Assembly (NCBI RefSeq): GCF_003290025.1
Contig: NZ_QNHG01000001.1
Location: forward strand, 1,387,319-1,451,318
Direction of reading: 5' to 3'
Length of the DNA stretch: 64,000 nt
From: Pseudogemmobacter bohemicus
GTDB taxonomy: Bacteria > Pseudomonadota > Alphaproteobacteria > Rhodobacterales > Rhodobacteraceae
Shown here piece by piece: positions 1-64,000 of the stretch. How positions within the stretch are numbered: the stretch's first letter is position 1; each line of letters begins with the position of its first letter. The notes below the pieces were generated by a model, which did no database searches, was not told where the DNA came from, and saw only the letters and a list, made by a program, of their open reading frames with translations. Position numbers and translations under genes: made by a program.

Positions 1-168
1 GGGGTCGACATGACCATCTACACCCTGCGCAACATGGTCGAGCGCTGCTTCAACAAGCTGAAAAACAGCCGTCGGTTGGCAACCCGCTACGACAAAACCG
101 CAGACAGTTTCCTCGGCTTCGTAGACGTTGCCTGCATCAGGCTATGGCTTCGCCATTTGTCAACATGA
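1..168 (+). pseudogene. IS5-family transposase, C-terminal fragment (cut by window start)
   Basis: The first 55 codons are open and end at TGA 166-168. They contain the motif NMVERCFNKLKNSRRLATRY, typical of the last part of the DDE domain of IS5/IS427-type transposases; the final Glu of the catalytic triad lies in MVERCFN. The N-terminal part lies outside the window, so I cannot tell whether the element is complete. I saw no terminal inverted repeat just after the stop. The reading is different from the IS5-type copy at 16762-17527. Confidence 0.75.
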
Positions 169-449
169 CCTAGCGCTTATGATAGTCTTACTTGACTGCT
201 ATACTGCGGCTCTGATCCATGCAATTCCAGCCGATTGCGACGGGCCCGTTTATGAATAAGAATAAGACGTTCGACCTTTTGGAGCGATCCCATTTTCTCC
301 CTTAACCCCTTTTCCCCCATCCCGGCTAGTCTGTGTGCAGGTAGCAGCAGGAAGGTAGGAAAGGTAAAAAAGGTATTAAGGGGGAAAAGCTATATTACAA
401 TGACTTAGCTATAGGGGTTATGCCCCTTATTCCCCCTTAATCCCTTTTG
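169..449. other. Non-coding stretch with a 12-bp perfect inverted repeat
   Basis: No gene is visible. A perfect 12-bp inverted repeat, ATTAAGGGGGAA at 375-386 and its complement at 430-441, lies just downstream of the minus-strand pseudogene that ends at 450. Further purine/pyrimidine-rich copies (cccttaacccc near 300) make the segment repetitive. It could form a long hairpin at the end of the minus-strand transcript or be a remnant replication or terminus region of a mobile element. Confidence 0.4.
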
Positions 450-1027
450 TCATTCATCTGAAGCATCAAACAGGTCGATCAGCGTGTAATAGGTGGCGGA
501 TCGGCCGTTTGTGGTAATCGTTTCAGAATGGATACGGGGCGGCGACTCTCGTTGCAGCGCCTCAACTGCCTCCTTGACCTGCTTCGCGTTCAGGTTCTTC
601 CGCTGATACTTGTTCGTCACCTTGTTCGCCAGATCGGTATGGCTGACGCGCACCCCGCCCATTGCGTTGATCGCGGCCACCAGTTCATCGCGCAGTTTCT
701 GAGCCTTCAACGCCTCCTCTGCCTGCTCGCCACTGGAGAAGACGAAAAGCACAGTCGCCTCCCAATAATCCATCCACGCATCGGCGGCGTTCAGGTGATC
801 AACGTCAATGCCCTTCTCTCGCTTGAGAAGGGCAAGCAGGGCTAGGGAGCCCGCCGGGCCTATCTCCAGCCATGTCTGGACCGGGTTCCGCAGGTGGACG
901 ATGGCAGTGATGATGTGCCCGGCTATCCAGCGCCGTCGCTGGTGCAGGAAGGCCCTGAGCGTCACCGGGGCCTCCTCTTGCGTCACGGACGGGATGAAGG
1001 CAGAGCGGTGGCCCAGGATTGCCGTCG
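450..1027 (-). pseudogene. Chimeric remnant: GT2 glycosyltransferase piece fused to DUF3987-like primase/helicase C-terminus
   Basis: The 178-residue frame can start at GTG 986, but recognisable coding sequence begins upstream of it, near 1027 (ILGHRSAFIPSV), just after a stop. Residues 1 to about 53 match the acceptor-side segment of family-2 glycosyltransferases (EEAPVTLRAFLHQRRRW, HLRNPVQTW). From about residue 56 onward (DVDHLNAADAWMDYWEA) it reads like the C-terminal part of DUF3987-type phage or plasmid primase-helicases, including a winged-helix-like tail. The two families are unrelated, so the frame is best read as a recombination scar and not as a functional gene. Both parents are truncated at the junction near 830. 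Assignment of both halves is by remembered family motifs. Confidence 0.55.
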
Positions 1028-1277
1028 CGGGGGGCTAGTGTGGGACGCCCGGCTGCCCATATTGTCATTGCCACCCGGATCTGATGCCTGGCGTGGCTGT
1101 CTTTGCACCTGGTGCTGAGGGGCGAAGTCTCCGGCGGGCGTATTTGGCGGTGGTGTTTGGCGGGCGTGTTTGAGCCGGGATGAAAGCACATTCTCCCTGG
1201 TGCAAATACACAGAATCCCTGGTGTAAATACACAGATCAGCCCGGTATGGACCGGTCCTTGCAGATATTGGGTAAAA
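1028..1277. other. No gene seen between the chimeric remnant and tRNA-Asp
   Basis: Several short frames are open in this GC-rich stretch, but none has a ribosome binding site or a recognisable motif. A tandem imperfect repeat is visible near 1190-1235 (ccctggtgcaaatacacagaat, then ccctggtgtaaatacacagat). Confidence 0.4.
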
Positions 1278-1354
1278 TGGCGCGGTTGACGGGGCTCGAA
1301 CCCGCGACCCCCGGCGTGACAGGCCGGTACTCTAACCGACTGAGCTACAACCGC
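1278..1354 (-). tRNA. tRNA-Asp (GTC)
   Basis: Read on the minus strand this is a complete 77-nt cloverleaf: acceptor GCGGTTG pairing with CAACCGC, discriminator G, D-loop AGCTCAGTCGGTTAGAG, anticodon loop CTGTCAC with anticodon GTC, T-loop GGTTCGAGCC and an encoded 3' CCA (1278-1280). It is nearly identical to the copy at 1387-1463, with 32 bp between them, so the pair is a tandem tRNA-Asp cluster. Confidence 0.97.
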
Positions 1355-1386
1355 GCTATCATCCCTGTTCGCATCCGGAAAGCAAG

Positions 1387-1463
1387 TGGCGCGGTTGACG
1401 GGGCTCGAACCCGCGACCCCCGGCGTGACAGGCCGGTACTCTAACCGACTGAGCTACAACCGC
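1387..1463 (-). tRNA. tRNA-Asp (GTC), second copy
   Basis: This is the second tRNA-Asp of the tandem pair, with the same 77-nt cloverleaf, anticodon GTC and encoded CCA. It is the promoter-proximal copy, because transcription runs leftward. Confidence 0.97.
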
Positions 1464-1593
1464 GCTTTTGGTCTCTTGCTTTCCCGGCGAACCGGGCGTG
1501 GGGGGCTAGATACCTGGGGCTGGGGTCCCCGTCAAGCGGCGGATTGAGGAAATTTCACCATCAGCCCCGCCGCCCGCCTTTTTCCGGCAAAAG

Positions 1594-2377
1594 TCACTTT
1601 TCCGGCGCCGGAATGAATTCGTGATCATCCTGCGGCGGCAGCCGGAAACGGCCATGCGCCCAGTCGCCGGCGCGCCAGGCCTCTTTCGCCGCCTCGATCC
1701 GGTCTTTCGACGAGGCCACGAAATTCCACCAGATGTAGCGCGGCCCGTCCATGGTGGCGCCCCCCAGCAACATGATCCGAGCGCCCTGATCGCCGGCCTT
1801 TACCGAGACCTGATCGCCGGGGCGGAAAACCAGCATCCTGCCCGCCCCGAATACCTGGCTACCGGAAATGACCTCACCCGTCAGCACATAGACACCCCGG
1901 TCTTCATGGTCATCGGGCAGCGGAATCGCGGCGCCGGGCGCCAGCACCGCATCGGCGTAGAAGACCTCGGACGGCATATCGAGATCCATCCGCGCCCCCC
2001 AGGCATGGCCGAGGATGAGGCGCACCTGTTTGCCCTCGCCCTCCAGCTCGGGCAGGCGCGATTTGTCGACATGGGTAAATCCGGCGGGGTCATCCTCGCG
2101 GTCTTTGGGCACTGCAAGCCAGGTCTGAAGCCCGAACATCGACAGCGGCGCGCGGCGGGCTTCGCCATCGGTGCGCTCGGAATGGGTGATACCATGGCCG
2201 GCCATCATCCAGTTCACCGCGCCCGGCTCGATCCATTGATCGGTGCCGAGGCTGTCGCGGTGATGGAGACGCCCCTTCAGCAGATAGGTCACGGTGCCGA
2301 GGCCGATATGAGGATGCGGCCGCACGTCGATTCCTTCGCCCGTCAGGAATTCGGCCGGCCCCATCTGGTCGAAAAAG
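1594..2377 (-). pseudogene. Pirin family protein, C-terminal part (disrupted gene)
   Basis: This frame carries most of a pirin, a bicupin protein. From FFDQMGPAEF onward it has the N-cupin signature HPHIGLGTVTYLL, then NWMMAGHGITHSERT, and the C-terminal cupin and tail (GPRYIWWNFVASS). Pirins bind a metal through His/Glu residues of the N-cupin; HPHIG and the SER(T) segment are present. The first ~50 residues are missing here and lie at 4418-4572, beyond an inserted transposition unit. The apparent longer frame to 2448 starts inside the foreign DNA and is not the native N-terminus. Joining the two pieces at the shared ATAAA gives VGPFI-FFDQMG in frame, so the gene was intact before insertion. 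Confidence 0.9.
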
Positions 2378-2382
2378 ATAAA

Positions 2383-2746
2383 CGCGTTTTCCTCACCATA
2401 GCAAGGAATGCTGCGAATACGGCAGAGAAGTTGCATCGGCCGGGGCAATAGAGGCTAAAGCCCGATCGGGGTGGCATCCAGTCTTCAAGCATGCGGATCA
2501 GGCAGCCTACGGCAATGTCGTCCGCCACGTCCTGCTCATGGATGAATGTCACCCCGGTGCCTTTCAGCACTGCCATGCGGGCAGTTGCCGCTTCCCCACC
2601 GGCCTGTCGGCCGCAAACTAAAGCGCATAAAGCGATTGAAGCAGTGCAAGCCCGGCAGCACGGTCAAGCGCGACCCCAAAGCTTGTCGGGTCAAATGCGT
2701 CATCCTTACCGACCAACACCACGTATGATCGCAGGTCTTCCTTCAA
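2383..2746 (-). pseudogene. Captured passenger DNA: LysR-type regulator C-terminal fragment and an unidentified coding tail
   Basis: On the minus strand, about 2394-2576 reads MAVLKGTGVTFIHEQDVADD and then LIRMLEDWMPPRSGFSLYCP. This is the characteristic end of the LysR substrate-binding domain (G-x-GI-x-x-x-x-E, then W-x-P-P-x-P-G-x-x-LYYP-x-R). A second minus-strand frame nearer the IS (2618-2740) ends in DRAAGLALLQSLYAL and stop; I do not recognise it. Neither piece has a start, so these are gene fragments. They lie downstream of the transposase beyond its right inverted repeat, where ISEcp1-type elements carry passenger genes. Confidence 0.6.
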
Positions 2747-4417
2747 CCTGCATTCCCCAAGTGGCGTGTCGTTTGAGGTGAAGATCGCCTGTATCCGAGC
2801 GCTAGACAAGGATTTTCTGCCGCAAGCGGCACCTGCGGTCGCGCAGACTGCTGGATCTGGACGGATCAGACCGCGAAGCCGCTGTTTCCTTGCCCAGGGG
2901 CGGCGTTTTTCAGCGCAGCGGACAGATCTGTCCAGCCGCTTTCGTTCAGTTTGAGCGTGGATCGCGATCATGCGCATAGCGGTGGCGCTCGCAATCGGCG
3001 GATAGCGGCGAGGATGGCGCGTACCATCGTGCCGGTGACAGCGACCTCGGCCAGCTGGAAGGTGATGGTGCGGGCGTGACGGACCACACGTGCCCCGATC
3101 TTGATCAGCTTCAGTTGCAGGCTGGTCAACGACCAGTCGGCCATGGCCTCGGGCAGCTCGATGCAGCGCAAGAAGGTGGCCAGGTTGTACGCCAGGGCGT
3201 GCAGTTGCAGCCGCACCTCATTGTCGCGGAACTTCCGGCACGACAGCCGCGTCCAGCGAAAGGCGTATTTGCCCTCTTTGATGTGCTGCTCGGCGGTGCC
3301 GCGCTGGTTGTAGAACCGCACCACCCAGTCCGGCTCCATCGGCAGGTTGGTGACGATGAAGCCGACACGCGGGAACAGTTCGCCCGGATGCCATTCGATC
3401 TTGGCGATCACCCGGCGTTCCTTGTCCCAGGACGCCGCCTGATACTCGAATTCCTCGAAGAACCGCTTGACCTTGGTCAGTGACGGCCGCCCGACAGGGC
3501 GCGTTAGCCGATGCGCGATCTTGTCCTTGAGGACCGCGTTTGCGGGCAGCCGGATGGCGTAGAAGAACCGCGCTTCTTCCAATCGCTCATAGATCGCCGG
3601 GATCGCGTAGGCAGCATCGGCCCGGAAGAACCTGCCACCAAGGTCGCGCTCCGCGTAGCGCGCAATGACGGGGTCGAGAACATCACGCCAGCCATCGGCG
3701 CTGTGGACGTTGCCATGGCGCAGGGCGCAGCGTTCCAGCATCCCGAACTGGTTGAACAGAAAGTTGGGGTGATAGCAGCTACAGTCGAAATGGCCATTCC
3801 AGGCAGACCCTTCCTGGTCGCCATGGGTCGGGCTGACCGAGCTGTCCATGTCCAGAACGATGTACTTCAGCCCGTTACGGTCATGGAACCGGTCGATCCA
3901 TTGCCCGTTCAGGTCGGCCAGCGCGGCACGGTTCCCGGCCAGAGCCAGCGTCTCGGTCTCGAACCGTCCCATCTGCGATGCCGAGGCCGCTTGTGCATCG
4001 ACCGCTCTGCCGCCGACAACTTGGCGCATGACCGGATCGCAGGCGAGACGGTTGGCGTCGTTGACATCCTCGTATCCGGCCAGCCGCCCAAAGACTGATT
4101 GCCGGAACAGGCCGTCGAGCCGATGGACCGTGTTCTTGCCAGAGCGAGTATCGCGCAGCGCCGCTGACGCCAAATCGGACAACCCGAGCGCGTCATCAAG
4201 CTCGCGCATCACCAGAAGGCCGCCGTCGGAACTGAGCTGCGTGCCGCGAAATTCCAGCCGCACGCGAGGGTCGAAATCCACCCGATCTGCCCGTTGCAAG
4301 CCCGCACCCTCTGGGTGATCCATGAAACGCGCCCCTCGCAGCCTTCAACACCATGTTTTATATAGGAAATATAATGGTCAGGACAGCGAAATCAGCGCCT
4401 TACTTGGGAAATGTGGG
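2747..4417 (-). mobile_element. IS1380-family insertion sequence, copy 1 (1671 bp)
   Basis: Boundaries come from aligning with the second copy at 47325-48995: the two agree from CCTGCATTCCCCAAGT to the complement of CCCACATTTCCCAAGT, and flanks differ beyond. These ends are 16-bp imperfect terminal inverted repeats (13 of 16 matching). The transposase lies on the minus strand, 94 bp from the right repeat. The inner left part (2747-2967) has no clear gene. This copy lacks direct target duplications at its own left end, in contrast to copy 2. Confidence 0.92.
2968..4323 (-). CDS. IS1380-family transposase (copy 1)
   Basis: This 451-residue DDE transposase has the IS1380 layout. An N-terminal region carries SSDGGLLVMRELDDALGLS and GYEDVNDA. 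A first catalytic Asp lies in IVLDMDSSVSPTHG, a second in RFFRADAAYAIP, and the late Glu in YNQRGTAEQHIKEGK (the Y-(2)-R-(3)-E-(6)-K signature region). Its translation is identical to that of the copy at 47546-48901, which argues for recent spread and an active enzyme. Similar proteins are known from Paracoccus (ISPme1-type); I infer that resemblance from memory. It acts on the 16-bp ends described for the element. Confidence 0.93.
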   Translation of the reverse strand: MDHPEGAGLQRADRVDFDPRVRLEFRGTQLSSDGGLLVMRELDDALGLSDLASAALRDTRSGKNTVHRLDGLFRQSVFGRLAGYEDVNDANRLACDPVMRQVVGGRAVDAQAASASQMGRFETETLALAGNRAALADLNGQWIDRFHDRNGLKYIVLDMDSSVSPTHGDQEGSAWNGHFDCSCYHPNFLFNQFGMLERCALRHGNVHSADGWRDVLDPVIARYAERDLGGRFFRADAAYAIPAIYERLEEARFFYAIRLPANAVLKDKIAHRLTRPVGRPSLTKVKRFFEEFEYQAASWDKERRVIAKIEWHPGELFPRVGFIVTNLPMEPDWVVRFYNQRGTAEQHIKEGKYAFRWTRLSCRKFRDNEVRLQLHALAYNLATFLRCIELPEAMADWSLTSLQLKLIKIGARVVRHARTITFQLAEVAVTGTMVRAILAAIRRLRAPPLCA

Positions 4418-4572
4418 ATAAAAGGTCCGACCATCTGCCGCTCGACCGAAGGGAGCGCGCGGCGCACCTCGAACCCGCCCAGATCGCGTGCGCGCGGCAC
4501 GATGACGGAGGCAATGGAATCGACCTGATCGCCGACAGGGATCGAGGGGTCGAGGGCGGGGTTCCAGCTCAT
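4418..4572 (-). pseudogene. Pirin family protein, N-terminal part (disrupted gene)
   Basis: Starting at ATG 4572, preceded by AGGAGG at a normal distance, this frame reads MSWNPALDPSIPVGDQ and then GGFEVRRALPSVERQMVGPFI before entering the insertion sequence. The segment FEVRRALPSVERQMVGPF is the conserved pirin N-terminus that precedes IFFDHMGPAEF. It is therefore the missing start of the pirin at 1594-2377. Frame and sequence join perfectly once the insertion and one ATAAA are removed. The start context suggests the promoter is still present, so a truncated peptide may be made. Confidence 0.88.
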
Positions 4573-4847
4573 GGCTTGCCTCCTGGGTCTGGTATGATGG
4601 TCAGATGCGGTGGTCTGGCGGAATTGCGGTTGGGGGCGTTTCGGCTCCGCCCCGCCTGGTCTCAGAGCAAAGAGTAATCACCTTCCCGCGCCGTTTCACC
4701 CCCGGCAAGCTGCGGGAGGGCTGTTCACCCATGCACATCAGCAAGGTTTTTCCGGTCGGGTCATGCAATTCACCGCAGGGCGGGCCAGTCATACCCGCGA
4801 GAAAGGCTTGCACCCGCGCCGCGACCGCGTTACGCCCCCGCAAAGGC
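4573..4847. other. Intergenic region between pirin remnant and tRNA-Val
   Basis: Frames on both strands are open here but show no ribosome binding site or recognisable domain. The pirin promoter (minus strand) and the tRNA-Val promoter (plus strand) should both lie here; I could not pick either with confidence. Confidence 0.4.
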
Positions 4848-4926
<79 letters not shown>

Positions 4927-5016
4927 TTCCGAGCGTTTTATAATATATTTTACAGTATCTTAGAGCCCCCCCTTCGGGCTTCTGGACATCTTCGGAAATG
5001 CCCAGAAGATGTCACG

Positions 5017-5068
5017 CGGTCACCGCGCGGTCACCGGATTTCGGGACAGGGTGGGCAACCTGGTCACC
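5017..5068 (+). promoter_or_regulatory. Candidate integrase arm-binding sites, left end
   Basis: CGGTCACC occurs at 5017-5024 and 5028-5035, exactly 11 bp apart, followed by TGGTCACC at 5061-5068. A further perfect 10-bp inverted repeat (GGATTTCGGG / CCCGAAATCC) surrounds the third box. The same CGGTCACC pair with 11-bp spacing recurs at 19667-19685 near the other end. Paired short direct repeats inside both ends are what tyrosine integrase arm sites look like; this is inference from position and repetition. Confidence 0.55.
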
Positions 5069-5179
5069 CGAAATCCGCCCGTCACATCGCGAATCCCATC
5101 CCGTTTTCAGCGCCCCCTCCGGTTGAACCCAAGCTGGCATTTGTGCCATTGATCTGATCAAGCTTGAGATGGTGCTTTT

Positions 5180-5821
5180 ATGGAAGTTTTTCTAATCGTT
5201 ATTCTAATCGGTGCTGTGGCTGCGCTGAAGTTTTCCGGAGGCTTCAGAAAGTCGGGCGGCTACCGTGGCGGGTATAACCGATACAACAGGCGCTCGGACC
5301 AGCCAGCTTCGTGGCAGGACCGTCAGAGGCCCGCTGACGGTAAGGTAACGGTCGAAGAACAACTGTCGGCGCTCAGAGCAACCAACATTTCCGCGCGCCG
5401 CCCGATCAACAAATCTGCCTACCGCATCCTCGTGATGATTGAGCGCACGCTGAAAGCCGAGGCACCAAGGGCGCGCGTGATGGCAGAGGTTGGCATGGGG
5501 GCCTTTCTTTCCACACGAGGCGCAGTCGGCCTGACGACACAGGACAAAATGGCTTTTGGCGCATTCAACGCCAAGCGCGTCGATTTCCTCGTGATCGACG
5601 GCTTTGGCGAACCATGCTTTGCTGTCGAGTATCAGGGCAGCGGCCATCATGTTGGTGATACGGCTGCAGCGCGTGATGTACTGAAACGCGAGGCTTTGCG
5701 GCTTGGAGGAGTGGAATTGGTCGAGATCCACGCTCACACAAGTGAAGAAGAGCTGCTCGCTCTTCTCACTGGGGCGGTTCGCCGCATGAATACACGCCCG
5801 AAGGCCAGAGCCACCGCATAA
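5180..5821 (+). CDS. DUF2726 domain protein with N-terminal membrane anchor
   Basis: The 213-residue protein opens with a hydrophobic stretch (MEVFLIVILIGAVAALKF) that looks like a single membrane anchor, then a Gly/Tyr/Arg-rich linker (GGYRGGYNRYNRR). Residues ~75-205 match DUF2726: YRILVMIERTL, FGAFNAKRVDFLVID, CFAVEYQGSGHH, KREALRLGGVELVEI. DUF2726 has a restriction-endonuclease-like fold with a D...E-x-Q core, here VDFLVID and VEYQG, and often sits with DNA-processing or defence genes. The substrate is unknown. It is the first gene of the island beside the left attachment site, read in the same direction as tRNA-Val. Confidence 0.8.
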   Translation: MEVFLIVILIGAVAALKFSGGFRKSGGYRGGYNRYNRRSDQPASWQDRQRPADGKVTVEEQLSALRATNISARRPINKSAYRILVMIERTLKAEAPRARVMAEVGMGAFLSTRGAVGLTTQDKMAFGAFNAKRVDFLVIDGFGEPCFAVEYQGSGHHVGDTAAARDVLKREALRLGGVELVEIHAHTSEEELLALLTGAVRRMNTRPKARATA

Positions 5822-5827
5822 GTAAAC

Positions 5828-6022
5828 TCACAGGCTGAGCACCAGGTTGACGCGCAGAACCGTGTCCGTGCCTTCCCCGACTTTCGCCAGCGCCGCCACG
5901 AAGTCGCGCAGGCCGCTGCCCGTCTTCGGCGCAGCATCGCCTTCAATCTGCCATTCGACAAGCTGCGGCATTGCCAGGGTCACCGTGGCCCAGGTCGCAC
6001 CGTCGGATTTGGTCTTCGTCAT
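5828..6022 (-). CDS. Small protein of unknown function (64 aa)
   Basis: The ATG at 6022 has AGGAG upstream (gagcaggagccgtaac), which supports a real gene. The product (MTKTKSDGATWATVTLAMPQ...) is mildly acidic, with no membrane segment or signal. I do not recognise it. It converges on the DUF2726 gene with only 6 bp between the two stops, so the two messages probably share a termination zone. It could be a single-stranded-binding or recombination accessory protein of the island, but nothing in the sequence shows that. Confidence 0.6.
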   Translation of the reverse strand: MTKTKSDGATWATVTLAMPQLVEWQIEGDAAPKTGSGLRDFVAALAKVGEGTDTVLRVNLVLSL

Positions 6023-6323
6023 TGTTACGGCTCCTGCTCTGTCTTGATTTATGCCGGAAAATTAGCAGGTTGCCGGGATGGAGCACAAAAAGGGCCAATG
6101 CGGTTTGCCGGAGATATGTGGCAGTTCAGGGACAATGGGCTGAGGATGGGGCTCCCCCTCATGCATGAGGCCCTGCGGTGCGCCTACACTGGCTACACGC
6201 GCTACACTTGACGGCTATGTCAGCTATGCGGGACAGAGCGGACGGTCGCGCTTTGTGATCGTGGCCACTATCGCAGAATTGAGCTATCCCACGCGATAGC
6301 CAATGCAAGACGGAGGTAGGAAC

Positions 6324-6887
6324 TTGGCAGAGCGCTTGACCACAACGACTTTTGAAACGAAGCGCTTCAACATGAGGGCGATTTTGCGTTCCGATGCTAA
6401 AGCGCTCTTCGGCACGTTTTCCGACGAAGCTCAGTGCCGATACATGTCTCAGCCACATTTTACGTCGGTTGAGCAATTGGCCGATTGGCTGACTGATAGT
6501 GAATGGCCAGGGCGAACATGGGTCGCCATAGACAAGTTAGACGGATCCCTCGCAGGTCGTTATGTCGCATCTCCTGGGCGAGATGATGGGGTTCTGGAAC
6601 TGGGATATGTGACCACAACTGGTCGGCAGGGTCATGGTGTGGCGACAGAATGCATGACTGCATTGGTCGATCATCTATTTATGGAGGGGGGGGTTCGCCG
6701 CCTCTATCTCGAAATTGATGCTGAAAATCTGGCATCGGTTCGACTCGCTGATCGCTTGGGGTTCACATGCGAAGGTTGCCTGAGGCAGCACGAAATAACC
6801 CACAAAGGTCTGTGCGACATGCTGGTATATGGCCTTCTGCATACCGAGTGGTTGAACCAAACCTTGCAACAATCGAATGGCTGCTAA
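6324..6887 (+). CDS. GNAT family N-acetyltransferase (RimJ/RimL type)
   Basis: An acetyl-CoA-dependent acetyltransferase of the RimJ/RimL branch. Visible motifs: LTTTTFETKRFNMRAIL (first strand), LELGYVTTTGRQGHGVATECM (the acetyl-CoA-binding loop, here RQGHGVA in place of the common RGxGxA) and LEIDAENLASVRLADRLGF (the N-x-x-S-x-x-L-x-x-x-x-GF tail). An ATG at 6303 is in frame, but GGAGG at 6312 sits 7 bp before TTG 6324, so I prefer TTG as the start (187 aa). The acceptor could be an alpha-amine, an antibiotic or a small metabolite. It is cargo of the tRNA-Val island. Confidence 0.85.
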   Translation: MAERLTTTTFETKRFNMRAILRSDAKALFGTFSDEAQCRYMSQPHFTSVEQLADWLTDSEWPGRTWVAIDKLDGSLAGRYVASPGRDDGVLELGYVTTTGRQGHGVATECMTALVDHLFMEGGVRRLYLEIDAENLASVRLADRLGFTCEGCLRQHEITHKGLCDMLVYGLLHTEWLNQTLQQSNGC

Positions 6888-6905
6888 GGGCTCAAACCAC
6901 CATCC

Positions 6906-7820
6906 TCACCCCATTTCCAGCAGTCGCCCCGCGATCCCGTCGATCCGTTGCCTTTGCGCCAGCGCGTCCAGCCAGTCCGCCGGAATGCTGTCGACACCGT
7001 AGCGCGCCCCTGCAATCTGGCCCGCGACTGCCCCGGTCGTATCGGCATCATGGCCGAGATTGACTGCGGTCAGCACGGCATCAGTAAAGCAGCTGCTGCG
7101 CTCCACGGCCCAGAGCGCCGCTTCCAGCGTATCAAGGACGAAGCCGGTTGACGGCGGCTCGGTCTCGCTGTGCCGCCGGGCCACGCGCTCGTGGATTTCA
7201 GGACAGATCTGGATCGGGACCGTCTCAAGCGCCTCGGCAATCGCGACATCCCATGCCTCGCCCGCGATCAGGCGCGCGATCAGGCGGGCTGTGAAGGCGC
7301 AAGCCCATTTCGACAGTTCCGAGGCATGCGTGGCACGGCTTTGCGCTGTAGCGACTGCTCCTGCGTCCCAGTGATCCCGCCAATGGCGGATGGCAGCCGG
7401 TGCGACCCGCATAAGCGCGCCATTGCCATCCGAGCGCCCGCCCGGCATCGGCGGCGCAGGATAATCGCCCGTGCGACGGTATTCGCCCAGTCGGTAAAGC
7501 GTGTACTGGCCGATGCCGACCGCTTTGCCCGTGCTGCTGTTATCGCCATGCCCTGCCCAGCGACAAAAGCGGTTCAGCATGTCAATCACGTGAAACTCGC
7601 GATGCGCCAGCAGGGATTCCGCGAGGCAAAGCGCCATCGCTGTGTCATCGGTCCATGCCCCGGCTGGCAGATCGAAGCGCCCGCCCGCCTGCATGCCGGT
7701 GACCGGCGGGAACGAACCACGCGGCAGAAATTCCACCGGTGCGCCGAGCGCATCGCCGACAGCAAGGCCGAGCAGCGCGCCTCGCGCGCGGTCAACAACA
7801 TCGGTCATCAGTGCCACCAT
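6906..7820 (-). CDS. ADP-ribosylglycohydrolase family protein
   Basis: Members hydrolyse ADP-ribose from proteins, nucleic acids or small molecules with two Mg ions. The 304-residue product has the expected metal motifs: ARGALLGLAVGDALGAPVEF at the N-terminus, AWTDDTAMALCLAESL (the TDD motif), a GDNSSTGKAVG loop and AVNLGHDADTTGAVAGQIAGA (the GxDADTxGA motif) near the C-terminus. The start could be GTG or ATG at 7820, or ATG 7808. It sits alone on the minus strand. Relatives are common near ADP-ribosylating defence or toxin systems, but I see no ADP-ribosyltransferase nearby. A 48-bp scrap of a close relative lies at 50902-50949. Confidence 0.9.
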   Translation of the reverse strand: MVALMTDVVDRARGALLGLAVGDALGAPVEFLPRGSFPPVTGMQAGGRFDLPAGAWTDDTAMALCLAESLLAHREFHVIDMLNRFCRWAGHGDNSSTGKAVGIGQYTLYRLGEYRRTGDYPAPPMPGGRSDGNGALMRVAPAAIRHWRDHWDAGAVATAQSRATHASELSKWACAFTARLIARLIAGEAWDVAIAEALETVPIQICPEIHERVARRHSETEPPSTGFVLDTLEAALWAVERSSCFTDAVLTAVNLGHDADTTGAVAGQIAGARYGVDSIPADWLDALAQRQRIDGIAGRLLEMG

Positions 7821-7855
7821 GTTTGTTCAATGCTACTTAAAACACTCGCGCGTAA

Positions 7856-8236
7856 TCAGAGGTGATCTTTGCGGCGGCGACGCGCTGCGGCCAATGAAGC
7901 ACGATGTTCTTTCATAGCCAAATTGCGCTCCCAATTTTTTTCGGCCTGCCTTCTCTCGTATGCTTCAATCTCGCGCTGTCCGGCCAGATAGTCTGGACCG
8001 TAAGGCGGAAGACTATGCTGACGCCGATAATTATCTCTCCACTGCTCTAATGCGATTTGTTTTCTTCGCTCCACTGCAATGCGCCGGGAAGCTTTCTCAT
8101 CCCGTAATTTACGCTCGGTAAGTTTGCGTCTGTACTCTCGTCCTTCGCGGCGTTGATTGGGCGTCCATTCGATTTCTCCCCAATCTACCCACATGAAGAC
8201 AAGAAAAACGACTACGATAAGAACGATAAAAAGCAT
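7856..8236 (-). CDS. Small membrane-anchored, Arg/Lys/Glu-rich protein
   Basis: The 126-residue product begins with a strongly hydrophobic helix (MLFIVLIVVVFLVFMWV) followed by a highly charged region rich in Arg, Lys and Glu (RREGREYRRKLTERKLRDEK) that should form a long helix or coiled coil. The likely topology is one membrane anchor with a cytoplasmic charged tail. I do not recognise the family. It lies between the ADP-ribosylglycohydrolase gene and a small lipoprotein gene, all on the minus strand with short gaps, so the three may be co-transcribed. Confidence 0.65.
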   Translation of the reverse strand: MLFIVLIVVVFLVFMWVDWGEIEWTPNQRREGREYRRKLTERKLRDEKASRRIAVERRKQIALEQWRDNYRRQHSLPPYGPDYLAGQREIEAYERRQAEKNWERNLAMKEHRASLAAARRRRKDHL

Positions 8237-8254
8237 TCCAACTCCTTTACTCGC

Positions 8255-8551
8255 TCACCGATGCCTTGTGTCGAATTGGGTGATCCCGAGATTTGTCTGG
8301 CAGGTGGTGCTTGCCCGTGCCCCGGGAGGATAGCCTGACGCGTAGACCGGGCGGTAAACCGGGGCAGTCACTGCCTGCTGGTGCAGATCGCGCATGGCAT
8401 TTTGCTGCATCGCCAGCAGCGCGCAGGCTTCCCGGATCCCAGAGCGGCAGGCCTTGACCGGGTCACCGGGCAACGGCTTCCGCTCGACCGGCGGGAAGCA
8501 GCCCGACAGGGCCACAGTGGCACCGATCATCAGGTATTTGATAGCCTTCAT
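8255..8551 (-). CDS. Small lipoprotein (98 aa)
   Basis: A type II signal peptide is clear: MKAIKYLMIGATVALSGC, with lipobox LSGC and Cys at residue 18. The mature part carries two further Cys-bearing segments (KACRSGIREACALL and TTCQTN) and a proline/tyrosine-rich stretch. No domain is recognised. It starts 19 bp upstream of the membrane-anchored protein at 7856-8236 in the same direction, so the two probably form a unit at the cell envelope. Phage-type spanin or exclusion lipoproteins look similar in size, but that is speculation. Confidence 0.65.
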   Translation of the reverse strand: MKAIKYLMIGATVALSGCFPPVERKPLPGDPVKACRSGIREACALLAMQQNAMRDLHQQAVTAPVYRPVYASGYPPGARASTTCQTNLGITQFDTRHR

Positions 8552-8649
8552 GTCGGTTTACTCCAAAAATCAGAACTTCACTTCAATTATCTAGGAAATT
8601 CAAAGCACAGTCGATTTATACTGTCAATCTATGAAGCCTAATCCGCATC

Positions 8650-8991
8650 ATGGACAGCGATCTCAAACACTTCATCGCCGGGCAGGTCCGCACCGCCCGC
8701 AAGGCGCGCGGCATTCAGCAGGCGCGGCTGGCCGAGGCCATCGAGCGCACAGCCGAGGCTATCTCGAATATCGAACGGGCGAAGTCGCTCCCCGCACTCG
8801 ACACGCTCATGGCGATTGCGAAAGCGCTGGAGGTGCCGCTGCGGGACTTTTTCCCGGAAGGTGATGCGGTCGAGACCAAGAGCCCGAACAGGATGCGGCT
8901 GGAGGCCGAGGCCACGGCGCTGCTGCGGGGACTGAGCGATGAGCGCATGAAGATCGCGCTCAGCCAGTTGAAAGCTTTGGGCAGCGCGTGA
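8650..8991 (+). CDS. XRE-family helix-turn-helix regulator
   Basis: Residues ~6-65 form a Cro/C1-type HTH: FIAGQVRTARKARGIQQARLAEAIERTAEAISNIERAKSL, then DTLMAIAKALEVPLRDFF, the standard five-helix pattern with recognition helix TAEAISNIE. The C-terminal 45 residues are an acidic-basic helix, probably for dimerisation. It is read away from the lipoprotein gene across a 98-bp gap, so it may repress both itself and the leftward group. It is probably a master regulator of the island, by analogy with phage-type repressors. Confidence 0.85.
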   Translation: MDSDLKHFIAGQVRTARKARGIQQARLAEAIERTAEAISNIERAKSLPALDTLMAIAKALEVPLRDFFPEGDAVETKSPNRMRLEAEATALLRGLSDERMKIALSQLKALGSA

Positions 8992-9093
8992 GGCAGCGCT
9001 GAACAGACCTTGACAGCTTGCGTGATTAAAATGAACATTTAGAGAACATACTACCTTCACACCCTGCCGCAGTTCAACTTTGGAGTCGCCCGA

Positions 9094-9276
9094 ATGTTGA
9101 AATATATCTACCCGGACGGAACGCACTGCTATCGCGCAATTCATTCTGCTCACGCGGTTTTTCGGAATCCTGAGGGCAAGCTGATCGCGAGAGCCGAGAA
9201 GGCTGACCGCTCAGGAATGTATGAGTTCGAGATAAAGGGATTTGAGATATTGGGGCCGGGAGTGGTCTACGACTGA
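9094..9276 (+). CDS. Small protein of unknown function (60 aa)
   Basis: A 60-residue product (MLKYIYPDGTHCYRAIHSAH...) with alternating beta-prone segments and no signal or membrane helix. It follows the XRE gene in the same direction after 102 bp. I do not recognise it. The even amino-acid use and the end in GPGVVYD resemble small phage-type cargo proteins. A real gene is likely but not certain. Confidence 0.45.
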   Translation: MLKYIYPDGTHCYRAIHSAHAVFRNPEGKLIARAEKADRSGMYEFEIKGFEILGPGVVYD

Positions 9277-9482
9277 TTAGCGCTCAGCGCGCCAAATCAA
9301 CGCTCCTGACCTGCTTCCCGAGGTCACAACGCCCCCGGTTCGACACATCCTCCTGCGACGCTACACACAGGCGCGCGGCGGGGATGGGGGTATGCATCCA
9401 CTCTATCAGTGCGCCCGCCCCCGGTATCCCCCTGCTGCATTGCCCATACCCGCGCGGCAGGACTAGGGGGGATGCCCCGGCC

Positions 9483-9707
9483 TCACGGTGCCACTGTGAC
9501 CCGCCAGCGCCCATTGGCAAAGATCCCGTCGCAGGCGAGGCACCAGTCGATATAGCCGATCTCGATGCCGAGGATCGCCTCAAGCCGGGCGGCGGGGAGG
9601 TCGATCTCGTCGCCGCTCATGGTATCGGTGACACGGTATCGCCGGGGCGCGGAGAGGACCACCGGAGCGCCCTCCCCGCCTGACCCAGGTATGGACCCCG
9701 CCCGCAT
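9483..9707 (-). CDS. Small protein coupled to the integrase (74 aa), possible recombination accessory factor
   Basis: The ATG (9707-9705) overlaps the integrase stop by one base in the arrangement TGATG, so the gene is translationally coupled to the integrase just upstream. The 74-residue product has a Gly-rich start and a conserved-looking core (DEIDLPAARLEAILGIEIGYIDWCLACDGIF). I recognise no family, and it lacks an obvious HTH. Excisionases are often encoded next to the integrase, which is the only reason to suggest that role. To its left, 9277-9482 shows no gene. Confidence 0.5.
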   Translation of the reverse strand: MRAGSIPGSGGEGAPVVLSAPRRYRVTDTMSGDEIDLPAARLEAILGIEIGYIDWCLACDGIFANGRWRVTVAP

Positions 9708-10963
9708 CAGCGCAGGCCCCCGGAGGCCGCGCCATAGGCCTCGTCGAGCAGCTGCAACGCGCCTGCGCCGCCGCGCACGGCTTGGGTATAGTGCCCCAGC
9801 GTCACCGCCGGATTGGCATGCCCGGCCAGTTTCGCCACCAGCCCGACCTCGACGCCCTGCGCCTGCAAGGTCGAGACGAAGGAATGCCGGGCACTGTGAT
9901 GCGTCACATAACGCGCCCCTGCCGCCTTCAGGCCGGGCTGCCAGTATCGCCGCAGGAAATTGCTGTAGAGGATCGCGGAACCGCTTCCCTCGGGCCGCTG
10001 CGGCCATGCGCGCTGATGGCCGGGGCCGCAGAAAACCCGGTACAGACGGCCCTCGCGGCGCGGGCAGATCAGCTTCCATTCTAGCAGCATTTTACGCAAA
10101 GTCGCGCAGATAGGGATCTCGCGCTCACCGGCTTCCGTCTTCGTCGCAAGCGTCATGCTGCCATCGCGCTCCTGCACCCGGCGAATCTGGATCACTCCGG
10201 CGTCGAGATCGACATCCTCCCACAAGAGGCCCAGCTGCTCAGAGGCCCGGACGCCGGTCAGGAAGGGGAAGGCATAGAAGATGCCGCGCGCGGGGTCGGT
10301 CTTGGCATGGTCGAGCAGCTGGGCGACTTCTGCGGGATCCAGGATCGACTTTTTCGGCTTCTGCTTCCGGCGCACCAGATTGCTCGGCATCTTCGGCACC
10401 GGGACGCCAAAATCCTCCTCAGCCAGCGCGAGGATCGACTTCAGCATGCCCTTGACCTCCTTCGCGCTGAACTCGCCCACCTCCTCGCGCAGCATTGCAT
10501 GCCAGGCCCGGATTTCGGCAGTGGTGAGCTCGCTGAGCTTCTTCGCGCCCAGCATCTGCAAGACCTTCGCATCGCGATGCGGCTTGACGCCGGTCGCGGT
10601 GAACACCGCCCGCTCTTTCGGGCTGCCCTGCAACAGCGGCCCGGTGATCAGGCGGCACAGGATCGTATAGGTCTTGCGGGTCTGGGGCTTGATGTCGGGG
10701 GTCTTGACGCCCAGCCAGTGGGCGACCGCCTCGGCCACGGTCGGATTGGCATTCGGATTGAAATAGCGCTGGCCCTTCATCGCGGCGACAATCCGGTCGC
10801 GCTCGGCCTCGGCCTCGGCTTTGGTGGCGAAGGAAAGACGGCGCTTTTTGCCGGTCTCGGGGCAGAGCCAGTTGACGGAATGGAGGCGCTGGCGCTGGAC
10901 CTTGCCCGAGGCGAGCGGGCGCTTGCGGTTCCAGATGCCGAGCCGGACGGTGGTATCGGTCAT
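9707..10963 (-). CDS. Tyrosine site-specific integrase
   Basis: The 418-residue tyrosine recombinase is expected to integrate and excise the island at tRNA-Val. It has an N-terminal arm-binding region with a GKVQRQRLHSVNW strand, a SAM-like core-binding domain (KTPDIKPQTRKTYTIL onward), and a catalytic domain with Arg in FLTGVRASEQLGL, a Lys near LATKTEAGEREIP, H-x-x-R in HHSARHSFVSTL, the late His in LAGHANPAVTLGHYT and the Tyr in that same segment. The start at ATG 10963 is chosen over the longer frame to 11029 because it begins the conserved arm domain and has AAGGA upstream. It lies mid-element, downstream of the replication genes. Confidence 0.92.
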   Translation of the reverse strand: MTDTTVRLGIWNRKRPLASGKVQRQRLHSVNWLCPETGKKRRLSFATKAEAEAERDRIVAAMKGQRYFNPNANPTVAEAVAHWLGVKTPDIKPQTRKTYTILCRLITGPLLQGSPKERAVFTATGVKPHRDAKVLQMLGAKKLSELTTAEIRAWHAMLREEVGEFSAKEVKGMLKSILALAEEDFGVPVPKMPSNLVRRKQKPKKSILDPAEVAQLLDHAKTDPARGIFYAFPFLTGVRASEQLGLLWEDVDLDAGVIQIRRVQERDGSMTLATKTEAGEREIPICATLRKMLLEWKLICPRREGRLYRVFCGPGHQRAWPQRPEGSGSAILYSNFLRRYWQPGLKAAGARYVTHHSARHSFVSTLQAQGVEVGLVAKLAGHANPAVTLGHYTQAVRGGAGALQLLDEAYGAASGGLR

Positions 10964-11521
10964 GGCGGTGTAAGTCCTTGATTGCGGGGCGACTGATCTA
11001 AGGAAAACACGCCCGAAGATGTCGCACAATTTATTGAAAACACTCGTGAATATGCGCAGCGGTGACCCTGTGATGACCGCGCACCAGGGCGCGACCGAAG
11101 GTGAATGGCAGGCGGGAGGCCGGAAGAGGCCGGAGAGGCATTCCGAGGCCCGTCACAGGTATTCTGGCGGCTCAGCGAGGCCTGTCAGACGGGCCTCAGG
11201 GCGACCGGGAGGGCGAGACGAAGGGTGATGTCGTGGGGCTGGATTCCATCGCCATCGACGAAGATGTCAGGGCAGCGGCAGGGCTGAGCGCCAGGGCGAC
11301 GGCGACACCGCGATCAGGCGACGCCGCCGCCTTCGGGCTCTGATACCCCCCATAATGGTCTGCATGGGGGGCAGGACTGTCGGCAATCAGGGACCCGGAA
11401 ACACGGGCGCGCGGCAACCGAACGGTGTCATCCTGCCAAGTGCAGATCATGTAGATCGTGTAGATCCGGGCAGACCTCTGGACATGGCCCCGCCCTGATC
11501 GACGGCGGGGCCATATAGCGG
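10964..11521. other. Intergenic region between helicase and integrase genes
   Basis: No convincing gene is seen in 558 bp. Open frames on both strands are of low quality and lack start signals. The segment may carry the integrase promoter and recombination sites. A hairpin with cccccat...atggggg arms lies near 11345-11370. Confidence 0.4.
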
Positions 11522-13267
11522 TCAGAACGGCGGCAAATCCTTCTCCGGATCACCGAGTTCACGCGCCAGAGCAAGACCGGCATCGGAGAGCCGCAGATTG
11601 ATGATCTGACCGTTTGCGGTGCGCGGCCCGTCATCCACCTCAAGGCCGATTTTGCGCATGCTGGGCTTAAGCCGCTCGATCTTCGACGACAGCGCCGAGG
11701 GCGAGGCAGGCAGGCCCTTGCCATGATTACGGCCACGGGCATGCAGCAGGTCGAACAGCTTCCCGAAACGACCGCTGAAGGCGTTGTCAGGCGCATCCAG
11801 CAACATTTCCAGCAGGGCAGCCGTCAGCGTGTCATTCACAACCGATTGCGCCATCAATTGCTGCTGCACTTTTTCAAGCACCTCAAAGATTGCACCCGTC
11901 TGGAAGCCGGTGGCCGGTTCCGCCGCGAGCAGCCAGTGCGCGGCATCCGCCATTCGGAAGGTTTTCGGTGCCTCCACCTCATTGATGCGCTTGAGCGCCA
12001 TCGACACGCAGTCATAAAGATAGCCGAGGAAGCCCGGGCTGAGCCGGTCAAGAGCTGCCTGCATTTCACGCTCGGTCTTCCGCTTTTCCGGGCTGATCGC
12101 AGTCAGATTGAGCGGGATCGAGCGATCCTGCAAATCTGCGCGCGGCGCGTAGTTGCCGATGCCGTTGAGGATCACCGGACGGCGAAAGACAAACGTTTTT
12201 TGCTCATCATCGGTATAGAGCTTACGCGCCGAAAACGCCCCGCCGGTGGCGATGGTGCACAACATATCGGATTGGTCGGGGCTCAGATGGGACAGATTCT
12301 CATAGTTCAGCAGCCACTGCCCCTGTGCGTTGATCGCCATATCCTGTTCGCTGCGCGGCATCCGCAGCTTATCAGCGACATTGGGGTCAATGATATCCTT
12401 CACAAGCTTGGCCGTATTCGATTTTCCGGACCCATGTTCACCGTGGATCTGCAAGACAAAAAACGGCCCCATCGGATTCAATGCGCTGATACAGAACGCG
12501 ATCAGCAGGCAGAAATTGACCTGATCCATCCCGAGGAGGTTGCGGAGCTCCTCGGAATCAAAGCCATCTTCCGGTTGCGGCAAGGCCCCAAACGTCCCGT
12601 GCGGGCGAATGAAATTCACCGGCACCTCATCCGTAACCGAGTACCCGTCGGCATTGATCCTGATCGCCCGGTTGGTCTCATCACCGAGATCAACGTAGAC
12701 CTCACCTTGATACCCGGCGACACGGATATGAACCTGCTCGGTCGGGCTGTCGAAGAGCGCCACCGCCTCAAAGTGATCCAGTGCCTCACTGATCGCGGCG
12801 CTGGCAGGCGGCTTCCCTGTCTTCCGGAAGTACTGGCGACGCAAATAGCCTCTCAGCGCGTCGCTTTTGACAGGATGGATCATTTGACCACCACCTTTGC
12901 CGGGGATCGCACAATAAGTCTCGCCCAGTGAGGTGCGGAACAATCGCATTCCGGTACTTTGAACCGCATCGATGATCTGTTCGGACTGCTTTTTATCACC
13001 ATCATCAGAGCCGCCACCGCGCAGGTGGAGGCCTTTTGCGACGCCAGAGCGCACCATCTCCGGAAATTCCTTGCCGAGATTACCGGGGTAGTCTTCCGGC
13101 AGCAGGCTAATGCCGCTGCCGCAAATCAGATCCTCATCCTGCGTAACAGGCAGGAGTTCGTTTACGAATTTCATCCCCGGCTCATGCGCGGGCGACCCTG
13201 CCGTCAGCGCCAAGGCATTGGGGCTGACCAATATCTTGGCCAGCAGGTTCAGTTTTACAGTTTTCAT
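11522..13267 (-). CDS. Replicative ATPase/helicase of a primase-helicase module
   Basis: The 581-residue product, from ATG 13267 (MKTVKLNLLAKIL), has a Walker A motif GEHGSGKSNTAK at about residue 280, preceded by FVLQIHGEHG. It is followed by an acidic, Walker-B-like segment and LNYENLSHLSPDQSDMLC, then GAFSARKLYTDDEQKTFVFRRP and QDRSIPLNLTAI, the pattern of phage and plasmid superfamily-3-like ATPases that act after a prim-pol protein. The C-terminal 100 residues resemble a winged helix (LPASPSALSSKIERLKPSMR). It probably unwinds the island's origin. The stretch upstream of 13267 in the longer frame overlaps the prim-pol gene and is rejected. Confidence 0.82.
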   Translation of the reverse strand: MKTVKLNLLAKILVSPNALALTAGSPAHEPGMKFVNELLPVTQDEDLICGSGISLLPEDYPGNLGKEFPEMVRSGVAKGLHLRGGGSDDGDKKQSEQIIDAVQSTGMRLFRTSLGETYCAIPGKGGGQMIHPVKSDALRGYLRRQYFRKTGKPPASAAISEALDHFEAVALFDSPTEQVHIRVAGYQGEVYVDLGDETNRAIRINADGYSVTDEVPVNFIRPHGTFGALPQPEDGFDSEELRNLLGMDQVNFCLLIAFCISALNPMGPFFVLQIHGEHGSGKSNTAKLVKDIIDPNVADKLRMPRSEQDMAINAQGQWLLNYENLSHLSPDQSDMLCTIATGGAFSARKLYTDDEQKTFVFRRPVILNGIGNYAPRADLQDRSIPLNLTAISPEKRKTEREMQAALDRLSPGFLGYLYDCVSMALKRINEVEAPKTFRMADAAHWLLAAEPATGFQTGAIFEVLEKVQQQLMAQSVVNDTLTAALLEMLLDAPDNAFSGRFGKLFDLLHARGRNHGKGLPASPSALSSKIERLKPSMRKIGLEVDDGPRTANGQIINLRLSDAGLALARELGDPEKDLPPF

Positions 13268-13271
13268 GTTT

Positions 13272-13805
13272 TCAGACCTCGATGATCGGAAGGTTTTCAA
13301 TCCCGACCGAAAGCAGCGGCTCGCCAATCCATTCATAGGGGCGCTCCGTGCCGGGGTGGATCGTTGGCGGAATGACGAGGGCACAGCCCTTGCCGAGCAG
13401 TTCGCCGACATGGACTTTGCTGCCGTCCGAAGCCTCGATGTCGAAGGCAATTTTAGCCTTCTTCATCTCGCCCCGGATGCGAACAAACCAGGCCATGCCA
13501 CGGCTGCCAAAGCGACCGCAGCGCGGATTACCCAGCATGAATTGAGCCGCGCGCACGAAGCGGTCGTCATCAATATCGAGCGCAGCAAGCATCGTGCCAT
13601 CGGGCAAAACCGTGCCGAGGCGCAGGCAGAGCCCCTGATCCGCATATTTGGCGGCCCATTTCTCGTAGATGTCCGGCGGCAGTTCCGCATCCGGCTTGTT
13701 CCAGTCCTTCACCTTCGGACCTTTGGTGCCGGGCGTGACGGGGCGGGGTTCGAAACCCGCCTCCTTGTAGGCCCGGTATTCGCTTGCAAAGATCATGGAG
13801 GTCAC
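13272..13805 (-). CDS. Bifunctional DNA primase/polymerase (prim-pol) domain protein
   Basis: The 177-residue product has the fold markers of the prim-pol family of plasmids and phage satellites. These are an N-terminal YKEAGFEPRPVTPGTKGPKVKDW segment, the metal-binding acidic motif AALDIDDDRFV (D-x-D) and a later GSKVHVGELLGKGCALVIPPTIHP block with the catalytic basic/His region. It should prime replication of the element. The start is GTG 13805 or ATG 13796. The GTG overlaps the stop of the upstream DNA-binding gene, and the helicase starts 4 bp after its end, so the three genes form one tightly packed operon. Confidence 0.85.
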   Translation of the reverse strand: MTSMIFASEYRAYKEAGFEPRPVTPGTKGPKVKDWNKPDAELPPDIYEKWAAKYADQGLCLRLGTVLPDGTMLAALDIDDDRFVRAAQFMLGNPRCGRFGSRGMAWFVRIRGEMKKAKIAFDIEASDGSKVHVGELLGKGCALVIPPTIHPGTERPYEWIGEPLLSVGIENLPIIEV

Positions 13806-13993
13806 GGCTGCGCCTCCCCGCTCTTCGCGATGGCAGCCAGTACCTCAACGGGGCTGACCAGCAGGCGTTTGTTGAAGACCGCGTAGCTGGGGATGAGACC
13901 CAGTTTCACGGCACGGCGCAGAGCATGCGCTTTGATCCCAAGCTGCGCGGCAGCCTTCGGGATCGTCTTAAGTTCACAGGATGATTTCATCAT
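13802..13993 (-). CDS. Small helix-turn-helix DNA-binding protein (AlpA/excisionase-like)
   Basis: A 63-residue product from ATG 13993 (or 13990). It reads ELKTIPKAAAQLGIKAHALRRAVKLGLIPSYAVFNKRLLVSPVEVLAAI, a MerR-type or excisionase-type winged helix: helix-turn-helix, a turn ending in the usual L-I-P-S, then a beta wing with R-x-L-V-S and a final helix. It is the promoter-proximal gene of the prim-pol/helicase operon and overlaps the next gene by 4 bases. By analogy with AlpA of P4-like satellites it could activate excision or regulate the operon. Confidence 0.75.
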   Translation of the reverse strand: MMKSSCELKTIPKAAAQLGIKAHALRRAVKLGLIPSYAVFNKRLLVSPVEVLAAIAKSGEAQP

Positions 13994-14091
13994 CTGAGCC
14001 TCAAACTGAGGCGGAGGCGGAACAAAGCACACGCCCCCGCAAAATTGCGACGGAATGCGCTTCAGCCAGAGACGATGAGCGTCTGTGGTCG

Positions 14092-14425
14092 ATGGTAGCT
14101 ACCAAAGCTACCCGGGCCGGCGTAGTTGACCAAATTTGACGTATTTAAAGCTTACGTCTGGATGCAGCTTTTCTAGAGCCCTGGCGCGGCTACCGCAACA
14201 CTACCCCCGTGAGGCACGGATGCAGGGCAACATATTGACGGCCCATTGTCAAGCTGTCCAGATTTTGTGTGCATGATGGATAGGTCGGCATCCCGAGCTC
14301 CGCCCGCGCCTACATCGCCTACACTGCCCGCACTTACACGGCTCCACATCGGCCCAGTCTCACGGAAGCACGGTGAAGTCGTGAGCCGAAAATGACGGCG
14401 ATGTAGGCGATGTAGGCAGTGGAGC
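14092..14425. promoter_or_regulatory. Iteron-like region, candidate replication origin of the island
   Basis: Upstream of the replication operon lie several structured repeats. GGTAGCT...AGCTACC forms a hairpin at 14092-14111, and ACGTA...TACGT flanks an AT-rich core at 14138-14156. The 9-mer GCCTACATC and its variant GCCTACACT recur as direct copies at 14308-14325 and as inverted copies at 14397-14420. A related GCCTACACT/GCTACAC cluster lies at 6181-6212. Short repeats around an AT-rich patch beside prim-pol and helicase genes are typical origins. The remaining bases of 13994-14743 show no gene. Confidence 0.5.
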
Positions 14426-14743
14426 GGCTGGGTATGTGAGGCACATAGGGCGGAAAGGGCCCGACGGCGGTACGGCGTGTCGCCCGCAGCAAACCTTAGA
14501 AGGCAGTCATCTGAGCGCGGTGCAGCGATCACTCTGCTCCGAGCATCGTGACGGGCGGAACGGCGCAACGAGCGGCCCCATGGAGTTCTTCAGCACCCTG
14601 TTAAAAAACTTAGGCTAACCGCAGCCGGGTGCGAGTTAGATCGAGTTTCGAACAGGGATCGTATTCGTGCGAAAACCGCTCCAATCGGTACTTATGATAG
14701 GGCCAACTGATCTGAGTGCTCGGCGACGGCATCTTCCTCGAAC

Positions 14744-14989
14744 TCAATGCCCTGACATGGCACCCATGTCCCTAACGATCCTGACTAAGTGATGCGCGGT
14801 GTTCAGTTCCCGCCAGCCAGTCGCGTCGCCGCAGGTATCGGTTAGCCCTTCTGCGTTGCGCCACACACGGTCGTCCGCAAAGGAGAAGCCCCTGCCGCTG
14901 TACTCCTTCCACTCAATGATCTGCTTGCAGAGTTCCGCCTGAGTGACCGAAATAGACGCGTCTTGATAAACTTGCAGAAAGCGTTTCAA
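14744..14989 (-). CDS. Hypothetical small protein (81 aa)
   Basis: Begins at a TTG (14989) without a clear ribosome binding site. The product is soluble, Trp-rich and of even composition (QAELCKQIIEWKEYSGRGFSF...). I do not recognise it. It is divergent from the TIGR04141-type gene. Codon usage is less GC-biased than in the core, as for other genes in this part of the island. It may be a real small gene or the end of a truncated one. Confidence 0.35.
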   Translation of the reverse strand: MKRFLQVYQDASISVTQAELCKQIIEWKEYSGRGFSFADDRVWRNAEGLTDTCGDATGWRELNTAHHLVRIVRDMGAMSGH

Positions 14990-15047
14990 CTGAACAGTGT
15001 ATTGCCCGAGCCCTGACCGGCTAGTCTATGATTTTGAGGTGCCACAG

Positions 15048-16724
15048 ATGCCGCGAGACAAACACTATCAATTTAACTTGCGGCTTCTCCGCCCCGGTCG
15101 TACCGCCAACACTGCCTTCGGGCCGAGCTTTTCCCCCGGAGAACCCCGCGAACTCGAACAAAGACCTTGGGAGGGGATTGAAGGCGCATCTCTTTATGTT
15201 GGTCAAATATACAGTAATCCACCAAGTTGGGCTGATTTTATTCGAAACCAAAGCCCTGACCTCCCCGCCGATCTTTTCGCCAGCGGTGCAGGCGCTGTGC
15301 TTTTCGTTCCTAGCGGAGGCAGAATACTCGCCATCTGTTTTGGCCACGTTCACATAGCATTAAACGACGACGCATTCGTCAGGCAGTTTGGGCTGAAAGT
15401 CACGCTTAATTCGGTATCTCGAGAGCATTTGCGAAGCTTGGACACAGCCACGCCGGATGCCGTGACGGTTCAAAAGCGCGTTCAAACCAGTAAGGACAGT
15501 GACTTGCAGGCCTTCGGTGTCGATATGTATCGGGACCTCGCTAGAGTTGCGGCAGGTACTCCTAAGAATAGAGATTTTGCGCAGTTTGTGGCCGGCAAAG
15601 ACGCTCTGAAAATTGTTTCCAAGGACAAACCTGACGAGTTGCAACTACTCTGCGACAGAGTACTGGAAATGTACCTCAGGGACGATTATAAAACGGACTT
15701 CTCTTGGATAGACCGCATGCAAGTAGTCTCTGAGAAGGATGTGATCACGCAACTGGACGCAAAACTGTTTGAAGCGTTGGCCAAGTTGCGCGCAGGTGAA
15801 GGTGCGGACCTTCACATGTCACCGCCTGAAATTGTGGATTACACTGAGGGAAATCAGCTTCATTATAATGGTTTCGGAAGCAACGGCACAGATTTTCAGA
15901 GTTTGTCAATTGATGACTACATTGGCGAATTGAACCGTTGTCAGTTCGAGGGAGAGGTCTTTGAAATAAAAGAGAATCACTACATTTCAGCCAAGAAGAA
16001 CAATGAAGAGAAATTTGATCAAAAATGGAAGATCTATGATTGCTTTATTTTTGAAACCTCACTCAGAGATGGCGGCAACGCAAGGCACTACGTTCTGTTC
16101 TCTGGATCGTGGTACTGTGTCGATCAGGACTTTAAAGTCGAAGTTGATGCGGCGTTTGACGCCCTTGAGAAGGTGAATATCGTAGGGGCAACCCTTTGCT
16201 TAAATGAAAGAGATCTGATTGAAAGCCTTGTAAATTCGAGGAATGATCTCCTGAAGCTGGACCAGGAAAAGATTAATCCGAAAGACGTAAAATACGGAAA
16301 TCTTGAGCCTTGCGATTTTTTTTCCGCGCGACGTGAATTTATCCACCTAAAAGATGGGCACTCTTCAGGATCAATTAGCCACCTCTGGTCCCAAGGAGTT
16401 GTGAGCGCAGAAGCGTTCATATCCGACCATGACTTCAAGGTGAAGCTAAGGAGAATTGTAAAAAGCGAGAGCGATAAGAAGGCATCTGGCATCGCCTTTG
16501 AGGAACTCTTGCCCATGGCAGCTCAGAAGCCAGTCAGAGCTGATTTTAAGGTGGTGTATGGCATTATGCGGAAGCCATACAAAGATGGCACCTTGGGTCT
16601 GCCGTTTTTCTCCAAGGTAAGCCTTCAAGCCGCCGTTAGAAGATTGGAGGAGTTTGGAATTCCTGTGGCAGTGGAACTCATTCAGAAACCTGCTTCAGAC
16701 GGCGATACCGCTGGAGACGAGTAG
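15048..16724 (+). CDS. TIGR04141/DUF6119 family sporadically distributed protein
   Basis: The 558-residue product, from ATG 15048 (MPRDKHYQFNLRLL, with gaggtg upstream), matches what I know of the TIGR04141 family. It has an early FVPSGGRILAICFGHVHIALNDDAFVRQFGLKVTLNSVS block, RVQTSKDSDLQAFGVDMYRDL, a central AVRF-like region and KWKIYDCFIFETSLRDG...YVLFSGSWYCVDQDF, then HLKDGHSSGSISHLWSQGVVSAEAF near the end. The function is unknown. The family occurs patchily on islands and is often found beside defence genes. Low-GC codon use compared with the core points to recent transfer. It has no partner gene within 200 bp apart from the damaged IS5 that follows. Confidence 0.75.
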   Translation: MPRDKHYQFNLRLLRPGRTANTAFGPSFSPGEPRELEQRPWEGIEGASLYVGQIYSNPPSWADFIRNQSPDLPADLFASGAGAVLFVPSGGRILAICFGHVHIALNDDAFVRQFGLKVTLNSVSREHLRSLDTATPDAVTVQKRVQTSKDSDLQAFGVDMYRDLARVAAGTPKNRDFAQFVAGKDALKIVSKDKPDELQLLCDRVLEMYLRDDYKTDFSWIDRMQVVSEKDVITQLDAKLFEALAKLRAGEGADLHMSPPEIVDYTEGNQLHYNGFGSNGTDFQSLSIDDYIGELNRCQFEGEVFEIKENHYISAKKNNEEKFDQKWKIYDCFIFETSLRDGGNARHYVLFSGSWYCVDQDFKVEVDAAFDALEKVNIVGATLCLNERDLIESLVNSRNDLLKLDQEKINPKDVKYGNLEPCDFFSARREFIHLKDGHSSGSISHLWSQGVVSAEAFISDHDFKVKLRRIVKSESDKKASGIAFEELLPMAAQKPVRADFKVVYGIMRKPYKDGTLGLPFFSKVSLQAAVRRLEEFGIPVAVELIQKPASDGDTAGDE

Positions 16725-16761
16725 ATTTTCCCCTTCAATGGCCCCCTAGGCTCCAGACTCA

Positions 16762-17527
16762 TTAACTCTTAAAGCCAGAAGAGGACGGTTGCGGCGAGTG
16801 CGATGGCTGAGAGGAAAACGATGGGACACCTGTCGTGAGCCGTTTGGCCACGCGCCTCCAGTCCTTGAGTCTTCCGAACATGATCTCGATGCGGTTTCGA
16901 CGTTTGTAGCGGCGCTTATCGTATCGAACTGTCTTCTTGCGGGTTTTCCTGCCCGGGATGCAGGCGCTTATGCCCTTGTCTTTCAACGCATCTCTGAACC
17001 AATCGGCATCATAGCCCCGATCCGCCAGCATCCAGTCTGCCTTTGGGAAGCTGCGCAGCAGAGCAGCGGATCCGCTGTAGTCGCTGACTGGTCCGGCTGT
17101 GACGAACAGGCTGATCGGGCGGCCTTGCGCATCGGCAACGGCATGCAACTTTGTGTTCATGCCGCCTTTGGTGCGGCCGATCAGCCGTCCGAGCCCCCCT
17201 TTTTCACCCGCAGGCCCGAGGCCGTGCGGTGCGCTTTGAGGCAGGTCGCGTCGATCATCAGGTCTTCGGAACGGCTGCCTCGGAAGCAAGCCCGTGCATC
17301 ATCCGGGCAAAAAAACCACGGTCACTCCAACGCTTTCCGCGGTTGTAGAGGGTCTTCGCGGAACCATACTCCCTCGTAGCATCTCGCCACCGCAACCCAT
17401 TGCGATTCACAAAGATTATGCCGCTCAGGATACGACGATCATCGCCGCGCGGCTTACCGTGGCTTGTGGGAAAGAATGGTGAGAGCCGCGCCATCTGCGG
17501 GTCTGTCGGTCAGAACAGGTTGCTCAT
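16762..17527 (-). pseudogene. IS5-family (IS427-like) transposase, inactivated
   Basis: Two overlapping frames (17494-17258 and 17289-16762) form a transposase of the two-frame IS427 type: SGIIFVNRNGLRWRDA in the first, GGMNTKLHAVADAQGRP and LADRGYDADWFRDAL with RRYKRRNRIEIMFGRLKDWRRV in the second. Two extra lesions are visible. The N-terminus from ATG 17527 reads MSNLF then TGA where these proteins have W. Near the 3' end a shift replaces the usual CPxVFLSAIALAATVLFWL tail, which is still readable in the adjacent frame. The copy should therefore be dead even if programmed frameshifting occurs. Exact terminal repeats were not resolved. Confidence 0.8.
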
Positions 17528-17810
17528 CAGAAAGGTCTCATCAGACTCTCTGAAGCACGACAAAGAAGGGCAATCAATGGGTCCTGACCCTTCGGAGCTC
17601 TAATCCGCCATGCGCGGTGTGGCTACTGACCGCGCACTAGGCGCCAATGTTCCTGCCTTCGCATCGAACCGCTCAAAGTGGCTCTTGTCTTGTTTTTTAG
17701 GGGCCTGCCGATATTTCCCCTGCAGACTTTTCGATGCCTATTTTTGGTCATGTCGAGGTAAATCCATTCGGGGAAAAATTGACGACATGGTCGAGTACAT
17801 ATGTTAATCA

Positions 17811-18776
17811 TTAAGATTCCGGCCAGTACCTCTCACACCAATCTTTGGTTTCCTTCGAGAGAGCCCATGGCATGGATTTCGGACCACAGGGGAACTTATC
17901 CAAGGCCCCAACAGTATCTTGAGAAATGGAATGCACCTTTGATTTAGCAATATAGAAAACCAACTCTGGATACATGGCTCCGGGCTCAAAAACACCGTTG
18001 CAGCCGTCTATTCGGTTTTCGTGCATGCGTTTCGTTTCGGGATCTCCGCGCCTCGGAAAGCAGGGTCTTTTGTATACTGCGATATTTCGGTGGGTCAGTT
18101 TCTCAAGTGTTTCGCGCGCTCCATCATGAAATTGATTAACCAGACTTGGAACAATGATGAACCCGTCAGGGGTGGATGCGACTATGCCGCCAATAATGTA
18201 TTTTTCGCCGAGGCTGATGACGCTTGTTTGGCTTGATATGTAATAGTACCTTTGCGAGCCGGCGAAAAATATCAGCAGCGTTGCGAATCCGAATGTCAAC
18301 GCTGCGATGGGCTTTCTTGAAACTCCTTCTCCACGATTTTCGTGATAAAATACAAGTGCAAGCAGAAAAACACTCAGTACTAAAAAAATATAAGCTAGGG
18401 AATCTAATCCCATAAAGAATACCAAGAATGATATTAATGATATGATCGATGCGAGCACGCGCGAAACAGTTTCATTGCCGAAGATATACTTGGCAGGACT
18501 GCATGTGCCAATGAATGTGAGTGACGCAAAACTTATACGGAAAACGATTGCTATCGTTGCTATGCTTATTGCTGCATGAAAGAATACATCCGACATGCTT
18601 CCAACGGACAGAAGCCCCCTCAAGGAGCGAGGTATTTGAAAATAGTATCCGAATGAAAAAACTGTTATGGCGCCGAGTAATACGCTTGCTCCCCGCAGGG
18701 CGTCCTTTATGTTCTCTGGAATTTTCTGCCATATCGTAAGGATGAATGCTAGCAGTCTGGAAATTGAATTTTCCAT
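17811..18776 (-). CDS. Multi-pass membrane protein of unknown function
   Basis: ATG 18776 is preceded by GGAGGAAGAA, so I prefer it to the longer frame (321 aa). The first ~190 residues hold about five hydrophobic segments (ALRGASVLLGAITVFSFGYYF, ISIATIAIVFRISFASLTFIG, VLASIISLISFLVFFMGLDSL, IFLVLSVFLLALVFY, PIAALTFGFATLLIFFAGS). The C-terminal ~130 residues are soluble and include several Cys (CFPRRGD, IDGCNGVF, FPCGPKSM), probably periplasmic or cytoplasmic sensing parts. The family is not recognised. The GC content is among the lowest in the window, which suggests foreign origin. Confidence 0.7.
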   Translation of the reverse strand: MENSISRLLAFILTIWQKIPENIKDALRGASVLLGAITVFSFGYYFQIPRSLRGLLSVGSMSDVFFHAAISIATIAIVFRISFASLTFIGTCSPAKYIFGNETVSRVLASIISLISFLVFFMGLDSLAYIFLVLSVFLLALVFYHENRGEGVSRKPIAALTFGFATLLIFFAGSQRYYYISSQTSVISLGEKYIIGGIVASTPDGFIIVPSLVNQFHDGARETLEKLTHRNIAVYKRPCFPRRGDPETKRMHENRIDGCNGVFEPGAMYPELVFYIAKSKVHSISQDTVGALDKFPCGPKSMPWALSKETKDWCERYWPES

Positions 18777-19006
18777 TTCTTCCTCCGATCTGTTGCTCTG
18801 AATAGCAGTTATACAGTTCACTCGGATTCCAACTGTGTTCAAGTGTTGCTACTGTCCGAACCGAATACTTTGGACTTCTTGGTGATGTCGCGTTGTCGCT
18901 GCGGTGCATCGACCGTCCGCTTCCGGGCATGCGGCAACGCAGCATAAGTCGAGTCCGACTGGCGGTTTTGGGCCGTTTAATGCGCATGAAACGCTCCCGC
19001 ACCTCC

Positions 19007-19306
19007 TCAGATACTCGCTTCCCAGTTTCTCCCGCGCGCAACTACGCGCAAAACGGTAACCCGGTCCTCATCAACCCTAAAAGCAATGGTCAGGCGGCGC
19101 TCAAAACCGATGATACGCAGATCGGGACGAATATCAGTGCGAAGGTGCCCCCTGTCCGAGCCCATACCGAGACGTTGGCAGAACGCTTCCACCCGTTCGA
19201 GATACGCCAGGGCGACAACCGGGGATGCTTCGTCTGCGACCCAATCATAAAGCGCCCTAAGATCCCCGGCGGCTTCCGGGGCAAAGACGACCTGACGCTG
19301 CTTCAC
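19007..19306 (-). CDS. RelE/ParE-family toxin
   Basis: The 99-residue product has the ParE/RelE fold markers: VVFAPEAAGDLRALYDWVADEASPVVALAYLERVEAFC, then LGMGSDRGHLRTDIRPDLRIIGFERRLTIAFRVDEDRVTVLRV. ParE-type toxins poison gyrase and RelE-type toxins cut mRNA; the spacing and the absence of an obvious catalytic His/Tyr set favour ParE-like. Its ATG overlaps the antitoxin stop by 4 bases (ATGA), the usual coupling that keeps antitoxin in excess. It lies just inside the right end of the island, where such modules stabilise elements. Confidence 0.88.
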   Translation of the reverse strand: MKQRQVVFAPEAAGDLRALYDWVADEASPVVALAYLERVEAFCQRLGMGSDRGHLRTDIRPDLRIIGFERRLTIAFRVDEDRVTVLRVVARGRNWEASI

Positions 19307-19584
19307 GAGCGTTCGGCCAGCGCCTTTGCATGGCGCTCGCGGATGGAGCCAAATACCTCAGTCGCCGAAAGGGCGCGGCCCGGATCAGCCTCCATTGCGT
19401 CATAAACCGGAGCGACCTCTTCGCGGAGCCAGCGCTCAACGGCAGCATTTCGCTCCTGAAGCGCCCGCAGACCTGCACGGACGACCTCGCTAGCCGAAGC
19501 ATAGCTGCCAGAGGCGACGAGATCGTCGATGAAGGCGGTATGCTCAGGTGGCAGGCTGACAGTGCGCTTTTCGACGGTTGCCAT
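19303..19584 (-). CDS. ParD-like ribbon-helix-helix antitoxin
   Basis: The 93-residue product, from ATG 19584, begins MATVEKRTVSLPPEHTAFID, a ribbon-helix-helix N-terminus with the DNA-contacting strand KRTVSLP. It continues with ASGSYASASEVVRAGLRALQERN, the ParD helix pair (S-x-x-E-V-x-R-x-x-L). The C-terminal part (AEVFGSIRERH) would wrap the toxin. The longer frame to 19665 has no support. An inverted repeat just upstream (19601-19621) is the likely operator for autorepression by the toxin-antitoxin complex. Confidence 0.88.
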   Translation of the reverse strand: MATVEKRTVSLPPEHTAFIDDLVASGSYASASEVVRAGLRALQERNAAVERWLREEVAPVYDAMEADPGRALSATEVFGSIRERHAKALAERS

Positions 19585-19600
19585 GAAAGAAGCTCCGATA

Positions 19601-19621
19601 TGGTATGGCAAATTCATACCA
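19601..19621. promoter_or_regulatory. Inverted repeat, likely ParD operator
   Basis: TGGTATG-7 bp-CATACCA is a perfect 7-bp inverted repeat lying 17 bp upstream of the antitoxin start. Position and symmetry match autoregulatory operators of ribbon-helix-helix antitoxins. Confidence 0.6.
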
Positions 19622-19666
19622 CAAACTGACAACCATGTCATCTGCCTCATGCAGCATTGGCTCACC

Positions 19667-19685
19667 CGGTCACCATCCGGTCACC
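19667..19685 (+). promoter_or_regulatory. Candidate integrase arm-binding sites, right end
   Basis: CGGTCACC at 19667-19674 and again at 19678-19685, spaced 11 bp as at 5017-5035. Together with the left pair they lie about 90-150 bp inside the two attachment sites, as expected for the P and P' arms of the integrative element. Confidence 0.55.
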
Positions 19686-19832
19686 TGCACGAAACTGAAC
19701 CATATTCGACCGCTTCGCACCAAAGTTAACCTTTGCGCTGCGCGGCTGCCCGATTTTCCGCTGTTCAGTTTGCTTTGCTCAGCTTGAATCTGGTGTCATT
19801 TCCTGCGATGCGGTGACAATCCAATTTGTGGC

Positions 19833-19880
<48 letters not shown>

Positions 19881-19965
19881 ATCCCATTGAAATCGCAAAA
19901 ACCACTTGCATATCAAGGGTTTTGTCCGCTTCACTGTTACAACTCACGTTACAAACGGGGCTGTA

Positions 19966-20590
19966 ATGGCAGGCAAAGTTCGGCATCTCGTGGACCGCGA
20001 TGGGCGCTATTTCGCCCGACTCGTGGTCCCTAAAGACCTTCGGAAGGCTGTCGGGAAAACCGAACTTCGCGCCCCTCTGGGCGGCGACTACCGGCAAGCC
20101 CTGAAACTGCTGCCGGGCGCGGTGGCGCAGCTTCAACACCAAATTGCACAAGCCGAACGGCAAGCGGTTCCGGCGAACAGTGCAGCCAGCCCGGCCCGCT
20201 ATCCGCTGGCACCGGATCAGATTGCGCTTTCGCACTACCACCAGCGAATGGCCTTTGATGATGAACTGCGGAACGATATTCGTCACTCCTTCGGGTTCGT
20301 GGATGAAGTGCTTGTGCAGCGCCTGCGCGATGCAATGGCCGGGAGGGCCACGGAGGCGGAACTGAACGCACTGATCGGGGCACGGCTGGAGAGTTTCCGC
20401 GCTGCTGGCAACCTGACCGCGCTTCCCGGTTCCGACGAATGGCGGCAGATCGCCCGCGCCTTGTGTGTGGCTGAATATGAGGCGCTGGCGCGTGTTGCTG
20501 AACGCGATGAAGGCGACTTCACCGGGAAGCCGGATCACCCTTTGCTTATGAACGCAAAGCTGAGGCAACCCCATCCCAAGCGCCTGCATC
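19966..20590 (+). pseudogene. Tyrosine integrase (DUF6538-type), N-terminal half only
   Basis: From ATG 19966 the frame gives MAGKVRHLVDRDGRYFARLV and VPKDLRKAVGKTELRAPLGGDY, the N-terminal DUF6538 arm domain seen in many rhodobacterial integrases. A helical linker region follows, up to about GDFTGKPDHPLL. After ~20550 the sequence changes frame (continuing as AEATPSQAPASDP) and then runs into a phage tail gene, with no catalytic domain at all. The gene sits beside the attachment repeat, where the integrase of the older element belongs. It has lost its recombinase domain by deletion or recombination. Confidence 0.7.
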
Positions 20591-20597
20591 CGACCCG

Positions 20598-20873
20598 ATG
20601 CCGCTTGCCCGGTTCTTCACCGAACTGTTCAGCCGCGCCACAAGCTGGCTGCACTGGCCCCCGTCCGAGGTCTGGAACGCTTCTGTGGCCGAGATCGTCA
20701 CGGCGCTGGAAGCGCAGGCCGAACGCGAACTGCGCCTTGCAGGCATCCCATCCGACAAAGCCAAGCCCGACGAGAATTATACAGCCGAGCGCCTGCGCCA
20801 GATCGAGGAACAGGACCATGACCCTGCCTTTGACCGTGAGGCGCTGCGGGCATTTAAAGCGAGGCACCAATGA
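20598..20873 (+). CDS. Phage tail assembly chaperone-like protein
   Basis: The 91-residue frame reads MPLARFFTELFSRATSWLHWPPSEVWNASVAEIVTAL, then a charged helical tail (EEQDHDPAFDREALRAFKARHQ). The W-x-W-P-P-x-x-V-W-x-x-x-x-x-E-I-x-x-A-L pattern resembles the short tail assembly chaperone encoded before the tape measure in gene-transfer-agent-like phages; that assignment is tentative. The stop overlaps the next gene's start as ATGA. Its 5' end is fused to the integrase remnant, so the native start may be lost. Confidence 0.5.
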   Translation: MPLARFFTELFSRATSWLHWPPSEVWNASVAEIVTALEAQAERELRLAGIPSDKAKPDENYTAERLRQIEEQDHDPAFDREALRAFKARHQ

Positions 20874-21508
20874 GAACGATTCACCTTCACGGCAGCTTGG
20901 GCCGTGAGTTCGGCCATAAGATCAGGCTGGCGGTTGATACCATCCAAGAGGCGATGGACGCGCTGCAAGCGAACTTCCCCAAGTTCTTCAACACCATCCG
21001 CAAAGGTCACTTCCGGGTGATTGTCGGAAAGACACAGAAGAACGGCTTGGAACTGGATGAGGCCATGTTGCCGGGCTTCAAACTTGGCACCCAAGACCTG
21101 TTCCTGATCCCGGTTGTCAAAGGGTCCAAGCGTGGCGGCGTGGGTAAGATTATCGCCGGTATCGCGCTGATCGGTCTTTCTGCCTTTGGTGGCGCTGCCC
21201 TTGCTGCGCCCTTGCTTGCCGGTGGCACGACCAGCCTTGGCACCATCGCGGGCGCTTTGGGCACCAGCATGTTGCTTTCCGGCGTGGCGACCATGCTGGC
21301 CCCGGAAATGAAGGCCGAGGAAACCGAAAAATCTTTCACCATGACCGGCCCGCAAACCACCACCCGCGAGGGCGGTATCATCCCCATTGCCTATGGTGAG
21401 GTGATCACCGGCGGCACCATGATTAACGGGGCGCTGAGTATCCAGCACCGCGAGGAAAGCGCCAGCAACGGCGGGCTGTTTGAGAAGTTCCTCGGGAAGT
21501 CGCAGTAA
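20870..21508 (+). CDS. Lambda-type tail assembly protein I (TapI-like)
   Basis: The 212-residue product matches the tail assembly protein I family of lambdoid phages. It has an N-terminal ubiquitin-like region (IHLHGSLGREFGHKIRLAVDTIQEAMDALQANFPKF), a linker GLELDEAMLPGFKL, a hydrophobic Gly/Ala-rich stretch (KIIAGIALIGLSAFGGAALAAPLLAGG) and the C-terminal signature REGGIIPIAYGEVITGGTMINGAL. It helps assemble the tail tip. Starts and stops overlap with both neighbours (ATGA, TAATG), so this part of the block keeps its operon structure. The partner tail fibre protein J is absent. Confidence 0.85.
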   Translation: MRTIHLHGSLGREFGHKIRLAVDTIQEAMDALQANFPKFFNTIRKGHFRVIVGKTQKNGLELDEAMLPGFKLGTQDLFLIPVVKGSKRGGVGKIIAGIALIGLSAFGGAALAAPLLAGGTTSLGTIAGALGTSMLLSGVATMLAPEMKAEETEKSFTMTGPQTTTREGGIIPIAYGEVITGGTMINGALSIQHREESASNGGLFEKFLGKSQ

Positions 21509-21855
21509 TGCCAGCGCCGCCCCGCCTCTGTTCCTGCGGCGCCATTGTTCCGGCTGGTGATCTTTGCGCCTGCCAGCGTGACACCATCCGCGCCCGCAAG
21601 CGCCGCCATGACGCCAAGCGCCCGAACAGCCGCCAGCGCGGCTATACGCGCCAATGGGAAGCCCTGCGGGCCGAGTTCCTGCGCCTGCACCCGACCTGCG
21701 CCTTCTGCGGGGCCGGGGCTGAGGTTGTGGACCATATCCAGCGCCACCACGGCAGCGTGGCGCTGGTGATGAACTGGAACAACCTGCAAGCCCTGTGCAA
21801 GCGCTGCCACGATTCCGAGAAGCAACGCCAAGAGCGGGCCAATGTCGGAACGTGA
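21508..21855 (+). CDS. HNH endonuclease (phage type)
   Basis: The 115-residue product is a phage HNH nuclease. An N-terminal CSCGAIVPAGDLCAC zinc-type knuckle is followed by RQRGYTRQWEALRAEFLRLHPTCAFCG, then VVDHIQRHHGSVALVMNWNNLQALCKRCHDSEKQ. These give the two CxxC zinc pairs and the D-H...N...H active site (VVDHI, WNNLQ, CHDSK-like). Such proteins assist terminase in packaging in HK97-like phages. It is read in the same direction as the tail gene and overlaps the next gene by 14 bp. Confidence 0.9.
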   Translation: MPAPPRLCSCGAIVPAGDLCACQRDTIRARKRRHDAKRPNSRQRGYTRQWEALRAEFLRLHPTCAFCGAGAEVVDHIQRHHGSVALVMNWNNLQALCKRCHDSEKQRQERANVGT

Positions 21856-22738
21856 CCTGTGGCAGGAAGTGCTTCGCGCAACGGTTGATGATGCTATTCT
21901 TGGCCCCGCATCGGTGGAAAAGCCAATTCAAAAGCGCCGCATCTGTAAAGAGGCGCGTGAATATCTGACGATCGCAAGCAAAGACCTTTATACGGTATGC
22001 TTTCTTGCTGGCCTTGATTCAGAGGCAGTTATTGACCGGATGAGTCGCAGAATTGCAGAAGCACCATCTATTGATGAAATCGCAGGAAGTCGCCGCAAAT
22101 CCCGTGCTGTAATGGTAAAACGCATTACAGAGCGCAAGGGAAGGAAGAAGGCCGCGACATACACATTCAACGGTGAAACCCTCACCGCAAGAGAATGGTC
22201 GCAAAAAACGGGCATCCTTGCTTCCACTATCTCGGGCCGAATTGATTCCGGCTGGCCCGTATCTGATGCCCTGACATTATCGGTTGGTGATGGAAGGCGC
22301 AGAAGTGTCAGGTATTCCAATGTGCGAAACCAGCCGAGGCGCACCCGATCAGACGTTAGAACCTACACCCATAACGGCGTAGCCCTTACGCTGAATCAAT
22401 GGGGTGAGCGCCTGAATATCAACCCTCAAACACTGCAATCCCGTCTCCGGGCAGGCTGGACTATGGAAGAGACCTTTGGAACCTCACGCGAGTAAGGGCT
22501 TGCCCGCATTGGACAGGCTGCCTCTGTCCGTGAGCGTGGCCGGCTGCCGCGCCTCTTTACCCATGAGGGCCAGACCCTTACCATCCGGCAATGGGCCGAG
22601 CAGACAGGTATCAAACAACAGACCATTGAGAAGCGGTTGCGTTCCGGATGGCCTGTTGCTGATGCTCTTACGCCCGGTGACAATCGTGGAAGGCACAAAA
22701 AGGGCTGGCCGGTGGAGGATGTGTTGCGGGTGGCGTGA
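21842..22738 (+). pseudogene. Repeat-module DNA-binding protein interrupted by an in-frame TAA
   Basis: The frame from 21842 encodes 217 residues to TAA 22493-22495, then continues open in the same phase to TGA 22738. It carries three similar modules: YTFNGETLTAREWSQKTGI followed by R-x-x-x-GWPVSDALT, YTHNGVALTLNQWGERLNI followed by R-x-x-x-GWTMEETF, and, after the stop, FTHEGQTLTIRQWAEQTGI followed by RLRSGWPVADALT. Each is a helix-turn-helix-like unit as found beside phage HNH nucleases. The downstream module keeps its phase, so the TAA looks like a recent nonsense mutation or a read-through point. The first 90 residues are not recognised. Confidence 0.6.
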
Positions 22739-22760
22739 AAGTTCCTAATTGACCGACACT

Positions 22761-24193
22761 TCACATGGATATTTCCCGAAGGCGTTGTTCAAGGTAATTA
22801 TCTATATTAGGTCTGTTTCCATCTCGAATCATTTCAAGCATGTGAATAATATCTGAGTCTTCAAATACAATCATATATCCTCGACCATCAATCGCCGTAT
22901 CCTTGCATCCGGCAATTATCCTTTCTCTGTTGTCCATGGAACGGCACATCAAAATTCCGAAGAAACCTCTTCGAACGTTGAACCGGCCTTGAAGCTGATC
23001 AAGCTCCGGGTTTGCTAAGTTCTTCGTGTAATTTTTGCACTCGACAAAGACTGACTGAGCGCGTGTCTGAGGCGCTTGCAATCTCCGAAAAAAGAACCCT
23101 GAATCGGACGAATTATTGTAAACTATATCAACTCTTTTTCTGCCATCATGTATTTTCGCCTCCCGAACAGGAGCCGAAATTTCTGGATGAAATATGAATG
23201 TTAATAGGCCGATGCAAAGTCGGTGATATATATCTGCATTTGCATCGCCGACGGGTATTTCTCCCAGTCTGTCAATTAGAGCCTGCGAAAAAGCCGACTC
23301 GTTAAATCCTTCATCAAGCTGCGAGTTTTCGAGCGGGCCTTTCGCCCCTTTTAAGTTTTTATATCGCTCCAGAACTTCCGGATGATCCCTCACAAAATCT
23401 GCCAAGTCGTCCTTTATGAATGGGTGAACTTCCTTCACTGACTTTTTGGTTACGCGCCTGCTGCCGTTCTTGAAAACCTCAACAAGCGCACCACCAGCAT
23501 TAAGATACTAGGCCTGCAGAAACTCTAACATGTAGTGGTTGTAGAATTCTTGAGAGTCCAAGCTTAGTCTATATCGCACGGCAGCTTTGGGGACTAACAG
23601 AATAGGCTTTGCCCCGTGATGTGCAGACTCAAAGGAGAAGATCGCCAATTCAATTCATCTGGGTTCCAGATCGGTCCAGTTGCTCTGGTGATCTGCACCG
23701 GAATGTCAAGTAAATCACACTATTGGCGTGTGTATTCTGCAAGTGCCCCTCTTATAATGTTGGTGGTAAGATCGGAAATGGTATCTCGACCCACGCCATG
23801 TATGAATAGCTCGGCTTCTGATATATCTTCAAGAAGCCCGGTCTGATAGGCTCGACTGCGCACCAATGCTCCCGCTAGAAGTGCGGCTCGGTCATCACCG
23901 ACACCTGCACCTCGCGGTCGCCCTTGAGATTGGCCTAGTCTCGTTTCATTTGGTTCTCGCAAATGACCAAGAAGATGGTCCACTCGCCGACGGTTATCTG
24001 CGCGAAGCTGGTTCAACACCTCTGAGAAGAACGAGCGGATAAGATCGCCACATGTAGCAGACCAATCATCATCTCGAATCTGTATTGCGTATGGACAAAT
24101 ATAAAGCTGCGTATCGGTGTTGAGTTCGACATCAACGAAGTCGAGTTCTGCTTGTGTCAGTCCTAAACGAAAGTGCTCTGAGAACTTCGGCAT
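22761..24193 (-). pseudogene. Restriction-nuclease-like (PD-(D/E)XK) defence-type gene with three lesions
   Basis: ATG 24193 starts MPKFSEHFRLGLTQAELDFVDVELNTDTQLYICPYAI. The first frame stops at TAG 23720-23722 but reads on as CDLLDIPVQITRATGPIWNP. Near 23640 a shift moves to the frame FESAHHGAKPILLVPKAAV. A TAG at 23508-23510 interrupts LEFLQA and YLNAGGALVEVFK. The last part has IHDGRKRVDIVYNN and SVFVECKNYTKNL, a D...E-x-K nuclease core. Together they make one protein of about 478 residues. I believe the family is an uncharacterised single-gene, defence-associated nuclease. The low-GC insertion between two phage modules suggests it was a prophage cargo gene. Confidence 0.65.
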
Positions 24194-24382
24194 CTACACC
24201 CCTTGCGTAATACTCGCAACCCAAACGGGTTTTCCTGATTCGTGCAAGCCTATCGAAAATCGCGAACGGATGTGGGAGGGGGTATCCCTAAATATCCGCC
24301 CCTTTCAGGGAACCGGCGTGTGGTCCTTCGCGCAAGATACGCCGGAATATAACTTTTCACGATTCACACGCCTGACGGGTAG

Positions 24383-24397
24383 TGTTATATTATAACA
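24383..24397. promoter_or_regulatory. 15-bp palindrome upstream of head-tail connector gene
   Basis: TGTTATATTATAACA is a palindrome with 7-bp arms about a central T, lying 25-40 bp before the connector gene in an otherwise AT-rich patch. It may be an operator or a promoter -10 region left from the phage. Confidence 0.35.
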
Positions 24398-24421
24398 GTT
24401 GATGCTGTTATGAGTGCTGCC

Positions 24422-24724
24422 ATGTCCGTTCCCCTTGCCCTGATCCGGGCGCATCTGAATCTTGACGACGACCGCGACCCCGAACTTCTGACCCATTACG
24501 CCAATGTCGCGGCGATGTGGGTGGCGGCTTATACCGGCCAGCCCTTCACCGCTGACAACGCCCTGATGGTGCAGGCCGCGCTTCTCTTGGTGGCGCACCA
24601 GTATGAGGCCCGCGAGGCTGTCACCTTTGCCAACACCTATCAGCTTCCGTTCGGCGTCCATGATCTGCTGTCGCCTCTGAAAGACCGCGTGACGGGCTAC
24701 CGGCCCGAGCCGGAGGCAGCATAA
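24422..24724 (+). CDS. Phage head-tail connector protein (gp6-like)
   Basis: From ATG 24422 (or ATG 24410) the product of about 100 residues reads MSVPLALIRAHLNLDDDRDPELLTHYANVAAMWVAAYTGQPF, then MVQAALLLVAHQYEAREAV and LPFGVHDLLSPLK. This is the alpha-helical gp6-like/YqbG head-tail connector typical of HK97-like phages; several such proteins end with the same FGVxxLL-x-P motif. It forms the ring between portal and tail. It is the first gene of a short run of overlapping structural genes (stop/start TAATG with the next). Confidence 0.88.
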   Translation: MSVPLALIRAHLNLDDDRDPELLTHYANVAAMWVAAYTGQPFTADNALMVQAALLLVAHQYEAREAVTFANTYQLPFGVHDLLSPLKDRVTGYRPEPEAA

Positions 24725-25182
24725 TGGCCCGCTATGTCCAAGGGTCTGATGCCCTGAAACGGAAGCTGGCAGCGCTTCCTGCTGCTGTCGCGGCTGCCCT
24801 GAACCCCGCCCTGAAACGCTCTGCCGAGGAAGTGGCAGCCGATGCCCGGGCCTTGGCCGAGGCATCACGGCGCACCGGCAGCCTTGCGGATTCCATTGAT
24901 GCCACCGGCCCCGGCGAGACAACGCCAGCCTATGCCGCCAACGGTGGCAGGCGCACCGCCGAGGACGGGCAGGCTTTCGTCACCGCTGGCAGCCCTGACG
25001 CCCGCCACGGGCATCTTGTGGAGTTCGGCACCAGCGAACGCCAGCACAAGGACGGCACCAGCACCGGCACCATGCCCGCCGAACCGTTCCTGCTGCCCGC
25101 GTGGCGGCTGAACATGACCCGCGTGAAGAACCGCCTGCGCCGCGTGATCCGCTCAGAGGCGAGGAAGGCGGCAGGCCAATGA
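24724..25182 (+). CDS. HK97 gp10-like phage morphogenesis protein
   Basis: The 152-residue protein matches the HK97 gp10 family. A helical start (ALKRKLAALPAAVAAALNPALKRSAEEVAADARALAEA) is followed by RRTGSLADSIDATGPGET, and then the hallmark GHLVEFGTSERQHKDGT and AEPFLLPAWRLNMTRVKNRL. The family acts in tail tube joining or tail completion. It overlaps the next gene by ATGA. The sequence shows no lesion, so only the surrounding cluster is broken. Confidence 0.9.
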   Translation: MARYVQGSDALKRKLAALPAAVAAALNPALKRSAEEVAADARALAEASRRTGSLADSIDATGPGETTPAYAANGGRRTAEDGQAFVTAGSPDARHGHLVEFGTSERQHKDGTSTGTMPAEPFLLPAWRLNMTRVKNRLRRVIRSEARKAAGQ

Positions 25183-25604
25183 TCTTTGATGCCACGCTTT
25201 CCCTTCAAACGCTGATCGGTGACATGCTGGCTGCTGATCCCCGGATCATCGCCCATGTCGATCCGGTGAACATCCGCGCCGGTTCGATCCGGCCCGATAA
25301 CCTGCCTGCAATCGTCCTGGCACCCGCCCGCGTGTCCTTCCTTGGTCATGCTTCGGGCGGCTATGTCATGGCCGAGGTCCGCATGATGCTGCACCTCTGG
25401 GCCGTGGAGGATGGTTCCACGGTGGCGCAGGCGGTGGCTGGTGCTGCGATGCTGGCGCTTATGGATGCACCCCGGCCTGATGGCTTCGCCATTGACAACT
25501 GGCAGCGCCCGGAATTGGTCTGGATGCGCGACCCTGCGCCAGAGCGCACCTATACGCATGGCACGATTGCCTTGCGGGCGGTGCTGCGGTGGAGGGCCGA
25601 GTGA
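25179..25604 (+). CDS. DUF3168 phage tail completion protein
   Basis: The 141-residue protein starts at ATG 25179 within the overlap ATGA and reads MIFDATLSLQTLIGDMLAADPRI, then PAIVLAPARVSFLGHASGGYVMAEVRMMLHLWA, the DUF3168 pattern (tail completion/terminator protein, gpU-like). The start inside the upstream frame at 25101 is rejected, because the ATGA overlap is the block's rule. The C-terminal segment RTYTHGTIALRAVLRW is complete. Its stop overlaps the start of a head closure gene that is itself truncated. Confidence 0.88.
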   Translation: MIFDATLSLQTLIGDMLAADPRIIAHVDPVNIRAGSIRPDNLPAIVLAPARVSFLGHASGGYVMAEVRMMLHLWAVEDGSTVAQAVAGAAMLALMDAPRPDGFAIDNWQRPELVWMRDPAPERTYTHGTIALRAVLRWRAE

Positions 25605-25819
25605 TGCAGGCTGGTAAACTTCAACACGCCATTGAACTGCAACGCCTTTCGGAAATCCTGCATTCCTTTCAGACACCCCGCGCGGCACAAATGCCGAAGC
25701 CGGCAGCGCCACCGAAAGCGGCGATTTCGCGCGTGGTCGGTGCCCTGCCCTGTCCCGGTGACTGCCCCCTCGGTGACTGGCCCGCCTCGGTGATTGACCC
25801 CGCCCGCACCAATGGATAG
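25604..25819 (+). pseudogene. Head-tail adaptor (head closure) gene, truncated at prophage end
   Basis: ATG 25604 overlaps the previous stop. The first ~16 residues, MQAGKLQHAIELQRLS, are the standard opening of phage head-tail adaptor proteins (MxAGxLxHxVxIQR). After about residue 17 the sequence becomes Ala/Pro-rich (PRAAQMPKPAAPPKAAI) and no longer resembles the family. The recombination junction between prophage and chromosome is therefore near 25655. The tail end of this frame runs up to the region in front of glyQ. Confidence 0.65.
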
Positions 25820-25865
25820 GGACTTGCGCGACAATGAGCAGCCGGAACCGGAGAGGGCTTTCAGC

Positions 25866-26828
25866 ATGGCACAGGGCAGCACTGCGGGCAGCACCACTCC
25901 GCAAAGCTTTCAGGAAATCATCCTGCGGCTGCAGAATTACTGGGCCGACAAGGGCTGTGCGATCCTGCAGCCCTATGACATGGAGGTCGGCGCCGGCACC
26001 TTCCATCCGGCCACCACGCTGCGCTCGCTTGGCACCAAACCCTGGGCTGCGGCCTATGTGCAGCCCTCGCGCCGCCCGACGGATGGCCGCTATGGCGAGA
26101 ACCCGAACCGCCTTCAGCATTATTACCAGTATCAGGTCATCATCAAACCGAGCCCCGCAAACCTGCAGGAACTGTATCTCGGCAGCCTGAAGGCCATCGG
26201 GATCGACCTTGGCCTCCATGATATCCGCTTTGTGGAAGACGACTGGGAAAGCCCGACGCTTGGCGCCTGGGGGCTGGGCTGGGAGGTCTGGTGCGACGGG
26301 ATGGAGGTCAGCCAGTTCACCTATTTCCAGCAGGTCGGCGGCCATGACTGCAAACCGGTCTCGGGCGAGCTGACCTATGGTCTGGAACGCCTTGCCATGT
26401 ATGTGATGAATGTCGGTCACGTCATGGATATGCCCTTCAACAGCCCGGACGCGCCGATCCCGCTGACTTACGGCGATATCTTCCGCCAGACCGAGGAAGA
26501 ATATTCACGCCATAATTTCGACGGCGCCACCACCGGGATGCTGTTTCGTCATTTCGAGGATGCCGAGGCCGAATGCCAGCGCCTGCTCGATTTCCCGGCC
26601 CTGGACCCGAAGACCGGCAAGACCATCATCATGGCGCATCCGGCCTATGATCAGACCATCAAGGCGAGCCACCTCTTCAACCTGCTCGATGCGCGCGGCG
26701 TGATTTCCGTGACCGAACGTCAGGCCTATATCGGCCGCGTCCGGGCGCTTGCGAAGAAATGCGCGGATGCCTTCCGCCAGACCGAAGCCGGTCGCGATGC
26801 GGCAGAGCCTGACGCGGTTCCGGCCTGA
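25866..26828 (+). CDS. glyQ: Glycyl-tRNA synthetase alpha subunit
   Basis: The 320-residue catalytic subunit of the bacterial (alpha-beta)2 glycyl-tRNA synthetase charges tRNA-Gly in the cytoplasm. The start at ATG 25866 gives [20 protein letters not shown]. Clear motifs: [29 protein letters not shown], the class II motif [38 protein letters not shown] and [12 protein letters not shown]. Full length compared with the family. It heads a run glyQ - small ORF - DUF6446 - methyltransferase - glyS, a Rhodobacterales arrangement. The promoter now lies next to prophage debris (25660-25865), so its expression context may have changed. Confidence 0.98.
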
Positions 26829-27280
26829 TGCGCGATGGCCTGTTTTCCGACAGCCTCTGGCCCGAGCCTGGTATCGCAACCGGCCGGCGGGGCGGGGCCA
26901 TGCAGGATCACCGCATGCTCGGGGCCAGCGGCAGAGGGCAGCAGCGCCCGGATCAGCAGCAGGCGGACATGCCTGCGGCAACCGGCACGACCCTTGTGGG
27001 TTTTCAGTTCACCGACCGTCCCCAGGTGAAAGACAACAGCCCCGCCGCCGCAGGTTTCCTGTTTCGCGATGAGGCAAAGACCGCGCCGGAGCGGCGCCTC
27101 CCGGTCCCGCCCCAGGCTTTAGCCTGGCCCAAAGATATCTGCCGCGATGCGCAGACAAGGGGCCGGCAGCGCAGCGTGTTGTTCAGCCATGACAGCGGCC
27201 CCCGGGTCAGCCGCTATCAGATTCCTGCCGGATCCCCCCCGGCACAATACCCCCTCCATCACACAGGAGATGCGGAGTGA
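26828..27280 (+). CDS. Hypothetical protein translationally coupled to glyQ (150 aa)
   Basis: The ATG overlaps the glyQ stop (TGATG), and the stop overlaps the GTG of the following DUF6446 gene, which supports a real gene despite low complexity. The product is rich in Arg, Gln, Pro and Gly (GRGQQRPDQQQADMPAAT, PERRLPVPPQALAWP), without signal or membrane helix, and probably disordered. I do not recognise a family. It could instead be a spurious frame filling the intergenic space; the neat overlaps at both ends are the main argument for it. Confidence 0.4.
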   Translation: MRDGLFSDSLWPEPGIATGRRGGAMQDHRMLGASGRGQQRPDQQQADMPAATGTTLVGFQFTDRPQVKDNSPAAAGFLFRDEAKTAPERRLPVPPQALAWPKDICRDAQTRGRQRSVLFSHDSGPRVSRYQIPAGSPPAQYPLHHTGDAE

Positions 27281-27762
27281 ATGTCGGTAAAATCGCAGCG
27301 GGAGGTCTTCTGGTGACAGGTCTGGTCGCAGGCGTCCTGATGTATTGGCTCCAGGTCTATGCCTTTTATGAGCCGGTGGCCTTCGGCCCGGGTGAGACCG
27401 AGATCCGGCTGACGCCGCTTGGATCGGAACAGCCCGAGGTGATCGTTGCGGAAAATGTCGAGGGGATCGACGCTGAAAGCTCGCCTTTGCGTTTCCGCGC
27501 CTGTTTCACCACGCCGCTGTCGCAATCCATGCTGACCGAGACCTACCGCATCTATGACAAGCCGGTGCCGCTGAACGGGCCGGGCTGGTTCTCCTGCTAC
27601 AAAGCCGATGAGATCGGCCATGCGCTGGAAACCGGCGAGGCGCTGGCCTTTCTGTCAGAGACCGGCATCCATCCCGGCGTCGACCGCGTGGTCGCCGTCT
27701 TCGCCGACGGGCGTGCCTATGCCTGGCATCAATTGCAGCCCGAGACCGCCGAAGGTCCCTGA
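27277..27762 (+). CDS. DUF6446 family protein
   Basis: The 161-residue protein starts at GTG 27277 with AGGAG upstream. It has an N-terminal membrane anchor (KIAAGGLLVTGLVAGVLMYWL) followed by a periplasmic-type domain: YAFYEPV, EIRLTPLGSEQPEVI, PLRFRACFTTPLS and PVPLNGPGWFSCYKADEIG. DUF6446 proteins lie between glyQ and glyS in many Rhodobacterales, which matches this place. Function unknown. Two Cys (FRACF, FSCYK) could form a disulfide in the periplasm. Confidence 0.82.
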   Translation: MNVGKIAAGGLLVTGLVAGVLMYWLQVYAFYEPVAFGPGETEIRLTPLGSEQPEVIVAENVEGIDAESSPLRFRACFTTPLSQSMLTETYRIYDKPVPLNGPGWFSCYKADEIGHALETGEALAFLSETGIHPGVDRVVAVFADGRAYAWHQLQPETAEGP

Positions 27763-27886
27763 CGCCTGCCCCTGACATCGGGACCTTGCCGGCGCATCTC
27801 CAGCCGTAAACCGGTGCCTTTTCTGCCTTGTTTGTTGCACATCAACTGTCGATAGTGCCGCCAACTACAAAGAAGCGAGCAGCGAA

Positions 27887-28621
27887 ATGTCAGATCAGTC
27901 CACTTCGGAAGGCGATAAACAGCGCCGCAAAGAAGAGAAAAAAGAAGGGAAATTCGCCCGCGCCCGTGCCGCCGCCGAAGCCTCGGCCGGTGGACAACTG
28001 GAGCTGCGCGACGGCTATGCCCTCTACCAGTATCCCGATTACGACACCTATCGCGAGGTGCAGTCGCAGGGCAACAAGGCCAAGCTCAAGGCGCAGTTTG
28101 TCCGTGAAAGCCATATTCAGCTTCTGGCCGATATCGTGCTGAAAAATGCGCCAGAGCCGGATTTCGGCCTCTGCCACGGCACCAGGCGCGGCGCCGAGCA
28201 AAGCTGGTTCCGCACCCATCTGGGCAGCAAGGCGCGGGTGATCGGCACCGAAATCTCGGACACCGCGACCCAGTTCCCCGACACGCTGCAATGGGATTTC
28301 CATGATGAGAATCCCGACTGGGAAAGCCGTGCCGATTTCGTCTATTCCAACTCCTGGGACCATGCTTTCGATCCGCTGAAAGCCTTTGGCGCCTGGATCA
28401 AAAGCCTCAAACCCGGCGGGCTTTTGCTGCTGGACCACACGCGCGGCCATTCACCCAAAACCGCCGATGCGCTTGATCCTTTTGGCATTTCCCTGGAAAA
28501 GCTGATTTCGATGATCACCGAGGCCTTTGGCGATCAGGGCGAGATTCAGCCCGTCTTCGACTCTGGCAAAGTGAACCCGGAATATGCTGCCTCTGTTGTG
28601 ATCTTCCGCAAGAATGGTTAG
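27887..28621 (+). CDS. SAM-dependent methyltransferase-like protein
   Basis: The 244-residue product has a charged N-terminal tail (KQRRKEEKKEGKFARARAAAE) and then a Rossmann-like methyltransferase core: FGLCHGTRRGAEQSWF in place of the usual E/DxGxGxG loop, RVIGTEISDTATQF (strand 2, acidic E), FHDENPDWESRADFVYSNSWDHAFDP and SLKPGGLLLLDHTRGH (post-motif). The glycine loop is atypical, so SAM binding needs care; nearest relatives are methyltransferase type 11-like. It is read in line with glyS, 32 bp upstream, and is probably co-transcribed. The substrate is unknown. Confidence 0.7.
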   Translation: MSDQSTSEGDKQRRKEEKKEGKFARARAAAEASAGGQLELRDGYALYQYPDYDTYREVQSQGNKAKLKAQFVRESHIQLLADIVLKNAPEPDFGLCHGTRRGAEQSWFRTHLGSKARVIGTEISDTATQFPDTLQWDFHDENPDWESRADFVYSNSWDHAFDPLKAFGAWIKSLKPGGLLLLDHTRGHSPKTADALDPFGISLEKLISMITEAFGDQGEIQPVFDSGKVNPEYAASVVIFRKNG

Positions 28622-28653
28622 GGACTGCGGCACTGACAAAACACGGTGCCGCC

Positions 28654-30912
28654 ATGCCAGACCTGCTGATCGAACTGTTTTCCGAGGAAATCCCGGCGCG
28701 GATGCAGGCCGGTGCCCGTGAGGCGCTGAAAAAACTGGTGACAGATGGCCTTGTCGAGGCCGGTCTCACCTATGGCGGCGCCGGGGTTTTCTCGACGCCG
28801 CGCCGCCTGGTGCTGGCGCTGGAAGGGCTCTCGCCCGCCAGCCGCCCCGTCAGCGAGGAACGCAAAGGTCCGAGAACCGATGCCCCCCAGGCCGCGCTGG
28901 ACGGTTTCCTGCGCTCGACCGGGCTGAGCATCGACCAGCTGGAAAAACGGGCCGATAAAAAGGCCGAAGTCTATTTCGCCGTGGTGAAAAAGCCCGGCCG
29001 CCCGGCGGCGGAGATTGTCGCCAAAGTGCTGGAAAGCACGATCCGCAATTTCCCCTGGCCGAAATCCATGCGGTGGGGCGCAGGCAGCCTCCGCTGGGTG
29101 CGCCCGCTGCATTCGATCCTCTGCATCCTCTCGGATGAATCGGGCGCTGGCATTGTGCCGCTGACGGTCGGCGGCATCCCCTCGGGCGATACCACGCGCG
29201 GCCATCGTTTCATGGGGCCGGAGGCCTTCACCGTCACCTCCTTCGAGGATTACGCCGCGAAACTGCGCCGCGCAAAGGTGATGCTCGACCAGGCCGAGCG
29301 CGAAGAGGCCATCGCCCATGGCGCGAAGAACCTCGCCTTTGCCGCCGGTCTGGAGGTGGTCGAAGACCGCAGCCTGCTCACGGAAATCGCCGGCCTTGTC
29401 GAATGGCCGGTGCCGCTGCTGGGCCAGATCCCCGAGGCCTTCCTCGGCCTGCCCGCCGAAGTGCTGCAAACCTCGATGAAGGAACATCAGAAGTTCTTCT
29501 CGGCCCGCAACCCGAAGACGGGCCGGATCGAGGGCTTCATCACGGTAGCCAATATCGAGACCCCGGATGATGGCGCGACCATCCTCGCCGGCAACCTGAA
29601 AGTGCTGACTGCGCGCCTCTCGGATGCGCGTTTCTTCTGGGAAAACGACCTGCGGGTGGCGAAGACAGGTATGGCGGAATGGGCCGAGGGTCTGACCCAT
29701 GTGACCTTCCAGTCGAAACTCGGCTCGCAATCCGACCGCATCAACCGCATCGCAGCGCTGGCCCGCGAGATCGCGCCGCTGGTCGGTGCCGAACCCGATC
29801 AGGCCGAACATGCCGCGCGCCTCGCGAAACTCGACCTGCGCTCGGCCATGGTCGGCGAATTCCCCGAGCTGCAAGGCGTGATGGGCCGCTACTACGCGCT
29901 GGAAGCAGGCGAACCCGAAGCCGTCGCCAACGCCGCCCGCGACCACTATTCCCCCCTCGGCCCCTCCGACGCCGTCCCGTCCGAGCCGGTCTCCGTCGCC
30001 GTGGCGCTGGCCGACAAACTCGACACCCTGACCGGCTTCTGGGCCATCGACGAAAAGCCCACCGGCTCCAAAGACCCCTTCGCCCTGCGCCGCGCCGCCC
30101 TTGGCGTGATCCGGCTGGTGCTGGGGAACGGAGTTCATCTCGACCTGCTCAATATCCTCGACAACCAAATCACCCCTTGGCTCCTACATGAGCATAATCG
30201 GGAGATTTGGGAGCAGCAAAACTACGAGGACCAGATCGCAAGATACTTGGGCATATCTCGCGAATTCCTGGACGAAACGATGCGCAAGACGGGTAGGATC
30301 AGAAATAGCGAAACCCATCCCGAGGAGTTCAGAGAGATATTTTCGACGATAAACTGGGGTGAAATTGACCTGTTTTCGAAGCAATCCCGTGACCTCCTCG
30401 CCTTCTTCCACGATCGCCTGAAAGTCTTCCTCAAAGACCAGGGCATCCGCCATGACGTGATCGACGCCTGCTTGGCCATGCCCGGGTCAGACGATATCAC
30501 GCTGCTCGTCAAACGCGCCACCGCCCTCTCGGACACGCTGAAAACCGAAGACGGCAAGAACCTTATCCAGGGTTACAAACGCGCCAACAACATCCTCACC
30601 CAGGCCGAGGCCAAAGACGGAGTAGAATATTCCTTCGGCCCCGATCCGAAACTGGCCGAAACCGATCAGGAACGCGCCCTCTTCACCGCTCTCGACCAGG
30701 CCGAGGCCAAAATCGCCCCCGCGATGAAGGAAGAAGACTTCGCCACCGCCATGCAGGCCATGTCAAAACTGCGTGCCCCCATCGACGCCTTCTTCGACAC
30801 CGTCCAGATCAACGCGGAAAACCCGATCATCCGCAGGAACCGCCTCAACCTCCTGCACCGGATCCGCGAAATCTGCTCCGGCACCGCCGATCTGACCAAA
30901 ATCGAAGGCTGA
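28654..30912 (+). CDS. glyS: Glycyl-tRNA synthetase beta subunit
   Basis: The 752-residue beta subunit binds tRNA-Gly and works with GlyQ. Recognisable blocks: MPDLLIELFSEEIPARMQ at the start, FSTPRRLVLALEGL, MRWGAGSLRWVRPLHSILC, GHRFMGPEAF, VLQTSMKEHQKFFSARNP, RLSDARFFWENDL, GVMGRYYALEAGEPEAVA, and the HD-like and anticodon-binding C-terminal part (LLAFFHDRLKVFLKDQGIRHDVIDA). Residues about 505-570 (30165-30375) read as lower-GC, unusually polar sequence (HEHNREIWEQQNYEDQIARY) unlike the flanks. This may be an inserted segment; the frame remains open through it. Confidence 0.96.
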   Translation: MPDLLIELFSEEIPARMQAGAREALKKLVTDGLVEAGLTYGGAGVFSTPRRLVLALEGLSPASRPVSEERKGPRTDAPQAALDGFLRSTGLSIDQLEKRADKKAEVYFAVVKKPGRPAAEIVAKVLESTIRNFPWPKSMRWGAGSLRWVRPLHSILCILSDESGAGIVPLTVGGIPSGDTTRGHRFMGPEAFTVTSFEDYAAKLRRAKVMLDQAEREEAIAHGAKNLAFAAGLEVVEDRSLLTEIAGLVEWPVPLLGQIPEAFLGLPAEVLQTSMKEHQKFFSARNPKTGRIEGFITVANIETPDDGATILAGNLKVLTARLSDARFFWENDLRVAKTGMAEWAEGLTHVTFQSKLGSQSDRINRIAALAREIAPLVGAEPDQAEHAARLAKLDLRSAMVGEFPELQGVMGRYYALEAGEPEAVANAARDHYSPLGPSDAVPSEPVSVAVALADKLDTLTGFWAIDEKPTGSKDPFALRRAALGVIRLVLGNGVHLDLLNILDNQITPWLLHEHNREIWEQQNYEDQIARYLGISREFLDETMRKTGRIRNSETHPEEFREIFSTINWGEIDLFSKQSRDLLAFFHDRLKVFLKDQGIRHDVIDACLAMPGSDDITLLVKRATALSDTLKTEDGKNLIQGYKRANNILTQAEAKDGVEYSFGPDPKLAETDQERALFTALDQAEAKIAPAMKEEDFATAMQAMSKLRAPIDAFFDTVQINAENPIIRRNRLNLLHRIREICSGTADLTKIEG

Positions 30913-31044
30913 CCCCTTCCTCTTGACCCAAATACTCCCCGGGGGTGCGGGGGCGGGAAGCCCCCGCCCCGGCCGGCCAGAGATCACACCGCTTGCACCG
31001 TGGAAAATCCGGCCTATTCTGCCAGCCGTGCGAGGAGTGCTGCA

Positions 31045-33597
31045 GTGCAGAAACAAGTAAAGATCACCGCCTTTTCGGAAATCACCCCTTCCGCCCCGGT
31101 CACGACCGAGGAACATGGGTGGAAAGCCAAATGCCTCCAGCGCCTCGTGCGGCTGGACCTGCCGGTGCCGCAATCGGTTGCCCTGCCCGCCAGCACCATC
31201 CGCGCCCTTGCGCAAGGCCAGGCGGTCGATGCCGGCGCCATCCTCTCGCATTTCGGTTCCGGAACCGGCGGCGCGCTGGTCTCGGTCCGCGCCTCGCCCG
31301 CCAATCCCGACTGGGGCGGGCCGGCCACCATCCTCAATATCGGGCTGAACGCCGCCCGTCATGCGAGCCTCGTTGAGACCCATGGCCGGGACGCCGCCGA
31401 TGCGCTCTGGTGCCGCTTCATCCAATCCTATGCGATCCATGTCGCCCGGCTCGATCCGGATATGTTCGAGGATGTCCCCCCCGGCCCCGATGCGCTGCGC
31501 GAGCTGCGCCGGCTCTATGAATATGAGACCGACGAGCCCTTCCCCGAAGACCCCGCCCGCCAGCTTTCCGAAGTGCTGCGCTCGATGGCCCGCGCCTGGG
31601 AGGGCACCTCGGCGCGCCTCTTGCGCTCGGCCAAAGGGGCGCCGGAGGACGCCGCCCTAGGTCTTGTCGTGCAACAAATGGCGCAAGGGATCGGCCAGGG
31701 CATTTCCGGCTCGGGCGTGATCCAGTTCGTCGATTCCGTCACCGGGCTCAGCCGCGTCACCGGCCGTTATCTTGGCCAAAGCCAGGGCCGCGACGCGCTG
31801 GCCGCCCGCGAGGCGCTTTACCTGACCCGCGACCCGCGCGGCCCCTCTCTGGAGGAGGAAGCGCCTGGAATCATGCTCGAACTCGTCCGCATGGGCGCCG
31901 CCTGCCGGGTGAAGCTGCGCGAAGAGATGCAGATCGAATTCACCGTCGAAGACGGGCGGCTTTCGGTGCTGGATGCGGTGCGGGTTGCGCGCTCGGCCCG
32001 GGCCGGGCTGAAGATCGCCGTGGCCCTGGCCGAAGACAGCGTGATCCCGAAATCCGAGGCGGTGCTCAGGGTTGAGCCCCGTGCCCTTTCGGAACTGCTG
32101 CACCACCAGGTCGATCCGCAGGGCTTGCGCGATGTGATCTCGAACGGCATTGCCGCCTCGCCGGGGGCTGCGACCGGCCGCCTCGTCTTCACCTCCGAGG
32201 CCGCCCAGGCTTCGGCCGCCAGAGGCGAGGATTGCATCCTGGTGCGCCGCGAGACCGCGCCCGAAGACATTCGCGGCATGCATTCTGCGGTCGCCGTGCT
32301 GACCGAACGCGGCGGCATGACCAGCCATGCCGCAGTGATCGCGCGGGGCCTTGGCCTGCCGGCCGTGGTCGGCGCCTCTGATCTGCGCCTTGACGGCAAG
32401 GACAAGAAACTGACTGCCCGCGATGGCCGCATCTTCCGCGAGGGTGATATCGTCACCATCGACGGCTCGCGTGGCGAGGCGCTGGCAGGCGCCGCCGGGA
32501 TGCTGCCGCCGGCGCTGGATGAAAGCTTTCACCAGCTGCTGACCTGGGCCGATGAATTCCGCGATATCGGCGTGCGTGCCAATGCCGACACCCCCTCTGA
32601 CGCCGCCACTGCGCGCAAGTTCAATGCCGAAGGCATAGGGCTGTGCCGCACGGAACACATGTTCTTTGACGAAGACCGTTTCACCGTCATGCGCGAGATG
32701 ATCTTCGCCGATACGAGCGCCGACCGCGCCTCGGCGCTGTCGCGGCTCCTGCCGATGCAGCGCGAGGATTTCCTGCAGCTTTTTGAGATCATGCAGGGCC
32801 TGCCGGTCTGCATCCGCCTGTTTGACCCGCCCTTGCACGAATTTCTCCCCGCCACGCGGGAGGGGCTGCGCGAACTGGCCGAGGCGCTTGACCGCCCGCT
32901 TTCCGAGGTCACCCGCCGCGCCGAGGCTTTGCGCGAGGTGAACCCGATGCTGGGCATGCGCGGCGTGCGGCTGGGCGTGGTGCTGCCCGAGATCTACGAC
33001 ATGCAGGCCCAGGCGATATTCGAGGCCACCATCGAGAGCGCCAAGCGCGGCGCGGTGGTGGTGCCGGAAGTGATGATCCCCCTTGTCTCGGCCAAACGCG
33101 AGGTCGAGCTGGTGCGCACCCGCATCGACGCGGTCGCCGCCGCCGTGCGCACCCGCGCCAAGGCCGATTTCGACTATAAGCTTGGCGTCATGGTCGAGAC
33201 CCCGCGCGCCTGCCTGCGCGCGGGCGAGATCGCGCAGCATGCGGGCTTTCTGTCCTTCGGCACCAATGACCTGACGCAGATGACTTACGGGCTGTCGCGC
33301 GACGATGCCGGGCGCTTTATGAACACCTATGTGCAGCAGGGCGTCTTCCCCGAAGACCCGTTCCATATCCTCGACCAGGACGGAGTCGGCGAACTTTTGC
33401 TGATTGGCGCCGCGCGGGGGCGGGAAACCCGCCAGGACCTCAAACTCTCGATCTGCGGCGAGCATGGCGGCGACCCGCTTTCGATCGCCTTCTGTCGCCT
33501 GGCGGGATTCGATTACGTCTCCTGTAGCCCCTACCGTGTGCCGATGGCGCGACTCGCAGCCGCCCATCTGGCTCTTGGGGACCATGTGGATAACTGA
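31045..33597 (+). CDS. PEP-utilising enzyme, pyruvate phosphate dikinase-like
   Basis: The 850-residue protein has the pyruvate phosphate dikinase order: ATP-grasp-like domain, phosphohistidine domain, PEP/pyruvate TIM barrel. GTG 31045 is chosen over GTG 31000 because GAGGAG lies 7 bp before it. The central domain has the phosphorylatable His in LTERGGMTSHAAVIARGLGLPAVVG. The barrel has GIGLCRTEHMFF, RLFDPPLHEFLP, NPMLGMRGVRLG, GVMVETPRACL, SFGTNDLTQMTYG and the catalytic Cys in YVSCSPYRVPMARLAAA. The N-terminal domain lacks the usual glycine loop and the GSVRSGA/SMPGMMDTVLNLG motif (here VSVRASPANPDWGGPATILNIG), so ATP use may be altered. Confidence 0.85.
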   Translation: MQKQVKITAFSEITPSAPVTTEEHGWKAKCLQRLVRLDLPVPQSVALPASTIRALAQGQAVDAGAILSHFGSGTGGALVSVRASPANPDWGGPATILNIGLNAARHASLVETHGRDAADALWCRFIQSYAIHVARLDPDMFEDVPPGPDALRELRRLYEYETDEPFPEDPARQLSEVLRSMARAWEGTSARLLRSAKGAPEDAALGLVVQQMAQGIGQGISGSGVIQFVDSVTGLSRVTGRYLGQSQGRDALAAREALYLTRDPRGPSLEEEAPGIMLELVRMGAACRVKLREEMQIEFTVEDGRLSVLDAVRVARSARAGLKIAVALAEDSVIPKSEAVLRVEPRALSELLHHQVDPQGLRDVISNGIAASPGAATGRLVFTSEAAQASAARGEDCILVRRETAPEDIRGMHSAVAVLTERGGMTSHAAVIARGLGLPAVVGASDLRLDGKDKKLTARDGRIFREGDIVTIDGSRGEALAGAAGMLPPALDESFHQLLTWADEFRDIGVRANADTPSDAATARKFNAEGIGLCRTEHMFFDEDRFTVMREMIFADTSADRASALSRLLPMQREDFLQLFEIMQGLPVCIRLFDPPLHEFLPATREGLRELAEALDRPLSEVTRRAEALREVNPMLGMRGVRLGVVLPEIYDMQAQAIFEATIESAKRGAVVVPEVMIPLVSAKREVELVRTRIDAVAAAVRTRAKADFDYKLGVMVETPRACLRAGEIAQHAGFLSFGTNDLTQMTYGLSRDDAGRFMNTYVQQGVFPEDPFHILDQDGVGELLLIGAARGRETRQDLKLSICGEHGGDPLSIAFCRLAGFDYVSCSPYRVPMARLAAAHLALGDHVDN

Positions 33598-33849
33598 AAT
33601 CAAACCACAATATCATGTGGTTGTCGCGCGTTGTTAAGGAACTGGATGCAATTTGTCGGCATTAATCCGCCGAGCTCAACGAATATCTTGTGACCAATTC
33701 GCAACAATACTGGACCGATGGTCCGTGATTCGCCTACTCAACCCGCTTGTCGACCGGTGGCGGCCACAGTTTTGGCCAAAGCCGCGTTTTTGGTGCCCAA
33801 CGGTGTCTGGTTAAATCCACGCTTGGGGTAACAGAGCAGGAAGCCGAAT
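33598..33849. other. Intergenic region before the wall hydrolase gene
   Basis: No gene seen in 252 bp. AT-richer than the neighbours near 33598-33710 (e.g. caccacaatatcatgtggttg, an imperfect inverted repeat), which probably holds the promoter of the downstream gene. Confidence 0.4.
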
Positions 33850-34854
33850 ATGAAACGCTCAGGGAATGTGCTGGCAGCGGTCGCCGTGACCGCCACCGTC
33901 GCCCTCACCCAGATGGCTGCCCCGATGGCAGCCCATGCAGATGTCACCCGCAGTGACATGAACAAGCCCCGTCTGACCATCGCGGATGAGATGGGGCAGA
34001 TCCTCGGCAGCGAGAAATCGCGGCTGAACGCGTTTTCCGGCCAGCCGATCGGCACGCCGAAAACGGTGGCGAAAGCCGCCGCTGCGTCTGAACCGGCCAG
34101 CAAGGTCGTGACGAGGAAAAAGACCGCGAAAGTGGTGCGCCCGGGCGAGAGCCCTGCCCCGGCAGCAGCCAGCGCCGACCCGGTCCCGGTCCCGACCGAA
34201 ACCCGCAGCGTGGTCAAAGCGACCGCCGCCGGCAATGTCCGCGTGATCGAGGAGGTCGTCTCGGAAACCGTGGTCGACACGCCCGAGGGCCGCAAGATCC
34301 GCCGGGTTATCAGGAAAACAACGGTTAAAACCACCGCCGGCTCTGGTATGGTGGAAACCGCCAGCGCAGTGGCGCCGCAGCCGGCAGCGCCAGCGCCCGA
34401 CGCGTCGCGCCTGCGCTATGACATGGGCTGGCTCATGGCGCAGCCGGTGGCGCAAAGCGGCCGGGAATGGCAATGCCTGACCGAGGCGATCTATTTCGAA
34501 TCGCGCGGAGAAAGCCTAAAGGGCCAGTTCGCCGTGGCCGAAGTGATCCTGAACCGGCGCGACAGCGGCCTTTACCCGGCTTCGGTCTGCGGCGTGGTGC
34601 GCCAGGCCGGCGGCGGCGGCTGCCAGTTCTCTTACACCTGCAACGGCACGTCCACGACAATGCGCGACGGCGATGCGCGCGAGGTGGCGGGCCGCATCGC
34701 CTCGGTGATGCTGTCCGGCGCGCCGCGTGATCTGACGGCGGGGGCGACCCATTTCCACACCCGTGGCGTGAAACCCTCGTGGTCGAAACGCTTCGCCCAG
34801 ACGACGGCCATCGGCTCGCATCTTTTCTACCGCCAGCCGGGCGTGCGGGGCTGA
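33850..34854 (+). CDS. SleB-type cell wall hydrolase (Hydrolase_2), secreted
   Basis: The 334-residue protein has a signal peptide (MKRSGNVLAAVAVTATVALTQMAAPMAAHA, cleavage after AHA). A 150-residue low-complexity Ala/Pro/Val/Lys region follows, and the SleB/Hydrolase_2 domain lies at about residues 205-330: EWQCLTEAIYFESRGESLKGQFAVAEVILNR, SVCGVVRQAGGGGCQFSYTCNG and GATHFHTRGVKPSWSK. The early Glu in EAIYFES is the expected catalytic residue. It hydrolyses peptidoglycan in the periplasm and probably works in cell wall remodelling. AGGAAG precedes the start. Free-standing gene. Confidence 0.9.
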   Translation: MKRSGNVLAAVAVTATVALTQMAAPMAAHADVTRSDMNKPRLTIADEMGQILGSEKSRLNAFSGQPIGTPKTVAKAAAASEPASKVVTRKKTAKVVRPGESPAPAAASADPVPVPTETRSVVKATAAGNVRVIEEVVSETVVDTPEGRKIRRVIRKTTVKTTAGSGMVETASAVAPQPAAPAPDASRLRYDMGWLMAQPVAQSGREWQCLTEAIYFESRGESLKGQFAVAEVILNRRDSGLYPASVCGVVRQAGGGGCQFSYTCNGTSTTMRDGDAREVAGRIASVMLSGAPRDLTAGATHFHTRGVKPSWSKRFAQTTAIGSHLFYRQPGVRG

Positions 34855-34989
34855 CCCCATCCGCCAGGATGCGGCAGAAGTCTTTTTCCTGATGGTCAAA
34901 AGGCTTGGGATCGGCGTGCGGGGCTGCTAGGGATTTGCCTCAGGCAGTTCTGCCGCCCGCGCCCAGCCACCGGAAGAGGCCGCATCACC

Positions 34990-35886
34990 ATGACCACCAG
35001 CGACAGCGCCCTCGCCTTCGCCCATCCGCAGGAACGCGCCGAGGCCTCGGCCAGCGCCGATCCGCGCGACCGGATCAGCCTGCGGGACCATATCGTCGAG
35101 GCCGATATCGGCGCTTTCCAGAAGGAACGCGGCCATAAGCAGCGGCTGCGCTTCAACATCGTGATCGAGGTGCGCCCGACGCCGCAGCCGCTGGAGGATG
35201 ATGTCGACCGCATCCTCTCCTATGACCGCATCACCGAATCCATCGCGACCGAGCTTGCGACCGAGCGGCTGAACCTGCTGGAGACGCTGGCCGAACACCT
35301 GGCCGAACGGCTTCTGGCCGAGCCCCAGGCGATGCGCGCCTTCATCCGGATCGAAAAGCTGGATGTCGGACCCTATGCGCTTGGGGTCGAGATCGTGCGC
35401 TCCAGGGCCGAGGTGCCGGTCAGGGACGGCGAGGATGCGGTGCATCCGCTGGTGGTCTTTTTCGACAATGCGATGATCCATGCGCCGGATCTGTCCGCAA
35501 AGATCGACGCCGTGCTGGCGCCCGGTCAGCCGGCGATCTTCTGCGTGGGCCTGCCGGACCTGCCCCGGCCGCAGACCGGCCACCGCCCGACGCAGCACCG
35601 CGTCGATCTTCTGGCCATTGAACAGAATGCCTGGGTGCTGGCCGCCCGCGATCCGCGCTGTGTGGTGGTATCGTCGAGGACCGAGATCGACTGGGCAATC
35701 AAACGCGGGCGTTCCGTGGTCTGGGCGCCCTCGAAACTGGTGCTTGACGCGGTGGATGGCCCCCAGGCCCGCGACCCGGTGGCGCTGGCCTTGTGGCTGG
35801 CCGAGGAAATGGCGGCCTCGCGCCTCGTTCTTCACGGCGATGTTTCAGTTCCGGCGGGAAGCCGCATCCCGGCGGTAAAGGGCTGA
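34990..35886 (+). CDS. folB: Dihydroneopterin aldolase with C-terminal extension
   Basis: The 298-residue protein carries a FolB domain at about residues 25-140 (ISLRDHIVEADIGAFQKERGHKQRLRFNIVIEV, DDVDRILSYDRITESI, LNLLETLAEHLAERLL, EKLDVGPYALGVEIVRS). It converts dihydroneopterin to hydroxymethyl-dihydropterin in folate synthesis. The second half (~150 residues, VVFFDNAMIHAPDLSAKIDAVL to VVWAPSKLVLDAVDG) belongs to no family I can name; FolB alone is ~120 residues. It looks like a fused or lineage-specific domain and includes a DNAMIHAPDL strand-like segment. folP follows 66 bp later and glmM next, forming an operon. Confidence 0.82.
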   Translation: MTTSDSALAFAHPQERAEASASADPRDRISLRDHIVEADIGAFQKERGHKQRLRFNIVIEVRPTPQPLEDDVDRILSYDRITESIATELATERLNLLETLAEHLAERLLAEPQAMRAFIRIEKLDVGPYALGVEIVRSRAEVPVRDGEDAVHPLVVFFDNAMIHAPDLSAKIDAVLAPGQPAIFCVGLPDLPRPQTGHRPTQHRVDLLAIEQNAWVLAARDPRCVVVSSRTEIDWAIKRGRSVVWAPSKLVLDAVDGPQARDPVALALWLAEEMAASRLVLHGDVSVPAGSRIPAVKG

Positions 35887-35951
35887 CGCCCCCGCTTGTC
35901 AAATCAGGGGCTTCGGGGGCAGAACCCGCAAACCCTTTTGCGGAGCCCTTG

Positions 35952-36992
35952 ATGCCCTTGCGCCTGCCCGAGCCCGACCAGATCCTGCGCCCGCTGCCGC
36001 GCAGCGGTGTGACAGCAGGCGGCGTGTCCGCTCAGCCGCTGGCCGGGTCGCGGCATCTGTGGTGGAACTCGGCCAGCCTGCTGGCCCGCGGTCGCGCCAC
36101 CGAGGAACGGCCCGCCCCTCTCACAGGGACCACCCGGCTGGCGATCAGCGCGCCGCGCGCCGATTTTTGCGGCCTCAGCCTCGACCGGCCCCGGATCATG
36201 GGGATCCTCAACCTCACCCCGGACAGTTTCTCGGATGGCGGCCGCCACAACGCGCCCGAAGCGGCCGTCGCCCGCGCGCAGGAGATGATCCGCGACGCCG
36301 AGATCCTTGATATCGGAGGCGAAAGCACCCGTCCCGGCGCGCAGGAAGTGCCGGTGGAAGAGGAAATCGCCCGCACCGCACCGGTGATCCGCGCGCTGCG
36401 CGAGGCCGGGATCACCACGCCGATCTCGATCGACACCCGCAAAGCCGCCGTGGCCGAGGCGGCGCTGGATGCCGGCGCCGATATCGTCAATGACGTGACC
36501 GCTTTGCGCTTTGACCCTGATATGGCGGCGCTGGTCGCGAGCCGGGGCGTGCCGGTGGTGCTGATGCATTCGGTGGCCACGCCCGAGACGATGCAGAAAC
36601 ACGCGGTCTATGAGGATGTGCTCTGGTCGGTGCGCGACCATCTTTACGAGCGCGTCGCGGCGGCGCTGAAAGCCGGGATCCGGGCCGGGAACCTGATCCT
36701 TGATCCCGGTATCGGCTTTGGCAAGACCACTGCGCATGACCTGCGGCTGCTGCGTGAACTGGCGGCGTTCCATGATTTCGGCCTGCCGCTGCTGCTGGGC
36801 GCCTCGCGCAAGAAATTCATCGGGGCGCTGACCGGGGCGGCGACACCGGCCGAGCGGGTGACCGGATCGGTTGCGGTGGCTTTGCAGGGCGCGGCGATGG
36901 GCGCCCATATCCTGCGCGTCCATGACACAAGAGAAACCCGGCAGGCCCTGTCCATCTGGCAGGCCATCCAGGGCAATTACGACGAGGCCTGA
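35952..36992 (+). CDS. folP: Dihydropteroate synthase
   Basis: The 346-residue protein joins hydroxymethyl-dihydropterin pyrophosphate with p-aminobenzoate. The TIM-barrel motifs are complete: [104 protein letters not shown] and [20 protein letters not shown]. Residues 1-75 form an N-terminal extension ([19 protein letters not shown]...) longer than in E. coli FolP, as seen in rhodobacterial relatives. ATG 35952 is used; the earlier frame overlaps folB. This enzyme is the sulfonamide target, and no unusual insertion is seen at the known loops. Confidence 0.95.
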
Positions 36993-37050
36993 GGGTGTGA
37001 CGCCAGAAGGTGAGAAGCCTGAGTGCGAGGCCCGGAAACGAGGATTTACC

Positions 37051-38394
37051 ATGACGAAAAAGCTTTTTGGCACTGACGGGGTGCGGGGCCGCGCCAATAC
37101 CTGGCCGATGACGGCCGGGATGGCGCTGAAGCTCGGTGCGGCTGCCGGGCGCTATTTCCGCCGCGACGGATCGGCGGCGCATCGGGTGGTGATCGGCAAG
37201 GATACGCGGCTTTCCGGCTATATGCTGGAAAACGCCCTGACCGCCGGGCTGACCTCGACGGGGATGAATGTGCTGCTTCTCGGCCCGGTGCCGACGCCGG
37301 GGGTCGGGTTCCTGACGCGCTCGATGCGCGCCGATCTGGGGGTGATGATCTCGGCCAGCCACAATCCGCATGAAGATAACGGCATCAAATTCTTTGGCCC
37401 GGACGGGTTCAAGCTCTCGGATGAGGCCGAGGCCGAGATCGAAGCCATGGTCGAGGGGGAGATCCAGCTGTCCCAGGCCAGGAATATCGGGCGCGCGAAA
37501 CGGATCGAGGATGGCCGCGGGCGCTATCAGGAATTCGTCAAGACCTCTTTCCCGGCGGGGCTGCGGCTTGACGGGCTGAAAGTGGTGGTCGATTGCGCCA
37601 ATGGCGCCGCATATCGCGCCGCGCCCGAAGTGCTGTGGGAGCTGGGCGCCGAGGTGATCCCGGTGGGTGTCTCGCCCAATGGCACCAATATCAACGAGAA
37701 CTGCGGCTCGACCCATCCTCAGACCGCGGCCGAGGCGGTGATCACCCATGGCGCCGATCTGGGCATCGCGCTGGATGGCGACGCGGATCGGGTGATGATC
37801 CTTGACGAGAACGGTGTCGTCGCGGATGGCGACCAGTTCATGGCGCTGCTGGCCAGCCGCTGGGCGGCGGATGGGCGGCTCAGGGGGGGCGCGCTGGTCG
37901 CAACCGTGATGTCCAATCTTGGGCTGGAGCGGTTTTTGGAAGCCCAGGGCCTCAGGCTTGAACGCACCGCCGTCGGCGACCGCTATGTGGTCGAGCGGAT
38001 GCGCCAGGGTGGCTTCAACCTTGGCGGCGAGCAATCGGGCCATATCGTGATGACCGATTACGCCACCACCGGCGACGGGCTGGCGGCGGCTTTGCAGTTC
38101 CTCGCCGAGATGGCGCGCTCTGGTGAAAAGGCGTCAAAGCTGGCACATCAGTTCGAAACCGTGCCGCAGCTTCTGAAGAATGTCCGCTATACCGCAGGCA
38201 CGCAGCCGCTGGAGGATGACCGCGTCAAAGCCGTGATCGCCGCCAGTGAGCAGCGCATCAACGGCAAGGGGCGCATCCTGATCCGCAAATCCGGCACCGA
38301 GCCGCTGATCCGGGTGATGGCGGAATGCATCGACCCCGGCCTTTTGACCGAAGTGGTCGATGAGATCGCCGATACGGTGGCAAGCCTGGGCTGA
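37051..38394 (+). CDS. glmM: Phosphoglucosamine mutase
   Basis: The 447-residue enzyme converts glucosamine-6-phosphate to glucosamine-1-phosphate for UDP-GlcNAc synthesis. Motifs: [17 protein letters not shown] at the N-terminus, the active-site phosphoserine in [19 protein letters not shown], the metal-binding loop [18 protein letters not shown], sugar-binding [19 protein letters not shown], and the phosphate-binding [19 protein letters not shown]. Length is exactly that of the family. It is the third gene of the folB-folP-glmM operon, with only 58 bp after folP; folate/wall-precursor linkage is common in proteobacteria. Confidence 0.98.
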
Positions 38395-38488
38395 TCTTTG
38401 CGGGGGCGCCTCGCCTCCGGTCTGCCTGACTGGTATTCGCGCCCCCTTTGCGCCAGGGTGGCGGCGGAATACCGGACAGGAGGTCAGG

Positions 38489-39331
38489 ATGACCCTTTTC
38501 ACCCCGCTGCGCGCCGCGCTCTTTGCCACTTCCCTGCTGACGCCGGGCCTTGTCTTCGCCGAAGGCGAGCGCCCCGAGACAGTCATGCTGGGCGAGTATG
38601 AGATCGGCACCCGCGACAATGCCGATTTTGGGGCAGATCTTACTGCCAATGGCGAGGTTCTGCTGTCCAGCGGGCTGATCTTTCTGGATGGAACGGTCGA
38701 GGTCGCCGGCCAGACCGTGGTGACCGGCCTGGCCGGGCCCGGCGGCAATGCCTGCGATGGCACCCCCTTTGTCGTCTCGCTGAAAGACGGCAAGCCCGTC
38801 GCCGACGGCCCGGTCGACAGCTGCCGCTGGTTCGAGATGACCCTGCAGCCCGATGCGCTGATCTTCCACACCGATGCCTTCCCCGGCACCCCGGCCGAGA
38901 TCTGGACCTGGACGCCGGTTTCCGGCCTCACCGAGGCCAGCCCGGAGGAATTCACCCCCAAAGCCGGCCAGGGCTGGGAGGATTTCGGCAGCCTTGCCGG
39001 GGCGCATCCGGTCGATGCGCTTGGCTTTGCGCCGGTCTATCAGGAAATGCGCGCCGGCATGAACCCCGGGGACTGGGACGGCCTCACCGCCATTCTCAGC
39101 GGGCTTGGCTCGGGCGATCTGGTGGAGAAGGGATATCGCGGCTCGGCCTGCACCAAATTCGTCTGCGAACAGGAATGGGCGGTTCTGTGGATCGACCAGG
39201 CCAGCCAGAAAGCCTTTGCGATGTGGAAAGCCGAGGCCGATGAGATGCCGAAAACCTGGCCCGCCGATCCCGGCGGCTGGCCGGACTGGGTGGGCGAGGA
39301 TGCCGCCGCCTCGGCCACAGGCGCCAACTGA
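38489..39331 (+). CDS. Secreted protein of unknown function (280 aa)
   Basis: ATG 38489 has AGGAGGTCAGG just upstream. A signal peptide (MTLFTPLRAALFATSLLTPGLVFA) leads to a 256-residue, acidic, Trp-rich mature protein with repeated strand-like segments (YEIGTRDNADFGADLTANGEVLL, QTVVTGLAGPGGNACDG, LQPDALIFHTDAFPGTPAEIWTWTPVSG, RGSACTKFVCEQEWAVLWID). Two Cys pairs could form disulfides in the periplasm. I do not recognise a family. It ends just before a bidirectional terminator and follows glmM by 94 bp in the same direction, possibly with its own promoter. Confidence 0.75.
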   Translation: MTLFTPLRAALFATSLLTPGLVFAEGERPETVMLGEYEIGTRDNADFGADLTANGEVLLSSGLIFLDGTVEVAGQTVVTGLAGPGGNACDGTPFVVSLKDGKPVADGPVDSCRWFEMTLQPDALIFHTDAFPGTPAEIWTWTPVSGLTEASPEEFTPKAGQGWEDFGSLAGAHPVDALGFAPVYQEMRAGMNPGDWDGLTAILSGLGSGDLVEKGYRGSACTKFVCEQEWAVLWIDQASQKAFAMWKAEADEMPKTWPADPGGWPDWVGEDAAASATGAN

Positions 39332-39334
39332 TGC

Positions 39335-39366
39335 AAAAAGGGCCGGAGCAATGCTCCGGCCCTTTT
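39335..39366. terminator. Bidirectional rho-independent terminator
   Basis: AAAAAGGGCCGGAGC-loop-GCTCCGGCCCTTTT is a near-perfect GC-rich hairpin with A-tract and T-tract on its two sides, lying between convergent genes (secreted protein on +, MFS transporter on -). It can stop both transcripts. Confidence 0.85.
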
Positions 39367-39383
39367 CAGCCCTGGCACCCCGT

Positions 39384-40685
39384 TCAGACCTCTTTGCGGC
39401 CCGAAGCGATGATGCAGATCAGCGTGATCACCGAGGCCGCCAGCAGGTAATAGCCGACATAGGCCATGCCGTAATGCGTCTGCAGCCAGGTCGCGGCATA
39501 GGGCGCCAGCGAGGCACCGAAGATGCCCGCAAAGTTGAAGGTGATCGACGATCCGGTATAGCGCACCTTTGTCGGGAAGGGCGCCGCCAGCGCCGCCCCG
39601 ATCACGCCGTAAGTCAGCCCCATCAGGAACATGCCCAGCGTGACGAAGACATAGATCGAGCTTTCATCCGCAGCCGAACCCTGCATCAGCGGCCCGAGGA
39701 AGAACGAGAACACCCCGATCAGCACCGTCACCACGATCAGGAAGCTGTAGCGCCCGACGCGGTCAGCGATCTTGCCCGCGATCGGGATCGCGATCCCGAA
39801 GATCACCGAGCCGAAGATCTGGATCAGCAGCGCATCCTTGAACGGAATGCCCAGCGTCTTGATGTTGTAGCCCAAAAGCCAGGCCGAGCAGATGTAGAAC
39901 AGCACAAAAGTCACCAGCGCCACGAAGGTGCCGAGGAACAGGCTGCGCTTGTGGTTTTTGAACACCTCGGCGACCGGCACCTGAACGCGCTCTTCCTTCT
40001 CGACCGCTTTGGCGAATTCCGGGGTTTCCGAGATCGACATCCGCACCCAGAGACCCAGCACGATCAGGAAGATCGAGGCAAGGAACGGCAGGCGCCAGCC
40101 CCAAGCCATGAACTGCTCTTCCGAGATGAAGTGGAGCAGGATCCAGAAGAAGCCCGATGACAGGAACAGGCCCACCGGCGCGCCCAGCTGCGGGAACATG
40201 CCATACCAGGATTTCTTGCCCTCGGGCGCGTTTTCGGTGGCCAGCAGCACCGCACCGCCCCATTCGCCCCCAAGACCAAAACCCTGACCAAAGCGGCACA
40301 GCGCCAGCAGCAAGGGGGCTGCCACGCCGATCTGCGCATAGGTCGGCAACATGCCGATGATGACGGTCGAGACGCCCATGGTCAAAAGCGCCGCCACCAG
40401 CGTCGCCTTGCGGCCGATGCGGTCTCCGAAATGGCCGAACACGATGGCGCCGAAGGGGCGCGCGAAGAAGGCGATGGAGAAGGTCGCGAAAGAGGCCAGC
40501 AGCGCCGTCATCGGGTCAGAACCCGGGAAGAACAGCGCCGGGAAGACCAGCACGGCGGCGGTGGCATAGGCGTAGAAGTCGAAGAACTCGATGGTGGTGC
40601 CGATCAGGCTCGCCAGCAGCACGCGGCGCGGCGAATTCTTCGGCCCTTCGGCGGCGCTTGCGCCGGCCAGAGTGGTGTCAGACAT
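39384..40685 (-). CDS. MFS transporter, metabolite:H+ symporter type
   Basis: A 433-residue inner-membrane transporter of the sugar/metabolite:H+ symporter (MHS) branch of the major facilitator superfamily. Twelve hydrophobic segments can be traced. The family signatures are present: ASLIGTTIEFFDFYAYATAA in TM1, FGHFGDRIGRKATLVAALLTMGVSTVIIGMLPTY (the GxxxDRxGR loop), LALCRFGQGFGLGGEWGGAVLLATEN, and GKIADRVGRYSFLI in the second half. Such proteins import dicarboxylates, betaine, shikimate or citrate with protons; the sequence alone does not fix the substrate. It stands alone between a terminator and a GNAT gene. Confidence 0.93.
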   Translation of the reverse strand: MSDTTLAGASAAEGPKNSPRRVLLASLIGTTIEFFDFYAYATAAVLVFPALFFPGSDPMTALLASFATFSIAFFARPFGAIVFGHFGDRIGRKATLVAALLTMGVSTVIIGMLPTYAQIGVAAPLLLALCRFGQGFGLGGEWGGAVLLATENAPEGKKSWYGMFPQLGAPVGLFLSSGFFWILLHFISEEQFMAWGWRLPFLASIFLIVLGLWVRMSISETPEFAKAVEKEERVQVPVAEVFKNHKRSLFLGTFVALVTFVLFYICSAWLLGYNIKTLGIPFKDALLIQIFGSVIFGIAIPIAGKIADRVGRYSFLIVVTVLIGVFSFFLGPLMQGSAADESSIYVFVTLGMFLMGLTYGVIGAALAAPFPTKVRYTGSSITFNFAGIFGASLAPYAATWLQTHYGMAYVGYYLLAASVITLICIIASGRKEV

Positions 40686-40895
40686 GTCTCAATCCGGGTA
40701 ATTTTGTTTCACAGGCGGCTCGCTTTTCGCAATCCGCGCCAGGTGGTGGCGGTAACGGTTTGTCAACATCTGTTAAAGGCGCAAAGCGCAGGTGACTGTC
40801 CGGGTTGCGCGGCGCGCATGGCTCGCCCCCGATCCGCCGCAGGCAGGCACAGGCAGGCTCCGGCAGGCTCGGGCAATCCGACCCTATGGCCATGA

Positions 40896-41429
40896 TCACC
40901 GCGTCAACACAAAGAGCGCGGCCAACAGGATAAAGGTCACGATAAAGGCGATATCCCCCGGCGGAGGGGCGGCGGCCCACCATTCCGGAAGAAGGTGGCC
41001 CGGAAAACCATCCTGCATTCCCGCGCTCCTCCCGTCTGACACCAAAGGCGGCAGCGGCCAATCCGGCCCGAGACGGAACGTCTCGGACTGCACCTCAAAG
41101 CCCAGCCCTGCGAACAGCCGCGCCAATGCGATATTTCCGGCCCAGACATCCGCGGTCAGATTGGTTGTATCCTTCGCCCCGGCCAGATCCACCACGCTTT
41201 GCACCAGGACGCGACCGATTCCCTGCCCGCGAAACTCAGGCATCACCGCAATATCACAGATCACAATTTCAGCCCTGGCCCCGCGATGTGAGCTGGCACG
41301 AAACCAGATATAGCCGGGAAAGCGGTCCTCATCAAAGGCGGCCAGGATCTCGCGGCTTTCGGCCAGGTCATTGCCCTCTTCACCCAGGAAACTGCGCAAG
41401 ATCCCCGGAACAAAGCTGGTTTCATACAT
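40896..41429 (-). CDS. GNAT family N-acetyltransferase with C-terminal membrane segment
   Basis: The 177-residue protein has a GNAT core: YIWFRASSHRGARAEIVICDIAVMPEFRGQGIGRVLVQSVVDLA, with the acetyl-CoA loop RGQGIGR, then TNLTADVWAGNIALARLFAGLGFEVQSETFRLG. The last ~20 residues (GDIAFIVTFILLAALFVLT) are a hydrophobic helix ending at the C-terminus, unusual for GNAT enzymes and suggesting a tail-anchored form. The acceptor is unknown. The region 40686-40895 upstream of the MFS gene shows no additional gene. Confidence 0.82.
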   Translation of the reverse strand: MYETSFVPGILRSFLGEEGNDLAESREILAAFDEDRFPGYIWFRASSHRGARAEIVICDIAVMPEFRGQGIGRVLVQSVVDLAGAKDTTNLTADVWAGNIALARLFAGLGFEVQSETFRLGPDWPLPPLVSDGRSAGMQDGFPGHLLPEWWAAAPPPGDIAFIVTFILLAALFVLTR

Positions 41430-41562
41430 ATCGAGCGCAAAGGCCCAGGGGCTGGCGGGCCAGATGCTCTGCCATCGTCAGACGGCACAATGCCAGTATA
41501 TCCTCGGCCACCGATGCGGTGGCGGGCCTGATCGGTGGCGGCAAGGCGCTCCCGTCCGAAAG

Positions 41563-41596
41563 AAAAAGGGCGCCGGATCTCTCCGGCGCCCCTTTG
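41563..41596 (-). terminator. Rho-independent terminator of ilvC
   Basis: On the minus strand the sequence is GGGGCGCCGGAG-loop-CTCCGGCGCC-like followed by CTTTTTCT, a strong stem with a T-tract beginning ~9 bp after the ilvC stop. Confidence 0.85.
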
Positions 41597-41604
41597 GTCT
41601 GCGA

Positions 41605-43224
<1,620 letters not shown>

Positions 43225-43291
43225 TGCATCATTCTTCACACAGGCTTAACCCGATCCCCCACAGAATGACATTTTGAAACAGGAGACCTTT

Positions 43292-43795
43292 ATGCTCGGA
43301 TCCGCCCTTCGCATCGCGCTTTGTGCCCTTGCGCTTCAGATCCCTGGCATCGCCGCGGCAAAGATCGGGGTAAAGCTCGGCGCGCCCTGGGATGGCAAAT
43401 CCGTCCCCGCCGGGCAGCAATGCGCGCTTGATGGCGGCAAGGGCGGCACCCCGCCGATGCAGGTAAGCGGGCTGCCGGAGGGAGCTGCGATGGTGGTGCT
43501 TTCCTTCAACGATCAGAGCTACAAGCCGCTGTCAAAGGGCGGCGGGCATGGGCAGATCGGCTTTGCCGTCTCGGGAAAACAGGCCAGCCTTCCCTCGGTG
43601 CCGGGGATGACGAAAAAACTCCCGGGCGGTGCGACGGTGGTAAAAAAGGCAAAATCCAAAGGGAAATACGCCTCGCCCGGATATCTTCCGCCCTGTTCCG
43701 GCGGCAAGGGTCACAGCTATACCGTCGATGTGACGGCGCTGGATGCCAAAGGCAAAGCGCTTGAAAGCGTGACCATCGGCATCGGGCGCTACTGA
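43292..43795 (+). CDS. Secreted PEBP/YbhB-like protein
   Basis: ATG 43292 is favoured by AGGAG just upstream. The 167-residue product has a signal peptide (MLGSALRIALCALALQIPGIAAA), then a compact domain: IGVKLGAPWDGKSVPAGQQCALDGGKGGTPPMQVSGLPEGAAMVVLSFND, a GGHGQIGF segment, and YLPPCSGGKGHSYTVDVTALDAKG. The GxPP-x-x-V-x-x-L-P-x-G-A start and the P-P-C/GHxYxxxVxALD end recall the phosphatidylethanolamine-binding protein (YbhB/YbcL) fold, though less conserved. Probably periplasmic. It follows the Lrp gene by 67 bp. The PEBP link is tentative. Confidence 0.65.
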   Translation: MLGSALRIALCALALQIPGIAAAKIGVKLGAPWDGKSVPAGQQCALDGGKGGTPPMQVSGLPEGAAMVVLSFNDQSYKPLSKGGGHGQIGFAVSGKQASLPSVPGMTKKLPGGATVVKKAKSKGKYASPGYLPPCSGGKGHSYTVDVTALDAKGKALESVTIGIGRY

Positions 43796-43828
43796 GGCCC
43801 TGGGCGGCGTTTCGGGAAAGAAAGCGGC

Positions 43829-44293
43829 ATGGCGGCAGCAGAACTCGACGACAGTGACCGCGCCATCCTGCGCGAACTGGTGGGCGACGCGACCAGTGGC
43901 GCGGGTGAGATCGGGCGACGGCTCGGTCTGTCGCAGCCCGCCACCTGGCGACGGATCCGGCGGCTGGAAGAGGCCGGGGTGATCAAAGGCCGCCGGGTCG
44001 AGGTCGACCGCGCCAGCCTCGGCTTTGGCGTGACGGTGTTTCTGGGCATCAAACTGGCAACCAGGGGCCGCGTCAGCCTGGAAGATTTCGAACGCGCCGC
44101 CACCGCCATCCCCGAAGTACAGATGGTGCAGCATGTGCTGGGCCTTTTTGATTACCGCCTGCGCGTCGTCGCCCGCGATCTGGCGGATTTCGAACGTGTG
44201 CTCAGACGCCGGGTGATGACGCTGCCCGGCGTCGGCAATGTCGAGGCCAATGTGGTCCTGACCGAGGAGCGTCGGCCCGGCCCTTTCGGCTAA
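43829..44293 (+). CDS. Lrp/AsnC family transcriptional regulator (second)
   Basis: The second Lrp-type protein, 154 residues, with an HTH (DDSDRAILRELVGDATSGAGEIGRRLGLSQPATWRRIRRLEEAGVIKGRRVEVDR) and a RAM domain (VTVFLGIKLATRGRVSLEDFERAATAIPEVQMVQHVLGLFDYRLRVVARDLADF). It is a diverged paralogue of the regulator at 42760. It lies 60 bp upstream of a class V aminotransferase in the same direction, so it probably regulates amino acid transamination in response to a substrate. Preceded by GAAAGAAAGCGGC. Confidence 0.92.
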   Translation: MAAAELDDSDRAILRELVGDATSGAGEIGRRLGLSQPATWRRIRRLEEAGVIKGRRVEVDRASLGFGVTVFLGIKLATRGRVSLEDFERAATAIPEVQMVQHVLGLFDYRLRVVARDLADFERVLRRRVMTLPGVGNVEANVVLTEERRPGPFG

Positions 44294-44353
44294 CTCTGCA
44301 CTGGCTAAGCCCGGCGCGCAGCGCTAGCGTCGCCCTGCCACAGGAGGAAAGCC

Positions 44354-45478
44354 ATGAAACTGCCGCATGACCATATCGACCCCGAGGGCCTTGAGGAATT
44401 CTCGGTCGTTTTCACCGACCGCTCGCTGAACCATATGTCGGCGCGGTTCCGGCAGGTGATGCGCGATGTCTCGACCTGGCTTGGCGAGGTCTATAACGGC
44501 TCGGCGGTGGCGCTGGTGCCGGGCGGCGGCACCTATGCGATGGAATCGGTTGCCCGGCAATTCGGGCGCGGCCGGGCGCTGGTGATCAGGAATGGTTTCT
44601 TCTCCTTCCGCTGGAGCCAGATTTTCGACATGGGCGGCTTCGCGCAGGAGGTGCAGGTTGCGATGGCACGGGCTGCCGGGAATGGCGCGACCTCTCCCTT
44701 CGCGCCGCCGCCGGTCGAGGAAGTCGCCGCGAAAATCCGCGAGATGCGCCCCGATGCGGTCTTTGCCCCGCATGTTGAAACCGCCTCCGGGATCATCCTG
44801 CCCGATGACTATATCCGGCAGATCGGCGAGGCCGCGCGCGAGGTGGGCGCGCTCTTTGTGCTCGATTGCATCGCCTCGGGCACGATCTGGGTCGATATGG
44901 CGGCACTGAATGTCGATGTGCTGATCTCGGCGCCGCAAAAGGGCTGGTCCTCCTCGCCCGCCGCCGGGATCGTGGTGCTGGGCCCGCGCGGCGAGGAACG
45001 GCTGGCCACCAGCGATTCCAACAGCTTCGCGCTGGATCTTAAGAAATGGCGCGCGATTATGAAAGCCTATGAGGATGGCGGCCATGCCTATCACGCCACC
45101 ATGCCCACCGATGCGATCCTCGCCTTCCGCGATGCGATGAAGGAGACCCGCGACATGGGTTACGCCGCCGCGAAAGAGGCGCAATGGGAGCTTGGGCGCA
45201 AGGTCCGCGCCGGGCTGGCCGCGCGCGGCATCCGCTCGGTCGCGGCCGATGGCTATGCGGCCCCCGGCGTGGTGGTCAGCTATACCGAGGATCCGGCCAT
45301 CCAGAACGGCGCCAAATTCCGCGCCGAGGGCGTGCAGATCGCCGCCGGTGTGCCCCTGCAGATCAATGAGGGCGAGGCCTTCCGCAGCTTCCGCCTCGGG
45401 CTTTTCGGCCTCGACAAGCTGAAGGATGTCGACGGCACGGTGGCGCGGCTGACCCGCGCACTGGACAAGGTGATCTGA
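44354..45478 (+). CDS. Class V aminotransferase (serine/alanine-glyoxylate type)
   Basis: The 374-residue PLP enzyme has VALVPGGGTYAMESVARQFGRGRALVIRNGFFSFRW (phosphate-binding), HVETASGIILPDDYIRQIGEAAREVGALFVLDCIASGT (Asp contacting the PLP ring nitrogen) and the PLP lysine in DVLISAPQKGWSSSPAAGIVVLG. The remainder (MKLPHDHIDPEGLEEFSVVFTDRSLNHMS) matches the alanine-glyoxylate/serine-pyruvate branch. AGGAGGAAAGCC precedes the ATG. It is likely regulated by the neighbouring Lrp and ends just before a strong terminator. The exact amino donor is not evident. Confidence 0.88.
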   Translation: MKLPHDHIDPEGLEEFSVVFTDRSLNHMSARFRQVMRDVSTWLGEVYNGSAVALVPGGGTYAMESVARQFGRGRALVIRNGFFSFRWSQIFDMGGFAQEVQVAMARAAGNGATSPFAPPPVEEVAAKIREMRPDAVFAPHVETASGIILPDDYIRQIGEAAREVGALFVLDCIASGTIWVDMAALNVDVLISAPQKGWSSSPAAGIVVLGPRGEERLATSDSNSFALDLKKWRAIMKAYEDGGHAYHATMPTDAILAFRDAMKETRDMGYAAAKEAQWELGRKVRAGLAARGIRSVAADGYAAPGVVVSYTEDPAIQNGAKFRAEGVQIAAGVPLQINEGEAFRSFRLGLFGLDKLKDVDGTVARLTRALDKVI

Positions 45479-45485
45479 CGGATCA

Positions 45486-45510
45486 GGGGGCCGCAAGGCC
45501 CCCTTTTTTT
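45486..45510 (+). terminator. Rho-independent terminator of aminotransferase gene
   Basis: GGGGGCC-gcaa-GGCCCCC followed by eight T residues, 8 bp after the aminotransferase stop. Its T-tract touches the stop of the converging transglycosylase gene. Confidence 0.9.
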
Positions 45511-45989
45511 CAGCTTTTCAGCCCGGTCTCACGCAGCAGACCGCGCCGTTTGGCCTCGTAATAATAGCCCTTGGCATACCACATCTCGGCCCGGTCCTGG
45601 CTGCCATCCGAGACCATCCAGGCGCCGCGCAGATATTTTCCGGCATATTGCAGATTGGTCTCGGCATTCAGCAGCCCCTCGGGCGCGCCTCTGTAGCCCA
45701 TGGTCTTTGCCGTCTGCGGATGGATCTGCAACAGCCCGTAATAGGGCCCGTTGCGCGCCGCCGGATTATAGCCGCTTTCGCGCTTGATCATCCGGTGCAA
45801 AAGGCTTTCGGGGATTTCGTGGATCGCGGCATATTTGCGGATCAGCGCCCGCATCTCGGGCGTCTCACCCGCATTCAGCCCCTGCGCGGGCGGCGGCTCG
45901 GCCTGGGCGGGTTTGCGGCGCCCACAGGCGGCAAGGCCCAACGGCGCGACAAGGGCAAGGGCAAGCAAAGCGCGGCGATCCGGTCGCAT
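45510..45989 (-). CDS. Lytic transglycosylase lipoprotein
   Basis: From ATG 45989 the 159-residue product begins MRPDRRALLALALVAPLGLAAC, a lipoprotein signal with lipobox LAAC. A linker is followed by a goose-lysozyme-like SLT domain: IRKYAAIHEIPESLLHRMIKRESGYNPAARNGPYYGLLQIHPQTAKTMGYRG. The catalytic Glu lies in RESGYNP, and GLLQIHPxTA is the classical SLT motif. LNAETNLQYAGKYLRGAWM completes the fold. It should cleave peptidoglycan glycan strands from the periplasmic face of a membrane anchor. The longer frame to 46136 is Pro/Gly-rich and lacks support. Confidence 0.88.
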   Translation of the reverse strand: MRPDRRALLALALVAPLGLAACGRRKPAQAEPPPAQGLNAGETPEMRALIRKYAAIHEIPESLLHRMIKRESGYNPAARNGPYYGLLQIHPQTAKTMGYRGAPEGLLNAETNLQYAGKYLRGAWMVSDGSQDRAEMWYAKGYYYEAKRRGLLRETGLKS

Positions 45990-46194
45990 CCTGGGGGCCT
46001 TTGGCAAGGGGGGCGCCGGGCGAAGACCCGGCAGCTTTCGCGCGGGTGTAAGCCCTGGCCCCGCTTCCGGCAAGAGGCCGCCCGGGGCCCGCATCAGGAC
46101 CGGCAGAGTGCCGCCCGCCCCCATTGTCATGTCCATGTTTCACTCAGCCGCCAGGAAGGGGGGACCCCATGGTGGCCTTACAGTCACCAGGGGG

Positions 46195-46222
46195 TTGCAC
46201 AGGGGTCGCGCCCATATATAGT
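46195..46222 (+). promoter_or_regulatory. Predicted sigma-70-type promoter
   Basis: TTGCAC (46195-46200), a 16-bp spacer, and TATAGT (46217-46222), embedded in ATATATAG. It is the best housekeeping-type promoter seen in the window and points toward the candidate RNA that ends at the 46527 terminator. Confidence 0.5.
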
Positions 46223-46228
46223 CGGCTC

Positions 46229-46560
46229 GTCCGGAACCGTGGGAGGATAGCGGAATGCCTGTCTTCAGGCCCTGCCCTTCCCCGCCGGACCGACCGGGCC
46301 AAATGCGGTGCGGCCAGACCAGCTGAAGGCAGGAGCCGACGGAGATGGAAGGCAGAAGCAGAGCTCAGTTCGTGGCACAGGCCGGTTCTCCGGCGGCGCC
46401 CGTGTTCCCTGCGGCTTTCCGCCCGTGCCCTGGCACTGTGCCGCAATATCCGGGCCAGAGCTGGCCGCAACCCGATGGCAGCCGGCAGAGCCGGAGCAGC
46501 CACCGATCCTTTCCCCGATATATCAGGGCGCGTGCAGGTCACGCGCCTTTTTCTTTTTCT
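46229..46560 (+). ncRNA. Candidate structured small RNA (about 330 nt) with own promoter and terminator
   Basis: Between the promoter at 46195-46222 and a rho-independent terminator at 46527-46560 (GGCGCGTG-caggt-CACGCGCC then TTTTTCTTTTTCT) lies a GC-rich stretch. Frames are open in all phases and none has a ribosome binding site, so coding is not convincing. Local self-complementary segments are plentiful (ggtgcggccag, gccggttctccggcggc, gccggcagagccgg). It could be an unannotated RNA or an untranslated leader. I checked by eye for RNase P, SRP, 6S and tmRNA core motifs and did not find them. The remainder of 45990-46740 shows no gene. Confidence 0.35.
46527..46560 (+). terminator. Rho-independent terminator
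   Basis: Perfect 8-bp stem GGCGCGTG / CACGCGCC with a 5-nt loop, followed by a 13-nt T-rich tract. No convincing + strand gene ends here, which is why an RNA gene upstream is proposed. Confidence 0.85.
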
Positions 46561-46563
46561 CCC

Positions 46564-46690
46564 GCCGGCAATGCCGGCATTCTTACCACCGCTGGCAATG
46601 CCGGCATTCGTACCACAGCCGGCAATGCCGGCATTCGTACCACAGCCGGCAATGCCGGCAATCCTGCCACCGCCGGCATTGCTGGCACTT
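46564..46690 (+). repeat. 27-bp tandem repeat array (about 4.5 units)
   Basis: Units begin at 46564, 46591, 46618, 46645 and 46672 (partial). Each has the core GCCGGCAATGCCGGC, itself self-complementary around AAT, plus a 12-bp variable part (ATTCGTACCACA-type). 27 bp equals 9 codons, so all frames stay open through it. The array lies between the terminator and the HNH gene and could form a series of hairpins. No spacers of unique sequence are present, so it is not CRISPR. Confidence 0.85.
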
Positions 46691-46740
46691 GTTCCGTCCG
46701 GACAGCGAGGCTCCGGCCGGATGTCAGAGAGTAGCAAAAG

Positions 46741-47286
46741 ATGGCGATACAAACCCTTGTCCTGAATTCGGATTTCCGCCCGCTTTCGTGCAATCCGCCC
46801 TCCTCCTGGCACTGGAAGGATGCGGTGACGGCCATCATCCTGAACCGGGTTAGCCTTGTGGCCGAATATGACCAGGTGGTGCGCTCTCCCAGCGTGACGA
46901 TGCGGGTGCCGAGCGTGGTGGCGCTGAAGCAATATCAGCGGCTGGATGGCTGGCCGGCCTTTACCCGCTTCAACATCTATTGCCGCGATAAATGGCTCTG
47001 CCAGTATTGCGGCCGGCGGTTTTCCTCGGACGCGCTGACCTTCGACCATGTTCAACCGAGGTCTCGCGGCGGCAAGTCATCCTGGGAGAATATCGTCGCC
47101 GCCTGCGCCCCCTGCAACCATCGCAAGGCGAACCGCACCCCCTCCGAGGCCGGGATGAAGCTCCTGCGCCCGCCTTACACTCCCACCCGCCGCGAACTGG
47201 TCATGGCCGCCCCCCGCTACCCGCAATCGGACGTGCATCACAGCTGGCTCGACTTCCTCTATTGGGACAGCGAGCTGGAAAGCTGA
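46741..47286 (+). CDS. HNH endonuclease family protein
   Basis: The 181-residue protein has an N-terminal VLNSDFRPLSCNPPSSWHWKDAVTAIILNRVSLVAEY region, then the HNH domain: FNIYCRDKWLCQYCGRRFSSDALTFDHVQPRSRGGKSSWENIVAACAPCNHRKANRTP. This gives the two CxxC zinc pairs (CQYC, CAPC) and the H/N/H active site (DHVQP, WENIV, CNHRK). This compact form is a conserved chromosomal protein of alphaproteobacteria; its biological role is not settled. The second IS1380 copy inserted 34 bp downstream of its stop without touching it. Confidence 0.9.
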   Translation: MAIQTLVLNSDFRPLSCNPPSSWHWKDAVTAIILNRVSLVAEYDQVVRSPSVTMRVPSVVALKQYQRLDGWPAFTRFNIYCRDKWLCQYCGRRFSSDALTFDHVQPRSRGGKSSWENIVAACAPCNHRKANRTPSEAGMKLLRPPYTPTRRELVMAAPRYPQSDVHHSWLDFLYWDSELES

Positions 47287-47319
47287 CCGGCGCTCCCGTG
47301 GATGTTTTGTAAAACACAC

Positions 47320-49000
47320 CATAACCTGCATTCCCCAAGTGGCGTGTCGTTTGAGGTGAAGATCGCCTGTATCCGAGCGCTAGACAAGGATTTTCTGCCG
47401 CAAGCGGCACCTGCGGTCGCGCAGACTGCTGGATCTGGACGGATCAGACCGCGAAGCCGCTGTTTCCTTGCCCAGGGGCGGCGTTTTTCAGCGCAGCGGA
47501 CAGATCTGTCCAGCCGCTTTCGTTCAGTTTGAGCGTGGATCGCGATCATGCGCATAGCGGTGGCGCTCGCAATCGGCGGATAGCGGCGAGGATGGCGCGT
47601 ACCATCGTGCCGGTGACAGCGACCTCGGCCAGCTGGAAGGTGATGGTGCGGGCGTGACGGACCACACGTGCCCCGATCTTGATCAGCTTCAGTTGCAGGC
47701 TGGTCAACGACCAGTCGGCCATGGCCTCGGGCAGCTCGATGCAGCGCAAGAAGGTGGCCAGGTTGTACGCCAGGGCGTGCAGTTGCAGCCGCACCTCATT
47801 GTCGCGGAACTTCCGGCACGACAGCCGCGTCCAGCGAAAGGCGTATTTGCCCTCTTTGATGTGCTGCTCGGCGGTGCCGCGCTGGTTGTAGAACCGCACC
47901 ACCCAGTCCGGCTCCATCGGCAGGTTGGTGACGATGAAGCCGACACGCGGGAACAGTTCGCCCGGATGCCATTCGATCTTGGCGATCACCCGGCGTTCCT
48001 TGTCCCAGGACGCCGCCTGATACTCGAATTCCTCGAAGAACCGCTTGACCTTGGTCAGTGACGGCCGCCCGACAGGGCGCGTTAGCCGATGCGCGATCTT
48101 GTCCTTGAGGACCGCGTTTGCGGGCAGCCGGATGGCGTAGAAGAACCGCGCTTCTTCCAATCGCTCATAGATCGCCGGGATCGCGTAGGCAGCATCGGCC
48201 CGGAAGAACCTGCCACCAAGGTCGCGCTCCGCGTAGCGCGCAATGACGGGGTCGAGAACATCACGCCAGCCATCGGCGCTGTGGACGTTGCCATGGCGCA
48301 GGGCGCAGCGTTCCAGCATCCCGAACTGGTTGAACAGAAAGTTGGGGTGATAGCAGCTACAGTCGAAATGGCCATTCCAGGCAGACCCTTCCTGGTCGCC
48401 ATGGGTCGGGCTGACCGAGCTGTCCATGTCCAGAACGATGTACTTCAGCCCGTTACGGTCATGGAACCGGTCGATCCATTGCCCGTTCAGGTCGGCCAGC
48501 GCGGCACGGTTCCCGGCCAGAGCCAGCGTCTCGGTCTCGAACCGTCCCATCTGCGATGCCGAGGCCGCTTGTGCATCGACCGCTCTGCCGCCGACAACTT
48601 GGCGCATGACCGGATCGCAGGCGAGACGGTTGGCGTCGTTGACATCCTCGTATCCGGCCAGCCGCCCAAAGACTGATTGCCGGAACAGGCCGTCGAGCCG
48701 ATGGACCGTGTTCTTGCCAGAGCGAGTATCGCGCAGCGCCGCTGACGCCAAATCGGACAACCCGAGCGCGTCATCAAGCTCGCGCATCACCAGAAGGCCG
48801 CCGTCGGAACTGAGCTGCGTGCCGCGAAATTCCAGCCGCACGCGAGGGTCGAAATCCACCCGATCTGCCCGTTGCAAGCCCGCACCCTCTGGGTGATCCA
48901 TGAAACGCGCCCCTCGCAGCCTTCAACACCATGTTTTATATAGGAAATATAATGGTCAGGACAGCGAAATCAGCGCCTTACTTGGGAAATGTGGGCATAA
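47320..49000 (-). mobile_element. IS1380-family insertion sequence, copy 2, with 5-bp target duplication
   Basis: The element itself is 47325-48995 (1671 bp), flanked by CATAA at 47320-47324 and 48996-49000. Ends are the same imperfect 16-bp inverted repeats as copy 1. This copy shows the normal transposition footprint and thereby defines the element's true ends. Both copies face the same way, about 44.6 kb apart. Confidence 0.95.
47546..48901 (-). CDS. IS1380-family transposase (copy 2)
   Basis: 451 residues, translation identical to that of the copy at 2968-4323: same first Asp (IVLDMDSSV), second Asp (FRADAAYA) and late Glu (AEQHIKEGK). Because this copy has intact ends and a target duplication, it probably represents a functional, autonomous insertion sequence. 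Sequence identity between the two copies suggests that one gave rise to the other recently, or that gene conversion keeps them alike. The transposase reads toward the HNH gene. Confidence 0.93.
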   Translation of the reverse strand: MDHPEGAGLQRADRVDFDPRVRLEFRGTQLSSDGGLLVMRELDDALGLSDLASAALRDTRSGKNTVHRLDGLFRQSVFGRLAGYEDVNDANRLACDPVMRQVVGGRAVDAQAASASQMGRFETETLALAGNRAALADLNGQWIDRFHDRNGLKYIVLDMDSSVSPTHGDQEGSAWNGHFDCSCYHPNFLFNQFGMLERCALRHGNVHSADGWRDVLDPVIARYAERDLGGRFFRADAAYAIPAIYERLEEARFFYAIRLPANAVLKDKIAHRLTRPVGRPSLTKVKRFFEEFEYQAASWDKERRVIAKIEWHPGELFPRVGFIVTNLPMEPDWVVRFYNQRGTAEQHIKEGKYAFRWTRLSCRKFRDNEVRLQLHALAYNLATFLRCIELPEAMADWSLTSLQLKLIKIGARVVRHARTITFQLAEVAVTGTMVRAILAAIRRLRAPPLCA

Positions 49001-49156
49001 ATCTCACCAAAGCGGGGTTTGTGGTGCATGAAATGACGCATCGGATTCACATTTTGCCGGTTTTCGGCAAAAGATATACCTATTTAAGGTTCGCAGCGAA
49101 ATGTAAGGGAAGGAAGTGAAGCGTAACCGCTTGGCTCCCACTGCCTGACTCAGCCG

Positions 49157-49502
49157 ATGCTACAACCTGTAGGGGACATGCGTAGGCGGGTTGTTAGCGC
49201 CTTCAAGAATGTCGGTTCCCTCGGCTTCGTCGCCCGGACCCTCGACGAAGATTGCGATCTGCACGAAGCAGTCCTAATCAAAGATGACCTCATCTACGGC
49301 ACGATCGTCACCGTCCATGCTGGTCAACACGAGGCATCACCGCGCTTATCGATGACGGCATCATCGAGCGGAAGGACATGCTGCTCACTGCTGCTGGTGC
49401 CGCAGACGCGACATGGAGTAAGTTCTTCCAACAGTTCGATTCACACCGTCCGGTTATTGAATGCTTCAAGGCCAAGGCGTCCGCATTGCCAAGCGGACGG
49501 TG
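49157..49502 (+). pseudogene. Unidentified coding remnant with a frameshift
   Basis: A first frame reads FKNVGSLGFVARTLDEDCDL then LIYGTIVTVHAG. In a second frame shifted near 49330 the sequence continues ITALIDDGIIERKDMLL, then FFQQFDSHRPVIECFKAKA, to a TGA at 49500-49502. Codon use suggests one decayed gene, but I do not recognise the protein. It lies directly after the IS1380 copy. The rest of 49001-49686 shows nothing else. Confidence 0.4.
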
Positions 49503-49686
49503 AAGGTGGCACTTATTTATATGGTTATACCCAAGTCGGGGGCAGATTTCCCCGTCAACGAGCTCTGCGATGATGCCGCCGAAATGCTTATCGACAACTC
49601 TGATCATACTCTCTATTTTTCGGATTGATCCGCTGAAAAATATTAAAATTAACAGGATTGGATAAAAATCCACCGATGGATATGAA

Positions 49687-50520
49687 TCATAGGTATCGAC
49701 GGTAATCGTTGCTCACCGATTCACCCTCATTCAGGTGCTTCAGCACCGCACCAACCGAACGTGCCGCCCTAATGGGAATTGGTAGGTGCTGGTTCATCTG
49801 GGTTGAGTTCCAGTTTATTTTTTAACGAAAAATTTCCTCCGCCAACTGCTCTATCGTGCTGTCTCCGCCTGGGTGGAGGCAAATTAGAAGTGGGTTCGGG
49901 TCGTATGCTCCTGGGCAGGTTCCATAATATAGTATGCTGCCAGTCATATAAAGAATTCCATTTTTTCCAATCTCAACGTAGGTTCCTCTCATAACCGGGT
50001 AATCGCCATAGCGGAGAACGCGAACGTCATAGGGTTCTTGCACCCACACAAGATCTCGGAATTCAATGCCTTCGGCGTCTAAAGCCTCAAAAATGCCATC
50101 TGCCTCCTCCTCGCGAAAACGCGATGTCTTCATCACCACAACGCGGGCTGGCGTTGCTCTATGATGTGCTCTGTAAGCCGAAAGAACGCTCTCGACCAAA
50201 CTACGAGCATCTTCTTGGGTCATATAGGAGTGGCGGCCTCGGCTCTCGGTGTGGGCACGCTTTCCCTTTAGGATGAAGCCTCGACCACGCTCATCGAACA
50301 TTTGTGCAGCACTTGTGAAGAGCTGCTGCCCGCCGACCTCCCTGTAAAAGCTTACACCCACGTAGCAAGCCGTGTATTCCGCTTCGCGAGGTAATCGTCG
50401 CCAAGGAATGCGGCCGCTGCCCTTGTAGTAAAGCGTGGTCTTTAGGTTCCAGGTCCGGTCTGCGAGTGACTGAATGTCACGAGAGCAGCTCTCTTTCACT
50501 TTTCTTGAGACCTTGCCCAG
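49687..50520 (-). pseudogene. Prokaryotic Argonaute (long-B type), PIWI-domain remnant
   Basis: The minus-strand frame reads [74 protein letters not shown] and [20 protein letters not shown], the sequential blocks of a long pAgo PIWI domain. At 49824 an in-frame TAA interrupts it, yet the conserved C-terminus follows in phase ([24 protein letters not shown]), ending at 49687. The catalytic tetrad positions are not acidic (GVSFY in place of GxD), as in the inactive long-B pAgos such as that of Rhodobacter sphaeroides. N, PAZ and MID domains are absent: the 5' part is replaced near 50510 by unrelated sequence. Confidence 0.75.
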
Positions 50521-50819
50521 AAGCGAACGAACGTGCGCCGCACGACGGGAAGGCCGAGCTGTTCGCCGCACAGTTGAAACATGTCACCGGGCAGCGCTGC
50601 CATGGTGTTGGTTGCGATATCACGCGCATTGGTGCCGGTGAGTTCGGCCAGGACCAGGCCAGCGCTCGACGGGCGATATCTCCCCGGCTCGAAGGCATCT
50701 GACAGCCGAAAGTTATGATCGGCCATCAGTTTGAGCAGGTCGAACGCCTTGACCTGGTCGGGGACATGCAATTCGGCAAGAACAGCATTATGACGGCGGC
50801 AGACGACTACGGGGCGCAA
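50496..50819 (-). other. Unrecognised 107-residue frame abutting the Argonaute remnant
   Basis: Open frame with plausible composition ([56 protein letters not shown]), ending just inside the Argonaute remnant in another phase. I do not recognise the family and there is no ribosome binding site, so it may be the 3' part of another broken gene brought here by recombination. Confidence 0.35.
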
Positions 50820-50901
50820 CAGCCAAGACCAGCGAAGGCGCGCCGCGAACGGTCTGACGAAACATCAGGGGGTCAAAATTGCTCGCCGATACACAGCGAA
50901 A

Positions 50902-50949
50902 AGGCAACGGATCGACGGCATCGCAGGGCGGCTGCTGGAAATGGGTTAG
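50902..50949 (+). pseudogene. C-terminal scrap of an ADP-ribosylglycohydrolase gene
   Basis: Fifteen codons plus TAG read RQRIDGIAGRLLEMG, identical in protein to the end of the intact gene at 6906-7820. The DNA differs at several third positions, so it comes from a related gene and not from a recent copy. Nothing of the gene remains upstream. Confidence 0.75.
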
Positions 50950-51011
50950 AGTGGGACGAGTAGTTCAAAGCAGCTCTTGGCCAAGCACGGCATCTGGATT
51001 ACCCAAGCCTC

Positions 51012-52055
51012 ATGGCTGTTACACTCATCTCACTTCGTGATCTGGCAGAGGCGCGCTTCGATGACATCATCGATGTGCGGTCGCCGTCAGAGTTTGCCGC
51101 CGATCATCTGCCGGGTGCGGTCAATTTGCCTGTCCTGGATGATGAGGAACGTGCCCGTGTCGGCACCATCTATAAGCAGATATCGCCCTTTGATGCGCGC
51201 AAACTGGGGGCTGCGCTGATTTCGCGCAATGTCGCGGGGCATCTTGAGGGGCCACTTGCCGACAAACCGGGCGGCTGGCGGCCCCTGATATATTGCTGGA
51301 GGGGCGGACAGCGTTCGGGTTCCATGGCCACGATCCTGTCTCAGATCGGCTGGCGGGCCGAGATTGTTCACGGCGGCTATAAATCATGGCGCGGACTGGT
51401 TGTCAGAACGCTGGAAGCGGATCCTCCGGCGCGTGTTATCCTGCTCGATGGCAATACCGGCTCCGCCAAGACAGAGCTTCTTCACCTTCTTGCGGTGCGT
51501 GGCATTCAGATCATCGATCTTGAGGGGCTTGCGAACCACAGGGGATCGCTCTTCGGCAACCGGGGGCCGCAACCATCGCAGAGGATGTTCGAGGGCAGGC
51601 TCGCGCAGGTTCTGGCGGATCTGGACCCCACGCGCCCGGTGGTGATCGAGGCGGAAAGCTCGGCCATCGGCCAGTGCCAGATTCCGGCACGGCTCTGGAA
51701 AGCGATGTGCGGCGCGGCGAGGATCGAGGTGCAGGCTCCGGCAGATGAGCGCGCCCGCTATCTTGCCCGCACCTATGCCGAGCTGACGGCCGCCCCCGAC
51801 AGGCTGGCAATGACAATAGATCAGCTGCGTCCATTTCATTCGGCGGAACATATTGCCGAATGGCATATCATGGCTGCGCGCTCGGATTATGTTTCTCTCG
51901 CTGAATCTCTGATCTTAGCCCATTACGATCCTCGCTATGCGAAGCACCGGGCTCGAAGCGGTATTTCCCGTCAGGTCGTCTTTACTGAAAACCTCGATGC
52001 GGCCAGGCTGATTTCAGCAGCAGACCGGCTGACTGCGGAAGTGCTGCGCGCGTAG
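51012..52055 (+). CDS. mnmH: tRNA 2-selenouridine/geranyl-2-thiouridine synthase
   Basis: The 347-residue enzyme modifies 2-thiouridine at the tRNA wobble base. The N-terminal rhodanese domain has DDIIDVRSPSEFAADHLPGAVNLPVLDDEERARVGTIYKQ, with the active Cys in LIYCWRGGQRSGSMATIL. The C-terminal P-loop domain has ILLDGNTGSAKTELLHLL and IDLEGLANHRGSLFGNRG. Length and motifs are those of intact SelU/MnmH. No selD is nearby. It is the only apparently intact gene in the decayed 49-53 kb region. The start lacks a strong ribosome binding site; no better in-frame start is seen. Confidence 0.92.
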   Translation: MAVTLISLRDLAEARFDDIIDVRSPSEFAADHLPGAVNLPVLDDEERARVGTIYKQISPFDARKLGAALISRNVAGHLEGPLADKPGGWRPLIYCWRGGQRSGSMATILSQIGWRAEIVHGGYKSWRGLVVRTLEADPPARVILLDGNTGSAKTELLHLLAVRGIQIIDLEGLANHRGSLFGNRGPQPSQRMFEGRLAQVLADLDPTRPVVIEAESSAIGQCQIPARLWKAMCGAARIEVQAPADERARYLARTYAELTAAPDRLAMTIDQLRPFHSAEHIAEWHIMAARSDYVSLAESLILAHYDPRYAKHRARSGISRQVVFTENLDAARLISAADRLTAEVLRA

Positions 52056-52105
52056 ACGGTACAGGCGCATCGTAACCATACTCAACCGGCCTCGAAGGAA
52101 TGCAG

Positions 52106-52669
52106 ATGATACCTCAAACGGTTCTTATTGGGCTTGTCGTCGCACTTGTTGGATATTTCTTGCAGCAAAGAGCGTGGAAGCATACAAAAAAGGAATAAAT
52201 AAGACAAAAAGAGTACGAAGCATGCATGGCGATTATATCATCACTTTCCGAAGCCGCAGACAAAAGAATATCCACCATTGAAGTATTTTTATCACAAGTA
52301 AATCGAAAAACGAACAATGATGAATCGCGAAAAATTTATAGCGATTCGGTACAGCAATGAATGTACTCATTCTCATCATTTAAGTCGAAAATATTTCACC
52401 ATTTTGGTCAAAATAAAATGCTCGAATTCGAGAACACCATCCATAGAATAATTCAGGAAGTTAGCGATATCATATTGAGAACTGACAGACTGGGGAAGGA
52501 AAACCTCAGCTCCAAAGATCTGCCGGAACACAAACAAGCTTCCAGAAAACTCAGCGTTACGAGGCGCTCCGCCTATAATTTCTTAACTACCCTCGACACA
52601 ATGACAGCCGAAGAAAAGCAGGAAGATTTGCACTTTATGATAATATTTATGCAGGTCGGATTGACTTAA
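52106..52669 (+). pseudogene. Membrane-anchored helical protein gene with two in-frame stops
   Basis: A single phase runs from ATG 52106 to TAA 52669. It is interrupted only by TAA 52196-52198 (after WKHTKKE) and TGA 52358-52360 (before MYSFSSFKS). Joined, it gives ~187 residues: a membrane helix (IPQTVLIGLVVALVGYFLQQ), then a low-GC helical region (EYEACMAIISSLSEAADKRI, FENTIHRIIQEVSDII, FMIIFMQVGLT). I do not recognise it. It converges with the broken transglycosylase gene at 52680, 10 bp away. The two stops indicate decay; recoding is a less likely alternative. Confidence 0.6.
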
Positions 52670-52679
52670 TATCAAAAAC

Positions 52680-53416
52680 CTATCTCATCCAACGGCTCTT
52701 GGGTATTCGATCATAACCCTCAATAGCAATCCCCATCCGATAGCTTACCCTTGACGCCCATCCTGGAGCGATAACTCTTGCAATTTCAATTATTTCCATA
52801 GGATCACTTGCCGGATACCCCCTAGATGACTCATAGGCCTTCCACACAGCCTTTGGAAATGGAAGTGGGAATAGTGATGCTACAAACGCAGCTTGAACCT
52901 TGTTAAGGCGTGATGCATTCAAATTAAATATCTTAAGAGCCGAAATTTCGCAACCCTCAATACGATACCCCAAGTATGCATTATGAATATAGTAATTAAA
53001 AGTACTTTTCTTCGAAACATGCATTCCCAATAAAATCGCAAGAATAATTTCACGAAGTTTTCGCGAAACTGTACGCTCATATCTTCCAAGTGATATCCTT
53101 ACCACCTGCTGATCAATCGTGCTAATTCCGCTTATCTTCCCGCGAAAAATCAGGCGGCGAATTGCCCTTATTCTTGATCGAAACTCGAATCCTTTATGCT
53201 AAAAAATCGCCTGCCCTCCAAACATAACGTTGCAACTTCAAAGTTTGTCAAATCGACATCGAAGGCCGATATGGAGTGACCACAAGACCAAGAATTATCG
53301 ATACTGTCAGAAATATCTATTTTTATGTTATCTATATTCACATTGAGGGAAATAAGGAAATTTTTAATTCCCAATTTTACGATTGGACCGCGAATACTGC
53401 TTTCACGCAATCTCAA
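52680..53416 (-). pseudogene. GT51 peptidoglycan transglycosylase-like gene, frameshifted
   Basis: Two minus-strand frames make one protein. 53416-53168 ends in FEVATLCLEGRRFFS. After a shift near 53200, the other frame (from about 53195 to 52680) continues HKGFEFRSRIRAIRRLIFRGKI, then STIDQQVVRISLGRYERTVSRKLREIILAILLG and YIHNAYLGYRIEGCEISALKIF. These are the GT51 motifs: E-G/D-R-R-F with the catalytic Glu, GxSTIxQQ-x-V-R, RKxREIxLA, and the Y-x-N-x-Y-x-G motif. No transpeptidase domain follows. GC is far below the core. It is an accessory transglycosylase, now inactivated. Confidence 0.65.
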
Positions 53417-53810
53417 TCACGCACCTCATATGAGTATTGACCTAGTCTCGACTACTGAATTTACGAATTCCTCACAAAAATAACTCCTTCACTTCAATAT
53501 GCAAGGTCGATAGCAGGAAGTCATGGTGACGACGCCCACGACGAACTAAAGAAGGCGCAATCTAACGCCGTTGCTTTCTGAAGGGCCCCATCCACGGGGC
53601 AGCTCACTCTTTGCTACGACCGTACAGTCGCCACCGGCAATGTCGTTGCAAACACACTATGGTGCATCTGCCGCCACGAGAAGCCCCTAGAGCAAAATCT
53701 GACCAGGCCATCGATTCCGCCCCTAAAAAATTTCAATTTTTTTGACGAATCGTTCAGATTCCGACACGCGCCAGCGCGCCGGAGTCCATCATACATTACC
53801 ATACAAAAAG
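53417..53810. other. Low-information intergenic region
   Basis: No gene is visible. The AT-rich part near the GT51 start (53417-53500) could hold its promoter. The 53614-53802 minus frame has no start signal or motif and is not accepted. Confidence 0.4.
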
Positions 53811-53845
53811 ACCCGCCTTACCATACATGGAGGCGGGCCTTCTTT
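53811..53845 (-). terminator. Rho-independent terminator downstream of tRNA-Val
   Basis: On the minus strand GGCCCGCCT-loop-AGGCGGGTC-TTTTTG: a strong stem and T-tract 42 bp after the tRNA-Val 3' end, which also marks the boundary between the decayed accessory region and the core genome. Confidence 0.8.
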
Positions 53846-53886
53846 TCTAAGCGCTTTGTTTTACTAGAAAAAACCAAGCGAAAAAA

Positions 53887-53961
53887 TGGTGGGCGATAAC
53901 GGATTTGAACCGCTGACATCTTCGATGTGAACGAAGCGCTCTACCGCTGAGCTAATCGCCC
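53887..53961 (-). tRNA. tRNA-Val (CAC)
   Basis: On the minus strand this is a 75-nt cloverleaf: acceptor GGGCGAT with ATCGCCC, discriminator A, encoded CCA (53887-53889), D-loop AGCTCAGCGGTAGAG, anticodon loop TTCACAT with anticodon CAC, T-loop GGTTCAAATC. Different isoacceptor from the tRNA-Val(TAC) at 4848. It borders the accessory region 49001-53810, so it may have served as its integration site, but I found no second copy of its 3' end. Confidence 0.95.
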
Positions 53962-53973
53962 GATGGGGGGCTT

Positions 53974-54372
53974 TTAGCTATCCTCTCCGGCATCTGCAAG
54001 GGCCTCTTTGCCCCCTGCCTCTTTCTTTTGGCCAGCGTTTTTCACTTTTACGGTCAGCACCGCCCCGCCGGTTTTATCCGCCGATTTCACCACCTTGAGC
54101 CTGCCAAGCCCGGGCAGGTTCAGCTCTTCCCCGGCGGCCAGTGCGGCGCCCAGAACGGCCAGTACCGCCTCGGACACTTCGCGCTGCGTCTTTTTCGGAG
54201 CGTCGCTCTGTTCCGCGACCCGCACCAGCAGCTCTTTCAGCTTGATCCCCGAGGATTTCACTCTGGCCTCCGGCGCGGTCGTGGTGTCCGCGGCCCCCTC
54301 TCCCTCCGGCGCGGCCGGCGCCTTCATCGCAGGGCTCGCCTTCGGTTTCGCCGGAGTTTTACGCGCTGGCAT
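53974..54372 (-). CDS. HU/IHF-family DNA-binding protein
   Basis: The 132-residue protein, from ATG 54372, has a Lys/Ala/Pro-rich N-terminal tail (PARKTPAKPKASPAMKAPAAP) followed by an HU-like fold: IKLKELLVRVAEQSDAPKKTQREVSEAVLAVLGAALAAGEELNLPGLGRLKVVKS, then a Lys/Ala-rich tail. The GLGRLKV segment is the HU beta-arm entry (usually G-F-G-x-F). It should coat or bend the nucleoid. It lies downstream of lon in the same direction, matching the lon-hup order known from many proteobacteria. Confidence 0.82.
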   Translation of the reverse strand: MPARKTPAKPKASPAMKAPAAPEGEGAADTTTAPEARVKSSGIKLKELLVRVAEQSDAPKKTQREVSEAVLAVLGAALAAGEELNLPGLGRLKVVKSADKTGGAVLTVKVKNAGQKKEAGGKEALADAGEDS

Positions 54373-54462
54373 GGCCAATTTCCCGCATATGTTACAACTG
54401 AGCCGAGCTTAGCCGCCCGCCTTGCCGCTTGCCATTGAAATTGCCATGGCGCGCCAACAAAA

Positions 54463-54490
54463 CGGCGCGGCAGGGGGGCCTGCCGCGCCG
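54463..54490 (-). terminator. Hairpin terminator after lon
   Basis: GGCGCGGCAGG-gggg-CCTGCCGCGCC forms an 11-bp stem followed, on the minus strand, by GTTTTGTTGG. It lies 29 bp after the lon stop and before the HU-like gene. The T-tract is imperfect. Confidence 0.6.
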
Positions 54491-54518
54491 CATCTGCTTC
54501 AGCCGTTCAGGGCTGTGA

Positions 54519-56927
54519 TCAATGGGCGACCTGGGCGCGGTCGCTGCCTGCAGCCGCGCGGGCGGCGGCGGCGGCTTCCTCGGCGGCCTCGTCCCAGTCA
54601 ACCGGCTCGGGCTGACGGGTCAGGGCGCGCGCCAGAACCTCGCGCACATGGGTCACCGGCACGATCTCCAGCCCCTCTTTCACATTGGCCGGGATCTCGG
54701 CGAGATCCTTCTCGTTTTCTTCGGGGATGAACACCGTGCGGATGCCGCCCCGAAGTGCCGCGAGCAGTTTCTCTTTCAATCCACCGATCGGCATTGCATT
54801 ACCGCGCAAGGAAACTTCGCCCGTCATCGCGATATCCTTACGGACCGGAATACCAGTCAGCGCCGAGACAATCGCCGTCACCATCGCAAGCCCGGCCGAG
54901 GGACCGTCCTTCGGCGTCGCCCCGTCCGGCACATGGACATGGATGTCCACAGTGTCGAATTTCGGCGGCTTGATGCCGAGTTGCGGGCTGATCGAGCGCA
55001 CATAGGAAGACGCCGCGTCGATGGATTCCTTCATCACATCGCCGAGTTTGCCGGTCGTCTTCATCCGCCCCTTGCCAGGGAGTTTCAGCGCCTCGATATG
55101 CAAGAGATCGCCGCCCACGGAGGTCCAGGCCAGGCCGGTCACCACGCCGACCTGATCCTCTTTCTCGGCCAGACCGTAGCGATACCGTTGCACACCGAGA
55201 TAGTCCTCGGATTTCGCGGGCGTCACATCGACGGATTTCGACTGGCCTTTCAGGATCTCGGTCACCGCTTTACGCGCCAGTTTCGCGATCTCGCGTTCCA
55301 GATTCCGCACCCCTGCCTCGCGCGTGTAATAGCGGATAACATGGTTCAGCGTCTCATCGGGAACCGCAAATTCGCCTTTCTTCAGACCATTCGCCTTGAT
55401 CTGCTTCGGCAGCAGATATTGCTTCGCGATCTCGCGTTTCTCGTCTTCGGTATAACCCGAAAGCGGGATGATCTCCATCCGGTCCAACAGCGGCCCCGGC
55501 ATGTTGTAGGAATTCGCCGTGGTGATGAACATCACGTTCGAGAGGTCATATTCGACCTCCAGATAGTGGTCCACGAAGGTGCCGTTCTGTTCCGGATCCA
55601 GCACCTCCAGCAGCGCAGATGCCGGATCGCCCCGGAAATCCTGGCCCATCTTGTCTATTTCATCGAGCAGGATCAGCGGGTTGGTGGTTTTCGCCTTTTT
55701 CAGCGCCTGGATGATCTTGCCGGGCATCGAGCCGATATAGGTCCGCCGGTGACCGCGGATCTCGGATTCGTCGCGCACACCGCCAAGCGAGATGCGGATG
55801 AATTCACGACCCGTGGCTTTCGCGACCGAGCGGCCAAGCGAGGTTTTCCCCACGCCGGGCGGGCCGACGAGGCAGAGGATCGGGCCTTTCAGCTTCGTCG
55901 CCCGCGCCTGCACGGCGAGATATTCGACGATGCGTTCCTTGACCTTTTCCAGACCGTAATGGTCACCATCCAGCACCTTCTGCGCGGCAGGCAGATCCTT
56001 CTTGGTGCGCGACTTCACGCCCCATGGCACGCCGAGGAGCCAGTCGAGATAGTTCCTGACAACAGTGGCCTCGGCCGACATCGGCGACATCGACTTCAGC
56101 TTTTTGACCTCGGCTTCGGCCTTCTCCTTTGCCTCTTTCGAGAGCTGGGTCTTACGGATCCGCTCTTCCAGTTCGGCAATCTCGTTCTGGCCGTCCTCGC
56201 CGTCGCCAAGCTCCTTCTGAATGGCCTTCATCTGCTCATTCAGGTAGTATTCGCGCTGCGTTTTCTCCATCTGGGTTTTCACCCGGGTCTTGATCTTTTT
56301 CTCGACCTGGAGGACGGAAAGCTCGCCCTGCATCTGGCCGTAAACCTTCTCAAGCCGCTCGGCGATCACCAGCGTTTCAAGCAGATCCTGTTTCTGCGCC
56401 ACATCGACGCCCAGATGGCCGGCCACCAGGTCAGCGAGGCGCGCCGGCTCGCGGGTGTCAGAGACCGCAGCCATCGCCTCTTCGGGGATGTTCTTCTTGA
56501 TCTTGGCGTAACGTTCGAACTCTTCTCCGACCGCGCGCAAGAGCGCATCGACCGCCGCCTGATCGCCGATCTCTTCTTCCAGCGGCGCGACGCTCGCCTC
56601 GAAATAAGACGGGTTCTCGATGAATTCGGTGATTTTCACGCGCGACTTGCCCTCCACCAGCACCTTGACGGTGCCATCGGGCAGTTTCAGCAGCTGGAGC
56701 ACATTCGCCAGCACGCCCGTCCGGTAGATCCCTTCGGGTGAAGGGTCGTCAACGGTCGGGTCAAGCTGACTGGACAGGAGGATCTGGCGATCATCCTGCA
56801 TCACCTCTTCCAGCGCCCGCACCGATTTTTCCCGGCCAACGAAAAGCGGCACGATCATATGAGGGAAAACCACGATGTCGCGGAGCGGCAGGACGGGGTA
56901 AGTGGAGGTTTTCATATCGCTCATCAT
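54519..56927 (-). CDS. lon: ATP-dependent protease Lon
   Basis: The 802-residue cytoplasmic protease has an N-terminal substrate domain ([31 protein letters not shown]), a coiled helical region, an AAA+ module with Walker [16 protein letters not shown] near residue 360 and Walker [13 protein letters not shown], and the protease domain with the catalytic Ser in [14 protein letters not shown] and Lys in [14 protein letters not shown]. The length matches LonA. A Gln/Ala-rich tail ([20 protein letters not shown]) is lineage-typical. It degrades misfolded and regulatory proteins, including antitoxins such as the ParD-like one at 19303. Confidence 0.98.
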
Positions 56928-57423
56928 TCATCCTTCATTCTGGCAGAGGGTGCGGCCCCGGGTATCGGCAGCCATCGTCCTCTCCATCGGATTGCCTGTT
57001 AATCTGTGTTTGCCACAGTATGAATTCAAGTCCGCCCTGTCGCTGGGTCAGCAAGGCAGAATAGCGAGCAGACGTTTCTCTGCAAGTGGAAAGGAGGCCC
57101 CGTCTGAGAATGAGCGAGACCGGGAGAAGTCAGCGGGAAGATCGCGCCAGCTCCGCTCGGGCGCGCGGGCCTGGGCGCGAAAATGACAGCCTGCGGGAAA
57201 ATTTCCCGCACCCGGCCTGCCGCCCCTGTCAGCGGCGTCAGAGGTCCGGCCACAATTCCCGGCGGGGACCCCGGGGAAGGCAAGCGGTCGGGGACGATCC
57301 GCCTGCCCGGTCAGGTCGCCCTGACCGCCACACAGCCCGAAAGCATACCTTTCTCGCCTTTGGCGGTGTTTTTTATGCAAAACTTGTCCTTACCCCTGAA
57401 ACCGGCGGCGGACGTGTAAATGA
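56928..57423. other. Intergenic region upstream of lon
   Basis: No gene seen. It should contain the lon promoter (minus strand). AT-richer near 56990-57040 and again at 57345-57420, with no clear heat-shock-type box picked by eye. Confidence 0.4.
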
Positions 57424-57675
57424 TCACGTCTTTCGCGAGGCTGATCGTGGCACCCTGGTCAGGGTCATTTCGGTCGCAGGCACGCAGCGTTTCCCGTCTT
57501 CACAGATGAAACCCGGATAGCCGATCCGGCAGCCGCCATCCTTGCCCGACATCTCGAAACTGCCATGGCCATTGCTCCAGCCGCGGCCATTGCCGCCGGA
57601 GCATTCCGCCTGAGCGGCGGAGGCGAGCGTCATCGCCATAAGAGAAAATGCCGCGAAAACGGCTTTTCCTGTCAT
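57424..57675 (-). CDS. Small secreted Cys-containing protein (83 aa)
   Basis: A signal peptide (MTGKAVFAAFSLMAMTLASAAQA, cleavage after AQA) precedes a ~60-residue mature protein with four Cys (AECSGG, GGCRIG, FICEDG, KRCVPA) and many Gly, which probably form two disulfides. I do not recognise a family. It lies alone between lon and tgt on the minus strand. A small periplasmic or secreted factor is the most that can be said. The start at 57675 (ATG) has modest ribosome-binding support (caggggtgttcccatg). Confidence 0.6.
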   Translation of the reverse strand: MTGKAVFAAFSLMAMTLASAAQAECSGGNGRGWSNGHGSFEMSGKDGGCRIGYPGFICEDGKRCVPATEMTLTRVPRSASRKT

Positions 57676-57847
57676 GGGAACACCCCTGGTGAAGGGTCTG
57701 AAAATGCTGCAAGACAGTTGAAAAGGAAACGATATCCTGCGGAAATTTACCAGAGACCCAACCGGTCACAAAAACGGAACTGGGGCGCTTCCGGGCGGTC
57801 AGACCCTGCCCCGCAAACCGATCCGGGCTGGGATTGCCAAAGCGCGT

Positions 57848-59101
<1,254 letters not shown>

Positions 59102-59107
59102 TTACGA

Positions 59108-59123
59108 GAATGAACGTTCATTC
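59108..59123. promoter_or_regulatory. Perfect 16-bp palindrome, likely TetR operator
   Basis: GAATGAACGTTCATTC is a perfect palindrome 75 bp upstream of the TetR-type gene and between it and the divergent tgt start. Palindromes of the TGAACG-TTCA kind are classic operators of AcrR/TetR regulators of RND pumps, so it probably controls the regulator-efflux operon. Confidence 0.8.
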
Positions 59124-59198
59124 ACTCCACCGGGCCGCCAGCATTTCCGCCCCCCGGTATTACAGGCCTTTGGTCTTACAGACCCCCGGACACATCAG

Positions 59199-59804
59199 AT
59201 GGACCCCGCCACCACCACGCCAGCCCATGCCCGCAGCTCCGAAATCCTGACCTCGATCCGCAGCACATTCGCGGCAAAGGGGTTCGAGGGCACTTCGATG
59301 AATGATCTCGCCCGCGCTGCCGGCATGAGCGTCGGTAATTTCTACCGCTATTTCCCGTCGAAAACCGCGATTGTCGAAGCGCTGGTCGCTCAGGATGTCG
59401 AGGAGGTGCGCGAGCAGTTCCAGCTGGTGCTCGCTGCGCCCGACAAGATGGCGGCTTTGCGCATCGGCATCGCGCAGCATCTGGAGGAAACCGGCCCCGA
59501 TGATTGCCGGCTGGCGGCCGAAATCTCGGCCACCGCACTTCGGCAATCCGAGATTTCCTCGGCCTGTCAGCGGATGGAGGAGACCGTCCGCGACATGCTG
59601 ATCGAGGTTTTCTCCGCCCATTCCGGCCTTTCGCCCGGCGTCTGCCGCGACCGTTATACCTCGCATGCCCGCTTTATCGTGCTTGTTCTGCGCGGATATG
59701 GCCAGCGCTCTGACCTGACCCCCGACCTGATGCTGACCGATCTCATCCAGCGCAGCATCGACCAGATCCTTGATGATATTCCCGACACCCTTTCTGACGG
59801 TTGA
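59199..59804 (+). CDS. TetR family repressor of the efflux operon
   Basis: The 201-residue protein, from ATG 59199, has a TetR HTH at about residues 10-60 (SSEILTSIRSTFAAKGFEGTSMNDLARAAGMSVGNFYRYFPSKTAIVEALV, with the typical G-x-x-x-T-x-x-x-I-A-x-x-A-G-x-S-x-G-x-x-Y-x-Y-F). The ligand domain follows (LRIGIAQHLEETGPDDCRLAAEISATALRQSEI). It lies in the same direction 3 bp before the adaptor gene, so it is probably the first gene of a tetR-adaptor-pump operon and represses it through the palindrome upstream. The longer frame is not supported. Confidence 0.92.
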   Translation: MDPATTTPAHARSSEILTSIRSTFAAKGFEGTSMNDLARAAGMSVGNFYRYFPSKTAIVEALVAQDVEEVREQFQLVLAAPDKMAALRIGIAQHLEETGPDDCRLAAEISATALRQSEISSACQRMEETVRDMLIEVFSAHSGLSPGVCRDRYTSHARFIVLVLRGYGQRSDLTPDLMLTDLIQRSIDQILDDIPDTLSDG

Positions 59805-59807
59805 CCG

Positions 59808-60986
59808 ATGCGCCAGCTTCTGACGATTGCCGCCCTTGCCGCCCTGCCCGCCTGGCCGCTGATGGCCGAAGAGGGGGCACCGACGACCGCGACTGCGACC
59901 GAAATCGCCCTGCCCGCGATCCGCGTCACCAGGGTATCCGAACTGGATATGACGCAGCGCCTGATCGTCACCGGCCTGATCGCGGCGGTCGAAGAGGTCC
60001 AGGTGCAGCCCCTGATCGAGGGCCAGCCCATCGAGGAACTCCGCGCCGATATCGGCGATTATGTCGGGACCGGCACTGTCCTGGCGGTGCTGTCCTCCTC
60101 GACGCTGGAGCTGCAACGCTCGCAAAGCCTTGCAGGTCTGGCCCAGGCCCGTGCTGCGGTTGCCCAGGCCGAGGCGCAGCAGATCGAGGCCGGCGCCGCA
60201 CGCGATGAGGCAAAGCGGGTGGCGGGGCGCACGGCCCGGCTGAAGGATCAGGGATCGGCATCAGAGGCGGCGCTGGACAGCACAACCGCCGCGCTGCAGG
60301 CCGCCGAGGCGCGGGTTGACCTCGCCCGCGAGGCGCTGGCGGCGGCGCATGCCCAGGCCGATCTGGCCGCGGCACAACTGGCCAATGTCGATCTGATGCT
60401 GACCCGGACCGAGGTGAGGGCCCCCTATGCCGGCCGCATCACCGCAAGGAATGCCACCATCGGCGCGGTGGCCTCGGCGCAGGGCCTGCCGATGTTCGTG
60501 CTGGAGAAAGAGGGCGCGCTTGAACTCCGCGCCGATGTGCCCGAGACCGCGATCTCGGCGCTGCAACCCGGCCAGCCGGCCAGCCTGCGCGCCGCCGGCA
60601 TCCCGGATGCGCTCAGCGGCAGCCTGCGCCTGATCGAGCCCGCCATCGACGCCACCACCCGCCAGGGCCGCGCCCGAATCAGCCTGCCAGAGCGTTCCGA
60701 CCTCAAGGCCGGCATGTTTGCCGAGGCGACGATCACGCTCGCCGAGGCGAGGCTCCCGGCGGTGCCGCTTTCGGCGATCGGCACCAAAGACGGCCTCGGG
60801 CAGGTGCTGCTGGTGCGCGACGGCCTGGTCGAGGAAGTGCCTGTCATCGTCACCATCCGCGACAATGGCATGGCCGGGATCGCAGAGGGCGCCCTGAAAC
60901 CCGGCGATCTGGTGATCACCCGCGCCGGCGCCTTCATCCGCCCGGGCGAAAAGATCAACCCGGTCACCGACGAAGCGGCCCAGTGA
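59808..60986 (+). CDS. RND efflux periplasmic adaptor (MFP/HlyD family)
   Basis: The 392-residue membrane fusion protein starts with a signal peptide (MRQLLTIAALAALPAWPLMA). It has the adaptor architecture: a beta-barrel/lipoyl N-half (LIVTGLIAAVEEVQVQPLIEGQPIEELRADIGDYVGTGTVLAVL), a long alpha-helical hairpin rich in Ala/Gln (LAQARAAVAQAEAQQIEAGAARDEA, LDSTTAALQAAEARVDLAREAL), the lipoyl return strand APYAGRITARNATIGAVASAQG, and barrel/proximal domains (LRADVPETAISALQPGQPASL). It links the RND pump to an outer membrane channel, which is not encoded here. Four bases separate it from tetR. Confidence 0.93.
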   Translation: MRQLLTIAALAALPAWPLMAEEGAPTTATATEIALPAIRVTRVSELDMTQRLIVTGLIAAVEEVQVQPLIEGQPIEELRADIGDYVGTGTVLAVLSSSTLELQRSQSLAGLAQARAAVAQAEAQQIEAGAARDEAKRVAGRTARLKDQGSASEAALDSTTAALQAAEARVDLAREALAAAHAQADLAAAQLANVDLMLTRTEVRAPYAGRITARNATIGAVASAQGLPMFVLEKEGALELRADVPETAISALQPGQPASLRAAGIPDALSGSLRLIEPAIDATTRQGRARISLPERSDLKAGMFAEATITLAEARLPAVPLSAIGTKDGLGQVLLVRDGLVEEVPVIVTIRDNGMAGIAEGALKPGDLVITRAGAFIRPGEKINPVTDEAAQ

Positions 60987-60996
60987 GGAAAGCGCC

Positions 60997-63900
60997 ATGA
61001 ACTTCTCTGCCTGGGCGATCCGCAATCCCGTCGCGCCGATCCTCGCCTTTGTCATGCTGATGGCTCTGGGCTGGCAAAGCTTCACCAGCCTGCCGGTCAC
61101 GCGCTTTCCGAATATCGACGTGCCCCTGGTCTCGGTCTCGGTCACCCAGGCCGGCGCCGCGCCCTCCGAACTGGAAACCCAGGTCAGCAAAGAGATCGAA
61201 GACGCCGTGGCCGGGCTGAACGGGGTGAAGAATGTCACCTCGAATATCTCGGACGGGCTGTCGACCACGCTGATCGAATTCCGCATGGAGATCCCGACCA
61301 CCACCGCCGTCCAGGACGTCAAAGACGCGGTCGACCGGATCACCGGCGATCTGCCCGCCGATGTCGAGACCCCCATCATCACCAAGGTCGATGTCGAGGG
61401 CCAGGCGATCCAGACCTTCGCGATTTCCTCGCCCGCCATGACCATCGAGGAACTCTCATGGTTCACCGATGACACGCTGACCCGCGCGCTCCAGGGTCGC
61501 CCCGGTGTCGGTCAGGTCAGCCGCTATGGCGGGGTCGACCGCGAGATCCGCGTCGACCTAGACCCGCTGCTTCTGGGCAGTTACGGCATCACCGCGCTGG
61601 CGGTCAGCCAGCAGCTGGCGCAGACCAATGCCGATCTGGGCTCGGGCAAGACCGAATTTGCCGGCGGCGAACAGGCGATCCGGACATTGGGGAACCAGCA
61701 GACGGTGACCGGCCTTGCCGGGGCCACCATCGCGCTGCCGAATGGCCGCTTCGTCCGCCTGTCGGATCTGGGCGACGTGCGCGATGGCTATGCCGATCCG
61801 CAAAGCTTTGTGCGCCAGGACGGCAATCCGGTGGTGGCGCTGGCGGTCTACCGCTCGAAAGGCGCCTCAGAGGTCTCGGTCGCGGCGACGGTGGGCGAAG
61901 CCCTGGAGCGCGTCCGCGCGGACTACCCCGAGGTGCAGATCTCCCTGATCGACGATCAGGTCTATTACACGCAGGGCAATTACCAGGCCGCGCTGGATAC
62001 GCTGATCGAGGGCTCCATCCTCGCGGTGCTGGTGGTGCTGGCTTTCCTGCGGAACTGGCGCGCGACCTTTATCGCGGCCGTCGCGCTGCCTTTGTCGGCG
62101 GTGCCGACCTTCCTCGTGATGGATCTGATCGGCTTTTCGCTGAACCTGCTGTCGTTCCTTGCGCTGACGCTGGCGACCGGCATCCTGGTCGATGACGCCA
62201 TCGTCGAAATCGAGAATATCGCGCGGCATATGCGCATGGGGAAATCGCCCTGGCGCGCTTCGATCGACGCGGCGGATGAAATTGGCCTCGCGGTAATCTC
62301 GACCTCGGCCACCATCATCGCGGTCTTTGTGCCGGTCTCGTTCATGCCAGGCATTCCCGGCCAGTATTTCATGCAATTCGGGCTGACCGTGGCGGTGGCG
62401 GTGTTCTTTTCGCTGCTGGTCGCAAGGCTGATCACGCCGATGATGTCGGCCTATATCATGCGCGCCAAAGATGCCGGGGGCCATTCCGACGACCATCGGG
62501 ACGGGCCGGTGATGCGCGGCTACATGGCGCTGGTGCGGCTGAGCACCGGACCCACATGGATGGGCCGCTACCGCTTTCTTGCCCGCTACCTGACTTTTGT
62601 TTTCGCCGTGGTGCTGGTGACCGGATCGGTGATCGCCATGACGCAGATCCCCGGCAACCTCTTCCCGCCCGATGATGAAAGCCGCTTCACCATCTCGGTC
62701 GAACTGCCGCCGGGATCGGGGCTGGCCGAAACCGACCGCGTCACCGAAGAGATGCGCCAGACCATTGCCGGCATCCCTGGCATCAACCATATCCTCGTCA
62801 CCGGCGGCGCCTCGCCGCTGGGTGATCGCGAACTCCGCCGCGCCACCATCACCGTGCTGCTTGAGCGCCGCGATGTCAGCCTCACCCGCCGGCTTTCCGA
62901 AGTGGCGGGATCGCTGCCGCTGATCGGCGCCTCGCTGACGCCGCCCCCTTCCGAGACCCGCACAAGGCCGCAGGACGAGATCGAGGCCGAGGTCTTCGCC
63001 CGTCTGGCCTCGGTCCCGGATGTGCGCGCCTTCAAGCTCGGCGGCCCCGGCGGGCCGGGCGGGCGGCCGCTGGCCTATGACATCCTCTCGCAGGACGAGA
63101 CTGCGCTGAACGCCGCCATCGCGATGCTCGAAGGCGCGCTGTCGGGCGAGCCGCTGCTCAGCAATGTCTCCACCGAAAGCGCCCTGCCACGCCCGGAAAT
63201 CCGCGTCACACCGCGCCTTGACGAGGCCGCGCGCCTGGGCGTCACCACCGGCGCCATCGCGGCGACGCTGCGCACCGCCACCATCGGCGATTTCGATGCG
63301 GCCCTCGCGAAGCTCTCCATCGACAACCGGCTGATCCCGATCCGGGTGCGGCTCAACGATGCCGCGCGGGGCGATCCCGACCGGCTGGCCGCGCTGAAGG
63401 TCCAGACCGCCAGCGGCGCGCTGGTGCCGCTGGCCTCGGTCGCCGATATCGCCATCTCGCAGGGCCCGGCGCAGATCAAGCGGCTGAACCGGTTGCGCGT
63501 GGCCCAGATCGGCGCCGATCTGCCGCCCGGCGTCGCGCTTGGCGATGCCACAGCCCGGTTCGAGGCGGTCACCTCGGCGCTTGACCTGCCCGAAGGCGTC
63601 ATCCTGCGCCCCTCGGGCGATGCCGAGATCCAGGCAGAATTGCTCGACAGTTTCGCAAATGCGATGATCATGGGGCTGATGCTGGTGCTCTCGGTGCTGA
63701 TCCTGCTGTTCCGCTCGGTGATCCAGCCGATCACCATCCTCGCCTCACTGCTGCTTTCCGTCGGCGGCGTCGCCATCGCACTGATCGTCACCAATAACCC
63801 GGTCTCGATGCCGGTGCTGATCGGCATCCTGATGCTGATGGGGATTGTCACGAAAAACGCGATCCTGCTGATCGACTTCGCCATCGAGATGCGGGCACGC

Positions 63901-64000
63901 GGCATGGAGCGGATCGCCGCCGTGGTCGAGGCCGGCCATAAACGCGCCCGCCCCATCGTGATGACCTCTATCGCGATGTCGGCGGGGATGCTGCCATCGG
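60997..64000 (+). CDS. RND efflux permease (AcrB/MexB-like), 5' part to window end
   Basis: ATG 60997 opens a frame without stop to the end of the window (over 1000 codons): MNFSAWAIRNPVAPILAFVMLMALGWQSFTSLPVTRFPNIDVPLVSVSVTQ, the canonical RND N-terminus. A first periplasmic loop is followed by TM segments: SILAVLVVLAFLRNWRATFIAAVALPLSAVP, then LALTLATGILVDDAIVEIENI, the proton-relay-type segment with the paired Asp DD. A second loop and repeat follow (ILMLMGIVTKNAILLIDFAIE). Ten bases after the adaptor stop, so it is in the same operon. Closest to proteobacterial HAE1 pumps; the substrate is not fixed. Confidence 0.93.
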   Translation, partial: MNFSAWAIRNPVAPILAFVMLMALGWQSFTSLPVTRFPNIDVPLVSVSVTQAGAAPSELETQVSKEIEDAVAGLNGVKNVTSNISDGLSTTLIEFRMEIPTTTAVQDVKDAVDRITGDLPADVETPIITKVDVEGQAIQTFAISSPAMTIEELSWFTDDTLTRALQGRPGVGQVSRYGGVDREIRVDLDPLLLGSYGITALAVSQQLAQTNADLGSGKTEFAGGEQAIRTLGNQQTVTGLAGATIALPNGRFVRLSDLGDVRDGYADPQSFVRQDGNPVVALAVYRSKGASEVSVAATVGEALERVRADYPEVQISLIDDQVYYTQGNYQAALDTLIEGSILAVLVVLAFLRNWRATFIAAVALPLSAVPTFLVMDLIGFSLNLLSFLALTLATGILVDDAIVEIENIARHMRMGKSPWRASIDAADEIGLAVISTSATIIAVFVPVSFMPGIPGQYFMQFGLTVAVAVFFSLLVARLITPMMSAYIMRAKDAGGHSDDHRDGPVMRGYMALVRLSTGPTWMGRYRFLARYLTFVFAVVLVTGSVIAMTQIPGNLFPPDDESRFTISVELPPGSGLAETDRVTEEMRQTIAGIPGINHILVTGGASPLGDRELRRATITVLLERRDVSLTRRLSEVAGSLPLIGASLTPPPSETRTRPQDEIEAEVFARLASVPDVRAFKLGGPGGPGGRPLAYDILSQDETALNAAIAMLEGALSGEPLLSNVSTESALPRPEIRVTPRLDEAARLGVTTGAIAATLRTATIGDFDAALAKLSIDNRLIPIRVRLNDAARGDPDRLAALKVQTASGALVPLASVADIAISQGPAQIKRLNRLRVAQIGADLPPGVALGDATARFEAVTSALDLPEGVILRPSGDAEIQAELLDSFANAMIMGLMLVLSVLILLFRSVIQPITILASLLLSVGGVAIALIVTNNPVSMPVLIGILMLMGIVTKNAILLIDFAIEMRARGMERIAAVVEAGHKRARPIVMTSIAMSAGMLPS

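Follow-up and report, generated by a model that had tools for sequence, protein, structure and literature searches.

A PIWI-domain remnant of a SPARDA-type short Argonaute, very probably a pseudogene, in Pseudogemmobacter bohemicus

An Argonaute-like sequence interrupted by an in-frame stop lies within the window analysed here (64,000 nucleotides of the Pseudogemmobacter bohemicus genome), and raises the question of which kind of Argonaute it derives from, what has been lost, and whether the remainder does anything. Homology to intact Argonautes starts at 50517 with some queries and at 50511 with others and extends on the minus strand to 49690, with E values of 1e-119 to 1e-133, and covers approximately residues 211-486 of the intact protein. 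It ends within 3 bases of the interval (49687-50520) in which the initial annotation had placed an Argonaute PIWI domain. The TAA described there as lying ahead of a still-conserved C-terminus (49824-49822, minus strand) is confirmed by reading of the frame. All 70 distinct full-length relatives have Thr in this column; the column before it is Leu in 67 and Met in three. The window sequence is one codon shorter at this site than the full-length relatives. Downstream of the TAA, the unchanged frame gives 44 further residues (49690-49821, minus strand) and then a second, natural stop. This conserved C-terminus corresponds to the region of NbaAgo that includes the guide-RNA contacts S447, N451 and R459 (numbering of PMC12205087). 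The longest open frame (49822-50571, minus strand) has a GTG start and encodes 249 amino acids, of which the first ~20 come from TniQ debris read out of frame and not from Argonaute.

Among solved structures, the best match is to NbaAgo, the 485-residue short Argonaute of the SPARDA system; in the PDB search the alignment gives E 4.8e-108, runs ungapped through 228 residues and has 154 of them identical. The top three PDB chains found with the fragment are Argonautes of 482-485 residues, led by 9jsb, the guide-bound NbaSPARDA (PMC12205087); the next chains have 471-541 residues, several of them named as short pAgo, and TtAgo appears at E 2e-4. A seven-sequence family profile (A1) gives the same picture along its whole length, and aligns end-to-end with the 482-485-residue chains. 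The PADLOC pAgo model matches the fragment at 1.1e-102, and the three best PADLOC profiles are common to the fragment, NbaAgo (locus L159) and the Novosphingobium Argonaute. The PADLOC models and PDB chains together place the fragment firmly in the Argonaute family. Identity in PIWI is 62-70% to 12 intact Argonautes, with a maximum of 71% among the relatives from the genome scan and plasmids. The Aminobacter and Novosphingobium Argonautes, each encoded directly after a DUF4365 gene, are 69.8% identical to the fragment. Pfam and NCBIfam gave no Argonaute match for the fragment, and two full-length relatives that were scanned also fall under the Pfam Piwi cut-off. An NCBIfam match to ispH (E 0.0036, far below its cut-off) was taken as chance. 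By sequence, the fragment falls among the SPARDA short pAgos, which include NbaAgo.

Short Argonautes lack the N and PAZ domains, so the missing pieces are the MID half and the DREN-APAZ gene; the N-PAZ-MID half proposed earlier as lost included an N-PAZ that was never there. That proposal went with assignment of the fragment to the long-B, RsAgo-like group, as a gene undergoing loss. The long-B pAgos (e.g., RsAgo and EcBPAN) are described as combining an inactive PIWI with an effector (PMC6299218, PMC10620215), and a lone PIWI could pass for one of them. However, catalytic inactivity of PIWI is reported for every long-B and every short pAgo (PMC6299218), so this property cannot separate the two groups. 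In the PDB lists to E 10, for the fragment and for the family profile, SPARDA and short Argonautes are followed by TtAgo and a few long Argonautes matched weakly, and no chain in either list was recognised as RsAgo. As judged from published descriptions rather than direct comparison, long-B pAgos are four-domain proteins whose three main effectors sit downstream of the Argonaute (PMC10620215). In contrast, the intact relatives of the remnant are MID-PIWI proteins of ~480-490 amino acids with a DUF4365-APAZ gene upstream. Operons of a pAgo and DUF4365-APAZ are classed as S2B, and the nuclease systems are named SPARDA, in the introduction of PMC12205087. The short-Argonaute matches and the architecture of the intact relatives therefore show the long-B label to be wrong, and we give that origin almost no credence. 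The correction of family names the partner to be sought and changes what counts as missing.

Intact loci were sought in relatives, as the initial annotation had suggested, and were found, with a DUF4365/DREN gene upstream of the Argonaute. The plasmid search matched 93 records at 95 places. In seven of the ten records that were examined (H1-H8, H10, H13) the gene just upstream is annotated as DUF4365, and one record is without annotation. Plasmids of Alphaproteobacteria (Aminobacter pAA03, Novosphingobium p3, Mesorhizobium, Beijerinckia and Methylocystis) encode SPARDA Argonautes of the same family as the remnant but, unlike it, with DUF4365 and Argonaute annotated as adjacent, unbroken genes. 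The Phaeobacter M633 plasmid has DUF4365 followed by a second, separate CDS. Scanning the genomes with just the fragment as query turned up no relative; when the scan was based on an alignment, 88 were obtained and 80 of them retained. In 71 of these the Argonaute runs in one frame from residue 1-4 to residue 485-486, on the scale of a short Argonaute with 486 residues, which is not an N-PAZ-MID-PIWI arrangement, and at 67 of the 71 DREN is likewise full-length and in one frame. SPARDA was not found as phage cargo: no match to an intact Argonaute was present in 50,697 phage records, and the 32 stretches of viral contigs that fit a pattern encoded no relative.

Nothing in the window or in the rest of the genome (16 contigs, with a completeness rating of 100%) matches residues 1-210, on the MID side. 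Nor does the DREN-APAZ (DUF4365) partner have a significant match in either, in line with the earlier remark that no partner nuclease is visible beside the remnant. The same DREN query finds matches in 13 of 394 genomes of the family (some weakly, over the APAZ part alone), showing that the search works. Thus, the PIWI is nearest to characterised SPARDA Argonautes, whereas MID and the upstream DREN(DUF4365)-APAZ gene are absent, and we describe the feature as a remnant of a SPARDA system, not as a SPARDA system.

At the 5' break (50517-50520) the PIWI frame runs into scrambled debris of a TniQ transposon gene. One piece (50520-50651, minus strand; TniQ residues ~59-101) adjoins the break and another (50682-50924, minus strand; residues ~90-179, 43% identity) lies further upstream, so that the two are in swapped order. 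The TniQ relative was matched in three of 393 other genomes of the family (G040, G333 and G375). In G040 it is a TniQ by Pfam (4.5e-15) with an adjoining TniB gene; in G333 a comparable pair of neighbours was seen by eye, and both TniQ matches are obtained again with its TniQ-like frame. No TniQ gene, nor one like the Paracoccus gene described below, was found by tblastn (E 1e-4) beside the 80 other SPARDA loci, within up to ~3 kb on each side, and the TniQ link therefore looks local. A DUF1403/ScpB origin of the upstream debris, hinted at by a Sulfitobacter plasmid, was rejected, as the best DUF1403 match (E 0.071) lies elsewhere in the window.

The fragment departs from positions that its relatives hold constant. 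Compared with 12 intact relatives, 22 of 147 invariant positions are changed (20 substitutions, one gap and one stop), whereas the maximum for an intact Argonaute is 8 of 155. Against 70 distinct full-length Argonautes (71 genome-scan loci and 8 plasmid proteins, with identical ones merged), 9 of 106 invariant positions are changed, the stop included, while among those 70 the maximum is 2 of 108 and the median 0. With a 97% threshold the fragment has 15 of 130 positions changed and the full-length Argonautes at most 3. Partial copies elsewhere, scored at the strict threshold, have 0-4 changes compared with 9 in the remnant (L119, 2/92; L133, 0/106; L152, 2/106; L155, 1/106; L156, 0/76; L163, 4/77). 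The nearest is L163, truncated where its contig stops, with 7/95 at the 97% threshold.

Evidence from rates is mixed. The terminal branch of the fragment is the longest of 75 in the tree, but once the tree is rooted at its midpoint, at least six sequences have a greater root-to-tip distance, which counts against decay. Relative-rate tests gave a significant excess in four of five comparisons with Phaeobacter as outgroup (the exception being Rhizobium, p 0.098) and in one of five with Bradyrhizobium, and none of ten control pairs was significant, all with the Phaeobacter outgroup. The placement of the fragment is poorly supported (46% in one tree and, in another, 70% for a group that also contains Phaeobacter-type Argonautes), which casts doubt on Phaeobacter as an outgroup, and we use the rate counts as supporting evidence only. 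The Phaeobacter-based excess amounts to 14-27 amino-acid changes, for which ~0.9-1.7 stops would be expected at 0.062 nonsense per missense change; the single stop seen fits recent decay. Synonymous sites are saturated, leaving dN/dS undefined for every comparison with the fragment, and the relative-rate and invariant-position counts were used instead. Counting against a pseudogene, a dead gene would not usually keep a frame of 276 codons with a single stop, and most of the NbaAgo contact positions that were checked (13 of 16) are identical. We nevertheless conclude, from sequence comparisons, that the decay is real and that the feature is very probably a pseudogene of a SPARDA-type short Argonaute. 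The earlier reading of a degenerate Argonaute PIWI and of a defence gene being lost stands, but for a SPARDA gene and not for one of long-B type.

What the intact ancestor did can be predicted from its relatives and from NbaSPARDA (the short Argonaute and DREN-APAZ of Novosphingopyxis baekryungensis; PDB 9JSB, 9JSP, 9JSZ and 9JT2). According to PMC12205087, NbaSPARDA takes up a guide RNA with 5'-AU, reaches full activation with DNA targets of 19-21 nt, and forms Argonaute filaments that lead to a DREN tetramer, the active collateral nuclease. By analogy, a guide RNA bound by MID and PIWI would have recognised invading DNA, the complexes would have stacked into filaments via PIWI and MID contacts, and DREN would have tetramerised and degraded nucleic acids, with death or arrest of the cell as the outcome. 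The remnant resembles NbaSPARDA in its PIWI half and top PADLOC profile, with 13 of 16 checked NbaAgo contact positions (221-360) identical and changes at G254A, F256Y and K324R. It differs from NbaSPARDA in having no MID before residue ~211, no DREN-APAZ, a stop at residue ~441 and TniQ debris at its 5' side. Lacking are the guide-contact residues that precede ~211 (W159, N181, F182, R183, K187 and W201), and a translation ending at the TAA also loses S447, N451 and R459. The locus has lost the DREN-APAZ gene and the MID half, and what remains adjoins TniQ debris; the junction is seen directly, the manner of its origin being the conjectural part. The drift of the remainder and its in-frame stop are likewise seen in the window, and probably came after that loss. 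With the partner DREN nuclease absent, together with most of the guide pocket in MID and the guide contacts at the C-terminus, the remnant is expected neither to sense nor to kill. Most likely the remnant is inert.

Could the PIWI fragment have been kept as a stand-alone product, for example as a decoy that caps the SPARDA filaments of incoming plasmids? The open frame is long (249 amino acids), and of the residues named as the PIWI-PIWI interface in PMC12205087 (E253, R285, R287, K324 and E360), all are unchanged except K324, where the change to R is conservative. One other remnant keeps mainly its PIWI side (G370/L155; residues 125-486, no DREN). However, invariant positions are lost in excess, the start of the frame falls in out-of-frame transposon debris and the TAA cuts off the end of the domain, and no comparable match exists in the other 12 genomes of the genus (the pAgo in one of them is a different one, 30% identical). 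We consider retention of a stand-alone product very unlikely. Its specific form, a 249-residue protein that is without the guide pocket yet retains the PIWI-PIWI filament face, and that would inhibit SPARDA systems on incoming plasmids by capping their filaments so that the host tolerates those plasmids, has slighter prospects still. Extremely improbable, too, is a TAA introduced by sequencing or assembly error into an otherwise working gene. There is a single stop in the frame and one assembly is available, as such an error would allow, but MID and DREN are also missing, invariant residues are changed and transposon debris lies 5' of the frame. In all likelihood, what is left is a plain dead gene, from a known two-gene self-destruct defence against phages and plasmids.

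Other SPARDA loci are also broken. After setting aside from the 80 loci those incomplete at a contig end (L124, L129, L153, L157, L162 and L163), seven of 74 resolvable loci in the genome scan are broken (L094, L119, L133, L151, L152, L155 and L156), a count in which frameshifts in draft assemblies may be errors and which cannot include loci without PIWI, since the scan needs PIWI motifs. The 394 family genomes hold, by reading of the match tables, 12 DREN-type loci, excluding matches to an APAZ-only partner (G093, G343, G150, G216 and second loci in G241 and G262) and more distant pAgos. Six are intact (two in G109, and one each in G173, G241, G262 and G377), five are broken (G000, which is the genome studied here, G370, G161, G030 and G231) and one, in G201, ends at a contig end. 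The two sets overlap, as L155 and the G370 locus (Tropicimonas IMCC34011) match in the length of their contig and in position. The broken loci (in Tropicimonas IMCC34011, G161, G030 and G231, and on the Roseomonas OT10 plasmid) have a partial Argonaute and/or partner, with mobile elements in some. On the Roseomonas OT10 plasmid both SPARDA genes are interrupted by or adjoin IS5. In G161 (L080, 2280-6483) an open, full-length DREN is present, and Argonaute residues 1-13 and 476-491 flank a transposon-like insert whose frames we take to be IS66-like. Of the several SPARDA loci seen to be broken, that in the window is one well-resolved case in which decay has removed a defence module. Such loci are compatible with self-killing systems that are gained by transfer and often discarded, although a cost is not proven. 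Decay of SPARDA was not found as the topic of a paper title or abstract opening in a partial literature collection.

Several other features lie around the remnant. A frameshifted small-gene remnant in two frames (49178-49473, plus strand) resembles the Paracoccus hypothetical protein WGR62771.1. An IS1380-family element (47324-48995, minus strand) is flanked by a 4-base duplication, CATA. The genome has eight copies that are 99-100% alike, another of which begins near window base 2750; this suggests that the insertion is recent and a separate event, probably a later one. Over its last ~100 bases the element shares 97-99% identity with sequences on plasmids of Sphingopyxis and of enterobacteria, and the feature listed under the enterobacterial matches is EreA2. 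On the other side, mnmH (tRNA 2-selenouridine synthase; 51012-52055, plus strand) is intact, and DNA similarity to two of five genus relatives starts at 50975, just 5' of this gene. When window positions 38001-64000 were compared by blastn with 18-19 kb from the five genus relatives, mnmH and, in one, a tRNA were matched, and nothing else. One of the 12 other genomes of the genus encodes a different pAgo frame of 518 amino acids (L002, 1303-2859), 30% identical over the match and with a frame upstream. A tandem array (46562-46687) of 4.7 copies of a 27-base unit, with 89% matches, is located just upstream of an HNH-like gene (46741-47286) for which all NCBIfam matches are below cut-off. Between mnmH and tRNA-Val, a short frame (52680-53105) matches part of a PBP1A-family profile (5-82 to 65-142 of 535) and probably encodes a truncated transglycosylase.
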